From Methanomicrobiales archaeon (GTDB lineage Archaea; Halobacteriota; Methanomicrobia; Methanomicrobiales; Methanospirillaceae): DNA of 64,000 nt. The position numbers and the translations under genes were made by a program. Location of the stretch: positions 1-64,000 of the forward strand of contig JANYKQ010000087.1 of NCBI GenBank assembly GCA_025358115.1. The letters run 5' to 3'. Under the pieces are notes generated by a model, which was not told the DNA's origin, ran no database searches, and saw only the letters and a list, made by a program, of their open reading frames with translations. Positions 1 through 64,000 of this stretch are shown piece after piece. The first letter of the stretch is position 1. Each line of letters opens with the position of its first letter.

Positions 1-120
1 ATTTCGGAACAATCTTCTGCTCGGAGCTCATTCTTTATTCGGCGGGCAATTTGCCGGTGTTTGACCATATTCGGCGCCCGCTGCCTATTTAGATCTTACT
101 GTTTTCTTTTGTTCTGGCTA

Positions 121-138
121 AAAATTAGAGAAGTACTG
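121..138 (+). repeat. 18-base repeat AAAATTAGAGAAGTACTG
   Basis: The same 18 bases occur exactly at 60702-60719, and in inverted form with one mismatch at 60628-60645. At this site there is only one arm. It may be one end of a degraded small mobile element. Confidence 0.5.
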
Positions 139-356
139 AAATTGCAGGAAACGCCCGGGAATACCCGGCCAAGTAATTCCATCTCCGGTTTGACTGGACT
201 GGTGGGACCCACAGACACATCCCCTCCATGAAAGCCCGGAGTGATCCCTTCTTCATATTTTTCCTGAGGTACGGGATATGGGTCGGTACCACAGATACAC
301 ATATGAGGCCACGAAGCAATGGTAGCCCAATACGACAGGACGATTTAATTCTCCCT

Positions 357-380
357 TAATCAGCCCGGCCGGGCTGATTA
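357..380. promoter_or_regulatory. Perfect 24-base palindrome with no loop
   Basis: The half-site TAATCAGCCCGG is followed directly by its exact reverse complement. It lies about 190 bases before the thermosome start and about 135 bases before its TATA box. A palindrome without a loop suits a dimeric DNA-binding protein better than an RNA hairpin, but either role is inference. Confidence 0.45.
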
Positions 381-568
381 CGTTCTCACCAGCCGCACCA
401 TGGTAACCGGGGATACAATCGCACACTTTTGATTCCATGATACGTTACCGGCATTCATTCAGGAATTCCGGGAACAGGGACATTCCGGACCTGCGAAATG
501 AGAGAGAAATATGGAGTATAAACGGTTTTGCCGGAGAGGAACACCAACGATTAAAAACTGGATAAGAT

Positions 569-2185
569 ATGTCACAACAACTTGGCGGACAGCCAATCAT
601 AATTCTCAGGCAGGGGACAACGCGGAACCGCGGGCAGGAAGCCCAGAACAATAATATCGCTGCTGCAAAGGCCGTGGCAAACGCAGTCCGGTCAACGCTC
701 GGGCCCAAAGGCATGGATAAGATGCTTATCGACGGGACGGGCGATATCGTCATCACCAACGACGGTGCCACCATCCTGAAACAGATGGACATCCAGCACC
801 CGGCTGCAAAGATGATGGCCGAGATCGCAAAGGTCCAGGACGATGAAGTAGGAGATGGTACGACAACAGCCGTCGTCATTGCCGGAGAACTCCTGAAAAA
901 TGCGGAAAGCCTGCTCAGCCTGAAGGTTCACCCTACCATTATTACCGAGGGATACCAGAAAGCAGCGGTAAAGGCTCTCGAGATCCTGTCCGCGTATGCA
1001 GTCAGTGTAAAACCCACGGACAGTGCACGACTGAAACAGATCGCAGAGACCGCGATCAGCGGCAAAGGAGCAGAGGCGTACAAGGTGCTGCTCTGCGATA
1101 TTGTCGTTCGTGCGGTCACTATGGTTGCCGATCCTGACGGGACGGTGGATACCGGGCACATCACCATCCAGAAGAAAGTTGGGGGTAAAGTTGAGGATAC
1201 CGCGATCATTGAAGGCATGGTTATTGACAAGGAACGGGCCAGCCCGGGAATGCCACTGCTGGTCCGGAACGCAAAAATCCTCCTCCTCAACGCAGCGCTT
1301 GAGTACAAAAAAACCGAGGTCAGCGCGAAGATCACTATCTCGCGGCCCGACCAGGTCCAGGCATTCTTGGACGAGGATGCCCATATGGTCCGCCTCATGG
1401 CAGACAAGATCATAAAAAGCGGTGCAACGGTTGTCTTCTGCCAGAAGGGCATCGATGACACGGCCCAGCACTACCTTGCAAAAGCCGGTATCCTGGCCGT
1501 CCGCCGGATCAAAAAGAGCGATTGCGAAAACATTGCACGGGCCACCGGGGCAACGATCATCAGCAGTATCGATCTCATCACCCCGGCAGATCTCGGGAAT
1601 GCCGGCCTTGTGGAGGAGAAGAAACTCTCCGGTCACGAGATGATCTATGTCTCGGAATGCAGGAACCCAAAGTCAGTCTCGATCATCATCCGGGGCGGGT
1701 CTGAGCACCTTATCGATGAACTCGAACGTGCCATGCACGACGCCCTGATGGTTGTCAGTGATGTGGTAAAGGACAAAAAAGTTGTCCCGGGCGGCGGGGC
1801 TCCCGAGATCGAGCTCTCGCTCCAGCTGCATCGCTATGCGTCGACAACCGGGGGCCGCATCCAGCTCGCTATCGAGGCATTCGCATCGGCGCTCGAGGTA
1901 ATCCCGCGTTCCATTGCAGAGAATGCCGGTCTCGACCCCATTGACATGGTTGTCGCAATCCGGGCAGCCCATGAAGCCGGTAACCGGAACTACGGGCTGG
2001 ATGTGCACGAAGGCAGGCCGGTCGATATGCTCAGGGCGGGGGTAGTCGAACCCCTGCGGGTGAAGACCCAGGCCATCAAGAGCGCTGCCGAGGCAGCAGT
2101 CATGATCCTGCGCATCGATGATGCCTTCGCATCCCGGGCATCCGGGCCTGCCGGGGGAATGCCGCCGGGCGCTGGGGACTACTAG
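569..2185 (+). CDS. thsA: Thermosome subunit (archaeal group II chaperonin)
   Basis: ATP-driven cytosolic protein-folding chamber subunit of the CCT/thermosome family. The 538-residue length is normal. The ATPase signatures are present: NDGATI at residues 64-69 and GDGTT at 95-99, with the VVPGGGAPE segment towards the C-terminus. The tail ends in [10 protein letters not shown], a short version of the Gly-Met-rich tail common in archaeal subunits. The start MSQQLGGQP is the usual one. No Shine-Dalgarno sequence stands close to the ATG; a TATA box at 516-523 predicts a leader of roughly 25 bases. The gene is monocistronic. A perfect palindrome lies upstream at 357-380. Which paralogue (alpha, beta or gamma) this is cannot be told from the sequence alone. 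Confidence 0.97.
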
Positions 2186-2409
2186 ATATACGGATTAGGA
2201 ATGCGGAACACCGGACCACCATGGCCAGCATGTCAGGGTCAGGGTAAAACCCTTTTAGTCAGGTTCGGCCCATGCAGGGGTTTTCAAATCGACGTATCCC
2301 GACGGGATCTATAAAATCCGGGATCTGCTGCCAGCGCATTACCTGCGAACTACCCGCCATACCATTTTTTTTAGAAAATATCCTGGGGAAAAATTCCAGT
2401 TTCCCAGCG

Positions 2410-2423
2410 TTTATATACCATTT
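2410..2423 (+). promoter_or_regulatory. TATA-box region shared with the paralogue at 58.8 kb
   Basis: TTTATATACCATTT begins 61 bases before the ATG at 2471. The paralogous gene at 58818 has TTTATATACCATTC exactly 61 bases before its ATG. The box and its spacing were apparently conserved when the gene was duplicated. Confidence 0.6.
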
Positions 2424-2470
2424 ACCCCAACCAAAATGTATTGACCCGGTAATCGGGATGGGTGTACAAA

Positions 2471-2740
2471 ATGACCGAAACACAAACCTCCAGGACACCG
2501 CTTGCCCGGCTCGTACTCTTCATGATCTGTTTATCGATCGCGGGAAGTTTTGTTGCCGGGCTCCACTATGCTGCAATCGACCTCCCCCGACAGCAGCAGG
2601 AACTCCAGGTACCCACGAACGGGGCAGAGCCCCAGGCAGGGTTCCAGGAAGATATGAACATGTTCCTGTCTCCGTTTATAGAATTATGGAGAGTATTTGG
2701 AAACGTGAGGTTTCTCTTCCCACCCTATGACTTCAAATAA
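2471..2740 (+). CDS. Small membrane-anchored protein, family with 58818 and 10676
   Basis: An 89-residue protein of unknown function. It has a short polar start, one hydrophobic segment (residues about 8-30, PLARLVLFMICLSIAGSFVAG) and a Gln/Pro-rich outer part. The segment before and through the membrane helix is closely matched by the proteins at 58818-59084 and, more distantly, 10676-11014, whereas the outer parts differ completely. I chose the ATG at 2471 rather than the in-frame GTG at 2462 because the paralogue starts at the equivalent methionine. The outer part lacks the Cys residues seen in the other two members. It is probably a signal-anchor protein facing outwards. Confidence 0.65.
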   Translation: MTETQTSRTPLARLVLFMICLSIAGSFVAGLHYAAIDLPRQQQELQVPTNGAEPQAGFQEDMNMFLSPFIELWRVFGNVRFLFPPYDFK

Positions 2741-2966
2741 TACCAGCTTTTGAACCGGTGAGATCCATTGCTCCTTTTTTTAGATATTTCCTATCCGGAG
2801 TGCCCAGAGTCGGCCGTTTAGGATTTTTCCCTCCGGGTCCTTCCCCTCCATTCCCTCGAACAGGATGTACCACCGGCACCCTTGCGGTGCGGGGTGCCGG
2901 GCCGGTGCGGATAAAAAAAGCTTCTCCCTCACAATGCATAAATTGCCACCCGGGTGAGTATAAAGC

Positions 2967-5128
2967 ATGGAGATCAAAACGTCCGAAAGAGCCATGCTTC
3001 TCTGCCTGGTGATGGTCGGCCTCTTTTTTTACTGGCGGCCCCGGTAACAGCTGCGGCAGGAGCATCGCATCCTTTCAATGTCACGGACCTGGTGACGCTC
3101 CAGAGAACCGGTGCTCCATCCCCGTCACCGGATGGCGCCTGGATCGTTTTTCCCCTGCGCAGTACCGACATGGCCGGGAACAGGGGACTTACCAGCCTCT
3201 GGATCATCCGGCCTGACGGAACCGGCCAGCGCCGGTTGACATTCCCACCGGGAAATGCTGCAGAGTCCTGCTGGTCGCCCGACAGCTCGGCAGTGTATTA
3301 TCTCTCGACCGGGTCAGGAAGTTCACAGGTCTGGAAGATCGCTCCTTCCGGCGGGGATGCCGTGCAGGTCACGAACCTGTCGCTGGATCTCGCGAACCTG
3401 AAGTGCTCTTCTGACGGCAAGGCGCTTGCATTTACCATGGAAGTATTTCCCGGAACCGGGTATGACGTGACGGCCGCACACCTGGCCGCGATCGAACAGC
3501 AGAATTCCTCCGGCAGGGTTTACGATACCCTTCCCTTCCGCCACTGGGATAGCTATGAAGACGGGCGGCGGAACCATATCTTCGTGATGCCGCTCTCAAC
3601 CGGCATACCGGTGGATGTCATGCAGGCAATGGATGCCAACAGCCCCTCGGTGCCCTTCGGGGGTGCGGAGGAGTTTACATTCACGCCGGATAATTCCGGG
3701 ATCGTCTTTTCCGCAGCAGATACCGGCAGGGAGGAGATGTGGAGTACGGAACACAGTCTCTATCGTGCCTCAATCTCCGGGACCGGTAAGCCGGTCAATC
3801 TCACGCCGGCGAACAGGGCCTGGGTTACGCGGCCGGTCTTCTCACCGGATGGAAAGACACTCGCGTATCTTGCCATGACCCGCCCGGGCTATGAGGCCGA
3901 CCGGTACCACATCCTGCTCCGTTCATGGCCGGACGGAAAGGACCGGGAAGTTGCGGCATCGTGGGACCGTTCCCCCTCCTCTCTTATCTGGTCGCAGGAT
4001 GGGAAGACGCTCTACGTGACCGCGATGGATTACGGCAACAGTGCATTGTTTGCGATCGATCCGGCCACAGGGGCAATCAGGAAACTGGTGGGGAAAGGGG
4101 ATGTCGCTTCGGTGAGTACTATCGGCAACAACCTTGTCTATACGCTGGCAAACCAGTCCAGCCCGGCCGATCTCTATACGATCGATCCCGACGGGAAATC
4201 TGTGGAACGATTAACGCAGGTCAACCGGGATCAACTGTCAGCGGTAAGGATGGGAGACTATGAGCAGTTCTCCTTTCCGGGCTGGAACAATGAGACCGTG
4301 TACGGGTACCTGGTAAAGCCGGTGGATTTTGATCCGGCAAAGAGATACCCGGTTGCCCTCCTGATCCATGGCGGACCGGAGGGGTCATTTGCGGACACCT
4401 TCAGTTACCGGTGGAATCCCCAGGTCTATGCCGGGAGAGGATATGCGGTGGTCCTGATCGATTTCCACGGCTCTGTCGGGTACGGGCAGGCATTCACCGA
4501 TTCGATTCGGGGAGACTGGGGCGGAAAACCACTGGTGGATCTCCAGAAAGGACTCAATGCCTCCCTGGAAAAATATCCCTGGATGGATGGGGACCGGGTC
4601 TCTGCCCTCGGGGCCTCGTACGGGGGGTACATGGTCAACTGGATTGAAGGGGCCTGGCCGGACCGGTTCCGCTGCCTGGTGACCCATGATGGCATATTTG
4701 ATACCCGGTATGCCTATTTCAGCACAGAGGAACTCTGGTTTGAGGAGTGGGAGAATTACGGTACCCCGTGGGAGAACCCGGAAGCATACTCCCGGCACAA
4801 TCCGGCTGAGCATGTTGCAGCCTGGAAGACACCCCTGCTGGTGATCCAGGGCGGGAAAGATTACCGGATACCCGAAACGGAAGGGTTTTCAGCCTTTACG
4901 GCCCTCCAGCGGAACAATATTCCCGGCAGGCTTCTCTACTTCCCCGATGAGAACCACTGGGTGCTCAAACCGCAGAACAGTATCCGGTGGCATGACACGG
5001 TCCTCGACTGGCTGGATCAATGGAACGGCAACGCCCCGCCCCGCCCGGGCACCGTGCCTGCGGTTGCGGTTCCCGGACAATTTCCCCCTGTTTTTAAAGG
5101 GAACGGAGTTGCTGTTCAGATTCCCTGA
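2967..5128 (+). CDS. Exported S9-family peptidase (acylaminoacyl/dipeptidyl peptidase type), frame broken after the signal peptide
   Basis: Prolyl-oligopeptidase family serine peptidase: an N-terminal beta-propeller of WD-like/Tol-type repeats followed by an alpha/beta hydrolase domain. Counting from the in-frame GTG at 2954, the triad is Ser555 (GASYGGY), Asp636 (GGKDYRIP) and His668 (ENHW). The frame continues open upstream only to that GTG, which lies inside a good ribosome site (GGTGA, 2953-2957). The ATG that this site serves, at 2967, is in another frame and encodes a perfect signal-peptide start. Adding one T to the seven-T run at 3024-3030 joins them into one hydrophobic leader ending LLAAPVTAAAGA. 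The enzyme is therefore probably exported, and the break is a sequencing error, a decay event or a phase-variable tract. A convergent M3 peptidase gene follows. Confidence 0.88.
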
Positions 5129-5225
5129 TCTGCATCCGCTACCCTCCGGACCTGTCCCACCCGACCAGTCCGGTGGGTGGGGGCGGGTATACAGGTCCGG
5201 GTGCCCGCAGGAAGGTTTCTGAGCT

Positions 5226-7331
5226 TCACGCCTCTTTTGTCACATTGATCCCGATGTGAGAGTATAACGCATTCACCCCGGGCTTATGGCCCAGGAAATT
5301 CTCCAGGAGAACCAGGCCGTCCTCCATGTTTCCCTTCTCAAGGATTGCGTTACGGAATCTCATGCCCGTTGTGCGGTTCGTCATCCCGTCCGTTTTGAAT
5401 TCGTCAACAATGTTTAGCGCATACACCTTCGACCAGAGATACCCGTAGTACCCGGCATCGTACCCGTCCATGAGATGATCGAACTGGGCCGGCTGGTGCG
5501 TTCCGGCAAGGGGCGGTATGCCCCGGTACTCCGTGAACGTATCGTAATAGATCGCGGTTGTATTGACCGGACCCTCGGCAGTGTGAAAGCGCATGTCCTC
5601 GACCGAATCTGCCAGGGTACCGCTGTACGAGAGGCCGGCGCCGGCATTCCGGGATGCAATGACCCTATCGAGAAGCTCTTTTGGGATCTTTTGTGAACTG
5701 TTCGTGTAATGCCCCGAGAGCGATTCCAGTACCTGCGGATCCCAGGCCCATTCCTCAAGGGTCTGCGACGGGGTCTCGACAAAGTCCCGCTCAACGCGGG
5801 TGCCGGAGAGGGTACCATAGGGCGCCTGCGAAAGGAGGTCATGCATGGCATGGCCGGTCTCGTGGAAGAGGGTCTCTATCCCGTACATGTCCATGAGCGC
5901 CGGCTTATCCCCCACCGGTGCGTCCCAGTTCCCGACAATGGCGACAACCGGGGTCGTGCGGGTCTTGTTCAGTACCCTGCCGGTCCTGAGGGTGGTCTCA
6001 AAGTACCCCTGGGACTTCCCCGGCCGCGAATAGAGGTCGAGGTACAGGTACCCGACCGTTGCATTGTCTGCACGATTGCCCACGCGCCAGGCCCGGACTT
6101 CCGGCGACCATGCGGAAACATTCGTCACTTCATCGAACCGTATGCCAAAGAGCGACCCGTAGATGGAAAAAACGCCCTGCAGAACATTGTCTGCGGGGAA
6201 ATATTCCCTGAGTTCGTCCGTGTTGTACGCGTACAGCAGGCTGGTCTGTTTATCCTGCAGGAAGGCGACATCCCAGGGATCCACGGTTGTTGCGCCCGGG
6301 TCAAGGCTCTTCTTGATCGCAAGGAGTCTGGAGAGCTCCATCCTGGACTTCTCCTTTAACGGCTCTTTCAGGGAATCAAGAAATGCCATCACGGTGCTCG
6401 TGTTCTTTGCCATCCTTCCGTCCAGCTGGTAATCAGCCCAGGTGCGGTACCCGAGCTCCTGCGCAATCCTGTACCGGAGAACAATGGCTTCCTCCAGGAG
6501 AGCGGTATTGGGAGCTGCCTGGACGTTTAACATGGTTGCGTACACCTTCTTCCGGGTCTCGCTCCGGTTGGCCTTTGTCAGAACTTCGGAAATGTCCGGT
6601 CCATCCATCGTGACAATATACATACCCTGCGATGTCCGGCCCAGGGAAGAGAGTCTCTCGGCCGAAAGACCGTCCAGTTCATCCGCGGTGAATGCCAGGG
6701 TCGTGTTGTCATTGTTCAGGTTGGCCATATACCGCACTTCAAGGCCGGTCAGGTTTGCTTTCATGGCCCTGACCCGGTCCAGCCGGTCATCAGAAAGGTT
6801 CAGACCATTGTGCTCGAAATCCCGGATGGTCATGATATACAGCCGCGACTCTTCCGGGGTGCGGGGGACCTGGCCTTTCATCGCATCATAGAGGTCGCGC
6901 CGGGAATACACGGTCGAATGAAAGATGCCGTCTGAGTTCCTGCACGCCATACCCTCCGCAGCGATCGCGGCATCGGGTTGCACACTTCCCATCAGGACAA
7001 GCGGCGCGACAGTATCCGAATAGTCGGATATCACCCGATCAAAGGTCAGGAGCGTGGTATCGAAAGATCGCCGTGATGGCGGGATGGCGGCAATCGCGTT
7101 GAGCGAGGCGTTGGTATCCTGTTCCGCTGCAGCGCAGAGTGAGGCAATCTCGCCAGGAGAGTATTGCGCCTTTAACAGGCCGGCATCAGCGACGGGAATT
7201 GGCGGGGGTGAACCTGTAGCGGCACTCTTCAGGGAATCCTGCAGGCATCCCGCTGCCATCACGAGGAGAAACAGGAAAGCGAGAATACACGCGGCAGTGC
7301 GGATATGACGGGACAGGGAGCGGGTATCCAT
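5226..7331 (-). CDS. M3-family metallopeptidase lipoprotein (oligoendopeptidase/thimet type)
   Basis: Zinc peptidase that cuts short peptides. The HExxH motif is HETGH at residues 490-494, with the downstream Glu region typical of family M3. The N-terminus is a lipoprotein signal: basic residues, a hydrophobic core and the lipobox MAAGC, so the enzyme should sit on the outer face of the membrane. At 701 residues it is normal for the family. No ribosome site precedes the ATG; an AT-rich TATA-like box about 35 bases upstream suits a nearly leaderless transcript. It converges on the exported S9 peptidase, so the pair may together degrade peptides outside the cell (inference). Confidence 0.9.
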   Translation of the reverse strand: MDTRSLSRHIRTAACILAFLFLLVMAAGCLQDSLKSAATGSPPPIPVADAGLLKAQYSPGEIASLCAAAEQDTNASLNAIAAIPPSRRSFDTTLLTFDRVISDYSDTVAPLVLMGSVQPDAAIAAEGMACRNSDGIFHSTVYSRRDLYDAMKGQVPRTPEESRLYIMTIRDFEHNGLNLSDDRLDRVRAMKANLTGLEVRYMANLNNDNTTLAFTADELDGLSAERLSSLGRTSQGMYIVTMDGPDISEVLTKANRSETRKKVYATMLNVQAAPNTALLEEAIVLRYRIAQELGYRTWADYQLDGRMAKNTSTVMAFLDSLKEPLKEKSRMELSRLLAIKKSLDPGATTVDPWDVAFLQDKQTSLLYAYNTDELREYFPADNVLQGVFSIYGSLFGIRFDEVTNVSAWSPEVRAWRVGNRADNATVGYLYLDLYSRPGKSQGYFETTLRTGRVLNKTRTTPVVAIVGNWDAPVGDKPALMDMYGIETLFHETGHAMHDLLSQAPYGTLSGTRVERDFVETPSQTLEEWAWDPQVLESLSGHYTNSSQKIPKELLDRVIASRNAGAGLSYSGTLADSVEDMRFHTAEGPVNTTAIYYDTFTEYRGIPPLAGTHQPAQFDHLMDGYDAGYYGYLWSKVYALNIVDEFKTDGMTNRTTGMRFRNAILEKGNMEDGLVLLENFLGHKPGVNALYSHIGINVTKEA

Positions 7332-7483
7332 GGGAGATCAATGATAATCCTGTGACATTCCGGTAAATAAATGGGGAGGAGCCGGAGTTTTCCTGGTTGA
7401 ACACCCTCATGGAGAACGAGGTGTTTGTCCGTATTCCCTGAGTTTTTTTAATCCGGGATCCTGGCCAAAAACCCGCCGGTTTT

Positions 7484-8083
7484 TCAGAAGATTATATCCT
7501 CTTTTGGGAATCTCACTTTTGGCACAGGCTTGTCAGCCGCGTACCCGAGCGGGCAGAGCATCACCGGTACCAGCGGCGAAGGGATCTTCAGGATTCGGGT
7601 GAACTCTTTGGGATCGAACCCTCCCATGGGGCAGGAATCAAAACCCAGTGCTTTTGCGCCGTTCAGGGCATTCCCGAGAGCAAGATACGTCTGGGCCTGC
7701 GACCATGCCAGTTTCTGCTCCGGTGACATGGGTCTGGTGAACTGGACTGCCATCCCGACAACCATCTTCTGCATCTCTTCAGGGGCGCCGCTCTTTTTTA
7801 AGAGAATTGCAAGCCTTTTGATGAGACTGTCGTAATCGGGATCTGCACAGAAGACCAGCAGGTGAGAACAGCTGGTAATCTGCTCCTGGTTAAACGCCGC
7901 CGGCCGGAGCAGCTCCTTTGTTTTCTTGTCGGTGACTATCTTGATCTTCCAGGGCTGGAGGTTTATTGCAGACGGGGCAAACCGAACCATCTCGAGAAGT
8001 TCAACAATCTTTGATTCAGGAATCGACCGGCCGTCAAATTTCTTTGTCGCGTAGCGCGACATGACAATTGTTCCAAACTCCAT
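7484..8083 (-). CDS. Nitroreductase-family flavoprotein
   Basis: A 199-residue FMN-dependent oxidoreductase of the nitroreductase superfamily. The N-terminal pattern SRYATKKFDGRSIPE and the RFAPSAINLQPW segment are the usual FMN-phosphate and active-site region, and the C-terminal part carries the family GFDSCPMGGFDP stretch. The ATG has a good ribosome site (GAGGT, 7 bases upstream). It is transcribed singly and divergently from the DUF2164 gene. The natural substrate cannot be deduced; members reduce nitro compounds, quinones or flavins. Confidence 0.9.
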   Translation of the reverse strand: MEFGTIVMSRYATKKFDGRSIPESKIVELLEMVRFAPSAINLQPWKIKIVTDKKTKELLRPAAFNQEQITSCSHLLVFCADPDYDSLIKRLAILLKKSGAPEEMQKMVVGMAVQFTRPMSPEQKLAWSQAQTYLALGNALNGAKALGFDSCPMGGFDPKEFTRILKIPSPLVPVMLCPLGYAADKPVPKVRFPKEDIIF

Positions 8084-8160
8084 AAGTAATACCTCTGCGT
8101 GATGATCGATTGATTCCGCATTTCCTCTATTTATATATGATTCGGAAGTGCAAATCCTTC

Positions 8161-8406
8161 ATGATGAAGGGTATGAAAAAAGAACATCTTATCACGGTAA
8201 CAAAGCAGAGAAGGGACGAGATAGTCGTTGAGATAAAAAAATATTTTTTAAAGGAACGGGATGAAGAGTTGGGCGACCTGGCTGCAGGTCTGGTCTTTGA
8301 TTTCATCCTGGAAAAAATAGCACCGGAATTTTATAACCAGGGCGTTGATGATTCGCACAATTATATGAAAGACGCAGCCGACGACCTGTTGTCAATCCGG
8401 AAATAA
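8161..8406 (+). CDS. DUF2164 family protein
   Basis: A small acidic protein of about 81 residues with the DUF2164 pattern: ERDEELGDLAAGLVFDF followed by YNQGVDD. The family is common in bacteria and has no known function. Three methionines (8161, 8164 and 8173) are possible starts. A TATA box at about 8129-8138 predicts transcription from about 8157, which favours a leaderless start at 8161 or 8164. It is a single-gene unit. Confidence 0.75.
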   Translation: MMKGMKKEHLITVTKQRRDEIVVEIKKYFLKERDEELGDLAAGLVFDFILEKIAPEFYNQGVDDSHNYMKDAADDLLSIRK

Positions 8407-8450
8407 CTGTAGAAATTATTTTTATCTTTGGCCGGTTTAAAAAAAAACAA

Positions 8451-9416
8451 CTAACGGGCACGGGACTCCGCGGCCAGGCAGAGGATCTCGAACAGGATCG
8501 TTGCCCCGGCGAGCGCCGTGATTCCCGAAGGATCATAAGGTGGGGACACCTCCACCAGGTCGCCACCGATAACATTGAGCCCTTTGAGTCCTCTCAGTGT
8601 CTGCAATGCCTCAAAGGTGGACATCCCGCCGGCAACCGGGGTCCCGGTGCCGGGAGCAAAGGCAGGATCCAGGCAGTCGATGTCAAAGGAGATATACACC
8701 GGCTCATCCCCCATCAGGGTACGGATCTCCCGGACCACGTTCTTCCATCCCAGTTCATAGAACTCCTCGATATGCATGACCCGCATGTTGTTTTCATAGG
8801 AGAACTGCCACAGGATTTCACTGGATCCCCGTATCCCGATCTGGACCGTGCGCTCAGGATCCACAAGCCCGGACTCCACGGCATTGCGCATGGGTGAGCC
8901 GTGCGCGAGCCCGCTTCCATGGATCGGCGGGGCGGTATCACAATGGGAATCAAAATGAACAAGGCCCGCTTTTTTCTTTCCGGCAAGGGATTTGAGGATG
9001 GGGAACGTGATGGAGTGGTCCCCTCCCGCGGTAACGGGAACAATGCCGGCAGTGGATAACTTCCGGTAGAATAGTTCGATATCCTCCAGGGCTTCCTCCA
9101 GGTTATAGACAGTCCTGAATGGCACGTCTCCCATGTCGGCGATCCGGTGTGCAGCGCAGGGAGTCATCTGCGTGTGATGGTTGTAGGCACCCACCAGACG
9201 GGACTGGTTGCGTAACTCACGGGGACCCATGCGGGCCCCGCCCCGGTTGGTCACCCCCAGGTCAAAGGGCACTCCCACGAGCGCAATGTCAAGGTCTTTT
9301 GGTTCCTGCTGAAAGGGTACGCCAAAGAACGTGGGTATTCCCCAGTACGGGTTCTGTACCATCTGGCTGCTGAATGTTTTGAGATTTTTTGCCATCTTTT
9401 CCAAATCTTCGTCCAT
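8451..9416 (-). CDS. speB: Agmatinase-like ureohydrolase
   Basis: Arginase/agmatinase-family binuclear manganese hydrolase of 321 residues that releases urea from a guanidino substrate. Metal-binding motifs are GGDHS, HFDSHCD and SFDIDCLDP, all with the expected ligands. The start MDEDLEKMAKN at 9416 has a ribosome-like GAGGCAGGA just upstream; the frame runs open a further 125 codons upstream, but that part is not family-like and overlaps the region before the divergent gene. In methanogens such enzymes usually act on agmatine in putrescine and polyamine synthesis; substrate choice is inferred from the family. It shares a 151-base divergent intergenic region with the CDF-like gene. Confidence 0.88.
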   Translation of the reverse strand: MDEDLEKMAKNLKTFSSQMVQNPYWGIPTFFGVPFQQEPKDLDIALVGVPFDLGVTNRGGARMGPRELRNQSRLVGAYNHHTQMTPCAAHRIADMGDVPFRTVYNLEEALEDIELFYRKLSTAGIVPVTAGGDHSITFPILKSLAGKKKAGLVHFDSHCDTAPPIHGSGLAHGSPMRNAVESGLVDPERTVQIGIRGSSEILWQFSYENNMRVMHIEEFYELGWKNVVREIRTLMGDEPVYISFDIDCLDPAFAPGTGTPVAGGMSTFEALQTLRGLKGLNVIGGDLVEVSPPYDPSGITALAGATILFEILCLAAESRAR

Positions 9417-9567
9417 GATCCTGCCTCTTTGCAAACGGGGCCTGGCTGAAACAAGTGCCGGGATAAAATTACCTTTGCTCCAATGGTATACGGGGTGGCA
9501 CCGGTATATGAAACCAGCGTTATAACCGGGTTTTTTAATTACTGCGTTCAATACCAGATGGTATCCC

Positions 9568-10515
9568 ATGAACACGACCCGGGCACCGGTGCATCCGGAG
9601 GAAGGTGCAATCCATGCAGCAGAAAAGGAACGGGAAAAGGCCATATTCTTCAACCTTCTCGTAGCGGTTGCACCCGCGATTCCCAAGCTTGCCGCAGCGG
9701 TTCTTTCGGGATCAGTTACCCTGTACGCATCAGCGATGAAGACGGTGAACGAGGCCATCGGCGTCCTGGTTTCATGGATAATCGCCCGCAAGATTGCCCG
9801 GGGAGACCCCGGTGTATATGATTACGGGATGGGGAAATACGAAAACATTGCACGGATCATCACCGGCAGCGTGATGCTCATCTCGTTTGTCATTCTTATC
9901 ATCGTCGCCACCTACAAGATCCTCTTTCCCGCACCCCTCGGCAGCGGGGGGGTCCAGATCGGGATGATCATCGTCATCATCATGATCGCCGTTGACAGTT
10001 ATATCACGGTCCGGAATTACCGGATTGCCGTTAAGGAACCCTCGCCCCTCATGGATTCACAGTGGCGCCTCTTCCGCTTGAAAGCCATTGCAAATCTCGT
10101 AGTCTTCCTCACCCTGATCCTCGCAACCCTCTGCGCAGGTTTCCCGTGGGCTGTCTATATTGACCCGGTTGCCTCGTTTGGGGTCATGGGCATTCTACTC
10201 TATTCCGGGATCCGGATGATTGTATCCTCACTGCCGGATCTCCTGGATGAGACACTGGAAGAGGAACTCCAGCTCGTGGTGGTGCAGGAACTGGCAGAGC
10301 ATTTTCACACTTACGAACAGCTCCACGGTGTCAAGTCGCGGCGGAGCGGGGGAAGCATCTATGTCGATATCTTCCTCGAGTTCAGCGGGGAACTGCAGAT
10401 GTGCGTGGTGCAGGATACGATTGACCGGATGAAACGCTCGATGGAATCCAAAATCCCAAAAAGTACAGTAAATATCATCACCACGAGCGGCAGGTGCAGC
10501 AGAGGCAGGTTCTGA
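9568..10515 (+). CDS. Divergent cation diffusion facilitator (CDF) family membrane protein
   Basis: A 315-residue protein with about six membrane helices and a C-terminal cytosolic domain in the CDF (cation efflux) arrangement. The family cytosolic-loop region is recognisable as YDYGMGKYEN (usually a Gly/His-rich HPFGHGKxE type) and helix six as IDPVASFGVMGILLYSG. By hand alignment, the metal-site positions of helix two (Asp-x3-Asp in zinc transporters) read Lys-x3-Glu, and those of helix five (His-x3-Asp) also lack His and Asp. It may not carry Zn, Fe or Mn in the classical way. The C-terminus ends in a short Cys/Arg/Gly tail. Confidence 0.75.
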   Translation: MNTTRAPVHPEEGAIHAAEKEREKAIFFNLLVAVAPAIPKLAAAVLSGSVTLYASAMKTVNEAIGVLVSWIIARKIARGDPGVYDYGMGKYENIARIITGSVMLISFVILIIVATYKILFPAPLGSGGVQIGMIIVIIMIAVDSYITVRNYRIAVKEPSPLMDSQWRLFRLKAIANLVVFLTLILATLCAGFPWAVYIDPVASFGVMGILLYSGIRMIVSSLPDLLDETLEEELQLVVVQELAEHFHTYEQLHGVKSRRSGGSIYVDIFLEFSGELQMCVVQDTIDRMKRSMESKIPKSTVNIITTSGRCSRGRF

Positions 10516-10675
10516 CAGAATCGCCTCAAAAGGGGGTCTCCCGGGGAGAAGGAGCCGGGATTTACCCGGGGAAGACAATGAAGGCATAGGCTTTATTGGT
10601 TCTCCAGCGGACCATTTTTAAAAAAAGGGAAATTATTGCCCCTTCCCGGGAGTCGGGGGCAATCAGGTACAGTGT

Positions 10676-11014
10676 CTATTCACACCTGTTCTGCGCAAGA
10701 CAGGTATGGTAGGACGGGTCCCGGATATTGGTTTTGCACCAGCCATCGCAGATAAGTTTTCCAATGATATCTCCCTTACTTAAATGTTTGATACTGCATT
10801 CCTGTTCACAGGATCTCAGCGGTACATCTGCAAATATCCCGCAGATCTCTCTGACCTGATCGCATCGCTCCCCCGGAATAACCTGGGTTCCCTGCACAAG
10901 GGGTGCCGAAGAATCCTCAATGGCTGCAGCAATACCGCACCCGGCAACCGACAGGCAGATCATGAACAGTACCGGCCGGATAAGCGGCATTTCCAAGAAG
11001 TGTTTTCGTTCCAT
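10676..11014 (-). CDS. Small Cys-rich lipoprotein, distant member of the 2471/58818 family
   Basis: A 112-residue protein that starts at the ATG at 11014, supported by the ribosome site GAGG 5 bases upstream. The leader (PLIRPVLFMICLSVAGC) matches the membrane segment of the proteins at 2471 and 58818, but here ends in a lipobox (VAGC), so it should be lipid-anchored outside the cell. The mature part has eight further Cys residues, an even number that suits disulfide bonds. No function is known. Confidence 0.7.
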   Translation of the reverse strand: MERKHFLEMPLIRPVLFMICLSVAGCGIAAAIEDSSAPLVQGTQVIPGERCDQVREICGIFADVPLRSCEQECSIKHLSKGDIIGKLICDGWCKTNIRDPSYHTCLAQNRCE

Positions 11015-11163
11015 GATTCCTCGTTTTTCCACATTGATTATTGGATAGTTTGTCGTTTGCCTGGTACGCATATAATGGCAGGGAAACTGGAAAGAACCGG
11101 GGGGAAATTTTCCATAAGGGATCTTGTTTTTTTAATAATTCCTGCGGGACTTAAGGGAAACTA

Positions 11164-12918
11164 TCAGGAAACAGGAGTCCTGCGTTCACCAATCTGCTGG
11201 CGCCACATGGCATAATACAGACCCTTCTGCTCAAGGAGACTCTGGTGAGAACCGGTCTCAACGATCTTTCCCGCCTCCATCACATAGATCACATCCGCGT
11301 GCAGGATGGTTGACAGGCGATGGGCGATCAGAAGGGAGATCTGGTCCCGGCTCGTGGAGATATCCCGGATCGTGTTCGTGATATCCTCTTCCGTCAGCGA
11401 ATCGAGAGCCGATGTCGCTTCATCAAAGATGAGGAGGCGGGGATGGCGCAGCAGGGCCCGGGCAATCGAGATACGCTGCTTCTCCCCTCCCGACACCATC
11501 ATTCCGCCCTCCCCGATAAGCGTGTCAATCCCGAGAGCCGAACGGCCCAGTATCCCGTCACACGAAGCCTTGTGCAGGACATCCATCATCTGCTCTTCGG
11601 TCGCATCCGGCTGCACGAACAGGAGGTTCTCCTTTATCGTTCCCGAGAATAACTGAGGATCCTGCGTTACGAGGCCAATCTGTCGCCGTAACGGGTTATA
11701 CCGGATGAGGGTTGAGGGCTGGCCATTGAAATATATCTCCCCGCGGTCCGGCCGGTACAGCCCCGCCAGGAGCTTCATCAGCGTGGACTTGCCCGCACCC
11801 GAAGGACCGACAAACGCGATAGTCTCGCCCGTCTTCACGTGAAACGAGATGCCGTCGATTGCATTAAAACCGGCTGTCCTGTGACGAAAGACAACCTCTT
11901 CAAAACGGATATCTTTAAGATCGTCAATCTCGATCGGGTTCTCCGGCCGTTCTTCAATCCGCTTTTGCATCAGCTGGTCAAAATTACTGACTGAAGCTTC
12001 GACTTCCCGGTAATTCACGATGATGGTACCAAGATCCTGCAGGGGTCCGAAGATGATGGCGGTGATGAACTGCATAGAGACCAGTTCTCCCGTGGTAAGG
12101 ACTTTGTGGAAGATCAGCCAGAGGAGGATGAACAGTATCGACTGCTTGAGGATCGAAAGCGTAGTCCCCTGGAAAAACGTAAGGAAACGGACCCGTCTTA
12201 CTTTTGTCATCTCCAGGTTGAAGATCTTCAGGTTCCGTTCCCGCAATCTCCTGATCTCGGGAAAGGTGAGGCCCAGGCTTTTTACGAGCTCGATGTTCCG
12301 GTGGGATTCGGTGATCACCCCGGAGATCTCGTTCGTCTCGCGGTTGATCTCTCTCTGGGTAGTCTTGATCTTTTTCGAGAGCAGCCAGGAGAACGATCCC
12401 AGTACGAGGATGCCAATGAGGAAGACCGGGACCAGCAGCCAGTTCTTGGTGAGGGAATATACCGTGAGAAAACCAATGCCGACAAACGTGGAGAAGAGAA
12501 CATTGATGAAGGCATTGATAAAAGTCTGGGTATCCGACCGTACCTTGAGCAGGATCGATAATGTCTCGCCGCTCCGCTGGTCCTCGAACTCGTCGTACGA
12601 AAGCCGGAGCGTCTGTTCCAGCCCGTCATTGTAGATCTGCATCCCGAACATCTGCACGGCGAGTCGGGCGTAATAATCCTGGAAGGTTTTTGCAACCCGG
12701 GCAAAGAGTGCTATCGTTACAGCTACACCCAGCCAGAAGAGCACCCCCGTGACCAGTACATTTTCCGGGATGTAATTGGGATTTACAGCATACTCATCGA
12801 TGATAATCCCGAAGATGATCGGATCGACCAGGTTCAGCAGCTGGCTGATGCCCGCCAGGACGAGTGCGACCGCGATAAGCCACTTCTGCGGTTTCAAATA
12901 TTTCCAGAGGAACATCAT
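11164..12918 (-). CDS. ABC exporter half-transporter (MsbA/MDR type)
   Basis: A 584-residue protein with an N-terminal six-helix exporter domain (residues about 10-310) fused to an ATPase domain. Walker A is GPSGAGKST, the signature is VSGGEKQRIS, Walker B with catalytic Glu is LLIFDEATSALD, and the switch His lies in IAHRLST. It should work as a homodimer that exports a lipid, drug or peptide; the substrate is not evident. A TATA box (about 12953-12960) suggests a leader of about 12 bases before the ATG at 12918. The strong purine-rich GGAGGAG between them is probably upstream of the transcript start, so I did not use it to move the start. Confidence 0.92.
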   Translation of the reverse strand: MMFLWKYLKPQKWLIAVALVLAGISQLLNLVDPIIFGIIIDEYAVNPNYIPENVLVTGVLFWLGVAVTIALFARVAKTFQDYYARLAVQMFGMQIYNDGLEQTLRLSYDEFEDQRSGETLSILLKVRSDTQTFINAFINVLFSTFVGIGFLTVYSLTKNWLLVPVFLIGILVLGSFSWLLSKKIKTTQREINRETNEISGVITESHRNIELVKSLGLTFPEIRRLRERNLKIFNLEMTKVRRVRFLTFFQGTTLSILKQSILFILLWLIFHKVLTTGELVSMQFITAIIFGPLQDLGTIIVNYREVEASVSNFDQLMQKRIEERPENPIEIDDLKDIRFEEVVFRHRTAGFNAIDGISFHVKTGETIAFVGPSGAGKSTLMKLLAGLYRPDRGEIYFNGQPSTLIRYNPLRRQIGLVTQDPQLFSGTIKENLLFVQPDATEEQMMDVLHKASCDGILGRSALGIDTLIGEGGMMVSGGEKQRISIARALLRHPRLLIFDEATSALDSLTEEDITNTIRDISTSRDQISLLIAHRLSTILHADVIYVMEAGKIVETGSHQSLLEQKGLYYAMWRQQIGERRTPVS

Positions 12919-13097
12919 GGTTACGGTAATTCGGCATTATTTCCTCTCCTCCTATATATTCAATAGCGTGAAGACCCTGCAGGCCCGGCAGGCTGGCGGG
13001 TCACCCCAAAAGATTTGATCAAAAACAGGAGGTGGCTAAAGCCCGGGGCAACCGGGCGGTACCATACCTATAACCGATAACAACCTCAATCAGCTGT

Positions 13098-13400
13098 ATG
13101 AGCGAAACAATGGAATTTATTTCACTTATCCGGCCAAAACGCCTGGATTTTCTCACCACCATGACGCCGGAAGAGGAGGCAGCTATGGCCCTCCACAAGG
13201 ATTATGTCAGGGACATGATTGCCCAGGGAAAAATTTTCCTCCAGGGCGGCGCTCCAGATGGTACAATTAGTGTCCTGATTTACCGTGTGGATACTGCAAT
13301 AGAGGCCCGGCGCCTGTTTTACAGCGACCCGGCCGTCATCGCAGGCATCGGGTATCCCGAGCTCTACCCGCTCGACATCGGGCATCTTGCAGACAGATGA
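13098..13400 (+). CDS. YCII-domain protein
   Basis: A 100-residue protein of the YciI-like fold. The pattern includes RPKRLDFLTTMTPEEEAAMALHK, the downstream GKIFLQGGAPDG strand region and a late acidic DPAV segment. The fold is ferredoxin-like with a conserved His/Asp pair of unclear enzymatic role. No ribosome site is visible, and a weak TATA box near 13067 suits a leaderless message. Confidence 0.8.
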   Translation: MSETMEFISLIRPKRLDFLTTMTPEEEAAMALHKDYVRDMIAQGKIFLQGGAPDGTISVLIYRVDTAIEARRLFYSDPAVIAGIGYPELYPLDIGHLADR

Positions 13401-13632
13401 TCTTTTCCCGGGGGGTTTTCCAGTCATCGCGGGTTCCCGGGTAAATAAAATCCGGCAGCATTTTTTTTGTAGATAAGTATCGTAGCTGGAATAAGGAATC
13501 CACTCCCTACTTTTTCTCATAAGGAGGTCTTCCCCACCATCAGAACCGGAGCGGGAGGGCGGTTTCATTTCAGGGATTATGGGAAATTTTTCTAAAACTG
13601 GATGAGCAGCCGTAAGGATCGACAAAAAAACC

Positions 13633-13644
13633 TATAATCCATCA
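13633..13644 (+). promoter_or_regulatory. TATA box of the first DUF2769 gene
   Basis: TATAATCCATCA begins 31 bases before the ATG at 13664. The paralogue at 18750 has TATAAACCATCA 30 bases before its ATG. The spacing predicts a leaderless transcript in both. Confidence 0.6.
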
Positions 13645-13663
13645 TCACGTATGTTCAGATATT

Positions 13664-13909
13664 ATGATAAATCCCCACAAAGATACGGTCGAAGATACCG
13701 AAGAGAACCGGGAGATCTGCAGGAAGTACTGCAGGATATGCCCGAACTACAAGGCTCATTCCCTTGAAAAATTCCAGCCGGACGAACTCTTCTGCTCCCG
13801 CGGAAGGTCCACCTGCCCTGACAAAAAAGAGATCCGGTGTTACTGCCCGGGCTGCGAGCTCTTCACAAAGTACCATCTCCGTGTCGGATTCTTCTGCACG
13901 AATGGCTAG
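13664..13909 (+). CDS. DUF2769 cysteine-rich protein (copy 1)
   Basis: An 81-residue Cys-rich protein of a family found in methanogens and without known function. Cys groups, in order, are CRKYCRIC, an FCSRGRSTC block, CYCPGC and FFC near the end. The layout suggests metal or Fe-S binding. Its closest relative here is the gene at 18750; the two share 41 of 42 bases over 13691-13732 against 18780-18821, so the duplication is recent or has been homogenised by gene conversion. Confidence 0.8.
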   Translation: MINPHKDTVEDTEENREICRKYCRICPNYKAHSLEKFQPDELFCSRGRSTCPDKKEIRCYCPGCELFTKYHLRVGFFCTNG

Positions 13910-14019
13910 GGATTTTTTCCGTTTGATTACCCAGGGGGTTACCGGAAATCATTGACAAAAGAGATCTTAACCATAATTTACGAACCCTGCGAAATCGTTG
14001 AGAACTGGCTAAAAAAATC

Positions 14020-14162
14020 GGCCCTGTTGAAATCCTCTAAAAAGGGGGGGTCAAGGGGATGCACCCCTTGGGCTGCCTCCCCCTCTGGGGGAGAGAGGGG
14101 GTCACCCTCCAAATGGCCTGTAAGAGAAAGCGAATCACAGGAAATAGGATTTCAACAGAGCC
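14020..14162. mobile_element. 143-base MITE-like element with terminal inverted repeats and target duplication
   Basis: The left end GGCCCTGTTGAAATCCT (14020-14036) and the right end (14146-14162) are inverted repeats matching at 16 of 17 positions. Directly outside lie identical 9-base copies of AAAAAAATC (14011-14019 and 14163-14171), which look like a target-site duplication. The inside is non-coding and full of G- and C-runs that form local hairpins. The GGCTCTGTTG-type end is reminiscent of IS6-family ends, though that family makes 8-base duplications; this link is from memory. No transposase is present, so mobility would depend on an element elsewhere. Confidence 0.75.
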
Positions 14163-14266
14163 AAAAAAATCCATGAATATTTTTACAGAATTTTTTTTAC
14201 CGGGATGACAGGACCGGTCGGGACCAGAGTGGGTCATTGTCCCGTCAATACTCCGGCTGTTTCTCA

Positions 14267-14914
14267 TCACCGGGTGACGGAGGGTTTTTCCAGGGTAAGC
14301 GTATAAGTAAAGAAATTTCCGGAAAATTCCTTTTCGATAAAACCGGCAGCACCGGCCAGACGGGTGACGGTGCTGCGGGTCTGGTAATGGGGATCGCGGA
14401 TTGTCTCCTCCACGAGCAGGATACCGCCGGGCCTGAGTGCATCAAAGAGCTCGCGCAATGCCGCTTCCCGTCCGGGGATCTCGCCCAGTACGGTTATCAG
14501 CACAGCCCGGTCAAACCGGTCATGCTCAAGTTTTCCTTCGCCGATACCGGCCAGCAGGAACCGGATATTGTTGAGATTTGAAAGCCGGGCCCGGTCCTTC
14601 ACTTGCCGCAGCATACCCTCCTGGAGATCCATAGCCGTCACTTCCCCCTCAGCCCCTGCCATATGAGCAAGCGGGATGGTGAGCCGGCCCGGGCCGCAGC
14701 CCGCATCCAGCACGCTCATGCCGGGCCTGATATCAAGAAGCCCGATCGTTCTTTGTGTCCGTTTGCTCATGCCACCGGAAGATGGCGGATCCAGCAGCCA
14801 TCTCATCCAGACCGGGCAGGGCAGGGTGTAACGGCGCGATGCAATCCTCCAGGCAAGAGCAATGATGATGACGAGCACAATGAGGAGAATGAAAATGAAC
14901 AATACGGCAGTCAT
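14267..14914 (-). CDS. Membrane-anchored class I SAM-dependent methyltransferase
   Basis: A 215-residue protein with an N-terminal membrane helix (residues 4-24) followed by a Rossmann methyltransferase. Motif I is VLDAGCGPGRL, and the acidic ribose-binding position is in TAMDLQEGM. The C-terminal half has the usual PGGILLVEE strand. Similar proteins are often annotated as UbiE/Methyltransferase-11 type; the substrate is unknown. The stop lies about 100 bases beyond the right end of the MITE-like element. Confidence 0.85.
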   Translation of the reverse strand: MTAVLFIFILLIVLVIIIALAWRIASRRYTLPCPVWMRWLLDPPSSGGMSKRTQRTIGLLDIRPGMSVLDAGCGPGRLTIPLAHMAGAEGEVTAMDLQEGMLRQVKDRARLSNLNNIRFLLAGIGEGKLEHDRFDRAVLITVLGEIPGREAALRELFDALRPGGILLVEETIRDPHYQTRSTVTRLAGAAGFIEKEFSGNFFTYTLTLEKPSVTR

Positions 14915-15020
14915 GGGAGAACCAGTCCGGTGCGGATATGATACAATGAGACAGCGCTATGCATAAAATTTTTTAAAACGGTCAGGAATAAATAGCATCG
15001 GCATCTGATTATTTTTCAGC

Positions 15021-16178
15021 ATGACTGCCGCGGAACCAGGAAAGAAAAGCGGCCCGCGGCTCCTGTATATCGATAATCTCCGGATCCTCCTGATCTGCCT
15101 TGTCATCACCACGCACTGCTCGATCACCTACGGCGGCCCCGGCAGCTGGTACTTCCACGACCCGGGCAATGCCCCCGGGACACCGTTCATCCTGTGCGTT
15201 CTCGATTCGCTGAACCAGTCATTCTTCATGGGCTTCTTTGTGCTGGTATCGGCCTATTTTATCGTGGGATCACTCCAGCGCAAGGGACGGGAGCGCTTCA
15301 CCCGCGACCGGCTGGTGCGGCTCGGCATCCCGCTCGCGGTCTGGCTCCTCTTCATCAACCCCCTACTCATCCTTATCGTGAAGCTGGGTACCGGAACTCT
15401 TCCTATGGACTTAGGAACCCTCCTGGACCCGGTCAACGGCCCCGCGCTCGGGCCCATGTGGTTTGTCTTCTTCCTGCTTGTGGCGACCTTCGTGTACCTG
15501 CTCTGGACCGGGCTGTACCGGCCCGACCCGTCCGACCCGCCCGGTGACCGGAAACCGCACCCGTTCCCGGGTTTTATCTCCATCATTGCTCTCGGGATCC
15601 TTCTCGGGACAGTCACCACGGCAGTCCGTTTCTTCCTGCCAATCGGATCAACGTGGCTGTTCAACTTCCAGATCCCGTTCGCCCCGCAGTATATCGCCAT
15701 GTTCATCATCGGTATCATTGCAGCACAGAACAACTGGTTCGACACAATACCCCCCCGTATCGGCAGGGCCTGTACTGCCGCGGCCCTGATCCTGGTCGCG
15801 ATCCAGCCGGTCCTCCTGTACCTGTTCACGGACTCTGCATCAGGGCTTACACCGTTTGTCGGCGGTGGGTTTCACTGGCCGGCAGTGATCTACGCGTTCT
15901 GGGAGCAGATGGCCGGTGTAATGATCATAACGGCAATGCTCTGGATATTCTCGCTCTGGTTCAACCGCCAGGGACCGGTCACCGGGGCAATGGCCGGCGA
16001 TTCCTACACCGTGTATATCATCCACCCGGTTGTACTCGTCCTCCTTTCGATGGCTTGTGCCGGCCTTGCCATCCCCTCGCTTGCCAAGTTTGCCATCGTG
16101 CTCCCGCTGGCCATCTGCTGCACGTTTGCGCTCGCCCACGTGATCCGGGCGGTGCCCGGGGTAACGCGGGTTCTCTGA
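15021..16178 (+). CDS. Acyltransferase-3 family integral membrane protein
   Basis: A 385-residue protein with about ten membrane helices. It opens with the family pattern YIDNLRILLICLVITTHC, which holds the catalytic-type His, followed by the FMGFFVLVSAYF helix and the basic RKGRERFTRDRLVRLGIPL loop. Members transfer acyl groups to sugars, lipids or peptides at the membrane, here possibly a cell-surface glycan (inference). It is a single gene, divergent from the methyltransferase. Confidence 0.88.
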   Translation: MTAAEPGKKSGPRLLYIDNLRILLICLVITTHCSITYGGPGSWYFHDPGNAPGTPFILCVLDSLNQSFFMGFFVLVSAYFIVGSLQRKGRERFTRDRLVRLGIPLAVWLLFINPLLILIVKLGTGTLPMDLGTLLDPVNGPALGPMWFVFFLLVATFVYLLWTGLYRPDPSDPPGDRKPHPFPGFISIIALGILLGTVTTAVRFFLPIGSTWLFNFQIPFAPQYIAMFIIGIIAAQNNWFDTIPPRIGRACTAAALILVAIQPVLLYLFTDSASGLTPFVGGGFHWPAVIYAFWEQMAGVMIITAMLWIFSLWFNRQGPVTGAMAGDSYTVYIIHPVVLVLLSMACAGLAIPSLAKFAIVLPLAICCTFALAHVIRAVPGVTRVL

Positions 16179-16342
16179 TTCCCTCAACGAAACTCCCTGC
16201 GGGAAGATCATGAACAGGGCAGGCGGGTTTGGAATATTTAAGGATAAACCAAAGGGAACGAAGTCCGGGAAAAATATCCAGCGTTAGATCCTCTTTTTTT
16301 AACCAGGGCCGGTATGCCCGAAGATGTTGACGGTGCCTGTTT

Positions 16343-17965
16343 TTAACGTCCGGTAATCTCAAGAAAACTGACCAGACTGGCAATGATCCGTCCCTCAAAA
16401 TCACGGACCGGGTTCCCGAAGATCTCCAGCCGGACCCGCGTGCCATCCGGCCGGACAACTTCCATGTCATCAATATGGCTCGTCTCCCCCCGCATTCCGA
16501 GTATAATCGGCATCTCATCCGGGGGATACCTCGTACCGGTCCCCCAACGGTAGGCTTCATACACCTCGGACAGGTTCTTCTCAGTTGCATCCGGCAGGAT
16601 ACCCCTGCCCAGGAGGCGGGCAGCTTCCCGGTTTGCCATGATCGGTTTTCCGGAGGGGGCTTCAACCATGAAGATGGCGATGGGTGTTGTATCAAGAATG
16701 GTACTGATAAGCCGGTTCCGGTTCTCAAGTTCTTCGGACTTCTGCCGCAGCTCCTTCTCCTGCAGGGTCAGCCGGTCAAGGTTCTGCCGGAGCTCCACTT
16801 CTGTTGCCGTGATCTCCTCATGGGAGGCCAGGAGTTCTTCATTCTTGTGGGCAAGTTCCCGCTCGGCTTTCCAGCGGGTCGTAATGTCTTCGATTGTCCC
16901 GTTATACCAGAGGATATTTCCCCTGCTGTCCAGGACTATTTTTGCATTGATGGAGATCCAGATCATTTTCCCATCCCTGCAGCGGATCTCGGTCTCAAAA
17001 TTGTGGATTTCCCCGGTTGTTGCAAGCATCTCCTTAAGCCTCAGCCGCTCTTCCGGCCGGGCATAGAGCTGCTGGATGTCCCGGACTGCTTCCATCATTT
17101 CCTGTGGAGAGGCAAACCCTGCTATCTTTGCAAATGCCGTGTTCATGTCAAGGTAATGCCCGTCCGGTGTTGACCGGAAGATACCAAGGATGGCATTGTC
17201 AAACAGGTCGCGGTATTTTCTCTCACTCTCCCTGAGCTCCTGCTGGTTTGCCACAAGTTCGTCCAGGTTCTCCCGGAGTTCTTCTTCTGAGGCAGCAATC
17301 TGCTCATATGCTGCACCAAGCTCCTCGTTTTTCTGCCGGAGTTTTTCCACTGCCTCTTTCCTGTCGGTGATATCTTCAGAATAGATGATGATGCCACCGA
17401 TAGTGTTTCCGGTCGTGTACCACGGGCGTACTTCCCAGGCTAGCCATTGGACTGACCCGTCCTGCCGTTCGAATTTGTCCTCATCGGCAGACAGAACCTC
17501 ACCGGCAAGAGCCCGGAGGTGGATGGCTTTGAGTTCTTTTGTGATCTCCGGGAAGATCTCGTAATGGGAACGGCCAATGATATCACCATCTTCGAGATGA
17601 TAGTCAGCTATCCACCTGCGACTTGCCGCGAGATAGTTCATCCCGGGATCAAACATGGCCAGGGCAACGGGGGCCTGCTGGATAAAGAGCCGCTGGCGCT
17701 CCTCACTCTCGCGCAGTACCACCTCTGCCCGTTTGCGGTCGGTGATTTCATGGGCTGCTGCATAAATGAAATTCCCGTACGGGTATGATCGCCACTCGAT
17801 CCAGCGGTACGAGCCGTCCTTATGCCGGTACCGGTTCTCAAAATTCGAGATCTCCTTCTGGTCCGGCAATGCTGAAACTGCCAAAATAGTCTGGGCAAGA
17901 TCATCCGGGTGAACAAAGTCAAGGAATTTTTTGCCTTCCAGCTCGCTGACTGAATACCCCAGCAC
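16343..17965 (-). CDS. Multi-PAS signalling protein, downstream part of a frameshifted REC-PAS gene
   Basis: Four PAS domains in a row with coiled-coil linkers between them; the first begins before the annotated start and the last ends about residue 540. There is no histidine-kinase or other output domain, as the chain stops just after the last PAS (VSFLEITGR). The apparent GTG start lies inside PAS 1: the same frame continues upstream through residues reading CIADTGGFFRRLNPEWER to about 18020, where it meets the REC gene at 17983-18465. One missing base in the CTCTCT-like stretch at 18019-18025 explains the split, so the original product was a REC-PAS4 protein of about 707 residues. Confidence 0.8.
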   Translation of the reverse strand: MLGYSVSELEGKKFLDFVHPDDLAQTILAVSALPDQKEISNFENRYRHKDGSYRWIEWRSYPYGNFIYAAAHEITDRKRAEVVLRESEERQRLFIQQAPVALAMFDPGMNYLAASRRWIADYHLEDGDIIGRSHYEIFPEITKELKAIHLRALAGEVLSADEDKFERQDGSVQWLAWEVRPWYTTGNTIGGIIIYSEDITDRKEAVEKLRQKNEELGAAYEQIAASEEELRENLDELVANQQELRESERKYRDLFDNAILGIFRSTPDGHYLDMNTAFAKIAGFASPQEMMEAVRDIQQLYARPEERLRLKEMLATTGEIHNFETEIRCRDGKMIWISINAKIVLDSRGNILWYNGTIEDITTRWKAERELAHKNEELLASHEEITATEVELRQNLDRLTLQEKELRQKSEELENRNRLISTILDTTPIAIFMVEAPSGKPIMANREAARLLGRGILPDATEKNLSEVYEAYRWGTGTRYPPDEMPIILGMRGETSHIDDMEVVRPDGTRVRLEIFGNPVRDFEGRIIASLVSFLEITGR

Positions 17966-17982
17966 ACGCTCCCATTCCGGGT

Positions 17983-18465
17983 TTAACCTGCGGAAAAAAC
18001 CCCCGGTATCAGCGATACAGAGAGGTCAGGGCTGCTGTTGAAGAACCGGTCGAGCTCGGCGGTCTTTTCCCGGAGAGTTACTTCTGCCCGTTTGCTGTTG
18101 ATAGCATACCGGATTTTATTGGAGAGCTCAGCGAACTGGGAGACCGGGTCCCCGCCTTTCTGGAGGTAGAAGTCCGCCCCTTCGTTCAGTGCCTGTATTA
18201 CCACCTCTTCCCGCCCCTTTCCGGTAAAGAGGATGAACGGGATTTTGTTTCCCGACGCCCGTACTTTTTTCAAAAAGGCAATGCCGTCCATGCCCGGCAT
18301 CTGGTAATCGGATATGATCGCATCGTGCTCCCCGGAGTCCAGGAGGGAGAGTGCCGGGATGGCAGACGTCCGGGTATCAACGGTTATCTCCCCGTCCTGC
18401 TCCAGGAATACCTTGGTAATCTCAAGGAGCGCGGGCTCATCATCAACATAGAGAATGCGATACAT
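17983..18465 (-). CDS. Response-regulator receiver domain, upstream part of the frameshifted REC-PAS gene
   Basis: A REC domain starting MYRILYVDDEP. The phospho-acceptor Asp sits in IISDYQMPGMDG, and the Thr/Lys pair is at FILFTGKG and FYLQKGG. After the REC domain the frame begins a PAS domain (FFNSSPDLS) and then runs off into nine unrelated residues and a stop. The expected continuation is found in the next frame, in the 16343-17965 gene. The start at 18465 is preceded by a TATA box (about 18500-18512). The REC domain closely resembles the one at 61244. Confidence 0.82.
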   Translation of the reverse strand: MYRILYVDDEPALLEITKVFLEQDGEITVDTRTSAIPALSLLDSGEHDAIISDYQMPGMDGIAFLKKVRASGNKIPFILFTGKGREEVVIQALNEGADFYLQKGGDPVSQFAELSNKIRYAINSKRAEVTLREKTAELDRFFNSSPDLSVSLIPGVFSAG

Positions 18466-18719
18466 GGCCAGAAACGTACCGAGCAGTCTTTTCCCGGGCT
18501 TATTTATAAAGGTTGGTCCATTCTGAAGGGAACGGGCAATCGGATAATTGCCGGGTTGTTCCGGTACAGATACTAAAAACAAAAAAACGTTTTGGATTAT
18601 TGCCTGCCGTCTAGCGGCATATACAGCCCGGGGGTATCATACCGGGAGCCGGGGGCCCCTCAGGACCGTTGGATTCCTGGTGCGACCAGGAGAAGAGCGG
18701 AAAATTAAAAAAAAAGATC

Positions 18720-18731
18720 TATAAACCATCA
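18720..18731 (+). promoter_or_regulatory. TATA box of the second DUF2769 gene
   Basis: TATAAACCATCA begins 30 bases before the ATG at 18750, matching the promoter of the paralogue at 13664 in sequence (11 of 12) and position. Confidence 0.6.
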
Positions 18732-18749
18732 CTGCACACTATTTTTACC

Positions 18750-18998
18750 ATGTTTGAATCAGGCAACAAACCTGTAGTTGAAGATACCGAAGAGAACCGG
18801 GCGATCTGCAGGAAGTACTGCGGGAACTGCCAGAACCACAGAAAATATTCCCTGGAAAAATACCAGCCAACCGAATTTTTCTGCGCATGCGGCCAGTCGT
18901 CTCTCGAGAGCATGAAACTGCTCGGTTGTTACTGCTCCGGTTGCGAGGTTTATATAAAATACCACCTCCGCGGCGGATTCTTCTGCGTCAGGCGCTAA
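18750..18998 (+). CDS. DUF2769 cysteine-rich protein (copy 2)
   Basis: An 82-residue paralogue of the protein at 13664, with the same Cys groups: CRKYCGNC, FCACGQSS, CYCSGC and FFC. The second block has Ser-Ser where copy 1 has Thr-Cys, so one putative ligand is missing, though an extra Cys stands two residues after the first in that block. I start it at the ATG at 18750, where the promoter layout and the paralogue agree, although the frame is open 27 codons further up. Function unknown. Confidence 0.8.
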   Translation: MFESGNKPVVEDTEENRAICRKYCGNCQNHRKYSLEKYQPTEFFCACGQSSLESMKLLGCYCSGCEVYIKYHLRGGFFCVRR

Positions 18999-19297
18999 AA
19001 CCTTTTTAATTATTCCTGATGGATTTCCGGAGGGGAACATCGCCTGTACCGTGGAAAAACGGCAGGAGAAATTTCCGGTTCACGTTCGTTCTGTACCCGC
19101 TCCACCATCACAGAGCAAGGGGGAGGATGGATGAAATTTTCACGGGTGACGGGCACTGGCCGGAGAGATTGATCCACCGGTGCCGTATTCTGCCGGAACC
19201 AGAACCGGCATTCCCGTGTCATGCCTATGCCGGAGAAGTCTGATGGTTTATTTCCTGGGACGGCAATGATCTGTCATAAGAAGGAGTTTTTAATCTT

Positions 19298-20401
19298 ATG
19301 TCCAGAGTATTGGCATCACCTCAAAAATATATCCAGGGACCCGGTGAAATTTCAAGGATAAAAGACCGCATCTCCCACCTGGGCGGACCGGTCCTCTTCG
19401 TCATGGCGAAGTCTGCGTATACCAGCCTCAAACCGGTCATTGAGGAAAGTTACCGGTCCCACGGAACCCTGCAGGTTTTTGAAAAATTCGGGGGAGAATG
19501 CACACAAATGGAGATTGACCGGCTCAGGGCCGTCTGCAGGACGCATGGCTGCATCGTTGTTGTAGGAATCGGCGGGGGTAAGGCTCTTGACACGGCAAAA
19601 GGGGTGGCATATTATGAAGGCACCCCGATTGTTTCGGTGCCCACGATTGCTTCAACCGACGCCCCTACCAGCGCAATAGCCGTTACCTATACAGAAGACC
19701 ATATCTTTGCCGGAAATATTCTCCTTGTGAAAAATCCTGAACTGGTCCTTGTGGATACGGATGTCATCACCCGGGCACCGGTCAGGTTTCTCGTTGCCGG
19801 CATGGGCGATGCATTGTCAACCTGTTTTGAAGCCCGGGCAAATTCTGCATCAAACCATGACAATTTTGCCGGCGGAAAATCAACCAATGCTTCCCTGGCA
19901 CTGGCAACCTTGTGTTACGAGATCCTGATGCGGGATGGTCTCAAAGCCAAAGAATCTGCTGAGAGGGGAATCTGTTCCCCCGAACTCGAGAATATCATAG
20001 AAGCGAATATTTATCTGAGCGGCGTGGGCTTTGAGAGCAATGGCATTGCCTGTGCCCATTCTGTATACAATGCCTTTACAATACTCCCCTCCTGTCACCA
20101 CATGTTTCATGGGGAACTTGTTGCATTTGGCACGATCGTCCAGCTGGTTCTCGAAAAACGGGCGGAGACTGAGATGGAAGAGGTACTCCGGTTCTGCACC
20201 TGCGTGGGACTGCCGGTCACCTTTGCCCAGATAAGCACAAAGGAACTTACCCGCGAGGAACTCATGACCGTTGCTGTTGTTGCCTGTGGCCCGGATAATT
20301 TTATGGACAGTATGCCTTTTGACGTGACTCCTGATATGGTGTTTGACGCAATGATGGCAGCCGATGCCCTGGGAAGAAGATACACAGCAACAGGATGGTA
20401 A
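19298..20401 (+). CDS. gldA: Glycerol dehydrogenase (iron/zinc-type alcohol dehydrogenase family)
   Basis: A 367-residue NAD-dependent enzyme that interconverts glycerol and dihydroxyacetone. The dinucleotide site is GIGGGKALDTAK, and the VPTIASTDAPTSA segment is diagnostic of GldA as opposed to the archaeal glycerol-1-phosphate dehydrogenase. Metal ligands are Asp171, His254 and His271. A ribosome site (AAGGAG) lies about 10 bases before the ATG. It is a single gene. Its role in a methanogen is unclear; catabolic or aldehyde-detoxifying use are both possible (inference). Confidence 0.92.
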   Translation: MSRVLASPQKYIQGPGEISRIKDRISHLGGPVLFVMAKSAYTSLKPVIEESYRSHGTLQVFEKFGGECTQMEIDRLRAVCRTHGCIVVVGIGGGKALDTAKGVAYYEGTPIVSVPTIASTDAPTSAIAVTYTEDHIFAGNILLVKNPELVLVDTDVITRAPVRFLVAGMGDALSTCFEARANSASNHDNFAGGKSTNASLALATLCYEILMRDGLKAKESAERGICSPELENIIEANIYLSGVGFESNGIACAHSVYNAFTILPSCHHMFHGELVAFGTIVQLVLEKRAETEMEEVLRFCTCVGLPVTFAQISTKELTREELMTVAVVACGPDNFMDSMPFDVTPDMVFDAMMAADALGRRYTATGW

Positions 20402-20834
20402 TTTCCTCCTCATGAAATGGCAGGCATTCTCCGGAAGGGACTCGCGGATAATCTTTTGTTTCTTATCAGCATCGGGATACCGCAGATAGCGGTAGCATCA
20501 AAGGCTGGCAGGAAGAAAGACAAGGCCGGTGCAGGAGGAGTCGTGGCCGGGAACCTGTTCACCTGCAGGACTGACTCATGAGGAGCTGACCCGGTTATAC
20601 CCGGGCGGTACTTTCAAGGGAGCTGTTTAAAGCCACTCATCATGGCCGGCACAGTGGTTTTTGGAACCGGGGAGATACTTGCAGGATTCGCCTTTGATAT
20701 GCTCACGAGCCTCGTGCTGGCTGCTCTTGTGATCTGGTACGAGAAAGAATATCCCTTCACGGCAGGTTGATCCTTTTGCCCGGCACGGATGGACCCGATC
20801 ATTTTTAGCGTGACCGGGTGGGAAAATGAACGTT
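20402..20834. other. Intergenic region with possible gene debris
   Basis: This 433-base gap contains no firm gene. On the plus strand a frame ends in RLYPGGTFKGAV before a stop at about 20635, and a 42-codon frame with one membrane-like segment follows. Both could be remnants of a lost gene. Tracks on the minus strand look like shadows of these. Confidence 0.35.
20642..20770 (+). CDS. Short hydrophobic reading frame, possible gene remnant
   Basis: A 42-residue frame from ATG to TGA with one likely membrane helix (residues 14-33) and a charged end. No ribosome site is visible. It might be a tiny membrane protein or the tail of a degraded permease. Nothing identifies a family, so I regard it as doubtful. 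Confidence 0.25.
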   Translation: MAGTVVFGTGEILAGFAFDMLTSLVLAALVIWYEKEYPFTAG

Positions 20835-21533
20835 TCAGGGAATGAGACGTTCATCCAGGAATTCCGCGCTGCTGATAACCCTCACCCTGCCCCGCCCGTA
20901 ACTACGGTACTGCTCCTCAGAGAGAACCTCCGGCCACTCCTTGTGGATCCCCCGGGTCAGGTCCCCGAGGATCGTCACCCGGGCGCCGCGGGCGAGCCAG
21001 CCCTCCATGGCGTACCGGTTGCAGTAGTCAGCGGCAACACCCAGAAGAGTGACATCGAGCGTGGAAAGGTCCCCTCCGGAACTGATTGCCCGGATATACT
21101 CGTCGCGGCCGCTGCTCTCCCGCGGGAGGTGGGGGTCGTCAACGAAACGGAACAGGTTTTCATATGCCGCCCTCCTCCGGGGATCGCTGGGCCTGACACG
21201 GGATTCTTCCGGTTCTGCCCACATGCCGAACCGGTTCTTCATAAAATACCGGACATTGGGAAGGCCGGTAACACGTACCGCCAGTTCCCAGTCCCCGGTA
21301 CCGTACTCGCAATGGATCGGGAACTGCCGGCTCTCTTCCGACCCGGCATATTCCTCGGCAAAATGCGTGTCCATCACCACGAAAGTATGATCGAAGAGAG
21401 CGTTTCCTGCCGCCTGCAGGAACGCCTGGGCGGGTGCGATGATTGCATGGGCACCGCTGATGGAGAGGCTGCCGTCTTTTTGCAGAAAACCGTTCTGCAT
21501 GTCCCCGATATCAAGAATCCGGATCGTTCTCAC
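20835..21533 (-). CDS. Isochorismatase-family cysteine hydrolase, nicotinamidase-like
   Basis: A 232-residue protein of the isochorismatase/nicotinamidase fold. The catalytic Asp is in DIGDMQNGFL, the substrate-region motif FPIHCEYGTGDWEL resembles the nicotinamidase HC-GT pattern, and the nucleophile Cys is in ADYCNRYAMEG. The metal-region Asp-x-His is in VMDTHF. Nicotinamide deamidation for NAD salvage is the likely activity, but the protein is somewhat divergent. The start is GTG at 21533 with ribosome site AAGGAAG 7 bases upstream. Confidence 0.8.
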   Translation of the reverse strand: MRTIRILDIGDMQNGFLQKDGSLSISGAHAIIAPAQAFLQAAGNALFDHTFVVMDTHFAEEYAGSEESRQFPIHCEYGTGDWELAVRVTGLPNVRYFMKNRFGMWAEPEESRVRPSDPRRRAAYENLFRFVDDPHLPRESSGRDEYIRAISSGGDLSTLDVTLLGVAADYCNRYAMEGWLARGARVTILGDLTRGIHKEWPEVLSEEQYRSYGRGRVRVISSAEFLDERLIP

Positions 21534-21694
21534 AAAAATCTTCCTTTTTTATTGTCCCGGGTATTAGTTACGTCTGGCAATCCGCCATCAGCCGGGCAGT
21601 CGTTCACCGGAATGGCAGCCTGCGGATGTAAGGAGCCCGGCCGGTAACGGCCGGGGCAGCTCCCGGGTAAGGCGGGGCCCCCCGTTATAAAGGG

Positions 21695-22126
21695 TTATGC
21701 GCCGGGGAACGACTGCCCCTCCGACTGGCCCCCATAGGGCATCGAGAAGTGAAGCTGCTCGATGAGCCACCGGCTGCCGGTATTGCGCAGGACCATCGTC
21801 GACCTGCCCTGCATAGTCTGCTTCTTTGTCCCGTCAACCGTGAAGGTGATCGTGCTCTTTGACGTTGCCCATGCTACCCTGCCATCGCCGGAAATTTTCC
21901 GGTCGGAAAATTCAACCGAAAGGACAGTCGCCTGGTTCATGTCACGTTTTATCTGCCGGATAAAATCGTTATGATTCGAGATCACTTCATCGGGTCCGCT
22001 CCCGAATCCGCTGATACCGGGCGCGAAGATCGCCGATAACGTCTTTACATCCTTTTTCCGGTAGGCCGTGGCATATGCCTCCATGGTCTCTCGTACTTCT
22101 GCCTCCCGGGCTGCGGTAAGTTCCAT
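21695..22126 (-). CDS. NTF2/SnoaL-like small protein
   Basis: A 143-residue protein with the cone-shaped NTF2-like fold pattern: a helix start EVRETMEAYATAYRKKDVKTLSAIFAP, a GFGSGPDEV turn, and a late strand GSRWLIEQLHFSMP. Such proteins (DUF4440/SnoaL_3 type) bind or convert small hydrophobic molecules, but the role here is unknown. I chose the ATG at 22126; the frame is open 53 codons further upstream but that stretch is non-family and GC-rich intergenic sequence. Confidence 0.75.
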   Translation of the reverse strand: MELTAAREAEVRETMEAYATAYRKKDVKTLSAIFAPGISGFGSGPDEVISNHNDFIRQIKRDMNQATVLSVEFSDRKISGDGRVAWATSKSTITFTVDGTKKQTMQGRSTMVLRNTGSRWLIEQLHFSMPYGGQSEGQSFPGA

Positions 22127-22306
22127 AGCAATCGGTTGGCGATATTTTACTATTATAGTTGTCGCTGGCTGCCGGAAATGAGAGAGGGGGCCGGTTAAGG
22201 CCGGGCGGTCCCTGAAGTGTGCATTTAAAGACACCCCCTGAAATATGAATTGGACCCGGGCCGGGGGCAGGATCCGGACCTGCAATTACATACAGGCTGC
22301 CGCCAC

Positions 22307-23266
22307 TCACTGCCGGTCGGTATAGATCCCGGACCCGACAAGCCAGGTATCGTCAACGGGGGCAACATAGCAGAGTTTCATGCCGGGTTTTCCGGTATCC
22401 GGGTTGTAATAATCCACGTAAACAAATCCCCCGCCACTCTTTGCAGCAGCGATCTCCCATGCCGTGATCTTCACGCCATGCGTGTCGGTAAAATTCATCC
22501 GGTTTGTGCCGATTGATTCCGGCTGGAAGGGCATCGCGAGCGTAGTCCCGTTGTACGCATAGGCAAAGATGTACCGGCTCCCGTTGGCAAACGTACCGTT
22601 CCGGTCATTGAAATCCCTGACCGCTTTTGCCGCCCCGTTTGCCTGCGCATACTGGCCTGCCTGCTTCACCCGCTCCACAAGCTGGTCCCTCTCGGCGGGA
22701 GTAAAAAGTGCGGGAACCTCGGACAAGTAAATGCCGGAACCGACAAACCATGTGCTGTCGACCGGACGAACGTACGAGAGCTTGAGTTCATCCCGGTTAT
22801 TGTCTGCGGGATTTTTGGTGACATAATAGACCCATCCTCCGCCATCCCCGGCTACTTCGATCATCCGCCGGACATTGTTAACGCCGTTCGAATCAGCAGC
22901 CCCGGCCCGGTTCGTCCCGAGGAGATCCGGGCGGTAAGGCCATGCAAGCGTAGTCCCGTCCATCCCGTACGCAAACAGGTAGAGATCGCCTTCAATGAAT
23001 GTCCCGTTCACGTTGTTGAACTCCAGAAGCGCAGCATCCTTCCCGTTCATTTTCGCAAATGTTTCGGCCCTGTCAACCAGGCGGGTGAGGTTGGCATACC
23101 GGGCATCGATTGTCGGAACCGCCACAACCGTGACCGGCGTTGTGGTCGGAGCACCCGGAGTTATCATCCCGGAGCTCCGGGTATCTCCGGAGGGTACGGA
23201 GCACCCCGCGAGCGCTACGGCGGCCACAATGAGAAGCAGTATCACTGCCAGAGAAGAGACCTTCAT
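22307..23266 (-). CDS. Lipoprotein with two Cache sensor domains
   Basis: A 319-residue extracytoplasmic protein with a lipoprotein leader (core then lipobox ALAGC) and two tandem single-Cache-type repeats at about 57-185 and 190-319. Each repeat carries a GTFxxGxxYxFAYxxxGTTLA stretch and ends near a TWxVGSGIY motif. Cache domains bind small ligands such as organic acids or amino acids outside the cell. There is no transmembrane relay or kinase, so it would need a partner or act as a binding protein. Its second repeat is close to the C-terminus of the protein at 28316-29995. Confidence 0.85.
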   Translation of the reverse strand: MKVSSLAVILLLIVAAVALAGCSVPSGDTRSSGMITPGAPTTTPVTVVAVPTIDARYANLTRLVDRAETFAKMNGKDAALLEFNNVNGTFIEGDLYLFAYGMDGTTLAWPYRPDLLGTNRAGAADSNGVNNVRRMIEVAGDGGGWVYYVTKNPADNNRDELKLSYVRPVDSTWFVGSGIYLSEVPALFTPAERDQLVERVKQAGQYAQANGAAKAVRDFNDRNGTFANGSRYIFAYAYNGTTLAMPFQPESIGTNRMNFTDTHGVKITAWEIAAAKSGGGFVYVDYYNPDTGKPGMKLCYVAPVDDTWLVGSGIYTDRQ

Positions 23267-23601
23267 AACAATGGATTTGCCGGCAGTTCCCTAAAAGGTA
23301 CCTCCGTTGGGGGAAGGTGGAGGCGGATCCTTTTCATCGCATCCCCATGCCGGACGGTACTTTGAACAGAGACCGGGATTACAGATCCGGTCACTTTTTT
23401 TAACCGTACCGATCCCGCCGGATACCGCTTCGCCGACCTTCATGACCCGGACAACAAAGACCGGATAGTGGAAGGGGAGAAAAACAATGCCGGGTTTTTT
23501 AAGCGGTCTTTTGAACCGCGGCTGCCCCGGGTTCAGATCGTATACCTTAATCTGGATTTGAGGAAAGATATTTTAAGAATCAATCCCGCCGGGCAGGAAT
23601 T
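23267..23601. other. Intergenic region upstream of the permease pair
   Basis: No firm gene. A plus-strand frame without an ATG (about 23364-23628) reads protein-like, including RINPAGQELW, and overlaps the permease start; it may be a remnant or a chance frame. A short hairpin GCGGT/ACCGC lies at about 23503-23520. Confidence 0.4.
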
Positions 23602-24555
23602 ATGGAAGAACTCTATCCGCTGCTGAAATCCGTCATCATCTTTTTCCTGCTCGTGGTCTTCATCCAGATCCTGAAGCGGCAGGGCATTTTTAATGATTCA
23701 CACCAGCCGGTCTTCAACCGTCTCGTCACGGAACTGGCCTTGCCGGTCACCATCTTCTCGACCCTGGCTATCTCCAGTATCTATGCCGACCAGATCCTGG
23801 CTGCAACCGTCATGGTCTCTACCATCGCTGCCTGCTGCTTTATCGCCTACCTTGCATGTCGTGCCATGAAACTTTCGTACGGCAGGACCGGGGCACTCGT
23901 CATGCTCGCCGGTATCGGCAGCACCTCGACCATGGCCTATCCCCTGATCCGGCAGACGTTTGGGGCCAACAGCGAAGCGCTGACACTGGGCTTAATCATC
24001 GGGGAGTTCGGGGCCTGTATCCCGTATTTCATCATCGGTGTCCCAATCACCGCATGGTTCGGCAGCCGTGAGACCAACCAGGCCTCTGAGGTCTGGCCCG
24101 TGATTAAGAATTTCTTTGTCTCCCCCATCTTCATCGCGTTCATTCTCGGGCTGATTGTCTCGCAGGTCCCGGCAGCATCATCGGTCATGGCCGGGGATTT
24201 CTTCACAACCTTCTTCGGGTACTTTGCAAACGGGCTTGAGATCCTGGTTGCAGTCTCGCTCGGCCTCATGCTCCGGCCCATTGATCTCCGTCCCATCCTC
24301 CCGCTCTTCCTGCTCATTGTCGGCATCAAGCTCTTCCTCAACCCGGTCTTCATCTTCCTTGGTGCAACCGGGCTCGGCCTTTCGGGCCTTGCCACCGAGA
24401 TCCTGGTCATCGAAGCAGCAATGCCTTCCGGCGCGATCGCGGCGGTCGTGGCCGGGCGGTACGGGTGTGACGGGGCGCTGGCATCGGCCCTTGTCATTGC
24501 CACCTATCTCGTCAGCTTACTGACTATCCCGATCATGATCTTCCTCCTGCTGTGA
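23602..24555 (+). CDS. Auxin-efflux-carrier (AEC) family permease, copy 1
   Basis: A 317-residue protein with about ten membrane helices and the bipartite AEC fold. The N-terminal helix and loop ILKRQGIFNDSHQPVFNRLV and the C-terminal AMPSGAIAAVVAGRYGCDGALAS are family features. Such carriers move organic acids such as malate, or amino-acid-like substrates; which one is unknown. AGGA lies 6 bases before the ATG. The next gene encodes a clear paralogue and overlaps by four bases, so the pair is an operon. Confidence 0.88.
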   Translation: MEELYPLLKSVIIFFLLVVFIQILKRQGIFNDSHQPVFNRLVTELALPVTIFSTLAISSIYADQILAATVMVSTIAACCFIAYLACRAMKLSYGRTGALVMLAGIGSTSTMAYPLIRQTFGANSEALTLGLIIGEFGACIPYFIIGVPITAWFGSRETNQASEVWPVIKNFFVSPIFIAFILGLIVSQVPAASSVMAGDFFTTFFGYFANGLEILVAVSLGLMLRPIDLRPILPLFLLIVGIKLFLNPVFIFLGATGLGLSGLATEILVIEAAMPSGAIAAVVAGRYGCDGALASALVIATYLVSLLTIPIMIFLLL

Positions 24556-25535
24556 CCACCATGAACCCGATTGTCTACCCGATGGGCAGTTTCATTGTAA
24601 TGTTCCTCTTGATCATCCTGATAGTCCAGCTCCTGAAGCGGAGAGGAGTTTTCAATGACAGCCACCAGCCGGTGTTCGACCGGCTCGTGACCGAGTTCGC
24701 CCTGCCGGCTATTGTTTTCGGGCTCCTCACCACGACAACCCTCCGGGCTGAATGGGTCCTGCCCGTGTTCATCGTGATTGGCGCAGTCCTTGTTACGATG
24801 CTCGTTGCCTGGGGAGCGTGCAGGATCTTACAGATCACCCCGGCAGTAACGGGTACCATCGTGATCCTCTCGGCGTTCGGGAGCACCTACACGGTTGGCG
24901 GACCGGTCCTTGGCGCTGTCTTCGGTCTCCAGAGCCAGGAGGTCGCCCTGGGCCAGGTTATCGGGACGTTCGGGTTTGCCCTTCCTTTCTTCACGCTCGG
25001 CATCCTTGCCGCCCGCTATTTCGGCCTTGCGGAGAAAGGAGAGAAGATCTCCCTTCCGCTGTTTCTCAAAAGTATCTTCTCCTCCCCGATCTTTCTCGCT
25101 TTCTGGCTGGGCCTCATTGTATCCCTGCTCTTCTCCACGTTCCATCTTCCGGGAGCGGACATTTACCGGGATATCTTCACCGATTTCTTTGTCGTCATCC
25201 AGCACGCGGTCAACCTGCTTGTCTGGATCGCGATCGGCCTCCTGCTGCGCCCGGTCCGGCTCCGCTTACTCATCCCGGTCCTTGCCCTTGTTTCGGCCAT
25301 CCACCTGATCATCCTGCCAGGCCTCGTCTTTGCCGGGGGATACGCGGCCGCACTTCCGGTTATGCAGCAGCAGGTGGCGTTCATCATGGCGGCAATGCCC
25401 TCGGGGGCGATTGCAGCGGTTGTGGCTGACCGGTACGGGTGCGACGGGAAACTCGCATCGGCCATTGTTATCTGTACGTATCTCCTCAGTCTCGTAACAC
25501 TGCCCCTCTTCCTGGTGCCGGTTCCCGGTCTGTAA
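24552..25535 (+). CDS. Auxin-efflux-carrier (AEC) family permease, copy 2
   Basis: A 327-residue paralogue of the preceding permease, with the matching loop LLKRRGVFNDSHQPVFDRLV and the same AMPSGAIAAVVADRYGCDG ending. The GTG at 24552 overlaps the previous TGA in a GTGA arrangement typical of translational coupling; an in-frame ATG nine bases on (24561) is the alternative. The two could form a heteromer or two carriers for related acids (inference). Confidence 0.86.
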   Translation: MTTMNPIVYPMGSFIVMFLLIILIVQLLKRRGVFNDSHQPVFDRLVTEFALPAIVFGLLTTTTLRAEWVLPVFIVIGAVLVTMLVAWGACRILQITPAVTGTIVILSAFGSTYTVGGPVLGAVFGLQSQEVALGQVIGTFGFALPFFTLGILAARYFGLAEKGEKISLPLFLKSIFSSPIFLAFWLGLIVSLLFSTFHLPGADIYRDIFTDFFVVIQHAVNLLVWIAIGLLLRPVRLRLLIPVLALVSAIHLIILPGLVFAGGYAAALPVMQQQVAFIMAAMPSGAIAAVVADRYGCDGKLASAIVICTYLLSLVTLPLFLVPVPGL

Positions 25536-25538
25536 AAA

Positions 25539-25650
25539 AATGGCTCGAAACCCTCTAAAAAAGAGGGGGGGGCACCCTCCGAACAGACCATGAAAAACAG
25601 ATCCTTTTTCTATAGTTCTTGGGAGTCTCCCTCCCCTTTTTGAGGGGGGA
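25539..25650. repeat. Possible decayed relative of the 14 kb MITE-like element
   Basis: TGGCTCGAAACCCTCTAAAA follows the permease stop after a seven-A run, as in the 14 kb element, which has a seven-A run, TC, then GGCCCTGTTGAAATCCTCT. Shared inside features are a G-run followed by CACCCTCC. No matching right end is visible, so the relationship is tentative. Confidence 0.3.
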
Positions 25651-25753
25651 AGTCGTATTCCATGGACGTACACATCCAGGTCAGCATCGAAGAAAAGATG
25701 ATGAGATCAATTTCATTGCCATTATTTATCAGGAACACGGATAATTCAGTTTA

Positions 25754-26713
25754 ATGATTTTTGAGACAGCACCCAATATTGCTTTACAGTCAAATGCGCC
25801 GGGACTGGGAATCTTCATGCTCCTTGTCTCATTGCTGGGGAATGCGGAATTTTATCTTGCGATAATCCCTGCGGTACTCTGGTGTTATGACAAGACACTC
25901 GGATTACGCCTCCTTCTCCTCTGTTCAGTCAGTGTTGCAGTCAATGCAGTGCTCAAGCTCTTCTTCCATGCCCCACGCCCTTACTGGATCAGTCCGGAGG
26001 TAAAGGCATTCGCGTCCGAGACCTCATTTGGCATGCCTTCTGCCGCAGCCCAGGTTTCCCTTACCTTCCTGGGATATATCGGTGCATGGTTCAGGAAGAC
26101 ACCGGTTTGGGCCACCTGCCTGGTACTGGTCCTCCTGGTAGGAGTGGCAAGGATGTACCTTGGCGTGCATTTTCTTGCAGACATTCTCACCGGCTGGGTT
26201 GCGGCTCTGGTGATCCTTCTCGTATTCCTGCGCTATGAGAAGGCAGCGGCGACATGGTTTTTACAAAGACCGGTCCCTGTCAGAATTCTTCTCGCACTGG
26301 GTGTATCATGTGCGTTTATCCTGCTGTCCCAGATGGTAATATCCGGTTATGGTACATGGCAGGTGCCGGCCGAGTGGTCTGCCCTGGCATTTGCACAGAC
26401 CAGTGAATCGATCAACCCCCTATCATTGAAAGATACCCTCCTGGCAGCCGGGGTCCTGTTCGGTGCAGCTGCTGGGGCAGGTATCAGTGCAGAATATATC
26501 CCGTACAGTATTGAAGGCACCTGGTCGCGGAAAGCAACCCGGTTTTTTGTGGGAATAATTGTCCTTGCGGTCCTCTGGGTTGCATTAAGTGCTGCAACAA
26601 AATCACCGGGCCTTGCCGGCTATGGCATGACCTATATCCGGGCAGCACTTGTAGGGGTGTGGGTTACGGCCGGAGCACCACTCCTGTTTAAGAAATTCAA
26701 CCTTGTGTCATGA
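25754..26713 (+). CDS. PAP2-family membrane phosphatase-like protein lacking a catalytic His
   Basis: A 319-residue protein with about eight membrane helices. PAP2 signature 1 is KLFFHAPRP and signature 3 is ARMYLGVHFLADI (the SR-x5-H-x3-D pattern, with Ala for Ser). Signature 2, normally PSGH, reads PSAA, so the general-acid His is absent. The family removes phosphate from lipid phosphates or polyprenyl diphosphates; this copy may be inactive or altered. The C-terminal half continues into extra helices beyond the PAP2 core. A TATA-like box about 25-30 bases upstream suits a leaderless start. Confidence 0.8.
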   Translation: MIFETAPNIALQSNAPGLGIFMLLVSLLGNAEFYLAIIPAVLWCYDKTLGLRLLLLCSVSVAVNAVLKLFFHAPRPYWISPEVKAFASETSFGMPSAAAQVSLTFLGYIGAWFRKTPVWATCLVLVLLVGVARMYLGVHFLADILTGWVAALVILLVFLRYEKAAATWFLQRPVPVRILLALGVSCAFILLSQMVISGYGTWQVPAEWSALAFAQTSESINPLSLKDTLLAAGVLFGAAAGAGISAEYIPYSIEGTWSRKATRFFVGIIVLAVLWVALSAATKSPGLAGYGMTYIRAALVGVWVTAGAPLLFKKFNLVS

Positions 26714-27043
26714 GGGTTTCTCGCGAGGGTCAAAGCTTTCGTCACAGTTCTCTTTTTTCAGGAAGAAATTTCAGATAATTTTCTCCAGACCCTGATAAAA
26801 AATTTGATGGGGGTTGTTTGTTTTTTTAAAATCGGGTATTTGATTTGGTTTGCCAGAGGGAAGGCAGAGGAATTCCCCCCCTGCCACTGATTTTTTTAGG
26901 CGGGGACCTGCTCCCTGCCATGATGCAAAAAGGCAGGGGGGTCCCGGGCCGGAGCGGCGGGGGTACTGCCTGATGATGATGGGCGGAGAGGGGCCAGGCG
27001 GTTTTTTAAAGGCAGGATTTTAGTGCTGGCAGGGAAATGGATC
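26714..27043. other. Intergenic region with an extended stem-loop
   Basis: Nothing coding is seen. A stem-loop spans 26903-26946: outer arms GGGACC/GGTCCC and inner arms CCCTGCC/GGCAGGG with a loop of about 12 bases. A TATA-like box (about 27001-27009) lies before the CoiA-like gene. The hairpin could end transcription of an upstream RNA or be a small regulatory element. Confidence 0.45.
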
Positions 27044-28198
27044 ATGGTGCCACTCAGGGCAGTTATTGAGGGAGAGACAATCATCGGCCCGGACATTTCT
27101 GAGGAGGAATGGAAAGATCTTGCCGTGCGGCACCGTAACGGACTCCCCGTCACGATGGGTTGTTGCGGAGCGCCGGGACATTTACGGGTATCCAAGAAAG
27201 GGACGCAGCACTTCTATCACGCGGTTGATGCCGGATGTCATTTTGAGGAGGAGTCAAAAGAGCACCTGGAGATCAAATACCAGATATACCGGATCTGCCA
27301 GTCCGAAGGATGGGAGACCTGGGTTGAATTTCCGGCACCGGACCGGACATGGATCTCGGATGTGTACGCTCTCAGGGATGGCAGGAAGATTGTTTTTGAG
27401 ATCCAGATAAGCACCATTTCTCCGAGTGTGCTGGAAGAGCGGGATTTGAAATACCAGGCTCAGGGGATTGAATCATACTGGCTTTTGGATCATTTTCTCG
27501 GAAGAACAAAAGATTTTGCATCAGGGTATGAAGCCCATATTTTCGAAAAAGCCGGCCGGCCCGGGAAAAAAATCCCCTACATTAACGATTCGCTCTTTGA
27601 GACGGGGCCTGAAAACCATATCTTCATTGCAAAAGGCATCCGGAGTGCCGGTCTCGATGCACAGAAACAGACGCTCTTTACTACCAATAATCCCGAAATC
27701 CCCCTCGCGGTCTGGGTTAAGGAGGTCCTGAAGGGAAATTACCAGCGGTATCTCGAAGAGACCGCTGCCGGGTATAACCGGAAGCGCCGGCTCCTGATCA
27801 TGGCGGCACCGGCACTCATCCGGTTCCAGGAATTTTACGAAAAGATCATCCGAAGTGGCATATACAAGGAGAAAGCCGGGCGCTGTCAGCGCATGTCCAG
27901 AACAACTGCCCAAAGAATAAACGACAAGGCACGGGAAAAAAAGTTCCAGGACATCTCTGCTGAAATCGACTGGCTGGAAAAGGAATATCGTCTGCTGGTC
28001 TCGGAAAGTTCCGGGTTGTTTTCCTGGAAAAAGATCCCGGGATACCCTGCACCAGGACTGTATTTCCGGCTTGAATCAGAGTCAGACGTGAAAAAAATAC
28101 AGGAAATGATTGAGATATTCACCCGGTGGGAAGAGTCTTTTGAGCGGGCACTGGGCGAGCCGGGGCGGGAATTTCCGGTTGATAAAAAGATGAAATGA
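27044..28198 (+). CDS. CoiA-like nuclease-domain protein
   Basis: A 384-residue protein resembling the competence protein CoiA family. The N-terminal part has a Cys-rich finger-like block (TMGCCGAP, then HFYHAVDAGCHF) followed by EEESKEHLEIK. The nuclease core of PD-(D/E)xK type reads WISDVYAL then VFEIQIS, with Asp and Glu-x-Gln as candidate catalytic residues. The C-terminal half is helical and basic. I start it at ATG 27044 because the TATA box predicts transcription from about 27030; a GTG at 27023 is the alternative. No other competence genes are nearby, so its role may be DNA repair or defence (inference). Confidence 0.8.
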   Translation: MVPLRAVIEGETIIGPDISEEEWKDLAVRHRNGLPVTMGCCGAPGHLRVSKKGTQHFYHAVDAGCHFEEESKEHLEIKYQIYRICQSEGWETWVEFPAPDRTWISDVYALRDGRKIVFEIQISTISPSVLEERDLKYQAQGIESYWLLDHFLGRTKDFASGYEAHIFEKAGRPGKKIPYINDSLFETGPENHIFIAKGIRSAGLDAQKQTLFTTNNPEIPLAVWVKEVLKGNYQRYLEETAAGYNRKRRLLIMAAPALIRFQEFYEKIIRSGIYKEKAGRCQRMSRTTAQRINDKAREKKFQDISAEIDWLEKEYRLLVSESSGLFSWKKIPGYPAPGLYFRLESESDVKKIQEMIEIFTRWEESFERALGEPGREFPVDKKMK

Positions 28199-28315
28199 CT
28201 GGGGAGTTTTGCCAGAGCCGGTGAATGACTCTGCCGTAGACATAAATCGTATTCTGGGGCATTTTTTTTACCAACCCCGGATGCAACTTCTTTCTTCCGG
28301 TTGCAGTACCCCCGC

Positions 28316-29995
28316 TCATAGCCGGTCGGTATAGATCCCGGACCCCACGAGCCAGGTATCATCTACCGGTGCAACATAGCAGAGTTTGAGCCCGGGCAAC
28401 CCGGTATCCGGGTTGAGATAATCCACGTACACAAACCCTTCGCCCCGCTTTGCGGCAGAGATCTCCCATCCGATAATTTTAACCCCGTGGGTATCGGTGA
28501 AATTCAACCGGTTCGAGCCGATCACTTCAGGCTGGAACGGGAGTGCGAGCGTGGTCCCATTGTACCCGTACGCAAAGATGTACCAGCTCCCGTCGGCAAA
28601 CGTGCCGTTCCGGTCATTGAAAGCGGCAATCGCCCTGCCCGCACCCTGGACGTGGGCATACCCGCGGGCCTGCTTCACCCGCTCAACAAGCTCGTCGCGT
28701 TCCGTACGGTTGAAGCCGGCCGGCAGTTCAGGCAGGTACATTCCCGCCCCTACAAACCAGTCATTGTCAACCGGCATGACGGTCGAGAACTTGAACTCCT
28801 CCCGGTAGTTATCCGCGGGATTCGGGTAGAGGTAGTAGAGCGAGCCCCCGCCGTCCCGGGCAACTTCGGTCATCCGGTCGATAAATGCTACCCCGTTGGA
28901 ATCAGAGATCCCGGTCCGGTCAGTCCCGAGCAGGCCCTGCTGGTAGGGCAGCGCAAGGACTGTCCCGTTCATATCGTACGCAAATACGTACAGGTCCCCT
29001 TCGATGAACGTTCCGTTCGGGTTATTGAACTCCCGGAGTGCTGCCTCCTTCCCGTGTTCCTGTGCATAGGCATAAGCCCCCCGTACAAAACGGGTGAGAT
29101 TTGTGTAGCGGGCATCGGTCGCTGCTCCCACGGTCTCCGGAGTCACCGGTACCGAAGTCGTTTTCACGCCGGTTTCACGTTCTGCGCTGGTGACTACCAC
29201 ACGCCACGCTGCCCCATCGATCCCTGCCGTGTCCCAGACCGCAGTCTTGGTGACATTCCGGTTCCATTCCTTATCCCAGAAGACATAACTCGTTGTACCT
29301 GAGGGCTCCTTAATAATCCGGCTTACTACCTCCTGCAGGACGGGATCTGCATACACCGGATCGGTCAGAATATTTTTCCCGATCTCCTCTTTTGTCGTGT
29401 CGAAGATCTCAGTCCCATCCAGCTGCGTCACCCAGACATCATAGCCCGAGCTGCGGATCACCGGCTCAATGTGCCGGCCGAGGAAAACATCTGCCGGGTA
29501 GGTGATATCGGTATAACCGAGGTATTCTCCCGAGGGGGAGAAGACGGGGAAACTCTGCGAGATCCCGGTAAAACCTTCCTCCATGAAAAAGACCGTGCTG
29601 ACAACGGGTACCCGCTCCGCGTTTGCCCTCCGGACCTGCGGCTGCCAGCTCAGGTTCCTGCCTGTCATGCCGGCATGGTTCCGGGGCACCGCGGTGGTAA
29701 CGATACCATCCCGTGAGATGACCAGAGAAGAGACCGCCCAGGGGTGGTGCATCAGGTTTTCTGCAAGGACGGCCTCTGCGCCGGGACCCGCAAGACCCGA
29801 AGTGGTGAGAGCGAGAGAGTTATTCCGGATTCCTGCCTTGAGAGTGCCGAGATCATTGTTGATAGAAACGGTGAGCTGTTTTGCAACCCCTTTCATATCA
29901 GCGATCTTCGGGTTGGGTGCCGTAGTGGTACACCCTGCCAGCGAGACTGAGGCTGCGATGATGAAAAGAATCACCGCAACATGAAATGCCTTCAT
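28316..29995 (-). CDS. Lipoprotein with an N-terminal double-Cache-like domain and two single-Cache domains
   Basis: A 559-residue extracytoplasmic sensor-type protein. The leader ends in the lipobox SLAGC. Residues about 30-290 look like the ligand-binding sensor region of chemoreceptors (dCache_1-like, with MEEGFTGISQSFPVFSPSGEYLGY), and residues about 295-559 are two single-Cache repeats closely related to those at 22307-23266. It has no membrane helix or cytosolic signalling domain. The two genes are 5 kb apart on the same strand and probably come from a duplication. Confidence 0.85.
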   Translation of the reverse strand: MKAFHVAVILFIIAASVSLAGCTTTAPNPKIADMKGVAKQLTVSINNDLGTLKAGIRNNSLALTTSGLAGPGAEAVLAENLMHHPWAVSSLVISRDGIVTTAVPRNHAGMTGRNLSWQPQVRRANAERVPVVSTVFFMEEGFTGISQSFPVFSPSGEYLGYTDITYPADVFLGRHIEPVIRSSGYDVWVTQLDGTEIFDTTKEEIGKNILTDPVYADPVLQEVVSRIIKEPSGTTSYVFWDKEWNRNVTKTAVWDTAGIDGAAWRVVVTSAERETGVKTTSVPVTPETVGAATDARYTNLTRFVRGAYAYAQEHGKEAALREFNNPNGTFIEGDLYVFAYDMNGTVLALPYQQGLLGTDRTGISDSNGVAFIDRMTEVARDGGGSLYYLYPNPADNYREEFKFSTVMPVDNDWFVGAGMYLPELPAGFNRTERDELVERVKQARGYAHVQGAGRAIAAFNDRNGTFADGSWYIFAYGYNGTTLALPFQPEVIGSNRLNFTDTHGVKIIGWEISAAKRGEGFVYVDYLNPDTGLPGLKLCYVAPVDDTWLVGSGIYTDRL

Positions 29996-30172
29996 AGCAC
30001 TCGTATTGCCCCTGTTGGGAAAAGAATATTGTCAAATAGTGTGATGCAACCCGATGATCACCATACCGGCAGACAGGAACAGCGGGACAGACCCGGGCAT
30101 AAACGAAGATCGCTCAGGACAAAGGCCCGGCATTACCGGTTCAAAAAAAGGTCAGCCAGCCCGGTAATCGGA

Positions 30173-30388
30173 TTATTTCCTGGGAGGGAGGGCCAGCAGG
30201 TCTTCATCCTGCCCGGCTTCCCGCCTCTCCATGGACCATCCAATCACCGATATCATGATCGCGGTGATCATCACAACCGCCAACAGGATGGTAGTTGTGG
30301 TGGAATTTGGCATGATAAAGGAGAGTATAAAGAAGACCGGGATGAGCCCGATTGCAATCATTTTCAATTGTACCTGGGTAACCTGCAT
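30173..30388 (-). CDS. Small two-helix membrane protein
   Basis: A 71-residue protein with two predicted membrane helices (residues 9-27 and 32-52) joined by the short turn NSTTTT, and a polar acidic and basic tail. A weak purine-rich stretch (GGGAGTGG) lies upstream. The composition looks coding. No family is recognised. Confidence 0.5.
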   Translation of the reverse strand: MQVTQVQLKMIAIGLIPVFFILSFIMPNSTTTTILLAVVMITAIMISVIGWSMERREAGQDEDLLALPPRK

Positions 30389-30572
30389 TGTTGATCCACT
30401 CCCGCTTCACTCTTCTGAGAAAAACTGTACTGGATTTGCCGCAGAGACTCATATGATTTTCGGGATTGCCGGGATAGTTACGGGAAAAAAACTCATAGAT
30501 GGGTAAAGTGCAGGACTTTCAGGACGCAATGTATGAGACAACTTTTTTTTACGGAATGGTGTCCCGGTCCTG

Positions 30573-30938
30573 TCAGCACTTTGCTTCACACGAGAATGCA
30601 TCAACAGGATTTGCTCCGCCGCATTTTTCTATGCAGTTTTTGCAGATGGCAAACTGCGGCGTCGTGACCAGGCTGCATGACCCTCCATCGTTACTGCAGG
30701 AAGCATACTGGCGGCACTTATCGCCCAGCATATAGATTGAAGTGCAGACCTCCGGGGGGTTTTGACCACACGCGAGATCAAGACCATGACACGTAGTGAA
30801 CCCGCAGCCGGAAGATGCCGTGGTTATCACGGGGGATGCCGGGGGAACGGGACCACTCGCCGGGGGAGATGTGCAGCCTGCGGCAGACAGGGTGAGCACC
30901 ATAATACCTGTTGCCAAAATGACAGGAGAAATTTTCAT
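30573..30938 (-). CDS. Cys-rich lipoprotein of unknown function
   Basis: A 121-residue protein starting at ATG 30938, preceded by an AAGGAAA ribosome site. The leader runs MKISPVILATGIMVLTLSAA with the lipobox AAGC, then a Pro/Ser-rich spacer and a compact domain with 12 further Cys residues, an even number that suggests disulfides. The cysteines are arranged in pairs such as CKNCIEKC. The other Cys-rich lipoprotein of the window (10676) has a different Cys pattern. Confidence 0.65.
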   Translation of the reverse strand: MKISPVILATGIMVLTLSAAGCTSPPASGPVPPASPVITTASSGCGFTTCHGLDLACGQNPPEVCTSIYMLGDKCRQYASCSNDGGSCSLVTTPQFAICKNCIEKCGGANPVDAFSCEAKC

Positions 30939-31260
30939 CAGAATTTTCCTTTCCTGATACAACTGATACCCATGATGCTATTTAGCATTTGTCCGGGACC
31001 GGGGGTACCTCTCATTTTTTTCCGCAAGGTCTCTAAAAAAAAGAGAATGTCCCAAATGATAAGGTAACTCTGCAATTATCTGTGCAGCCGGGGCCCGGTG
31101 CGGCGGGAACGTCCCGGAGTGGCCGGGGTGCATCCCGGGGGTGAGGGATATCGGCACAGACTGGAAAAAACCAGGTATTTTGCATACAAACAGGAATGCA
31201 TGGATCATCCAGACCATGGGAATACGAAATTATTTCATACCTCTCCCTAACTAAAATACT
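30939..31260. other. Intergenic region before the nuclease pair
   Basis: No gene is visible. It contains the divergent promoters of the Cys-rich lipoprotein and the RecB-like nuclease gene and a GC-rich middle section with several G-runs. Confidence 0.5.
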
Positions 31261-32163
31261 ATGCCAGACCTGGACCCCTTCTTCTTCAAGATAAATTCCT
31301 GGTCCTTCACCAAACACCGGGTCTGGAACCGGTGCCAGCGCCAGTACTATTTCGAATACATCGCTCCCTATGTCAAATCCTCTCCCGTAGTTGATCCCGA
31401 AAAGGTCCGGTGGCTTAAGACCTTCACCTCCAAGTTCGTTGTCCAGGGCCAGCTCATTCACGATATCATCGATGAGCAGATCCAGCTCCATTGCGAGAAC
31501 AAGCCCATGGAACCGGCCGGGGCAATGGATGAGTTTACAAAAAAAGTTTTACGCTACAAAAATACTGGCGGCGAAACATTTACCGAATATCACAACGGCG
31601 AGAAGATCCCGGGTTCATTCTATACGTTCATCGAAGAGAACGGGAAGACCTGCCTGCATACCTTCTTTGGGAAGTGGCCGGACTACCTGAGCCGTGAATG
31701 CCTGCGGCACGAGACGTTCGATCATTTCAACATCGGTGATGTCGGGGTAACGGTCAAGGTGGATTTTGCCGGGAGGATGCCGGATGGCACGCTCATCATC
31801 ACGGACTGGAAGACCGGCCGTGACGATGACAATTACGAATCGGAACTCCAGATGGCGGCATATGTGCTGTGGGCAAAAGAGTATTACACGATGAATATCG
31901 ATCACATCGGCACCGAACTCGTTTTTTTGAAAACCGGCGCAACGAAACCCTATGCCTTCTTCGAAGATCAATTGAGCGAGGTGCAGGAGCAGATCCCCCG
32001 GGAATTTGCGGCAATGAATGCTTCCTATGAATACGAAGATTTCCCGGCCCGGCCTTCGCAGCGGGAGTGTATGAGCTGTAAGTTTGCGGAGGTCTGTCCG
32101 GAGACTGCGGTTGTAAGGAAGTTAGATTGTTTTTGTGCAATGCCAGGAAATGACGGAGCATAA
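31261..32163 (+). CDS. RecB-like PD-(D/E)xK nuclease with a probable Fe-S cluster
   Basis: A 300-residue nuclease of the RecB/AddB/Cas4-like superfamily. The catalytic motif is VDFAGRMPDGTLIITDWKTG (Asp, then DWK), followed by the QMAAYVLW helix. One Cys near the N-terminus (NRCQRQYYFEY) and three at the C-terminus (CMSCKFAEVC) match the four-Cys Fe-S staple of AddB and Cas4 proteins. There is no CRISPR array nearby. The 3' end faces the DnaQ-like exonuclease gene with 54 bases between them. It probably acts in repair or recombination, but defence is possible. Confidence 0.85.
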   Translation: MPDLDPFFFKINSWSFTKHRVWNRCQRQYYFEYIAPYVKSSPVVDPEKVRWLKTFTSKFVVQGQLIHDIIDEQIQLHCENKPMEPAGAMDEFTKKVLRYKNTGGETFTEYHNGEKIPGSFYTFIEENGKTCLHTFFGKWPDYLSRECLRHETFDHFNIGDVGVTVKVDFAGRMPDGTLIITDWKTGRDDDNYESELQMAAYVLWAKEYYTMNIDHIGTELVFLKTGATKPYAFFEDQLSEVQEQIPREFAAMNASYEYEDFPARPSQRECMSCKFAEVCPETAVVRKLDCFCAMPGNDGA

Positions 32164-32217
32164 AAACGAAAGAAGATAAAAAAACAAAAAATATCCGGTC
32201 TCTCACCGGAAATCATC

Positions 32218-32805
32218 TTATCCGATAACTCCTCTCCGCCGTAATTCAAAATAGCATTTTGCACACGCTTCCACGTCAGCTTCGGCATCATGGCAGCCGG
32301 AAAATTCTGTCTCGAATAAGTGCAGGTGCAGTTCTGTCAGCTTTGGCCATTTGCTTCTCGTGCCGGAAGCATTGGGAATTTTGCAGTACGAGACAATGCC
32401 GGGAGCCTTCATGGTGCAGAACTTTTCTTTTTCCGCAAGTTTTGTCTCCATCCTGCACCGGAGGAACTCGGTCTGTATGATGGGCAGATCGAAAGCGGCA
32501 TTATGCGCAATGATGACGCTGGCCCTCTCGACATCGGTATTGAACTGCGGGAGCACTTTGTGCAGCGAGACTCCCTCTGCTTTCGCCCGCACGGTCGTGA
32601 TGCCGTGAATCCGTGCCGCGTCCGGGGGAATGGTGAAGTCCACGGGGTAGATGATAAAACTGTTCCGGCTTTCACAGTTCCCGTCGCGGTCATAGAGCGA
32701 CCAGGCCAGCTGGACAATACGGGGCCATTTTTCGGTCTCGGTTGTTGCGTAATATTTTGGAAGACCGGTGGTTTCGGTGTCGAGGAAGAGAAGCATCCAT
32801 TTCAT
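32218..32805 (-). CDS. DnaQ-like 3'-5' exonuclease (DEDDh type)
   Basis: A 195-residue DEDDh exonuclease. The ExoI motif is FLDTETTGL, ExoII lies in IIAHNAAFDLPII, and ExoIII is CHDAEADVEAC with the expected His-Asp arrangement. Residues around AARIHGIT match the family nucleotide pocket. It is a stand-alone proofreading-type exonuclease, not part of a polymerase. It is transcribed towards the RecB-like nuclease gene. Confidence 0.85.
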   Translation of the reverse strand: MKWMLLFLDTETTGLPKYYATTETEKWPRIVQLAWSLYDRDGNCESRNSFIIYPVDFTIPPDAARIHGITTVRAKAEGVSLHKVLPQFNTDVERASVIIAHNAAFDLPIIQTEFLRCRMETKLAEKEKFCTMKAPGIVSYCKIPNASGTRSKWPKLTELHLHLFETEFSGCHDAEADVEACAKCYFELRRRGVIG

Positions 32806-33210
32806 TCAGGTATAATCTTATTTGGGTGTGACTGTTTTATTTTTATAACCGGAGAGATCGTTGTATGGCCGGATTTGGGGGTGTATTTGCCAATTAATTC
32901 AACGCATAGGGGGGAGGACTCCCCTGCGGGGGTTTTACCGGATACAGGTTGTTTATTGGAAAGTTTAACCGGACTGAACGAATGACGCCAGAACCCCTGC
33001 GGCGGTGCAATTGTCACTGATCGATTCCTGGCAATCTGCCCTGAGGGGGGCCGGCAAGGTGCCCGGGCGTTTCCCTGCAATACCGGGGGGATACAGGTCC
33101 GGTTGATTTTTTTAGATTGTCCGGACAGATTCTTTTAACTTGAATTTAAAAAGTATTATAAAAAAATTTATTACTTTATATTAAATCATTATCTTACCAG
33201 GGAGATCCCG
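32806..33210. other. AT-rich promoter region of the 1194-residue protein gene
   Basis: No gene is seen. The last 100 bases are strongly AT-rich with several TATA candidates (about 33145-33185), unlike most gaps here. A short perfect palindrome TGTCCGGACA lies at 33117-33126. The ribosome site GGGAG precedes the ATG at 33211. Confidence 0.5.
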
Positions 33211-36200
33211 ATGAGCACCGTTTATGGTTTTGTGAAAGTGAAAGAAACCGATGAACCGATTGCCGGTCTGATGGTTGTTGTTGCCTCACGAGTTGTGCCA
33301 AAGACAACTGCAAAGACCAAATCCGGCGTAAGCGATCCATTTCAGTTGTATAAGACGAGACTGGGCTCCACCATCACCGATGCAGAGGGGAGGTTCCAGA
33401 TTGAATTCGAGAATGAGGCCGCCACGTCCCCATCCAAATTACCGGAACAGACCGAGCAGATACTGGCCCTGCTCGCGCCTGCGACCACATCCCCGATCAA
33501 CAAACTGACTTCTACGAGTCCTTTTGATAAACTGTTATACTGGGTAATGCTTCCCCGGTTAAGGCCTGATCAGAGCGAAGCCTGCACTATCCGGCTGACA
33601 GATGATCAGCTCAAAAACTTCAATATTCCGACCCGCAGTTATCGGCAAAAGGTCGATGTTGATAGTCAGATCGCGTACCTGGCAGAAGCAGAGAAGGAGA
33701 GCGAACAGTTCCGCAAGGCATTTCAAAAGGATATCGCGCCCCTTCGTAAAAAACGGCTCGAGCGTGAACAAAAAATTGTTGCGGATGCAAGGCAGTTTGC
33801 CTCATCCCTGTATGCAACCCCGAAGGCTGTCCGTACCCAGCGAACTTTCGGTTTGTCGAAAGACCAGCTGAAAATCGCGAGAAAAAATGCTGTCGAATAC
33901 GGGCTGGCGAATATGAAAAATTCAGCCTCAAAAGGTAAGGGTACGGTAAGCATTAACCTAGACCAGAAAAATCTCGACAGTCTTGGCATCGGAAATATCT
34001 CCGGGGGTATCCTGATCGAAACGGAAAAACTCTGCCAGCTCATGAGCGAGCGGCGCGGCGGGACTGAGCTGACCCGGGTACGGGGATTGCTGGATGCATA
34101 CAAAGTCGCAGCCGAAGCAACCGCTAGGCTGGCCCGGGACACAGGCTCAATTACGGATGATGACGGGACCGTGGCAACGGAACCATCCGAAAGGGAAGCT
34201 GCGCCCGCGGATACAATTGCGCAGCACGTCCTGGGCCAGCTCAAAGACATGCCGGTCTATACATCGGCGGATGATAATACCCTGCCAAAGGCATTGACCC
34301 GCGATGAACTCAATGCCATGCTCCCTGCCGTACAACTGGGGGCAGGACCAACCGATGTTCCCTCGTTCCACGATTTCTATAACCTGCAGATGGCGTTCCT
34401 GCATGTCTGGACTGAGGCATTTGATGAGGAACTCCGTTCCGATGTTGAAAAGGTTTATGAAGAATATGTAAAATTGCATCATGAATTATACGGCGACGAG
34501 TCATTCACCGGGATTCCGGAGCTTGAGGAGATCCAGGATCTAATTGGATTTATCAGGGAATCTGGTTCGCGTGATCCATTGCAGCCAATTCTTTCCAGCG
34601 ATCAGACAAAGGCAGTTCTTCAAAGCCTGGGTTATACCACGGAAATAATTCAGTTTCTTAGTATTGAACAGCAGACGGATCTCAACAATCTGGCATCTCT
34701 CTGGGGGTCGATCTATATCAACAACCCTGATGATTCCAGAGTCAGAACAGCTATCGAGCGGATCAAGAACATACTTGAACATCCATCCGGCATAAGAACA
34801 CGCCTGGAGCGTTTGCTCTACCAGGTATCACGGCGTCTCAATGAACCGTACTCCTTCCACTATTTTGAACCGGATTCCGTAAACTTTGGAATACTGCTGA
34901 CCTATCGCCAGCACTGGCAACCGGGGCCTTACCAGGTAGGTGACCTGGTGTCAACAATCCCCCTTGCGCCGGGTGAAAAACGACGGTTCGAGACAAAACA
35001 GACAATCAGACAAACACGGGCAAAAAACGAACTGGTTAAGGCGGTGTTATCCAAAAGCTTCGATTCCTCAAACACCCTGCGAGCCGATGCAGAGATTACC
35101 GAACGGGCGTCAATACGCAGCAATTTCCAGATGACTGCCGAAGGGTCATTAAATTTCGGTATAGGGGAATTATCCTCGACAACGCAATTTGGGATCGATC
35201 AAAATCAGGAATCATCGCGTGTCAAGAAAGATTTCCGGGAGGCAGTACTCAAAGCAGCCCAGGAATACCGGCAGGAACGATCGGTTGAGGTGCGAACAAC
35301 AGATGAGATCACTACCGAGACAACCACCTCCGGGGAACTCTCCAATCCCAATAACGAACTTACGGTCACGTACCTGCTCTATGAACTGGAGCGGCAGTAT
35401 ACGATATCCGAACAGATTCACCGGGTCACACCGGTAATCCTCGTTGCTCAGGATATGCCTGCTCCCCACGAGATTACGGAAAGCTGGCTCCTGGCACAGC
35501 AGTGGATTTTGCGCCGCGTCTTATTGGACGATTCTTTGCGACCGGCCCTGGAATATGTTTCCAATGCATTTGCCGGTGAAGAAGTGAGCATCGAAGTGAG
35601 CAAAGCAACCTGGGAAAAACAAAATGCGCTGGTTACGGAACTCGAAGGCGTGGTAAAGGGTTTCAAGAAGGCCCGCGATGAATTGCGCGAGTTGTTAATT
35701 ACCACCGAGGAAGCCCGGGCAACGGAGGCCGCGGAAGCGCCAACAACCGGCCAGACGATATGGACGGCGATCCTCACCGGGGGTCTCAGCCTTGCCGCAG
35801 GAGACTCGGGATCCGAGCAGGATGCAGAACGGCTTGAGATCGCCCGGCGTGCAATTGAGTCCCGGCTTAAGTATCTTGAGGACACCTTGAAGGAAGCACA
35901 GGAACGGATGGTTTCTGCGCAACAGACGCTCAACGAAGCAACCCGGGTCTACAAGGAAGCTCTGGAAACCCAGACCAACCGCAGGGTCGCCATCGATCAG
36001 CTGCGAATCCATGTCAAAGAAAATATCTTCTATTATATGCAGGCCATCTGGGATTACGAACCGCCGGACCAGCGTTTTTTCCGCCTGTATCATGTGAATG
36101 TTGATCTGCCGGAGTCCCCGGCCCGGACAGTCTCAATACGCCCGGCAACCGAAGATGATCTTGAGACCGGCATACCAACCGTAGAATACGGGGGCGTGAG

Positions 36201-36795
36201 GTACATTATCCAGATGGAGGCGCCGGCAATGCCGGATCCGGAACACCCCAACCCAAAGCCCCTTGTCGAGATCGCCGATCTGGACCATCCGCTCGGATAT
36301 AAGGGCAATTACATCATCTTCCCCCTCAAGACCTGCCTCTACCTGACCAACTTCATGATGCGGGAGTTCTTTGACGACTACTTCGGGGTTCGTGATCCGG
36401 AAGTGGCCGCCAACTTTACCGTGGAGGAGTTGCTCACGTATGCTGAAGCGCTGATCCGCGATGGAAAACTGACCGGACAGCAGAGGGCGGCATTGCAGGG
36501 CATTGTCATGACCAGGCTCCGGCAGCCCCGGCGCGATTCCGATCTCGTTGTCGTACCTACCGGCGAACTGTTCATGGAAGCCCTTCTGGGTGAACACGTC
36601 CTGCTCGAGAACTTCAAACTCAACCACCGCTATGTCGATATGGCCAAAGCCAGGGCTGAATGGCGCGGGGTCGAGCTGGAGAACCTGCGCAGGGCTGCCC
36701 GGTTGTTGAAAGAAGAACCGGATCTTGAAGACCCGGATGTTGATAAGAGAATTGTTGTCGAAGGCCCGGGTCAACTCAATGTTGACGTACCGTAA
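33211..36795 (+). CDS. Large soluble protein of unknown function, transthyretin-like N-terminus and coiled coils
   Basis: A 1194-residue protein, second largest thing to a system here. There is no signal peptide. Residues 4-70 look like a transthyretin/carboxypeptidase-regulatory-like beta domain (VYGFVKVKETDEPIAGL, ending TDAEGRFQIEFE). Residues about 150-200 and 400-440 are charged helices. Residues 548-770 form the most conserved-looking core (TYRQHWQPGPYQVGDLV, PLAPGEKRRFE). A coiled coil at about 795-840, a hydrophobic stretch at 846-864 and a second coiled coil at about 868-945 follow. The C-terminus holds PTGELFMEALLGEHVLLE. It is translated with a GGGAG site and is followed by a 213-residue gene 35 bases on. 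Similar large proteins exist, to my memory, in bacteria with no known function. Confidence 0.8.
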   Translation: MSTVYGFVKVKETDEPIAGLMVVVASRVVPKTTAKTKSGVSDPFQLYKTRLGSTITDAEGRFQIEFENEAATSPSKLPEQTEQILALLAPATTSPINKLTSTSPFDKLLYWVMLPRLRPDQSEACTIRLTDDQLKNFNIPTRSYRQKVDVDSQIAYLAEAEKESEQFRKAFQKDIAPLRKKRLEREQKIVADARQFASSLYATPKAVRTQRTFGLSKDQLKIARKNAVEYGLANMKNSASKGKGTVSINLDQKNLDSLGIGNISGGILIETEKLCQLMSERRGGTELTRVRGLLDAYKVAAEATARLARDTGSITDDDGTVATEPSEREAAPADTIAQHVLGQLKDMPVYTSADDNTLPKALTRDELNAMLPAVQLGAGPTDVPSFHDFYNLQMAFLHVWTEAFDEELRSDVEKVYEEYVKLHHELYGDESFTGIPELEEIQDLIGFIRESGSRDPLQPILSSDQTKAVLQSLGYTTEIIQFLSIEQQTDLNNLASLWGSIYINNPDDSRVRTAIERIKNILEHPSGIRTRLERLLYQVSRRLNEPYSFHYFEPDSVNFGILLTYRQHWQPGPYQVGDLVSTIPLAPGEKRRFETKQTIRQTRAKNELVKAVLSKSFDSSNTLRADAEITERASIRSNFQMTAEGSLNFGIGELSSTTQFGIDQNQESSRVKKDFREAVLKAAQEYRQERSVEVRTTDEITTETTTSGELSNPNNELTVTYLLYELERQYTISEQIHRVTPVILVAQDMPAPHEITESWLLAQQWILRRVLLDDSLRPALEYVSNAFAGEEVSIEVSKATWEKQNALVTELEGVVKGFKKARDELRELLITTEEARATEAAEAPTTGQTIWTAILTGGLSLAAGDSGSEQDAERLEIARRAIESRLKYLEDTLKEAQERMVSAQQTLNEATRVYKEALETQTNRRVAIDQLRIHVKENIFYYMQAIWDYEPPDQRFFRLYHVNVDLPESPARTVSIRPATEDDLETGIPTVEYGGVRYIIQMEAPAMPDPEHPNPKPLVEIADLDHPLGYKGNYIIFPLKTCLYLTNFMMREFFDDYFGVRDPEVAANFTVEELLTYAEALIRDGKLTGQQRAALQGIVMTRLRQPRRDSDLVVVPTGELFMEALLGEHVLLENFKLNHRYVDMAKARAEWRGVELENLRRAARLLKEEPDLEDPDVDKRIVVEGPGQLNVDVP

Positions 36796-36830
36796 AGGAA
36801 AACCGGTTGTGGAAACAGTGAGGCAAGACC

Positions 36831-37472
36831 ATGAATGGAAAAAATGAAGGGAGAGGAATTGGCAGGAATTCCGGTAATCAGATCAGCGACGGGGACCGGG
36901 GACTTTTGTCTCCGGGACGTACCTCGTCGCCTTCCAAACAATCTTATAAAGAACAGGGGACCTCATCGTTATCCGGTGATAAACTACCCCCGGTTCCACA
37001 GCAAAGTCCCTCAATGAACCGATCCTCTGTTCAGCCGCAAAGTCCCATGATGTCGCGGGAAGACACTGAATTACTCCTGCAATTGGATGTCCAGACTTTC
37101 CGGCCGATAATCCCGTCCACTTCCAGTCCCGATTACGTCTCCCTTATGCGGAGTTTTGACAGCAGCTTCTTTGGCCGTGGTTCTGAGTACTTCAATTTCC
37201 GCGGGAGGCCGATGCGGGGCTGGGAGGTAAATTACTACTTTATCGCTATGGCAATGGCTAACCAGGGTTACTCCGAGCGCGAAACACTCGACAGAATATG
37301 GCAGTGGAATGCAGTGCAGGCGCTTAGTCGGGGAAGCTCATTTTCCGCGGAAATGACCAGCGAGATGTGGTTCGCTGCACAGGAAGGCTACCGCGACGAA
37401 ATTCTCAGGTTACAGCCTTCCCGGTATAATCGGATACAAATGAGTCCACCGGGAACCGCCAGGCGGCGATGA
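36831..37472 (+). CDS. Companion of the large protein, disordered N-terminus plus small C-terminal domain
   Basis: A 213-residue protein, second gene of the unit, with a GAGGC ribosome site about 8 bases before the ATG. Residues 1-80 are Ser/Pro/Gln/Gly-rich and likely disordered. Residues about 85-205 look like a compact domain, with aromatic-rich stretches such as FFGRGSEYFNFRGRPMRGWE and MWFAAQEGYRDE. The tail is basic and ends in RR. I find no known family. Location in the same short operon suggests it works with the large protein. Confidence 0.7.
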   Translation: MNGKNEGRGIGRNSGNQISDGDRGLLSPGRTSSPSKQSYKEQGTSSLSGDKLPPVPQQSPSMNRSSVQPQSPMMSREDTELLLQLDVQTFRPIIPSTSSPDYVSLMRSFDSSFFGRGSEYFNFRGRPMRGWEVNYYFIAMAMANQGYSERETLDRIWQWNAVQALSRGSSFSAEMTSEMWFAAQEGYRDEILRLQPSRYNRIQMSPPGTARRR

Positions 37473-37765
37473 GGGTTTCTGCCAGAGCCGATGCCGGGAG
37501 ATGTGGATGAGGAAAACCCCGGCAAAACCTTCTCAGAGCAGATCGCAGAGATGCACCTGCAATCCATTCGCAGCATAGGGGACCTGACACCGTCACCAAA
37601 ACCACGGTTGCAGATCTGGATCCGGTAAAAGTCGCCATCTCTGTTAAAGCAAACGAGACCGGGAGGCGGAATACCGGACCCGATACATCCCCCACAGATG
37701 GTCCAAAAGGATTGGACTGGTCCCGGAGGGCTAACCGGCAGGGGCGTGGAAAGGAAAAGGGAAAA

Positions 37766-38794
37766 TTATGGAGTAACCCGCTCGTTTTCCCCGCCGGTTT
37801 TTTGGTTAGTCCATACGTTGGATCGCAGGAGTATGATGGCGAAAATACCCAAAATGACAATAATCGGAAGGAATGAAACGATCGTATCTGCGCCGGAAAT
37901 GTATACCCGGCCGGTATTGACGATAATATCGATGAGGCCATGTAACAGGACGGCAATCCATATGCTTCCGGTCTTGAGTACGGCATAGCCGAATATGACA
38001 CTCACGATGATGGTGTAAACAAGGTACACGATATTTGCCGACAGGAAAGATTCATTAGGAAAATTAAGTCCCATCAGCATCAGGGGAGCGTGCCATAACC
38101 CCCATATCAGGCCAACCAGGACCACGCCGGTATACCCTCCGAAGAGTGCAAACAGACGGTCCTGGAGGTAAAAACGCCAGCCGTACTCTTCACCGAAAAA
38201 TATCGGCCACGATATGACTAAGGTCAGCAGAGGTAACCCCAGGGTCGTGAAGAACAGGGCCAGGTTAAACTCCAGGAAGGGCAGGCGGAGCCCCAGGCTG
38301 TAACTGAGAAGAAGTGCGATAATATATGCCAGAGAGAAAAGAACGGGCAGAATAACAAATAACCTGCGGTTTTTTCCAAAGGATAATTTTGCGGATGCAA
38401 GATTAGACCGCCAGGTGTCCTTCAGGTTCAGGATAACTACCAGCACAAGCGTTGCAAAACTGGTAACAACGGAGAGTATCGGGTAAGGACCTGCGGTCCC
38501 GAGAACCGGATAGAAAACCATCTCAAAAATAAGAAGTCCCGAAGAGATCACAAAACAGGCAAGAAACAGTTTTGTTTCCCGGGTCAGGGCTGTTGATTTA
38601 AAATACACCAGGCAGATTATCGCTGTAATCGCCGGGATGAACATGGCAACTGTGGGTATCTTACTCGACAACATTTTCGGGCCGTACATGCCAATACCCG
38701 CAATTTCAAGAAGAAATGTGGCGCCAAAAGCGATAATGAGAAAAAAACATAATTCGAATTTCAAACGACCCCGTTCTGATAGTACTATAGCCAT
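37766..38794 (-). CDS. CPBP-family intramembrane metalloprotease
   Basis: A 342-residue protein with about eight membrane helices and the CPBP (CAAX/Abi) motifs: EEYGWR, GLIWGLWHAPLM and HGLIDI. These are the Glu-Glu and His positions of the membrane-embedded metal site. Ribosome site GGGAGTG 9 bases before the ATG. Bacterial members process prenylated proteins or act as bacteriocin self-immunity proteins; the archaeal role is unknown. It converges on the two-gene unit at 33211-37472. Confidence 0.88.
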   Translation of the reverse strand: MAIVLSERGRLKFELCFFLIIAFGATFLLEIAGIGMYGPKMLSSKIPTVAMFIPAITAIICLVYFKSTALTRETKLFLACFVISSGLLIFEMVFYPVLGTAGPYPILSVVTSFATLVLVVILNLKDTWRSNLASAKLSFGKNRRLFVILPVLFSLAYIIALLLSYSLGLRLPFLEFNLALFFTTLGLPLLTLVISWPIFFGEEYGWRFYLQDRLFALFGGYTGVVLVGLIWGLWHAPLMLMGLNFPNESFLSANIVYLVYTIIVSVIFGYAVLKTGSIWIAVLLHGLIDIIVNTGRVYISGADTIVSFLPIIVILGIFAIILLRSNVWTNQKTGGENERVTP

Positions 38795-39098
38795 ACGGTT
38801 ACACTCCCGGGTAAGTCAATGAACACGGTGAATACAACAAAGCAAAAAATCCCCTTTTGTTCTACCAACCAGAATGGATTCCGGCTGCACTTAATCTTTT
38901 ATCATTTCATCGGTTGTTCTGACATTTTTCCGGGATTGTTGCGGTAAAACTGTCGCGTTGCAGGCTTGCCTGACATGTCCACTTTCCGGGGAAGTCAGGA
39001 ACGGGATCGGATTGCTGTTTCCCGTAAGCCTGTGGCCGGTATAACCGGTACATGGCAAGATTTTTACCCGCCCCCGGTCTCTATCTGGATGTACGGTT
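38795..39098. other. Intergenic gap
   Basis: I see nothing coding or structured in this 304-base gap beyond divergent promoter-like AT stretches. Confidence 0.45.
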
Positions 39099-39467
39099 AT
39101 GGTCCAGATAAGGCGGATTGCCATTACTACGGGAATTGGTGTACTCACCGGCCTGTACTGTGCCGGGAGCCTTCTCGTAGCCGCTCCTCCGGGGATCACG
39201 CCGGAACCCTGGTTCATGGTTATGATCCTCTATGGTCGTATCCTCCAGGGATTTGTGATCGGGTTTGCTGACGTAATTCCCCTTCACCCGGTGATACGGG
39301 GGGCGGGACTGGGGGCGATCTTCAGCTTCCTGCTCTGCATCGTTCCCCTGTCTGCCCACAATTATTTTGGTGCGGTGATGCTCTTCATCTTCGGTATTAT
39401 CTATGGAGCACTTGCTGACGGGATTGCGAGCCGGGCTATGCAGAAGAAGACCGGGACTCCGGCATGA
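39099..39467 (+). CDS. Small multi-helix membrane protein, related to a relic at 50.4 kb
   Basis: A 122-residue protein with three or four membrane segments and conserved-looking GIGVLTGLYCAG near the start and a glycine-rich FVIGFADVIPLHPVIRGAGLG loop. It ends in a short polar tail. A fragment at 50390-50490 repeats its first 34 residues closely, so the gene was once duplicated. Function unknown. Confidence 0.7.
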   Translation: MVQIRRIAITTGIGVLTGLYCAGSLLVAAPPGITPEPWFMVMILYGRILQGFVIGFADVIPLHPVIRGAGLGAIFSFLLCIVPLSAHNYFGAVMLFIFGIIYGALADGIASRAMQKKTGTPA

Positions 39468-39788
39468 ATGCATGCAAAATACCCCAAAAGATACCAACAA
39501 TTCCCGAAGAGATTGCAGGATAATCACCGGTAATTCCTGTACACCGGGGAGTCCGGATCTCCTGAAAGATACATGAACCGTTCCCCGCCACCGGGGAACT
39601 GCGATGCTGCACTATTTTTTTTATCCCTCCAGCTTCTCCCCGGGAAGTAATCTTTGCTTGTGTGTAGGATTTTATGATTTGCAGGGTATGGCTCTCATAT
39701 GCCGTAATTAAGGGATCCCGGGGAGCCGGGCGGGAGATAAGAAACCCAGATCAAAGTATTAATCCCTCATAAAAAAACACAACCGCAT
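39468..39788. other. Intergenic gap
   Basis: Nothing coding is seen in this 321-base gap. An eight-T run at about 39615-39622 could terminate transcription from the left, and a TATA-like sequence lies before the 39789 gene. Confidence 0.45.
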
Positions 39789-41000
39789 ATGAAACTCATC
39801 GCTGTTCTTATTCTGCTCTGCATGCTTACCGGAACCGCTGCTGCACTCACCCTGCCCCAGGTGGTCCCCTTCTCCCCACCGGCGGTCACGGGCGCTGAGC
39901 CCGTTGCCTCGTTCGAAGGAGGGCAGAGGTTTGCTGCCGGCGATTACCCGGTCATCGTCCTCTCCGGCTCCTACCGGCAGATGGGCCGGCAGTACGGCGG
40001 CCTGATGAAGACCGAGTTAAACGAGGAGTACGCGTTCCTTCTCGACACCCTCACCAAACGGGGGTATACGCAAGCGGAGGTGCGGGCAATCGGACGGGAT
40101 GCGACCGCATTTTTTCCGCAGCGCTTCAAAGAAGTCTTCATTGGCATGTCGGAGACCTCGGGCCTGACGCCCGATGATATCGCTGTCCTCTACTACGGAG
40201 GGGCACTCTACCTCAGTGCAGCTCCCGTCCCGCTCTCCTGCTCGTACCTTGCCACATGGGGGAACTACACAACGGACGGCTCCGTTGTGGTCTCCCGCAA
40301 CTGGGACTTAGACGATCACGTACTGGTGTTCACCAAATGGTACGTTCTTGCCGTGTACCGGCCCACTGATGGCAGTAACGGTGTAGCGACGTGGGGTCCA
40401 GCTGGCATGCGGCCCGAGACCCTCATGAACAGCAAGGGGCTTTTCATTGCTGACGACAATTCGGGTCTTGGCGATAGCTATAATGCGGAGGATAACCGCC
40501 CGGACCTTATCATGGAATTTTTCCGGTTCATGCTCGATTACTCGGACGTAAAAGGACTTGACGCCGGAATTCGTGGGGCAAACGCAAATCTTCCCTGGAT
40601 CGTGGATGTTGCAGGACCGGACCAGGCGTACGTGTACGAGAAGATGACCAATAAAACACAGCAGAGGACCGGCAACGGGGTCATTGCAGCAGCAAACCAT
40701 TTCGCTGACCCGGCCTGGAACTTTACTTCGGCTCCTCCCGAACACTCGCTCTCACGCCAGAACAATCTCCTCCGGCAGGCCGGCGAAGCAAAGGGATCGA
40801 TCAATGCAGAGAAGATGATGCAGATCCGTGACGTGTGCCTGGAGAACGGGGGGGCAACGTTCTGCCATTCGGAACTCTTTGGCGAGAAATACTCCTCCAA
40901 TCACCAGGTCGTATTCCTGCCGGCGTTACGGACGCTCTGGATGAAGACCATGGACAAGGACTGGCAGAAGGTCGAGCTAGGTCCCCTGTTTGGCAACTGA
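39789..41000 (+). CDS. Exported C45-type Ntn hydrolase (acyltransferase/amidase-like)
   Basis: A 403-residue protein with an N-terminal signal peptide (MKLIAVLILLCMLTGTAAA). The predicted nucleophile Cys, exposed by self-processing, is in VPLSCSYLATWG, followed by GSVVVSRNWDLDD, the family Arg-Asn-x-Asp region. This matches the C45 peptidase group that includes penicillin N-acyltransferase-like and choloylglycine-hydrolase-like enzymes. It should act on amide bonds outside the membrane; the substrate is not known. A nine-T run after it (41055-41063) probably ends transcription. Confidence 0.82.
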   Translation: MKLIAVLILLCMLTGTAAALTLPQVVPFSPPAVTGAEPVASFEGGQRFAAGDYPVIVLSGSYRQMGRQYGGLMKTELNEEYAFLLDTLTKRGYTQAEVRAIGRDATAFFPQRFKEVFIGMSETSGLTPDDIAVLYYGGALYLSAAPVPLSCSYLATWGNYTTDGSVVVSRNWDLDDHVLVFTKWYVLAVYRPTDGSNGVATWGPAGMRPETLMNSKGLFIADDNSGLGDSYNAEDNRPDLIMEFFRFMLDYSDVKGLDAGIRGANANLPWIVDVAGPDQAYVYEKMTNKTQQRTGNGVIAAANHFADPAWNFTSAPPEHSLSRQNNLLRQAGEAKGSINAEKMMQIRDVCLENGGATFCHSELFGEKYSSNHQVVFLPALRTLWMKTMDKDWQKVELGPLFGN

Positions 41001-41372
41001 ATTGTTTGAGGGGGAAGGCCGGATCCCTGCGGAAGACCCGTGAACGATCCGGACTTTTTTTTTATTTTCAGATGGTTGAGGGCACGGAGGGTTTTTCTGC
41101 CTTGTTCCGGTAACCTGTGGGAACAGAGGCCGTAACGGGGCCGGAGGGAAGAGGCGCGGGAAGTGCTTAAGGGAAAGAGGGTTTTTTTAAGAGGGCAGAG
41201 GTAAAGGGGAGGCAAAAGGATATTTTCGTTCCGGGGGGGTTGCCTGGAATTTTTAACAACTAGAGCGGCTCATTTTTTTTTTAGAAATTCGAAATATATT
41301 TTTTTAGCAGGGCTGGACCGGGACACACCGGTTCCCGCACAAAAGCCCAGAGGCTTTACCGGTACCACCCGC
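41001..41372. other. Intergenic gap with T-run terminator
   Basis: No gene. The nine-T run at 41055-41063 follows the C45 gene by about 55 bases and fits an archaeal terminator. A second T-rich stretch near 41270-41312 may serve the minus-strand gene or another transcript end. Confidence 0.5.
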
Positions 41373-41558
41373 TTACTTCTGCTGCTGCATACCCGCAACT
41401 TCGCTTACGAGTGTTTCTTTGAGCTTGTCCACTGCTTCATTGAGATCACTGGTGATGGTGATGGTGAAAGAGTTGTCACTCTTCTTGTCATGGTAGGTTA
41501 CCGTAAAATCGATCTGTCCGTCTTTTCCCTTTTTTGGCTCGATGATGAGTTGTGCCAT
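41373..41558 (-). CDS. Small soluble protein of unknown function
   Basis: A 61-residue charged protein (MAQLIIEPKKGKDGQ start, QQQK end) with beta-strand-like repeats FTVTYHDKK and FTITITSD and a C-terminal helix. The codon pattern looks real and no ribosome site is obvious, so the message may be leaderless. No family is recognised. Confidence 0.55.
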   Translation of the reverse strand: MAQLIIEPKKGKDGQIDFTVTYHDKKSDNSFTITITSDLNEAVDKLKETLVSEVAGMQQQK

Positions 41559-41984
41559 AGTTACTAAGAATACTTCAACAATTATCCATTTTTCTTTTGG
41601 ATTTCCGGGGGAAGAGCGACATTACAACCGTTCCGTGTAAAAAAACCCGGTGATTGAAAATACGATGACGAACAATCGCCATGCAAAGATACAGCCGGCG
41701 GATCGGTACCCGGCCTTCTTCTGTTGCCCGGCATCTCACACGATTCAGGGTACATCGCATCCTTCCGGACCCCGCGTGATGGGGTATCTCCCGGAGTGAT
41801 CGGACTGGGGGAAATCTTTACCGGCATGGAGGGCGGTTTGGGCTCTGATCTGCCGATGTGGGGGGATAAGAGGCCGGGATGTAGCCGGATTCGGGGGAGT
41901 GAAGTGCCGGAAGAATTGGGGTTTGGGGGGATTGAAGCTCAAACCGGTACGCACGTTCACCGGGTAACGGGAGTATGCACCTTT
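41559..41984. other. Intergenic gap holding a dispersed repeat
   Basis: No gene supported. CATCCTTCCGGACCCC (41758-41773) and CGGTTTGGGCT (41834-41844) recur together at 53706-53721 and 53787-53797 with slightly different spacing. The stretch also has two GG-rich arms near 41923-41948 (GGTTT/AAACC). Confidence 0.4.
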
Positions 41985-42635
41985 TTACATCCGCTTTAAT
42001 CCGGCGTTCTCCTGCTGGAGTTTTTCATTGGCACGCTGAAGCGTACCAACCGTCTGCTCTAAACGCTCATTCTCCGCTACCAGGGATGCGTTGACTTCCT
42101 GCAATTCATTATTTTTCCGGAGTGCAATTTCATATGCGGTGAGCAGGATTTCAGGTGACCGTAACTGATATGCAGGTGTGAGAGGTTGCTGGTCTTTAAG
42201 CGACACTGCAGGAGCTGCCCCTGCATCATCCGAATCCGGATGACACCGGGACCTCAGGGTGCCTGTTATCCGGACCTTCACGTGTTCGGCTTCAAAAGGT
42301 TTGATGATGATATTATCTGCCCCGGCTTCCAGACCTTTTTTCAGATCGGCCGGGTCGAAGAGCTGGGTAACAAGGATAACCGGAATGTCTGCCAGATTCC
42401 CGTCCTGTTTGATGGCACGGCAAAGTGCAAAGCCGTCCATTTCCGGCATGAGAATATCTGTCAGTACCATTGCCGGGCGGTTGATCCGGATCTGCTCCAG
42501 GGCATCATTCCCATTCACCGCAAGGGCAACTATGTACCCCTCGGTTTCCAGAATATGACGGATGTGTTCAGCCTGGGTCCTGCTATCCTCGACAACAAGA
42601 ATTTTTATACCGGCATTTTCATTGTCTGCTTTCAT
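41985..42635 (-). CDS. Response regulator with coiled-coil tail
   Basis: A 216-residue protein. Residues 10-130 form a REC domain: VVEDSRTQ acidic pair, phospho-acceptor Asp in LTDILMPEMDG, switch Thr in LVTQLF and Lys in IIIKPFE. The tail (about 160-216) is a heptad-like coiled coil and has no DNA-binding or enzymatic output. The ribosome site GGTGA lies 6 bases before the ATG. It may act by pairing with a kinase such as those elsewhere in the window. Confidence 0.88.
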   Translation of the reverse strand: MKADNENAGIKILVVEDSRTQAEHIRHILETEGYIVALAVNGNDALEQIRINRPAMVLTDILMPEMDGFALCRAIKQDGNLADIPVILVTQLFDPADLKKGLEAGADNIIIKPFEAEHVKVRITGTLRSRCHPDSDDAGAAPAVSLKDQQPLTPAYQLRSPEILLTAYEIALRKNNELQEVNASLVAENERLEQTVGTLQRANEKLQQENAGLKRM

Positions 42636-42833
42636 GTATTCACCGTCTTTTTCTTTTGTCCGATTGTCTCATGCACCGGCAATACCTGCTGAGTATAGGG
42701 ATATCAGCTGTTTTTATTTTGGGAAATGATGAGAAGGATCCAGCCAAGTTATTCTCTTTTTTGTTCCTTTACTCATATATGCATCCGCCCCTGCAATAGA
42801 TTCACCCGTGTTCACCGCTGATGACGGACAGGG

Positions 42834-44219
42834 TTATTTCAGATTCCGGTAGAGGGTGATTGCGTCGGAGGAAGAATTTACAATGGAAGCCAGGACAGAA
42901 TGGAGCCGTTCTGATTCTTTTTTCGGGGTAAGATCTTCATAGACTACGAATTGCTCACCACTCTGAAGAGTTGAACGGAAAAAGTTGACCGGTCGGACGG
43001 TCCCGTCTTTGCACGTGACGGGAAACACACCTGATCTGACCTCCCCGTATTTTGATTGTGCAGGATCCGCTCTCATGGTATGTACTATCACCTCCCGTTC
43101 AGAACTATCAGGAAATGCCTTGCTGAACCAGTCTTTTTCCGTGGGGATCTCTTCGAATGCGTACCCGAAGAGCCGGGTAAACAGGGTATTTACGTACAGG
43201 AATTTCCCCGATTCATCGATAATAGAGATGGGGAAGGGCGAGTGATCGGTTATCATGTGGAAACGCTCTTCACTCTCACGGATAGTTTGTGCCTGCTGAT
43301 GCTCGGTGTTGATATCACGTCCTACGGACTGGTATTCAACCAGGATTCCTGCAGGGTCATAAATTCCCCGGATATTCCACTGGAACCAGCGGTATTTTCC
43401 CCGGTTGTCGATCAATCGCAGTTCCAGGGACTGTGTTGGTTCATGGGGGGTTAGCCGGGCGATCAGTTCCTTCATACCGGGGATATCTTCCGGAAACAGG
43501 GAGGAGAAGATATTCTTTCCCAGTACATCACTGCAGGAAATTCCCATGAAATGACTGAAAGACTCATTGATAAACGAAATATCTCCTTCCGGGTGCCACC
43601 GGCAGATCACATCCGTCTGATCCTGCACAATCGCACGATACCGCGCTTCAGAGAGTCTTAAGGATTCTTCGAAGTGTCTCTGTTGTGTGATATCCTCTCC
43701 AATGATCGTGACTCCCTCATCCATGGTATCAAATACCGTTGGAATGAGGCGCACCCAGTAATGATGGACCTCGTTGTGCAGGGTAATACTAAATTCCCGT
43801 TGAATTTCCCCGGTTTTCTGAATCTTGCCTAAAATATCCGAGATCGCAAGACGTGCAATAATGGGAGATTTTACGTTCCTGATCAGATGTCCCACCAGCA
43901 TCTCACGGGATATGCCAAGAAGGCTGAGTGCGTTCTCGTTTGCATCGAGCACTCGCATTTCATTGTCAATCAGGAGGATGATATCTGCAGAAAATTTTAA
44001 AATTGCAGATATTGGCATTTTCTGTGAAAAGGTGTAGACCTTTGCAGGGCCGATCGTATTCATATTGACTTCACCGGAAATGAGAAGAATTTCAAGATAT
44101 TTTGCTGTTGAATTCCGGTTCAGTTCGAGTTTTTCGGCAAGGTCACTTATGGTGAGCCCGTTGGGATGGAGACGAAGAAGTTTTTTTATTTTTCTTATTG
44201 TCTTCTGCCGGGTTTCCAT
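42834..44219 (-). CDS. Winged-helix plus triple-PAS sensor protein
   Basis: A 461-residue protein. Residues 1-65 look like a winged-helix DNA-binding domain (HPNGLTISDLAEKLELNRNSTAKYLEIL). Three PAS domains follow (about 68-190, 195-315 and 325-440). The end (VLASIVNSSSDAITLYRNLK) looks like the start of a fourth PAS domain cut short. There is no kinase. It fits a one-component sensor that binds DNA directly, with no partner obvious nearby. Confidence 0.85.
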   Translation of the reverse strand: METRQKTIRKIKKLLRLHPNGLTISDLAEKLELNRNSTAKYLEILLISGEVNMNTIGPAKVYTFSQKMPISAILKFSADIILLIDNEMRVLDANENALSLLGISREMLVGHLIRNVKSPIIARLAISDILGKIQKTGEIQREFSITLHNEVHHYWVRLIPTVFDTMDEGVTIIGEDITQQRHFEESLRLSEARYRAIVQDQTDVICRWHPEGDISFINESFSHFMGISCSDVLGKNIFSSLFPEDIPGMKELIARLTPHEPTQSLELRLIDNRGKYRWFQWNIRGIYDPAGILVEYQSVGRDINTEHQQAQTIRESEERFHMITDHSPFPISIIDESGKFLYVNTLFTRLFGYAFEEIPTEKDWFSKAFPDSSEREVIVHTMRADPAQSKYGEVRSGVFPVTCKDGTVRPVNFFRSTLQSGEQFVVYEDLTPKKESERLHSVLASIVNSSSDAITLYRNLK

Positions 44220-44643
44220 TGATTAAAACAACGTGCTTTACCATAAAAAAACATGCCCTGATATTCTGGTATGCGATACCCCGGCTGAGTTTCGCCTGAC
44301 AAGAAAAAAATCCTTCATCGCGTTTCAGCAGCACACCGGGTCAATGTGTGAAAGAAATGGGGGCACTTTACCGTGGGACATATGCAATGCAGATATGCAA
44401 TGCGAATATGCCATTCAAAAAAGTCATAAATCGAATATATGAGCCCCTATAAGGAAAAAACGTATGCGCTGGTCACAATTTTGCAGGGCTTATTTTCTAA
44501 AAAATAATTATTTTCTATTAATATGAGTACCAAGTAAATTTTTTTAAAATTTATCTGAAGGACCGTTTGGATGCAAATCTCATGAACATTTCATAAGCTT
44601 TAACGTTGGTTGTCCCGAGTTTCAGATGTAAATAGGTGTGTGA
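44220..44643. promoter_or_regulatory. Regulatory region of the formate dehydrogenase operon
   Basis: No gene. Two exact-type copies of ATATGCAATGC with 13-base spacing (44380-44392 and 44393-44405) and a third partial copy (44406-44416) sit about 240 bases before fdhA. The nearest 150 bases are AT-rich with T- and A-runs. The fdhA ribosome site is AGGTG at 44633-44637. Confidence 0.5.
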
Positions 44644-46707
44644 ATGGAAGTAAAATACGTACCAACTACGTGTCCGTACTGCGGAACCGGGTGCGGCTTT
44701 AACCTTGTTGTCAAGGACAGGAAGGTTGTAGGAGTCGCTCCCTGGAATCGCAACCCGGTCAACGAAGGCAAGCTCTGCCCCAAGGGAAATTATGCACATG
44801 AATTCATCAACAGCCCTGATCGCCTGACCAAACCGCTGATCAAAAAGGACGGGAAATTTGTTGAAGCCAGCTGGGACGAGGCGTACAAACTGATAGTTTC
44901 AAAGTTCAAGTCCTACAAGGGAGAAGAGATGGCCTGTCTCGCATCAGCCCGTGTCTCCAATGAAGAGAACTACCTGATGCAGAAGTTTGCCCGTGCAGTC
45001 TTAAAGACCCCCAACATCGACCACTGCGCCCGGCTCTGCCATGCTTCAACGGTTGTAGGTCTGGCCGGTGCCTTCGGGTCCGGTGCAATGACCCAGTCAA
45101 TTGCAGACATTGCCGAGTCAAAATGCATTCTTATTATCGGCAGTAACACGTTCGAGACCCACCCGCTGATCGGTCGCCGCGTTATGCAGGCAAAGGCAAA
45201 GGGTGCAAAAGTCATCTACGCAGACCCGCGATTCACCCCAACGGCGAAGCAGGCAGACCTGTACCTGCCCTTTTACTCGGGAACAGATGTTGCCATCTTA
45301 AACTGCATCATGCAGCAGGTCCTGAAAAACGGCTGGGAAAACAAGGACTTTGTCAAGAACCGGACCAAGGACTTCGAGAAAGTAAAAGAAATCGTGATGA
45401 AGGACACCTACAGCCTTGAGAACGTTGCAAAGATCAGCGGGATCCCGGCAAAGGACCTTGCCACCGCGGCAGAGTGGTTCGGGAAATCCGGCCAGTCCGC
45501 GATCCTCTACTCCATGGGTATCACCCAGCACACTACCGGTGTCGATAACGTCAAGTCGATTTCAAACCTCCAGATGCTGACCGGTAACCTCGGAAGACCC
45601 GGCACGGGCATCTGTGCACTCCGTGGCCAGAACAACGTGCAGGGCGCCTGCGACATGGGAGCACTCGCAAATGTGTACTCCGGTTACCAGTCGGTCATCG
45701 TCCCCGAAATGCGCAAGAAGATGATGGATGCATGGGGCTGTGAGATTGCCGAAGGAAAAGTCGGCCTTACCGTCACCAAGCTGATCAATGTTCTTGCAGA
45801 TGAACCCGGCAAGGTCAAGTGCGTCTATATCATGGGTGAGAACCCGATGATCTCGGACCCCGATCTCCACCACGTGGAGAAGGCCATGAAGAATGTCGAA
45901 TTCATGGTAGTGCAGGATATCTTCATGACCGAAACAGCCAAATTTGCCCACGTTGTGCTTCCGGCTGCCTGCTATGCCGAAAAGGATGGCACCCAGACCA
46001 ACACCGAGCGCCGTGTCCAGATGTGGAGAAAGGCACAGGACCCGCCCGGTGAAGCAAAGGCCGACTGGCAGATCTTCTGCGAGCTCGGAAAGGCGATGGG
46101 ATTTGAAAAACAGTTCCCGTACAAGAGCGCAGAAGAGGTATTCACGGAGATCTCCAGGGTAACTCCGTCCTACGGTGGAATGAACTATGCCCGGCTTGAA
46201 AAACCCGAAGCCCTGCACTGGCCCTGCCCAACGTTAGAGCACCCGGGCACCCCGATCCTGCACAAGGAGAAGTTCACCCATCCCGACGGACTGGGCATCT
46301 TCACCCCCATCGAGTTCAAATACCCGGCTGAAGTTCCGGACAAGGACTACCCGCTGATCCTGACCACCGGGCGCTGCATCTGGCAGTGGCATACCGGTAC
46401 CATGACCCGCCGCTCCGAGAGTCTCGAACGCGAAGAGCCGACCGGCTGGGCTGAGATCAACGTCGAGGACGCAAAGGTACTCGGTATAAAGGACAAAGAG
46501 ATGGTCAAGGCCATCACCCGCAGAGGGGAGATTAAGATTGGTGCACGGGTAACACCGGGCATCAAGAAAGGGGTAGTCTTCATCCCGTTCCACTACGTGG
46601 AATGTGCAGCCAACATGCTCACCAACAATGCCCTTGACCCGACCGCAAGCATACCGGAGTTCAAGGCCTGTGCTGTACGGATAGAGAAGATTGCGGAGGT
46701 GAAGTAA
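44644..46707 (+). CDS. fdhA: Formate dehydrogenase catalytic (alpha) subunit, F420 type
   Basis: A 687-residue molybdopterin/tungstopterin enzyme that oxidises formate to CO2. The N-terminal 4Fe-4S site is Cys10, Cys13, Cys17 and Cys45. The metal-ligand position is Cys132 in ARLCHAS, encoded TGC, so this is the Cys form and not the selenocysteine form. Electrons pass to FdhB. Both the molybdopterin domains and the C-terminal beta barrel are intact. A GGAGGTGA ribosome site for fdhB is embedded in its last codons, which means tight coupling. fdhC, the usual formate transporter, is not in the window. Confidence 0.96.
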   Translation: MEVKYVPTTCPYCGTGCGFNLVVKDRKVVGVAPWNRNPVNEGKLCPKGNYAHEFINSPDRLTKPLIKKDGKFVEASWDEAYKLIVSKFKSYKGEEMACLASARVSNEENYLMQKFARAVLKTPNIDHCARLCHASTVVGLAGAFGSGAMTQSIADIAESKCILIIGSNTFETHPLIGRRVMQAKAKGAKVIYADPRFTPTAKQADLYLPFYSGTDVAILNCIMQQVLKNGWENKDFVKNRTKDFEKVKEIVMKDTYSLENVAKISGIPAKDLATAAEWFGKSGQSAILYSMGITQHTTGVDNVKSISNLQMLTGNLGRPGTGICALRGQNNVQGACDMGALANVYSGYQSVIVPEMRKKMMDAWGCEIAEGKVGLTVTKLINVLADEPGKVKCVYIMGENPMISDPDLHHVEKAMKNVEFMVVQDIFMTETAKFAHVVLPAACYAEKDGTQTNTERRVQMWRKAQDPPGEAKADWQIFCELGKAMGFEKQFPYKSAEEVFTEISRVTPSYGGMNYARLEKPEALHWPCPTLEHPGTPILHKEKFTHPDGLGIFTPIEFKYPAEVPDKDYPLILTTGRCIWQWHTGTMTRRSESLEREEPTGWAEINVEDAKVLGIKDKEMVKAITRRGEIKIGARVTPGIKKGVVFIPFHYVECAANMLTNNALDPTASIPEFKACAVRIEKIAEVK

Positions 46708-46708
46708 C

Positions 46709-47860
46709 ATGGCAATGAAAGGCGATATGCTCTACGCATGGACCAATGACGCAGCTATAAAGGAGAAAGCCGAACTCGGTGGCGCAGTCACCGCACTCTG
46801 GAAGTTCGCGCTCGAATCAAAAGCGGTCGATGCAGTCCTTGTTATCTCCAAGGGAACTGATCTCTACGATGCAAAACCGGTGCTGATCACTGACCCGAAG
46901 GAACTGGCAAAAACCGCCGGCTCGCTCCACTGCGGTACCCTTCTGCTGCCAAAATATGTCAAGAAATATCTTGACGGGGCAAAAAACATGAAGATCGGCG
47001 TGACGGTCAAGGGCTGCGATACCATGGGTTTTATCGAACTTGCCCGGCGCAAACAGATCAACTTAGACAACATCATCATGATCGGGGTCAACTGCGGAGG
47101 CTCGGTCAGCCCGAACCTTGCACGCAAGATGATCACGGAAAAGTACGGTGTTGACCCGGACAAGGTCCACAAGGAAGAGATTGACAAGGGCCAGTTCATC
47201 ATCGAGTACGAAGGCGGCCACAAGGGCATCTCCATTGACGAACTCGAAGAAGGGGGTTACGGCCGGCGCAGCAACTGCCGCCGCTGCAAGTATAAGATCC
47301 CCCGCCAGGCAGATCTTGCCTGTGGTAACTGGGGCGTTATCGGCGACAAGGCCGGAAAAGCTACCTTTGTTGAAGTCTGTTCTGACAAGGGTGCAAAACT
47401 CGTTGAAGGCGCTGTAAAATCCGGAGTCCTTGCAACCGAAACAGCAAACCCGAAAGGTCTTGAGATACGGGCAAAGGTCGAAGGTGCCATGCTCAAGCTC
47501 GGAGAGAAATGGCGAAAGAAGGATTTCACTGCACTTGGAGCCCATATGTGGGAAACGATCGGCAAAGAGACATCCCGGTGCATCAAGTGTTACTCCTGTA
47601 TTGAGAACTGCCCCGTCTGTTTCACCGCTGCCGAAGCGCTGACAAAGGGCTCCATCATGATCAAACCCGGAGAGCTCCCCCCGAACCCGATGTTCCACCT
47701 GAGGCGGTTTGCCCATATCTCGGATTCGTGCATCAACTGCGGACAGTGCGAAGAACTCTGTGCAATGGATATCCCGCTGGCACTCTTCTCGCATGCGATC
47801 CGGGTTGAGGGTGACGCTACGTTCGAACCGAAGCTGGGGAAGGCAACCTACAGCAATTAA
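46709..47860 (+). CDS. fdhB: Formate dehydrogenase beta subunit, coenzyme F420 reducing
   Basis: A 383-residue FrhB/FdhB-family protein that binds FAD and reduces F420. Two 4Fe-4S sites are at Cys291/294/297/301 and Cys341/344/347/351. An extra Cys pair (190 and 193, SNCRRC) is also seen and fits a further cluster. It begins two bases after the fdhA stop and its ribosome site GGAGGTGA is perfect. It completes the standard FdhAB enzyme that feeds electrons to methanogenesis. Confidence 0.95.
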   Translation: MAMKGDMLYAWTNDAAIKEKAELGGAVTALWKFALESKAVDAVLVISKGTDLYDAKPVLITDPKELAKTAGSLHCGTLLLPKYVKKYLDGAKNMKIGVTVKGCDTMGFIELARRKQINLDNIIMIGVNCGGSVSPNLARKMITEKYGVDPDKVHKEEIDKGQFIIEYEGGHKGISIDELEEGGYGRRSNCRRCKYKIPRQADLACGNWGVIGDKAGKATFVEVCSDKGAKLVEGAVKSGVLATETANPKGLEIRAKVEGAMLKLGEKWRKKDFTALGAHMWETIGKETSRCIKCYSCIENCPVCFTAAEALTKGSIMIKPGELPPNPMFHLRRFAHISDSCINCGQCEELCAMDIPLALFSHAIRVEGDATFEPKLGKATYSN

Positions 47861-47874
47861 TTTTTTACCCGGAG

Positions 47875-47894
47875 GAATTTCGCTCAGCGAATTC
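47875..47894. terminator. Short hairpin between fdhB and the ferritin-like gene
   Basis: GAATTTCGCTCAGCGAATTC forms an eight-pair stem with one bulge and a TCA loop, 15 bases after the fdhB stop. It may attenuate transcription into the next gene or protect the 3' end. Confidence 0.4.
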
Positions 47895-47973
47895 TGTTCC
47901 GGTAAAAAAAGAAGAACCCGGTATCGTAAACGAACCGGTTGAACAAAAAATTCCAATAAGGAGATGAAAGAAG

Positions 47974-48429
47974 ATGAAAGCAGATGATGCAAAGAAGATC
48001 ATAACAACCGCTATCGACAAGGAAGTCGAGGAATACACGTTTTACCGCGGCGTTGCCGACAAGGTAAAGGACCCGGCCCTGAAATCGCTCTTTTCCGAGC
48101 TGGCCGGAGAAGAGAAGAAGCACCGCGAGTTCCTGCAGGGTATGCTCACCAAGGATATCGCAACAATGCACTTTGATCCGTCCCATGACTACAAGGTGGC
48201 AGATGCCCTCCCGGCACCAGCCCTGACCGTTGGTATGAAACCTCTTGACGGGATTGTCATTTCCATCCAGAGAGAACTAGAAGCCATGCAGATGTACACC
48301 CAGCTCGCGGGCCTGTCAAAAGATACCGAAACGCAGCTGCTCTTTTCCCAGCTGGCAAACATGGAACGCGGCCATAAGGCACGACTTGAAGACATCTATA
48401 CCAACATGGCGTTTCCGGAGGTCTGGTAA
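47974..48429 (+). CDS. Ferritin-like (rubrerythrin-type) protein without rubredoxin domain
   Basis: A 151-residue four-helix-bundle protein. Two Glu-xx-His units mark the di-iron site: EVEEYTFY with EEKKHREF, and RELEAMQMY with NMERGHKARLEDIY. The usual C-terminal rubredoxin domain of rubrerythrin is absent. The ribosome site GGAGATG is just upstream. It sits downstream of fdhAB in the same direction and may protect the oxygen-sensitive enzyme from peroxide or damage (inference). Confidence 0.85.
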   Translation: MKADDAKKIITTAIDKEVEEYTFYRGVADKVKDPALKSLFSELAGEEKKHREFLQGMLTKDIATMHFDPSHDYKVADALPAPALTVGMKPLDGIVISIQRELEAMQMYTQLAGLSKDTETQLLFSQLANMERGHKARLEDIYTNMAFPEVW

Positions 48430-48947
48430 CTTCAAAACTCCTCTCGGATTTTATAAAAAACACCGGGTGGGGCTGGACATCCGTCTCGAGAATTATACCG
48501 TACCAGGGTTTTTTTATTGCCAGGACATCATTCGCCTCTTGTCCCGGCATGTAAAATCCCACCCAATCCCATTTATTCACTAAAAAACCGGAACACCAGG
48601 GTTCCCTTCTTTTTGATATGCTTTTCCATGATGAAGCCGGAAGGCTTCACCGGGTCATGTTGTGGCAATGCAACCGTGAACCGGTAAGCAATGGAGAAAG
48701 GACAACCATACTCTGTCATGCCGGGAACGGCCGGGAAATCTCCGGCAGGGACCCGGCCGTTTACGCAAGAGCCCGGGAACTGGCCGTAACTTGGCGGTGT
48801 GGTGTGGCTGTTGAGCGGTACCTGGCGAAGGTGTCTCCCGCGGGTACTGTCTGAACGGGGCTTACACCGGAACAATCGCTCACCGGCTGGATGAAATGAT
48901 TACCGTTAAATAACCCGTGTTCAGTACAATGTCAGAGTGAATGAATA
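48430..48947. other. Intergenic region with a doubtful reading frame
   Basis: A 79-codon frame on the plus strand (48618-48854) has coding-like composition but no ribosome site; a rival minus-strand frame is equally long. Both are unproven. A small palindrome GAAGCCGGAAGGCTTC lies at about 48632-48647. Confidence 0.35.
48618..48854 (+). CDS. Doubtful hypothetical protein
   Basis: A 78-residue frame with the middle NGERTTILCHAGNGREISG and a helical-looking end. No ribosome site, no family, and a competing minus-strand frame. Included only as a possibility. Confidence 0.25.
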   Translation: MLFHDEAGRLHRVMLWQCNREPVSNGERTTILCHAGNGREISGRDPAVYARARELAVTWRCGVAVERYLAKVSPAGTV

Positions 48948-50378
48948 ATGACGGTTAAACCCTGCCGCATTTTTTTTGTACTCATCCTTCTTGGCATGCT
49001 CTGTATTGTCCCGGTGCTCGCGGATACCTGGGAGAACAACTGGGCACCATGGGTGACAACGACTACGACAACCGGAGCAACGATCAACTGGCGGCAGGAC
49101 ACGAACGGGACTGGCACGGTTGCCTATGCCACAACAGCATCCTATAACCTGGACCACCGCTTTGACTCCACGGTACCTGATACCTCGGCAACACCGTATC
49201 ACCATGTCGTGCTCCAGGGCCTTGCACCGGATACGTCCTACACCTACCTGGTGCAACCCGATGGCAAAGCCGGCCTCTTTTCCCCCCGGGCGTTCCGTAC
49301 CATGCCAGAAAACGGCCCGTACACCTTCATCGTGATCAGCGATCCGCAGGACGGAACCAAGTTCACCGAGAACAAGCGGTTCCATTACGTGGCGGCTGCA
49401 ATCGCAAAGGAATTGGATGTGCGCTTCATCCTCGCGGGCGGGGATTACGCCCGGCTGGACGACTTTAACCGCTGGGGGATTTTTTTCCATAACGCAGACG
49501 GGATGCTCTCCAACACCACCCTCTTCCCGACGATCGGCAACCACGAATTCCATAATATCACCGGCAGCACCGTACCTTCCCCGGCAATAAATTACCACCA
49601 GGCATTTACGGTACCGCTGAACTACAGCTTCGATGTTGCCGGGATCCGGTATATCAGCCTGAACACCCAGGACCCGACCCTGCCGAACCCGAACCCGGCT
49701 CTCGGCCCGCCATTCTCCGATGCCATTGTGGCCCGACAGGAGTCCTGGCTCCGGCACCAACTGGACAACCAGCTCTACGGGACATTCACGATCCAGCACC
49801 AGCCCAACTGGCGGGATGACTATACGACACTTGTGGCTTCTGCTGCTCCGTGGGAGAAACTGTACCATACGTACAATCTCAGTGCCTCGTTCGGGGGACA
49901 TATCCATAACTACGAGCGGTTTTCCATCCAGGGGAAACCCTATTTCGTTGTCGGCACGGCCGGGGGCTTTTCCATGCCCCTCAGTGCCACTCCCCCGTCC
50001 GGCTACCAGACGGGTTCGACACGGCGGCTCGGGTACCTGAAGGTGACGGTGGATCCGGCCGGTAATTCGGCGACTGCAGAGCAAATCACCGTGGGCTATG
50101 TCCTGCAGGATAATGACAACGAGACGCCGTTCATCTACCCGGCACCGGTCATTGATGACACGATCACGTTCCCCTTAAACGCGAGACGGGCGGATTCCGG
50201 GGGACCCCAGGCAGCACCGGCAGTGACCGTCAACGGAAACGGCCCGGCGGGATCCCCGACGGGATTTCCTCCGGTAATTCTTGCGGCCGGAGGTATTGTC
50301 ATACTGGTGGCAGCTCTCGGGGGCTTCATCTATATGAGGAGATGTCGCAGCCGGGATCCTGCAACAAAAAAACCGTAA
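48948..50378 (+). CDS. Exported metallophosphoesterase with fibronectin-like N-terminus
   Basis: A 476-residue purple-acid-phosphatase-like enzyme. A signal peptide (residues about 1-25) is followed by a Thr-rich beta domain and then the metallophosphoesterase core: ISDPQ, GGDYARLDD, GNHEF and GGHIHNYER. These give the metal ligands of a two-metal phosphatase. A membrane helix (residues about 442-465) and a basic tail anchor it by its C-terminus, so the enzyme faces outwards. It probably cuts phosphate esters outside the cell. Confidence 0.88.
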   Translation: MTVKPCRIFFVLILLGMLCIVPVLADTWENNWAPWVTTTTTTGATINWRQDTNGTGTVAYATTASYNLDHRFDSTVPDTSATPYHHVVLQGLAPDTSYTYLVQPDGKAGLFSPRAFRTMPENGPYTFIVISDPQDGTKFTENKRFHYVAAAIAKELDVRFILAGGDYARLDDFNRWGIFFHNADGMLSNTTLFPTIGNHEFHNITGSTVPSPAINYHQAFTVPLNYSFDVAGIRYISLNTQDPTLPNPNPALGPPFSDAIVARQESWLRHQLDNQLYGTFTIQHQPNWRDDYTTLVASAAPWEKLYHTYNLSASFGGHIHNYERFSIQGKPYFVVGTAGGFSMPLSATPPSGYQTGSTRRLGYLKVTVDPAGNSATAEQITVGYVLQDNDNETPFIYPAPVIDDTITFPLNARRADSGGPQAAPAVTVNGNGPAGSPTGFPPVILAAGGIVILVAALGGFIYMRRCRSRDPATKKP

Positions 50379-50389
50379 TACCGTTGATG

Positions 50390-50490
50390 ATGGTCGGGAA
50401 AAAACGGGTGTAATCACCACGGGAATCGGTATCCTGACCGGGATGTATTGCGCCGGAAGGCTCCCCATCCCGGCAATTACCGGAGGGGGA
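50390..50490 (+). pseudogene. Truncated, frameshifted copy of the small membrane protein at 39099
   Basis: Starting at ATG 50390, the reading gives MVGKKR and then, after one missing base within about 50408-50410, VITTGIGILTGMYCAG, which aligns to the first 24 or so residues of the 39099 protein. Similarity ends where the ATPase gene of the next operon (on the minus strand) stops at 50491, so most of the gene has been replaced or lost. Confidence 0.7.
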
Positions 50491-51183
50491 TTATTGCGCT
50501 CCCCCGGCGGAATCGTTATCAGATATAATCTTCCCGTCCTGCATCACGATAACCCGGTCGAAATACCGCTGGTGCCATTCCTCGTGGGAGACCATCAAGA
50601 CGGTCTGGTTGAGCTCCCGGTTGAGCTTCTGGATCAGTTCAAGGATCAGGGTCGAGTTGCGGGTGTCAAGATTTGCACAGGGCTCATCGGCGAGGACAAT
50701 CGCCGGGTTGTTGATGAGTGCCCGTGCAATGGCAACCCGCTGCTGCTCCCCACCGGACATTTCGCCGGGGAGGAAACTGACCCGGTCCCGAAGTCCGACA
50801 AGGCCAAGGATGTCCCGGCAGGCCCGGGTGCATTCCTTTGCGGTCATGCCCCGGACCTTGGAGGGCAGGTAGATATTCTCTTCCGCTGTCAGCTCGGGGA
50901 CGAGAGCATAGTCCTGGAAGACATACCCGAGACGGTTCAGGCGGAAGAGGGTCCGCTCGCGCTCGGAGAGCGAGCTGACCTCCACGCCATCGATGGCAAG
51001 GCTGCCTGTGGTGGGCCGGTCAAGGAGCCCGAGGAGGTGGAGCAGGGTGGATTTTCCGCTCCCGCTTGCTCCCGTGATGCCGACGAACTCCCCCTTCCGG
51101 ATATGGATGTCGACCCCGTCAAGGGCCCGTACCTCCACGCTGCCTTTTCCATAGATCTTTGCAAGACCAGAACCTTCGATCAT
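50491..51183 (-). CDS. ABC transporter ATPase, MacB/LolD type
   Basis: A 230-residue ATPase. Walker A is GASGSGKST, the signature is MSGGEQQRVA, Walker B is IVLADEPCANLD and the switch His is in MVSHEEWH. It is the final gene of a three-gene minus-strand operon: CARDB protein, FtsX-type permease, ATPase. The permease ends at 51185, two bases before this ATG region, so translation is coupled. Such MacB-like systems move lipids, lipoproteins or peptides; this one may serve the exported protein encoded first. Confidence 0.92.
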   Translation of the reverse strand: MIEGSGLAKIYGKGSVEVRALDGVDIHIRKGEFVGITGASGSGKSTLLHLLGLLDRPTTGSLAIDGVEVSSLSERERTLFRLNRLGYVFQDYALVPELTAEENIYLPSKVRGMTAKECTRACRDILGLVGLRDRVSFLPGEMSGGEQQRVAIARALINNPAIVLADEPCANLDTRNSTLILELIQKLNRELNQTVLMVSHEEWHQRYFDRVIVMQDGKIISDNDSAGGAQ

Positions 51184-51184
51184 G

Positions 51185-52387
51185 TTACCCCCGTATTGCC
51201 GAGAGGATCTCCTCCCGGGTGGTCAGCCATGAGGGCACGTAACCGGCAATCAATGATACGATAAACAGGCTGGCAACAGCCCTGAACACCAGCAGGGGTT
51301 CCAGCACCGGGGCTACCGGTCCACCGGGGAAGACCAGCGGGGATGCGGTGAGGTACTGGAGCACCGCAGCAAGCAGGATACAACCGGCAACCGTCCCGCA
51401 GACGCAGATGAAGAGTGCCTGGAAGATGTAGGACTTGATGATGATCGAGCGGTCGATGCCGATGGCCTGCAGGATCCCGATCTGCTTTCTCCGGTAGACC
51501 GTGTTGATGAAGATGACAATGAAGATGATCACAACGGCGATGATGAGACTGACAATGGTGCTGATGAAGTTGATGATGTCAAAGCTCCCGACAATGCTTT
51601 TGAGGAAGTCCGCGGACTTGTCCTGCCAGGTCCAGATCTGCTGCTGCACCCCGTACTGCATCAGGGTCAGGCGCATGGCATTCTCGTCACCGGTGGTTGT
51701 GGTCCTGACCAGGACCTGGTTTGCGGTGTCGCTTCTGCCAAGCACGGACTCGATCTCCTTTTTCGTGATAAAGGCATTGGAGTCCGTACTGGCGGAACCG
51801 GAATAGAGGATCCCCTTGATGCGGTACGACCGGGTCACCCCGTTGATGAACGTGACAGCCACGGTCTTTCCCACCTCCGCCCCGCCCAGCGAGGCCACCC
51901 GGTCCACTTTCTGGTCCCGGTTGCCGGCAAGCGTTTTTCCTATCAGGATCTGGTCCGTATCCGCTTCGTTCAGGTAGTCCCCGCTGATGATCTTCGTTGA
52001 GATCTTCAGTACCTGTTTCTCATCCTCAGGGTTCATCGCAACCAGGAGCGGCGAGGCTGAACGGCCCTTGTACACGATCGTTGCCCCGCTCGTGTACCGC
52101 GGGGAACTTGCAACAACGCCCGGGATGCGGTTGATCTTCTGCTGCAGTTCCTTCACATTGAGAATAACCAGCTCGTTCTCGCGGGGTTCGATGACCAGGT
52201 TCCCGTAGCTGTAGTCAATGGACTGCTGGTTGAAGAGGACGACAACGCCGGCAATGATCGAGGGGAGGAAGATGAGGTTGACAAAGACCATCGCGATGAT
52301 CATAATGGTGAGGACCAGCGTGCCCTTGTTCCCCCGGGTGATGAGGCGGGAGGCAAGGAAAAAGGCAACCCGCTCATCCTCAAGCAT
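51185..52387 (-). CDS. FtsX-like ABC permease (MacB family)
   Basis: A 400-residue permease with one N-terminal membrane helix, a large extracytoplasmic domain (residues about 65-270) and three C-terminal helices, as in MacB/FtsX. The start MLEDERVAFF is at 52387, preceded by AGGAGG inside the end of the upstream gene. The frame is open 25 codons further up, but that part overlaps the CARDB gene. Its cytosolic loops include RRKQIGILQAIG, the usual ATPase-contact segment. Confidence 0.9.
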   Translation of the reverse strand: MLEDERVAFFLASRLITRGNKGTLVLTIMIIAMVFVNLIFLPSIIAGVVVLFNQQSIDYSYGNLVIEPRENELVILNVKELQQKINRIPGVVASSPRYTSGATIVYKGRSASPLLVAMNPEDEKQVLKISTKIISGDYLNEADTDQILIGKTLAGNRDQKVDRVASLGGAEVGKTVAVTFINGVTRSYRIKGILYSGSASTDSNAFITKKEIESVLGRSDTANQVLVRTTTTGDENAMRLTLMQYGVQQQIWTWQDKSADFLKSIVGSFDIINFISTIVSLIIAVVIIFIVIFINTVYRRKQIGILQAIGIDRSIIIKSYIFQALFICVCGTVAGCILLAAVLQYLTASPLVFPGGPVAPVLEPLLVFRAVASLFIVSLIAGYVPSWLTTREEILSAIRG

Positions 52388-53615
52388 CGCGACTTCCCTT
52401 CCTCCTTGTGACGAAATACCAGTACGCCAGACCGCAGACAACGGCGATCCCGATGAGGGCAAGCAGGTACGTGAGAGTGGAGTTGCCGTCCATGACGGTC
52501 ATCTGCAGGGTCTCTTTCTTTGTCTGTATCCCGTAATCATCCTCATATTGCACCGTGAGGTTGTACGAGTACGTCCCGGGATTTCCTGCCACAAGGGAAA
52601 ACACGGCGGGCGCATCATTGTTGGGTTCGATCTTCCCCACGTACGCGTCCTTTCCGCCGCTCATCGGGAGGTCGATACTGGCCTTGACCGAGTTGGCATT
52701 GTCGGTACCGGTGTTCTCAAGCCGGATGATGAGCGAGACCGCATCGCCTTTTTTGATCCGGACCGGGTCCATGGAGATGGAGGCAATGCCGATCTTTGCC
52801 TTGCCTTTGACATGGATCCCAAGGACTTCGGTCTGGGTGATGGGAGTTCCGTCGGGGCCTGCATACGTGATATCCAGCATTACGCGGTTGAGTCCGATGG
52901 GAGCTTTCTTGTCGGTGGAAAAGACCATCAGGAGCGTTGCATTCTCTCCTTCGAGAAGGCTCCCGACATTGTACGTGCTGGAGGTCTTCTGGGTGAGGGA
53001 GGGACTGGTGCTGTTGACCCTGACCGTTATCTGGTCAGCCCGGGAGAGTCCGTCGTTTTGTAAGACAACCTGTGCGCTGATATCGTCACCGGGATTTACA
53101 CCGCTTGGCATAGTCTTGATGGCAGTCAGTGCCGGCTTTTTCATGAGTGCGATCTGGGTGTTCACATTGACCGGGATAGGCTGGCGGACGCTCTGGCCCC
53201 CCGTGACATCGATCCAGATCTCGGGAAAATATATCCCGTCCTTTGCCGGGGCACGGATCAGGAACGTGATGGGAATCGACTGCCCGGGACCGATTGCTCC
53301 GACCCGCTTGTAATTGCCCGAGAGGACTTCCACATCACGGGACTCAAGCTGGACACTCTCGATGTTGATACTGATGTCAGTGTTCCGGGTATTTTCAAAG
53401 TTGCCCCCGGTCTGGATCCCGGTGTTCTGCTGCAGGGTGGCCGAGGTTGCGGTATTCCGGATCATTGCGGTGATCGTCCCGACATCGCCGGGCTGGAGGA
53501 TGGGGGGCGAGATGACGTAATCGGCAACAATGACGGTCGGGCTTTCGGCCTGGACCGAAACTGAGCAGAAGAGCAGGGCGACAAGACCAACAAGAAGGGT
53601 AAGATGGAGTTTCAT
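52380..53615 (-). CDS. Exported CARDB/COG1361-type protein with C-terminal anchor
   Basis: A 411-residue protein. The signal peptide (MKLHLTLLVGLVALLFCSVSVQA) is followed by three or so immunoglobulin-like CARDB-type repeats (the last near VRIKKGDAVSLIIRLENTGTDN), then a single membrane helix at about 383-403 and a short basic tail. The start is the ATG at 53615; the frame is open further up but without a signal. It overlaps the permease start by eight bases. Together with the MacB-like pair it forms a common methanogen operon type. Confidence 0.88.
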   Translation of the reverse strand: MKLHLTLLVGLVALLFCSVSVQAESPTVIVADYVISPPILQPGDVGTITAMIRNTATSATLQQNTGIQTGGNFENTRNTDISINIESVQLESRDVEVLSGNYKRVGAIGPGQSIPITFLIRAPAKDGIYFPEIWIDVTGGQSVRQPIPVNVNTQIALMKKPALTAIKTMPSGVNPGDDISAQVVLQNDGLSRADQITVRVNSTSPSLTQKTSSTYNVGSLLEGENATLLMVFSTDKKAPIGLNRVMLDITYAGPDGTPITQTEVLGIHVKGKAKIGIASISMDPVRIKKGDAVSLIIRLENTGTDNANSVKASIDLPMSGGKDAYVGKIEPNNDAPAVFSLVAGNPGTYSYNLTVQYEDDYGIQTKKETLQMTVMDGNSTLTYLLALIGIAVVCGLAYWYFVTRRKGSRDA

Positions 53616-53947
53616 GCAATCAGATTTCCCGTATCGATGAATCTGTGAGCGGGATGGATGATAAGGTTTTTGACGGTACCAACCGGCACCGGTGTGGGCC
53701 GGGCTCATCCTTCCGGACCCCCTGGTTATGCGTACTATCCAGGAGTTTTCGATTGGATAGGGTGTGTTCCTCCCTGGAGCGGTGGACGGTTTGGGCTTTT
53801 TTTATGTAAGCGGGCGGAAGCTGATACGTGGCAGGATGAGGGGAGGAGAGACGTGCAGAGAGAACGGTGTTTTGAGAGGTGAGTGAGAGGGCAGGACCTT
53901 ATTAACCGATTGCAAACTGCGGAGAGAAGAGGTTGATGGGATGCTTC
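53616..53947. repeat. Intergenic region with a dispersed repeat
   Basis: No gene. CATCCTTCCGGACCCC (53706-53721) and CGGTTTGGGCT (53787-53797) also occur together at 41758-41844, so this looks like a second copy of a decayed intergenic element. Confidence 0.4.
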
Positions 53948-54751
53948 TTAGGGCTCAAGAAATCCCAGTACACAATCACAGAACCGGTCCGGGCACTGGT
54001 ACATCAGGCCATGACCGGCCCCGGGGATCTCAAAGAGCTCCGAGCCGTAGAGCCGCTCACCAATAATCCGGGAATTTACCGGGGGGACAATCACGTCATC
54101 GGTCCCGGTGACAACAAGGGCTGGCGAACGGATATCTCCGAGGCGGGAGAAGGATCCGGTCCATGCAAAGAACGCAGCTGCCTGCCGGGCAACAATCTCA
54201 TTTCCCGGGGCCTCGTCTATTGCCGGACAATAGCGGGCAGGATCGTGGTGGGCAAGCCACGATGAGGGGAAGAGAAGGGAAAACATCCGGCGGGTGACTT
54301 CCTGTACAGTTCCGCTTTTATCCGTAAGCCGGGCCATGGTCTCGGGCTCCATCCGGACCGATTCTGTACCTCCGCAGGTGCCGGAAACCAGGATGAGCCG
54401 GGAGACTTTCTCGGGAAAACCCAACACCAGTTCCTGTGCAATGGAAGCTCCCATGGAATGGCCGATAATATGGGCAGACGAGATGCCAAGAGCATCCATC
54501 AGCAGTGCGGTATCCCGGGCAAGCAGGGGAATGGTAAAGGGTTTGTCCGATTCGCCGGATGATCCCATTCCCCGGTTATCAAAGATGATAACCCGGAAAT
54601 GCCGGGAAATTTTTTCAATTACCGGGGGATTTACCATCTCCATCGTGGACCCGAGGCCGCTGATGAAAACAACCGGGTACCCGGAACCAAATTCCCTGTA
54701 CGCAAGGGTCACATCGTCAACAGGCACCTTCTTTACCGGGATCCGGGTCAC
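53948..54751 (-). CDS. Alpha/beta hydrolase
   Basis: A 267-residue hydrolase. The nucleophile is in GHSMGAS, the Asp in VTGTDDVIVP and the His in GAGHGL; the oxyanion-type loop is FISGLGST. I chose GTG 54751 as the start because a TATA box (about 54773-54786) suits a leaderless message there and the next open part upstream is not family-like. Substrate unknown; esters or amides are typical of the family. Confidence 0.82.
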   Translation of the reverse strand: MTRIPVKKVPVDDVTLAYREFGSGYPVVFISGLGSTMEMVNPPVIEKISRHFRVIIFDNRGMGSSGESDKPFTIPLLARDTALLMDALGISSAHIIGHSMGASIAQELVLGFPEKVSRLILVSGTCGGTESVRMEPETMARLTDKSGTVQEVTRRMFSLLFPSSWLAHHDPARYCPAIDEAPGNEIVARQAAAFFAWTGSFSRLGDIRSPALVVTGTDDVIVPPVNSRIIGERLYGSELFEIPGAGHGLMYQCPDRFCDCVLGFLEP

Positions 54752-54894
54752 GACACAATCTCGGTGCCGGAGAATAATTATTTTTCTGCATAACGGGGGT
54801 TTTCCGGTATACCGGGCAGGATAAGGGCAGGGTGCCGGAGATGGCCGGACCGGGCCCGGGCACCGGGAATGAGGGGAATTTTCCGGTTCCTTTG

Positions 54895-55605
54895 TCAAAG
54901 AACGGGCGGGAGATCCATAACCATCAGGGGGATTCCACCCGCAAGACCCGTAAAGAAGCAGCTGCCGTCCATGCTGAATGACTCGTAGGATGAGAAGCCT
55001 TTCTGGGAAAAACCGCTTTGCCCAAACACCCGTTGTGATCCTGTACCGGTGCAGTCAGCGACTGACTGCCGGAACCCGCGTTCTCCTGCATGGATGAGGG
55101 CCCGGCGAATCATCGCCCCGGCAGTTCCCACCCTGCGTGCCTTCCTGTCCACCCCGATCTGGAATATATGCAGAACCGATCCCGGCCTGACCGTCTCGCG
55201 GCAGATATGACGGGACTCGAGTTCATCGATCATCGCTACCGCCTCCCGGAAATGCAGGATGAACTCCTGTAATTCCGGGCTCTCCTGCCCCGGGTCATCC
55301 GTAAAGTCAAAACAGAAGATGAACCCGAGAAGTTCCCCGGTTATTGCATCCTTTGCAAGGAAACTGAGGTCCTTTCCGGTCAGCCACCGGACATAGACCC
55401 GGGCATACGGGAGGAAGCGGGCCGGGTCAAGGGCATGGCGGCAGGAGGTAGGTTCATCTTCCAGGAAGACCCGGGTGTAGAGCCGGGCTGCTGCTTCCCC
55501 GTCGGCAGCAGTAAGGGAAACGATGGCAGGAGCCGTATCTGACGCCGGGGGGACGAACGGTGCCGGGCCTGTTTCATCCGGGAGAGGGGGGCCGTTTTTC
55601 TTCAT
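54895..55605 (-). CDS. GNAT-family acetyltransferase
   Basis: A 236-residue protein with an N-terminal extension and a GNAT core. The acetyl-CoA loop is IGVDRKARRVGTAGAM (the Q/R-x-x-G-x-G/A pattern, partly degenerate), followed by the helix IRRALIHAGERGF. The start at ATG 55605 follows the family length. The acceptor is unknown. Confidence 0.75.
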   Translation of the reverse strand: MKKNGPPLPDETGPAPFVPPASDTAPAIVSLTAADGEAAARLYTRVFLEDEPTSCRHALDPARFLPYARVYVRWLTGKDLSFLAKDAITGELLGFIFCFDFTDDPGQESPELQEFILHFREAVAMIDELESRHICRETVRPGSVLHIFQIGVDRKARRVGTAGAMIRRALIHAGERGFRQSVADCTGTGSQRVFGQSGFSQKGFSSYESFSMDGSCFFTGLAGGIPLMVMDLPPVL

Positions 55606-55762
55606 TGCTGATGCATACTTTTTTTTGCCGGGTATTTGTTGGTTCGGGTTGTGGGGCCCGGGGTGTGGCCGTAAAATTTCCGGGCAGGACTCTCCGGAAC
55701 GGTTTGAGGCGACGGAATCCATCTCTTAAATAAAATCAGGAAATTTAAAAAAATGTCGCACA

Positions 55763-57004
55763 TTACAACAGGATTTTTGGTTTGTAAACCAGGTTCCCGA
55801 CAATGAGTCCGACAGCGAGCGTTATCGCCACTACGAACATGTGGGCAAATTCAGAAAGCCCGAGCGCCGTGCTGCCGGCCGATAACGCCACCAGCCCCCG
55901 GAAGCCGATGCTTCCACTGACCATGAAAACGAATGCCGGGAGAATAACAATGGACGTAGGGCGGTTGGTCCTGTCCGACCAGATATTGGCAAAAACCATC
56001 GCCATGGCGGTACCCAGGAAGTTTCCCACATCGCTTCCATGGATAGAGATACCCAGCACAATTCCGGCACAGGCAATCGCACAGCATACAAGTGCCCAGA
56101 AGAGATCGGTTGGCGGGGTCTGGAAGGCGATGCACAGTCCCGCTGCCAGGATCATGGCAAATACCCAGATCCAGCCCGGGCCAATGGATCCGGCTGCGGC
56201 ACCGTGAAGCGGCAGGAGCACGCCGGTCAGCGTGACTCCCAGCCAGGCCCCGGCAAAGAGCAGGGCCAGGCAGATCAGGCCATTGACCAGGTTGGTCAGC
56301 CCGGATAAGTAATGCTTCGTGGTCAGCTCGATGACTCCCACGCTGACGGAAAACCCCGGGATGAGGTAAATGATCGCAGAGAGCGTTACCAGGTACACAT
56401 TTATTCCCGGTATGATGAAACCCGCCACGGCCGAGAGCAACCCGGCGACCAGTGCACACAGGAATGGCACCCGGCGTGCGGATTGCCCCGGGATACGTGC
56501 GGAGAACGTGACCATGCCAAAAACGACCACCCCGAAAACAGCTGCCAAAATGATATCCGCCCAGCTTCCCTGCAGGAAGCCGGCAAATCCCGCCCCGCAC
56601 AGTGCATAGCCGATTGCCACCAGCCAGTTCGGGTAGGGGGGTGGCATTGCATCGATCTCGTCCAGCATCCCGGTTGCCCGGGCAATGCTGACACTGCCGT
56701 CTTCAACGGCATTCACCAGCTCGCCAACCCGGGCGAGTTTTGATAAGTCAAACCCGGTGCCCGGCATCGCGACCAGGTGTGGTTTTGGCCAGGGTTCGCC
56801 ATCATTTTTCCTGAAGGTAAACGAGAGACTGGCAGGAGTTGAATGGAAAATTCCCTGGTATCCAAGGGCTTTTGTCACGCGGGAGAGATACGACTCAAGC
56901 CGTTTGGCCTGCGGGCCATATCCATGGGCCAGTATTCCCAACCGGATTACAAACCTGCAGCTGGATTCAAACTTCGCTTCCTCATCGGTATTCGGATCGG
57001 GCAT
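55763..57004 (-). CDS. ThrE-type threonine/serine exporter family protein
   Basis: A 413-residue protein with the DUF1212 domain followed by DUF3815-like helices, the layout of ThrE. An N-terminal soluble part (residues about 15-120) leads into ten or so membrane helices. Ribosome site GGAG 6 bases before the ATG. Members export threonine and serine; substrate is from the family. Confidence 0.85.
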   Translation of the reverse strand: MPDPNTDEEAKFESSCRFVIRLGILAHGYGPQAKRLESYLSRVTKALGYQGIFHSTPASLSFTFRKNDGEPWPKPHLVAMPGTGFDLSKLARVGELVNAVEDGSVSIARATGMLDEIDAMPPPYPNWLVAIGYALCGAGFAGFLQGSWADIILAAVFGVVVFGMVTFSARIPGQSARRVPFLCALVAGLLSAVAGFIIPGINVYLVTLSAIIYLIPGFSVSVGVIELTTKHYLSGLTNLVNGLICLALLFAGAWLGVTLTGVLLPLHGAAAGSIGPGWIWVFAMILAAGLCIAFQTPPTDLFWALVCCAIACAGIVLGISIHGSDVGNFLGTAMAMVFANIWSDRTNRPTSIVILPAFVFMVSGSIGFRGLVALSAGSTALGLSEFAHMFVVAITLAVGLIVGNLVYKPKILL

Positions 57005-57067
57005 ATACTCTCCTTTTTAAGGGATCGGAACTTCTTATCTCAGGACACCGGGGGATTTGAGGGCGGT

Positions 57068-58294
57068 TCACAGGGTGTTCTTGTAGATCGTTCCCGCCTT
57101 CATGATCATCCTGATATTCCTGCAATCAGTGATAGCTGAAATATCCTGTACAGGATCTTTTCCCAGGATGAGAATATCAGCAGAGGCCTGCACAGATATC
57201 TCTCCTAAGTTTCCAGATTCATTCAGCACTTCGGCATTGATCTTTGTTGCCGAGATGATCGTATCGATGGGCGCCTCAACCCGGGAACGCAGGGAGAATT
57301 CATTGCTCTGCTCCTCCCACAGGGGTCCCAGCAGATCGGTGCCAAACCCGATCTTTACCCCGTGTTTCCGCGCAATCCTGACTGCCTCGAGCGCCTGTAC
57401 CCGCACGGAGGCGATCTTGTTGATGCTCACCTCAGGAAACTGGTAGTCAGCCCCTCTCCGGGCAAGCGCGTCGTAGGTGATGACGGTCGGTATCAGGTAG
57501 GCTTCTTTCTCCTTCATCAGGGCAGCGGTCTCTTCATCGAGCAGGTTGCCATGCTCGATGGTCCTCACTCCATGCTCGAGGCAGATCCGGATGGCCTTTG
57601 CCGAGTATACATGCGCAGCAACATAGGTGCTCTTGGCCTGCGCTTCTTCAGAAATGGCCGAGAGTTCCTCACTGCTGTACTGGGTATCCGTGACGCGATC
57701 GCCGGGGGATGCAACTCCTCCGGCCGCCATGATCTTTATGAATGATGCACCTTTCCGGAGCTCTTGCCGGCAGGCGCGTCGCACCTCCGTGATACCATCG
57801 GCAATCTGGCCAATGCTGGTTGCTGATGACTGCATGGGCGCCCCGTACTCGCCATCATAGGTCTTGGCCCTGAAATCGCCATGCCCCCCGGTCTGGCTTA
57901 AGGCCCGTCCGCAAAAAAACAGTTTCGAACCCGGAATGAGTCCGGAGTTGACGGCCATTGCAAGCCCGAAGTCCGCACCGCCCACATCCCGCATCGTGGT
58001 AAAACCCCGCTGCAATGCTTCGGTCAGGTTTTTTACGGCACTGCAGGTGATGTACGTGATGGGCAGTTGCGGCATTGCCAGGTCCACTGTTGCCGATGTC
58101 ACATGCACGTGGGCATCGATAAGACCCGGAAGGATAAATTTTCCCTCAGCATCGATGACAACATCGCCGTTTCCGGCCGTGACTGCGGACTCTGTCAGGG
58201 CAGTGATTTTGTCACCTTCGACAACTATGTTCTTTTTCTCGTACCGTGACGTGTGGACATTCAGGACCTGGCCGTTGTTGATGATCGTTTTCAT
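57068..58294 (-). CDS. Amidohydrolase-family metal hydrolase
   Basis: A 408-residue amidohydrolase with a composite beta domain and TIM barrel. The metal motif is DAHVHV, the carbamylated Lys candidate is in SFIKIMAAGG, His ligands follow in AAHVYS and IEHGN, and the final Asp is in GFGTDLLG. It resembles the imidazolonepropionase/prolidase-like group of COG1228. I chose the ATG at 58294; an upstream ATG at 58372 is possible but poor. Substrate unknown. Confidence 0.88.
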   Translation of the reverse strand: MKTIINNGQVLNVHTSRYEKKNIVVEGDKITALTESAVTAGNGDVVIDAEGKFILPGLIDAHVHVTSATVDLAMPQLPITYITCSAVKNLTEALQRGFTTMRDVGGADFGLAMAVNSGLIPGSKLFFCGRALSQTGGHGDFRAKTYDGEYGAPMQSSATSIGQIADGITEVRRACRQELRKGASFIKIMAAGGVASPGDRVTDTQYSSEELSAISEEAQAKSTYVAAHVYSAKAIRICLEHGVRTIEHGNLLDEETAALMKEKEAYLIPTVITYDALARRGADYQFPEVSINKIASVRVQALEAVRIARKHGVKIGFGTDLLGPLWEEQSNEFSLRSRVEAPIDTIISATKINAEVLNESGNLGEISVQASADILILGKDPVQDISAITDCRNIRMIMKAGTIYKNTL

Positions 58295-58817
58295 TTTTTT
58301 TACGTCCCTGGTTTTTAGATCTTTCTTCCGGTGAAGATGCCTGCCATGTGATAACATTAAACAGCATATCACGTGGCGCGTAAATCTCCTTGATCCGGGT
58401 TCTACAAAAAGCCTTTGAAGGGAGTTTTACCTTTTGTTCCTTCGTGTTTCCCGGAAAACCAGATGCCATGAGTACTGTCAGCAGCAAAAACACGATGCAG
58501 GGTATGGGGAGATCTTCACCGGGACGGAGATTCCGGCGGGGCTTTGGTTTGTTAGTTTGAGAAGCGGAGGCCGGGGGTGCCTGAATGAGGGGGGTGGGAA
58601 CGAAGCCTGGGATTATGGCAACGATGCGCAATTTCAATACCATGAACCGGCTGGTAGCTATGAGCAGAGAGATCCCGGGGCGAACAGAGAAACATTGACG
58701 GTACACCAGATCCATTCCTTAAAAATTTCCCGGGGAAAAAACCCGGGTTCCTCATATTTATATACCATTCTTTCCCATCACGGGATTACAACTGGTTCGC
58801 CAGGATGGTTTTCTTGT
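58295..58817. other. Intergenic region before the small membrane protein
   Basis: Two long opposing frames are open but neither has a convincing start or family, so I call no gene. The TATA box at 58757-58770 belongs to the gene at 58818. Confidence 0.4.
58757..58770 (+). promoter_or_regulatory. TATA-box region shared with the paralogue at 2471
   Basis: TTTATATACCATTC begins 61 bases before the ATG at 58818, the same offset as in the 2471 paralogue. The first 13 bases are identical. Confidence 0.6.
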
Positions 58818-59084
58818 ATGGCAGAGACACAATCTGAAAAATCCCCGCTTGCCCGGTTCGTCCTTTTCATGGTATGTTTAGCGATTGCAGGCAGCCTGGT
58901 TGCCGGGGTCCATTATTTTGTTGTGGACAAACCGGCACAGGATCAACAGCAGGCCCCCTCCAACAAATATTGTGCCCCCTATGAAGCCTGTCAGTCCAAC
59001 TGCCCCTTTGGGTACGGTCAGTGCAACTGCTGCAGCCTGTGGTATAACTGCGGGTATAACAACTGCCCGCACCCGCAAACCTGA
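58818..59084 (+). CDS. Small membrane-anchored Cys-rich protein
   Basis: An 88-residue protein. The start MAETQSEKSPLARF and the hydrophobic segment (about 10-32, VLFMVCLAIAGSLVAG) match the 2471 protein closely. The outer part has eight Cys residues and is rich in Asn/Tyr, unlike the 2471 protein. It is probably a surface protein held by its N-terminal helix. Function unknown. Confidence 0.7.
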   Translation: MAETQSEKSPLARFVLFMVCLAIAGSLVAGVHYFVVDKPAQDQQQAPSNKYCAPYEACQSNCPFGYGQCNCCSLWYNCGYNNCPHPQT

Positions 59085-59380
59085 TTTAATTCTCCGCCCG
59101 GGGTAGGCAGAAAGGGAGAGTGCAGCCAGAGAGGAACTTTTTTTTAGCACCCCACTCCCCCCTCATCAAAAAATATACCCCCGGGCAAATACCTTCATCC
59201 ACCCTGCCGGCTCCTGTGCAGCACCGCCGCGTCGCGGGCGGTTCCGACCCCATTACCGCAGAAGGCGGGCTGACACAGCCGGGTGCTTTCCGGGAGAAGA
59301 AAAACGAGAAATCCCTGTCACAACCGCAGGCAAAAAGCGGGTGAAAAGGTCCTGCACTCCCTCCGGCTCATCGATCTCGT

Positions 59381-60463
59381 TTAAGGCCCCGGATTACCCC
59401 TCTGATGATCCCGGACAGCCTGCACAACGGAGCGGATCGCACCGGTCACGATCTCCGGCTGATCGATCTGGATGTTGTGGCCGCTGTCTACGGCAACGAG
59501 ATACCGCCCCTCCGGTGATTCCGCTGCCATCTCCCGCTGGAGGGTCCGGTACACCTCATTTGCATGTGCGTCCGCTGCGGGATCTGCCATAAACGTCATG
59601 TTCCGGCCGGAGGATATGACAACGAGCGGGATATCGTTCAGCTGCGTAATGTTCTCGCGGCGAACCTCGTCCCAGACAGGGAACGCCTGCCTGCCATCAT
59701 CTGCGCAGGATTCCCAGAACCAGGGTTCCGTTGCCCAGAGGGCCCGGTACGCACGGTACTCCCACGGGGGCAGTCTGGGATCACTGTACCCGTCGACCAG
59801 GGAGAGGTTCCGTGCAAATGTCCCGCGGGCAGCTTCTGATCCCAGCTCATCCAGCTCGGCAGTCTTTGCAGCGACTGCGGCCTGCGTCTCGCTCGTGAAG
59901 TTGCCGCCGGTCCGGGCAGGCTGCCATTCCGAGCCCGGGTCCACCAGCACCATCCCGGCAACCTCGTCCGGGTACCGGTGGGCATACGAGCGGACATAGA
60001 CCCCGCCCAGCGAATGCCCGGCCAGGACATAGGGCCCCGGGATGCCTGCCCGGGCGAGGAGTGCATGCAGCCTGCCGGTCATGTTTCTGGCAGTGATGGG
60101 TCCGGGGGCGGGGTCGCTCCACCCGTGTCCCGGCCGGTCATAGGCACAGACCCGGGTGAATTGTGAGACATTCTGCTGCACCAGCGCCCACGAGAGGGAA
60201 CAGTCACCGGACCCGGCTTCCATGATCACGGCCGGGCTTCCGGTGCCCTGGCACCGGATATGCATCCGTGTCCCGTTGATCTCAAGAAGTTCACCCGGTG
60301 CCGGGTACTGGGCACGGACCTGCTGGATCGCTTCTTCTGCTGACAGTGTCGGCTGAGGACTGCCCGCCAGAGCCGGTTCACCGGCCGGTGACGTGCAGCC
60401 GGCGATAACGAGCAGTGCACACAGGCATACAATACTGAGGACTTGAATGGGAGATGATTTCAT
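59381..60463 (-). CDS. Alpha/beta hydrolase lipoprotein
   Basis: A 360-residue outward-facing hydrolase with lipobox VIAGC. Nucleophile GHSLGG, with LVDPGS following, and a candidate His in VDSGHNIQ. Ribosome site GGTG about 6-9 bases before the ATG. The family cuts esters or similar bonds; substrate unknown. Confidence 0.85.
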   Translation of the reverse strand: MKSSPIQVLSIVCLCALLVIAGCTSPAGEPALAGSPQPTLSAEEAIQQVRAQYPAPGELLEINGTRMHIRCQGTGSPAVIMEAGSGDCSLSWALVQQNVSQFTRVCAYDRPGHGWSDPAPGPITARNMTGRLHALLARAGIPGPYVLAGHSLGGVYVRSYAHRYPDEVAGMVLVDPGSEWQPARTGGNFTSETQAAVAAKTAELDELGSEAARGTFARNLSLVDGYSDPRLPPWEYRAYRALWATEPWFWESCADDGRQAFPVWDEVRRENITQLNDIPLVVISSGRNMTFMADPAADAHANEVYRTLQREMAAESPEGRYLVAVDSGHNIQIDQPEIVTGAIRSVVQAVRDHQRGNPGP

Positions 60464-61243
60464 GAGGCACCTTCTTTGGGGAACTTCGATATAATCAATT
60501 CGGGAAATACGCCATGATTAATGTTGGGAAATGATCTTTCTCAAGGACCTGGAGCCGGGCTCACCCTCCCGGACAAATTTACCGAAAGGAAAAATACCGG
60601 CAGGAAAAATTCCCGTTTTTCTGGCTCCAGTACGTCTCTAATTTTTTATTAGTTGATTGGAGTGTGATGTTGGTTGAGGATTATCCAATATTCATTGAAG
60701 TAAAATTAGAGAAGTACTGGGCTCCGGAATATTCCTCTCCAGACCGCTTGGATTGTGGATGGTAGGTGAGGACACATTCCTTTGGGGCTCTTACAAAGGA
60801 ACCCCACTTTTCCGGCTCTCCCTCCTTCGGTGAGAGGTTATTTTCTACCGGTGAACCTGAACCGGCCGGTGCATCCCGTTATTAAAATATTTAAACCAGT
60901 ATCAACCTTTAATAACCAGCGGGTGCACGATATAAATATAAATTTACACTGATAATGAATCCGCTATAACCCTCTGCTGTGTTTAACCGGTTATCATGCC
61001 TGATGCAATGAACGCAGGGGAGGTTAGACCAATAACATTTGACTGGTTTATTATCCGGGATATCTGACGGGGAAAATATCACACCCATATACCCCTGCCT
61101 GGTGAGACTATGAAAAAAACCAGAATCATAACCTGCATTGATCACAGGTCCATGCAGATCAAACCCTCGGTAAGGGAAAAGATTATACCGTCCGTAGCCC
61201 CGGGTGCGGTACGCAAACCGGGGCCTTCGAACAGGAATGGTGT
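60464..61243. other. Long intergenic region with a small inverted-repeat element
   Basis: No gene. The 92-base inverted-repeat structure at 60628-60719 shares its end sequence with 121-138. The rest is AT-rich with scattered repeats and the promoter of the kinase gene at 61244. Confidence 0.45.
60628..60719. repeat. Inverted-repeat element with 18-base ends
   Basis: The left arm CAGTACGTCTCTAATTTT (60628-60645) and the right arm AAAATTAGAGAAGTACTG (60702-60719) are inverted copies matching at 17 of 18 bases, with 56 AT-rich bases between. The outer ends may be flanked by a weak GCT repeat. It could be a tiny MITE or a protein-binding site. Confidence 0.5.
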
Positions 61244-63646
61244 ATGATGGCAGAAGCAATCCGGGTCCTCTATGTTGATGATGAATCCGGTCTTCTTGCT
61301 ATCGGTAAAATTTTCCTCGAGCAGTCCGGAGATTTCATTGTAACAACAGTACTGAACGCACAAGCGGCTGTCGGGTTACTTGAACACGGGAGTTTTGATG
61401 CCATCATCTCCGATTACCAGATGCCGGGGATGAATGGCATTGAGTTTCTGGTCGAGGTACGAACACACTTTGGATCGATCCCGTTCATCCTGTTTACCGG
61501 CAGGGGCAGGGAAGAGGTGGTCATCCAGGCCATCAACTGCGGAGCAAACTTCTATCTCCAGAAAGGCGGCGAACCAAAAGCACAGTTTGCCGAGCTCCGG
61601 CACAAGATCCTTGCAGCTGTAGAACACCGGCGGGCTGATATGCAGGTCACCGTTCTTAACCGGCTCTATACCGTGCTTTCCGCAACCAACCGGGCAATCG
61701 TTCGTATTCATGATAAGAAAGAACTCTTAAATGAGATCTGCCGGATTGCTGTTGAAGACGGCGGATTTACCATGGTATGGGCCGGAATTGCAAATCCCGT
61801 AAGCGGTCTCATAGAACCCCTGGCTGTGCATGGGCCTTCTGAAGGTTATCTTGACCGGATCCGGATATCCATGGATGACAGCCCGGGGCACCGGGGTCCG
61901 ACAAGCACGGCGTTCCGGGAAGGAACACCTACGGTCTGTAACGACATTACCTCAGACGAGCGTATGAAACCCGTCTGGGAAGCAGCACAGAAGAGGGGTT
62001 TCCGGGCCCTTGCAGCATTTCCTTTCGCACTTGATACCAGAAATGCCGGTGTCATTACCTTTTATGCGTCTGTACCCGGGTTTTTCACAGACCAGATTAT
62101 CCGGCTTCTGGATGAACAATCCCATGATCTCTCCTTTGCTTTCATCACCTTCGAGCACGAGGAGCAACGAATAGCTGCTGCAAATGATCTTAAAATTTCA
62201 GAACTCCAGTACCGTCGCCTGTTCGAAACTGCACAGGATGCAATCCTGATCCTTGACGGGAAGAGCGGTGAAATTATCGATGCAAATAAATTTATCCTTG
62301 ATATGCTGGGGTACCCGCTGGAGTATTTTGTCGGCAAACATCTCTGGGAACTCGGGTTCATCCGGGACAAATCCATTGCCCAGCGGGCATTTTCTGAACT
62401 GAAAACGAACGGTTATATCCGGTACGAAGATATACCCCTGGAAAAATCTGACGGCCGTCTTTTTAATGTCGAATTCATCAGCAATGTCTACTTTGTCGGG
62501 GAAAAGAAGATTATCCAGTGCAACATCCGTGACATCACTGAACGGAAACTTGCACAGGATGCGCTTGCGGAGAGCGACGCACGCATAAAGTCTATCATTC
62601 ATGGCTCACCCATGCCGCAGTTTGTGATTGATAAAGATCACCGGGTCATTTCCTGGAACAGGGCAATTGAGGAATTCAGCGGCATAAAAGAAACGGAGGT
62701 CCTGGGTAAGAGGACACCGTGGGCCATATTTTACGATGCCGAACGACCCGTGCTTGCAGATCTGCTGGTGGATGAAAAAGTTGAACAGCTTCCCGAATGG
62801 TACCAGGGCAAAATCAGCAAATCCCGGCTTATTGAAGGAGCATACGAAGCAACTGATTTTTTCCAGAAAATGGGCGTATCCGGAACATGGCTGTATTTCA
62901 CCGCAGCGCCCATCCGTAACGCCAGGGGCGGGATTATTGGTGCTGTTGAAACCCTCGAAGACATAACGGAACGCAAATTATCCGAAAAAACGCTGCTCAT
63001 GGCGAGCAGGAAACTCTCGATGCTCAACGATATCACCCGGCATGATATCCTGAACCAGCTTATTGGATTGAGGAAGTATTTCGAACTCTCAAAAGAAGAC
63101 GTGACCGATCCGGTATTTCTGGAATACATCCATAAAGAAGAACAAGCCGCTGAGATGATCCAGTGGCAGATTGAGTTCACCCGGACCTACCATGACATGG
63201 GGACCGAAGCACCGAAATGGCAGGTCATCTCAGATATCATCAGTTCCGCGATCCGGCAGATGAATCTCACGGGTATAAGCATCGGGGTCAATGTCGGGGG
63301 CTTCGAGATCTTTGCTGATCCCCTCATCGGGATGGTGTTCTACCACCTTATGGAAAATTCTCTCCATCATGGCGATCACGTGACCCATATGGATTATTCT
63401 GTACAGGAAACAAACGGCCATCTTATCCTCATCTATGGTGATGATGGGGTGGGAATTGGTGCAGAGGACAAGAAAGAACTTTTCCGGAAAGGGTTTGGCA
63501 GACATACCGGCCTTGGCCTGTTCCTGTCAAAAGAGATCCTCTCGATCACCGGCATCTCCATTACGGAGAATGGCGAGCCGTGCAAGGGTGCACGATTTGA
63601 GATAACCGTGCCTGATGGGGCATATCGGTTTTCCGGCGTGCAGTAA
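61244..63646 (+). CDS. REC-GAF-PAS-PAS histidine kinase
   Basis: An 800-residue hybrid sensor kinase. REC at about 6-125 (phospho-acceptor in IISDYQMPGMNG, Lys in YLQKGG), GAF at about 150-300, PAS at about 320-445 and 450-580, phospho-His in DITRHDILNQL, and an HATPase with NSLHHG, DDGVGI and GRHTGLGLFL. The start is the double ATG at 61244. No partner regulator is adjacent. The N-terminal REC closely resembles the one at 17983-18465. Confidence 0.9.
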   Translation: MMAEAIRVLYVDDESGLLAIGKIFLEQSGDFIVTTVLNAQAAVGLLEHGSFDAIISDYQMPGMNGIEFLVEVRTHFGSIPFILFTGRGREEVVIQAINCGANFYLQKGGEPKAQFAELRHKILAAVEHRRADMQVTVLNRLYTVLSATNRAIVRIHDKKELLNEICRIAVEDGGFTMVWAGIANPVSGLIEPLAVHGPSEGYLDRIRISMDDSPGHRGPTSTAFREGTPTVCNDITSDERMKPVWEAAQKRGFRALAAFPFALDTRNAGVITFYASVPGFFTDQIIRLLDEQSHDLSFAFITFEHEEQRIAAANDLKISELQYRRLFETAQDAILILDGKSGEIIDANKFILDMLGYPLEYFVGKHLWELGFIRDKSIAQRAFSELKTNGYIRYEDIPLEKSDGRLFNVEFISNVYFVGEKKIIQCNIRDITERKLAQDALAESDARIKSIIHGSPMPQFVIDKDHRVISWNRAIEEFSGIKETEVLGKRTPWAIFYDAERPVLADLLVDEKVEQLPEWYQGKISKSRLIEGAYEATDFFQKMGVSGTWLYFTAAPIRNARGGIIGAVETLEDITERKLSEKTLLMASRKLSMLNDITRHDILNQLIGLRKYFELSKEDVTDPVFLEYIHKEEQAAEMIQWQIEFTRTYHDMGTEAPKWQVISDIISSAIRQMNLTGISIGVNVGGFEIFADPLIGMVFYHLMENSLHHGDHVTHMDYSVQETNGHLILIYGDDGVGIGAEDKKELFRKGFGRHTGLGLFLSKEILSITGISITENGEPCKGARFEITVPDGAYRFSGVQ

Positions 63647-63903
63647 AGAGTATCACGAAATAAAAAAAGTAACCTGTTTTCTTTCATTTCTGTCAGGTAA
63701 ACGAAGGGTATGGCGGGAATAGCGGATCTGGTTTTTTCTCATTCGCGGATACATGGGAAAGTTTCTTCCCTTACTAAAATGAAAAGAGGGCCCGGAAAAC
63801 CGGGGCGTTTTTTAAAAACTCATCATGGTGTGCAGAAAACGGCCCGGGTCTTGTGTGCAGAAATTACGGCCCGCCCCTGCGCAATGATAAAAAAAGGGGC
63901 GGG

Positions 63904-64000
63904 TTATTCCCTGGTGACCGTGACTTTGGCATCCATGAGGGCCAGGATCATCGGGTTGTCCTCGCAGGTATCGCAGACAGCCTTGGGGAACTGCAAAAAC
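63904..64000 (-). CDS. 3' end of a gene cut by the window edge, CxxC motif
   Basis: A minus-strand frame enters at the window end and stops at 63904-63906. Its last residues read CDTCEDNPMILALMDAKV, with a Cys-x-x-Cys pair that could bind a metal. Seven Ts in transcript direction follow the stop (63889-63895), which fits a terminator. The family is not visible from so short a piece. Confidence 0.5.
   Translation of the reverse strand, partial: FLQFPKAVCDTCEDNPMILALMDAKVTVTRE

What the first reader, a model, noticed from the sequence alone, without database searches (positions are those of the whole stretch)
33211..37472. Uncharacterised two-gene unit: a 1194-residue coiled-coil protein and a 213-residue partner
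The large protein combines a transthyretin-like start, a long conserved-looking core, two coiled coils around one hydrophobic stretch, and a distinctive C-terminal motif. It has no signal peptide and is followed 35 bases later by a protein with a disordered N-terminus and compact domain. I know of no described archaeal system of this form. My impression of similar large bacterial proteins is memory only, so transfer from bacteria is inference.
Basis: partly seen in the sequence, partly recalled or inferred. Interest (0 to 1): 0.72.

Follow-up and report, generated by a model that had tools for sequence, protein, structure and literature searches.

The report
Conserved carrier with swappable effector gene
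An archaeon carries a large conserved protein that is followed, in every relative that could be read in archaea and bacteria, by a different and sometimes toxin-like protein, which suggests an undescribed delivery module that swaps its cargo, though nobody has tested what it does.

Summary
Both genes are real: 33211-36795 (1194 aa) and 36831-37472 (213 aa), same strand, 35 bases apart. The big protein matches no Pfam, NCBIfam, PHROGs, PADLOC or PDB entry, but has eleven scattered relatives in archaea and in Desulfobacterota, Alphaproteobacteria and Bacteroidota, several on plasmids. In all ten loci that could be read (window included) a same-strand gene follows at -17 to +123 bases. The big proteins are all homologous; their partners are not: 44 of 45 pairs are unrelated, and the one related pair shares the pre-toxin domain PT-TG. 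The core also links the protein to a wider unnamed superfamily of giant proteins in which all 55 core pairs match but only 2 of 55 C-terminal tails do; tails include SH3, OmpA, DUF2272 and zincin-like domains. Best explanation: a carrier with an exchangeable effector, separate here, fused in the wider family. The tree shows transfer between domains of life, and a same-genus complete genome has the flanking genes without the unit. Not shown: secretion, toxicity, binding of the two proteins, or fold (both AlphaFold models failed). The 213-aa partner has no detectable relative.

The parts
33211..36795 (+). Gene for the conserved large protein (1194 aa), the proposed carrier
   Evidence: ORF; eleven relatives in archaea and bacteria; codon score
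33199..33204 (+). Ribosome-binding-like AGGGAG before the large gene
   Evidence: sequence read
33211..33615 (+). N-terminal transthyretin/carboxypeptidase-regulatory-like domain, about residues 1-135
   Evidence: beta strands with pLDDT about 70; weak PF13620 match; the same module occurs in other archaeal proteins
34795..35589 (+). Conserved core, residues 529-793, shared with the wider superfamily (VGDLVSTIPLAPGE ... NPNNELTVTYLLYELERQY)
   Evidence: alignment; profile comparison, probability 99.3, E 3e-20 over residues 530-752
35578..36057 (+). Two long helices (about residues 790-837 and 869-949), probably an antiparallel coiled coil between core and C-terminal part
   Evidence: helix prediction in a low-confidence model; heptad-like period significant only for the second helix
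35758..35802 (+). Hydrophobic tip between the helices (IWTAILTGGLSLAAG, residues 850-864), not conserved in the family
36010..36087 (+). Conserved motif HVKENIFYYMQAIWDYEPPDQRFFRL, residues 934-959
   Evidence: near-invariant in the alignment; similar segment in the wider superfamily, seen by eye
36556..36792 (+). C-terminal motif PTGELFMEALLGE and the rest of the protein (residues 1116-1194); the wider superfamily continues here into its variable tail
   Evidence: motif 75-87 residues from the end in 9 of 9 window-type proteins in which it was found; tails of 80-607 aa in the wider family
36818..36823 (+). Ribosome-binding-like GTGAGG before the partner gene
   Evidence: sequence read
36831..37472 (+). 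Gene for the 213-aa partner, the proposed variable effector: disordered residues 1-85, compact residues 86-213
   Evidence: ORF; codon score; no family or convincing relative; its position matches the variable partner of the other nine loci

Best explanation
The unit is a carrier-plus-exchangeable-effector module. The 1194-aa protein is the conserved carrier: a transthyretin-like N-terminal domain, a conserved core of unknown fold, a pair of long helices and a conserved C-terminal part. The gene directly behind it encodes an effector that is replaced from lineage to lineage while the carrier stays. In the wider superfamily the same core has its variable domain fused to the C terminus. Shown: the family, the constant position and changing identity of the partner, the link to the wider superfamily with variable tails, and horizontal spread. 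Inferred: that the effector binds the carrier, that the pair leaves the cell (by lysis or an unlinked exporter, since no signal peptide or secretion genes are linked), and that the effector harms another cell.
For: Same-strand partner gene within -17 to +123 bases in 10 of 10 loci; big proteins all homologous but 44 of 45 partner pairs unrelated, including the two archaeal loci whose big proteins are 62% identical. Two partners carry the PT-TG pre-toxin domain, E 4e-9 and 2e-13. In the wider superfamily 55 of 55 core pairs but only 2 of 55 tail pairs match; tails hold SH3, OmpA and zincin-like domains (HExxH motifs) and DUF2272 in a haloarchaeon. The distant Paraburkholderia core has a chitosanase-like gene downstream (below the curated cut-off, E 1e-4). 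Core homology across the two groups: probability 99.3. Rare, scattered occurrence, often on plasmids, absence from a complete same-genus genome that keeps the flanking genes and cross-domain phylogeny fit a mobile conflict module. Precedent: toxins encoded immediately downstream of a delivery-domain protein in TANFOR systems, with MIX/FIX named there as parallels (PMC7073777).
Against: No export signal, no linked secretion system and no consistent immunity gene. Most partners, the window's included, have no recognisable toxin domain. No structure or interaction could be shown; both AlphaFold runs failed. The tail annotations come from few proteins, the zincin-like ones below curated cut-offs. 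Ten loci is a small sample.
Confidence: 0.6

Rival explanations
1. Intracellular defence or abortive-infection system: the large protein senses an intruder and releases or activates a variable toxin partner inside the cell.
For: No signal-peptide-like start; variable effectors next to a conserved large protein are typical of many defence systems (general knowledge); the window unit lies in a variable spot beside nuclease genes; no immunity gene.
Against: No PADLOC match; no NTPase, nuclease or signalling domain in the carrier; the wider superfamily's tails look aimed outside the cell (OmpA, SH3, DUF2272, zincin-like); pre-toxin domains are described from exported polymorphic toxins (PMC3482391).
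Confidence: 0.17
2. Self-contained binary toxin: the carrier is itself a membrane-inserting translocator (the Gly/Ser/Thr-rich variable stretch of the core or the tip of the helix pair inserts) and threads the partner into a target cell.
For: The core has a Gly/Ser/Thr-rich variable segment in the wider family and the window type has long helices; no other delivery genes are linked; a strongly hydrophobic tip exists in Ciceribacter.
Against: The tip is not hydrophobic in most members; no fold could be predicted; no sequence match to any known pore former in Pfam or PDB. This is a special case of the best explanation.
Confidence: 0.12
3. Surface or matrix protein with a variable enzyme or adhesin partner, not a weapon.
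For: Transthyretin-like, OmpA and SH3 domains are common in envelope proteins (general knowledge); many tails are unassigned.
Against: No signal peptide or anchor; extreme variability of the partner with a constant carrier; two pre-toxin domains; scattered occurrence.
Confidence: 0.08

Closest known systems
TANFOR-domain polymorphic toxins of Bacteroidetes (PMC7073777)
   Different: TANFOR proteins mostly have a Sec signal, are almost confined to Bacteroidetes and often have immunity genes; no TANFOR (TIGR02542) match here, no signal peptide, no consistent third gene, and the family spans archaea and bacteria
Polymorphic toxin systems in general (PMC3482391)
   Same: Conserved trafficking part with exchangeable toxin part; a pre-toxin domain (PT-TG) in two partners
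   Different: No known trafficking domain was found in the carrier; no immunity gene pattern
Archaeal contractile injection systems / archaeal T6SS (PMC11566945)
   Same: A demonstrated route by which archaea attack other cells
   Different: No Phage_sheath_1 (PF04984) match in the window's genome (70% complete), in archaea G095 and G296 or on the Salinirubellus plasmid
Tc toxins (TcA with TcB/TcC)
   Same: Large conserved delivery part with hypervariable toxin part; works-like comparison only, from general knowledge
   Different: No sequence match to any Tc subunit in Pfam or PDB

Membership tests
Polymorphic toxin systems | Conserved trafficking part and variable effector part | tested here: met
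   carriers homologous, partners not; cores 55/55, tails 2/55 (that the conserved part does trafficking is not shown)
Polymorphic toxin systems | Recognisable toxin or pre-toxin domain | tested here: inconclusive
   PT-TG in 2 of 10 partners; none in the window's partner
Polymorphic toxin systems | Immunity gene next to the toxin gene | tested here: not met
   in most loci the next gene is on the other strand or more than 400 bases away; a close third gene only in L009
Polymorphic toxin systems | Known export signal or trafficking domain | tested here: not met
   no signal-peptide-like segment, no known domain
TANFOR toxins | N-terminal TANFOR domain (TIGR02542) | tested here: not met
   NCBIfam scan of both window proteins gave no such match
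Contractile injection system / T6SS effectors | Contractile sheath genes in the genome | tested here: inconclusive
   PF04984 absent from three archaeal carriers and plasmid W01, present over cut-off in two bacteria with the unit; the T6SS sheath family was not searched and the window genome is 70% complete
Tc toxins | Homology to TcA/TcB/TcC | tested here: not met
   no match in Pfam or PDB sequence searches
Known anti-phage defence systems | Match to PADLOC models | tested here: not met
Any of the above | Fold of core or partner | tested here: inconclusive
   AlphaFold mean pLDDT 40.6 for the full protein and 38.3 for the core; partner not modelled

The most novel reading that the evidence does not exclude
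The core defines an undescribed superfamily of delivery proteins spanning archaea and at least five bacterial phyla, which carries interchangeable effectors either fused or encoded by the next gene, works without any linked secretion machinery, and is used by archaea among others against other microbes.
Probability: 0.4. Interest if true: 0.85.

Novelty: new variant of a known kind. Interest (0 to 1): 0.66.

Why it matters
Polymorphic toxin systems are described as generally absent from most archaeal lineages, with rare exceptions (PMC3482391), and few archaeal weapons have been shown (PMC11566945, PMC12352652). If true, this is a delivery family missing from the curated libraries, shared by archaea and bacteria, exchanged between them, and with a compact two-gene form that can be tested directly. 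The carrier is also a handle for finding new effectors: whatever follows it is a candidate.

Tried and rejected
Viral origin: four scans of viral contigs and two of phage records found no relative, apart from one match of the wider core on an unannotated record marked UNVERIFIED. Contamination of the assembly: rejected, because the neighbouring exonuclease gene is 73-87% identical in same-genus genomes and the C45 gene 90% identical in G017. Weak Pfam matches of the big protein (Fib_alpha, DUF2225, DUF7555): far below curated cut-offs, taken as coiled-coil or chance. PDB sequence search of the partner and of variable C-termini: nothing usable. Partner relatives: none in plasmids or viral contigs, none convincing in 197 same-phylum genomes. 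PD-(D/E)XK-like motifs in the Salinirubellus partner and the Polaromonas tail are pattern matches only; the same loose pattern hits at random elsewhere, so they are leads. Structures of the full protein and of the core both failed for lack of sequences, so no fold search was made. A 2019 mBio survey of archaeal polymorphic toxins (PMC6509191) is not held, so whether it lists a relative could not be checked.

Full report
Observation. Both start behind ribosome-binding-like sequence and fit the window's codon usage best in their own frame. The upstream neighbour at 32218-32805 and the next gene at 37766-38794 are on the other strand, so the pair is a unit of its own.

No known family. Neither protein reaches a curated cut-off in Pfam or NCBIfam or a convincing match in PHROGs or PADLOC, and neither has a PDB relative; a profile of eight big proteins does no better.

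Relatives of the big protein. Full-length or nearly full-length relatives were found on plasmids of the haloarchaeon Salinirubellus sp. SYNS196 and of Sinorhizobium terangae, S. mexicanum and Ciceribacter thiooxidans; in Dethiosulfatarculus sandiegensis (55% identity), Paracoccus marinaquae, a Bacteroidota assembly and a Saprospiraceae assembly where the gene is broken, apparently by repeated transposase-like elements; in two further archaea of the window's phylum, G095 and G296; and in one more genome of the Dethiosulfatarculus phylum, G479. S. mexicanum and the broken Saprospiraceae copy were left out of the pairing count; the ten loci counted are the window, Salinirubellus, S. terangae, Ciceribacter, Dethiosulfatarculus, Paracoccus, Bacteroidota, G095, G296 and G479. 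The gene is rare: none in 39 relatives from genus and order, 3 of 295 genomes of the phylum with more than the N-terminal domain, and one or two window-type cases each among 247, 345 and 398 genomes of three bacterial phyla.

The partner changes, its place does not. In all ten loci a same-strand gene follows the big gene at a distance of -17 to +123 bases. The big proteins are all related by BLAST. Of 45 partner pairs only Salinirubellus and S. terangae are related, and they share the PT-TG pre-toxin domain. G095 and G296 have big proteins of 62% identity but unrelated partners. Beyond the partner there is usually no third gene that could be an immunity gene.

A wider superfamily. Weak core matches in other genomes led to giant single-gene proteins and then to more on plasmids of Streptomyces, Haladaptatus, Psychrobacter, Polaromonas, Nostoc and Novosphingobium. 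Profile-profile comparison confirms the link over residues 530-752 of the window protein, probability 99.3, E 3e-20. Later motifs (HVKENIFYYMQAIW, GNYIIFPL, VPTGELFMEALLG) have look-alikes in the same order in the wider group (HLNxHLEYYHKxIW, GNSLVFPV, VPTxGVFxEAVxG); that part is by eye. Among eleven such proteins all 55 core pairs match at E 1e-3, but only 2 of 55 pairs of tails. Tails or attached domains include SH3 (E 1e-9), OmpA (3e-11), zincin-like with HExxH (sub-threshold) and DUF2272 (1e-15, Haladaptatus). Where the tail is short, in Novosphingobium, a separate gene follows 33 bases later. So the same core goes with changing cargo, fused or separate.

Evolution. A maximum-likelihood tree of eleven big proteins places Dethiosulfatarculus as sister of the window protein (100/100) and Salinirubellus next to them, while an archaeal clade is rejected (AU p 3e-159). 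The unrooted tree does not prove direction, but the bacterium nests among archaeal sequences. The unit is absent from a complete same-genus genome, G017, which keeps the flanking exonuclease, nuclease, C45 and Rce1 genes close together as two blocks; in the window the unit lies between those two blocks, whose order is shifted. These neighbours are 74-90% identical, except Rce1 at 54%, so the contig belongs to the archaeon. Which archaeon it is was not established; the methanogenesis gene mcrA was not found in its incomplete genome, but matches in G095 (over the cut-off) and G296 (just under it).

Mechanism. A constant carrier with a replaced partner is the pattern of polymorphic effector systems; a direct precedent for an effector encoded just behind its delivery protein is TANFOR (PMC7073777). 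I therefore read the unit as carrier plus exchangeable effector. How it leaves the cell is open: no signal-peptide-like start, no linked secretion genes, no contractile sheath gene of the searched family in the archaeal carriers. Two structure predictions failed, so pore formation or an injection role is speculation.

Placement. It is not filed under any known toxin family, because export signal, immunity gene and known trafficking domains were looked for and not found. It works like a polymorphic effector system; its carrier is new to the libraries and papers searched.

Noticed in passing
L037:8585-11860 (G095:C1): The big gene of this complete archaeal genome has an in-frame TAG between the two helices; the genome encodes PylS (E 1e-114, over the cut-off), so the codon is probably read as pyrrolysine and the gene may be intact.
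   Followed up: partly
L003:11221-15327: In Sinorhizobium terangae a LuxR-type DNA-binding stretch lies in the same open frame about 200 codons upstream of the likely start of the big protein.
   Followed up: no
L005:8001-8090 and other Sinorhizobium medicae plasmids: A 24-34 residue fragment of the big protein (around KENIFYYMQAIW, 71-79% identical) survives alone near nif/nod genes: likely the remnant of a lost copy.
   Followed up: no
L049:7141-10534, - strand (G479): The big gene is split over two frames near 7874-7968 in this genome of the Dethiosulfatarculus phylum, by mutation or sequencing error.
   Followed up: no
L039, L040, L042, L043 (archaea of the same phylum): The transthyretin-like N-terminal module of the big protein also heads other archaeal proteins without the core.
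   Followed up: partly
window 31261-32805 and L089, L091: A PD-(D/E)XK nuclease and an exonuclease gene are neighbours; they are repeated (partly degraded) in G001 and rearranged in G017, with different genes beside them in each genome: a possible variable spot.
   Followed up: partly
L060:7251-11324 (Haladaptatus sp. YSMS36 plasmid): A haloarchaeal member of the wider superfamily ends in a DUF2272 domain, a family Pfam describes as conserved in bacteria.
   Followed up: no
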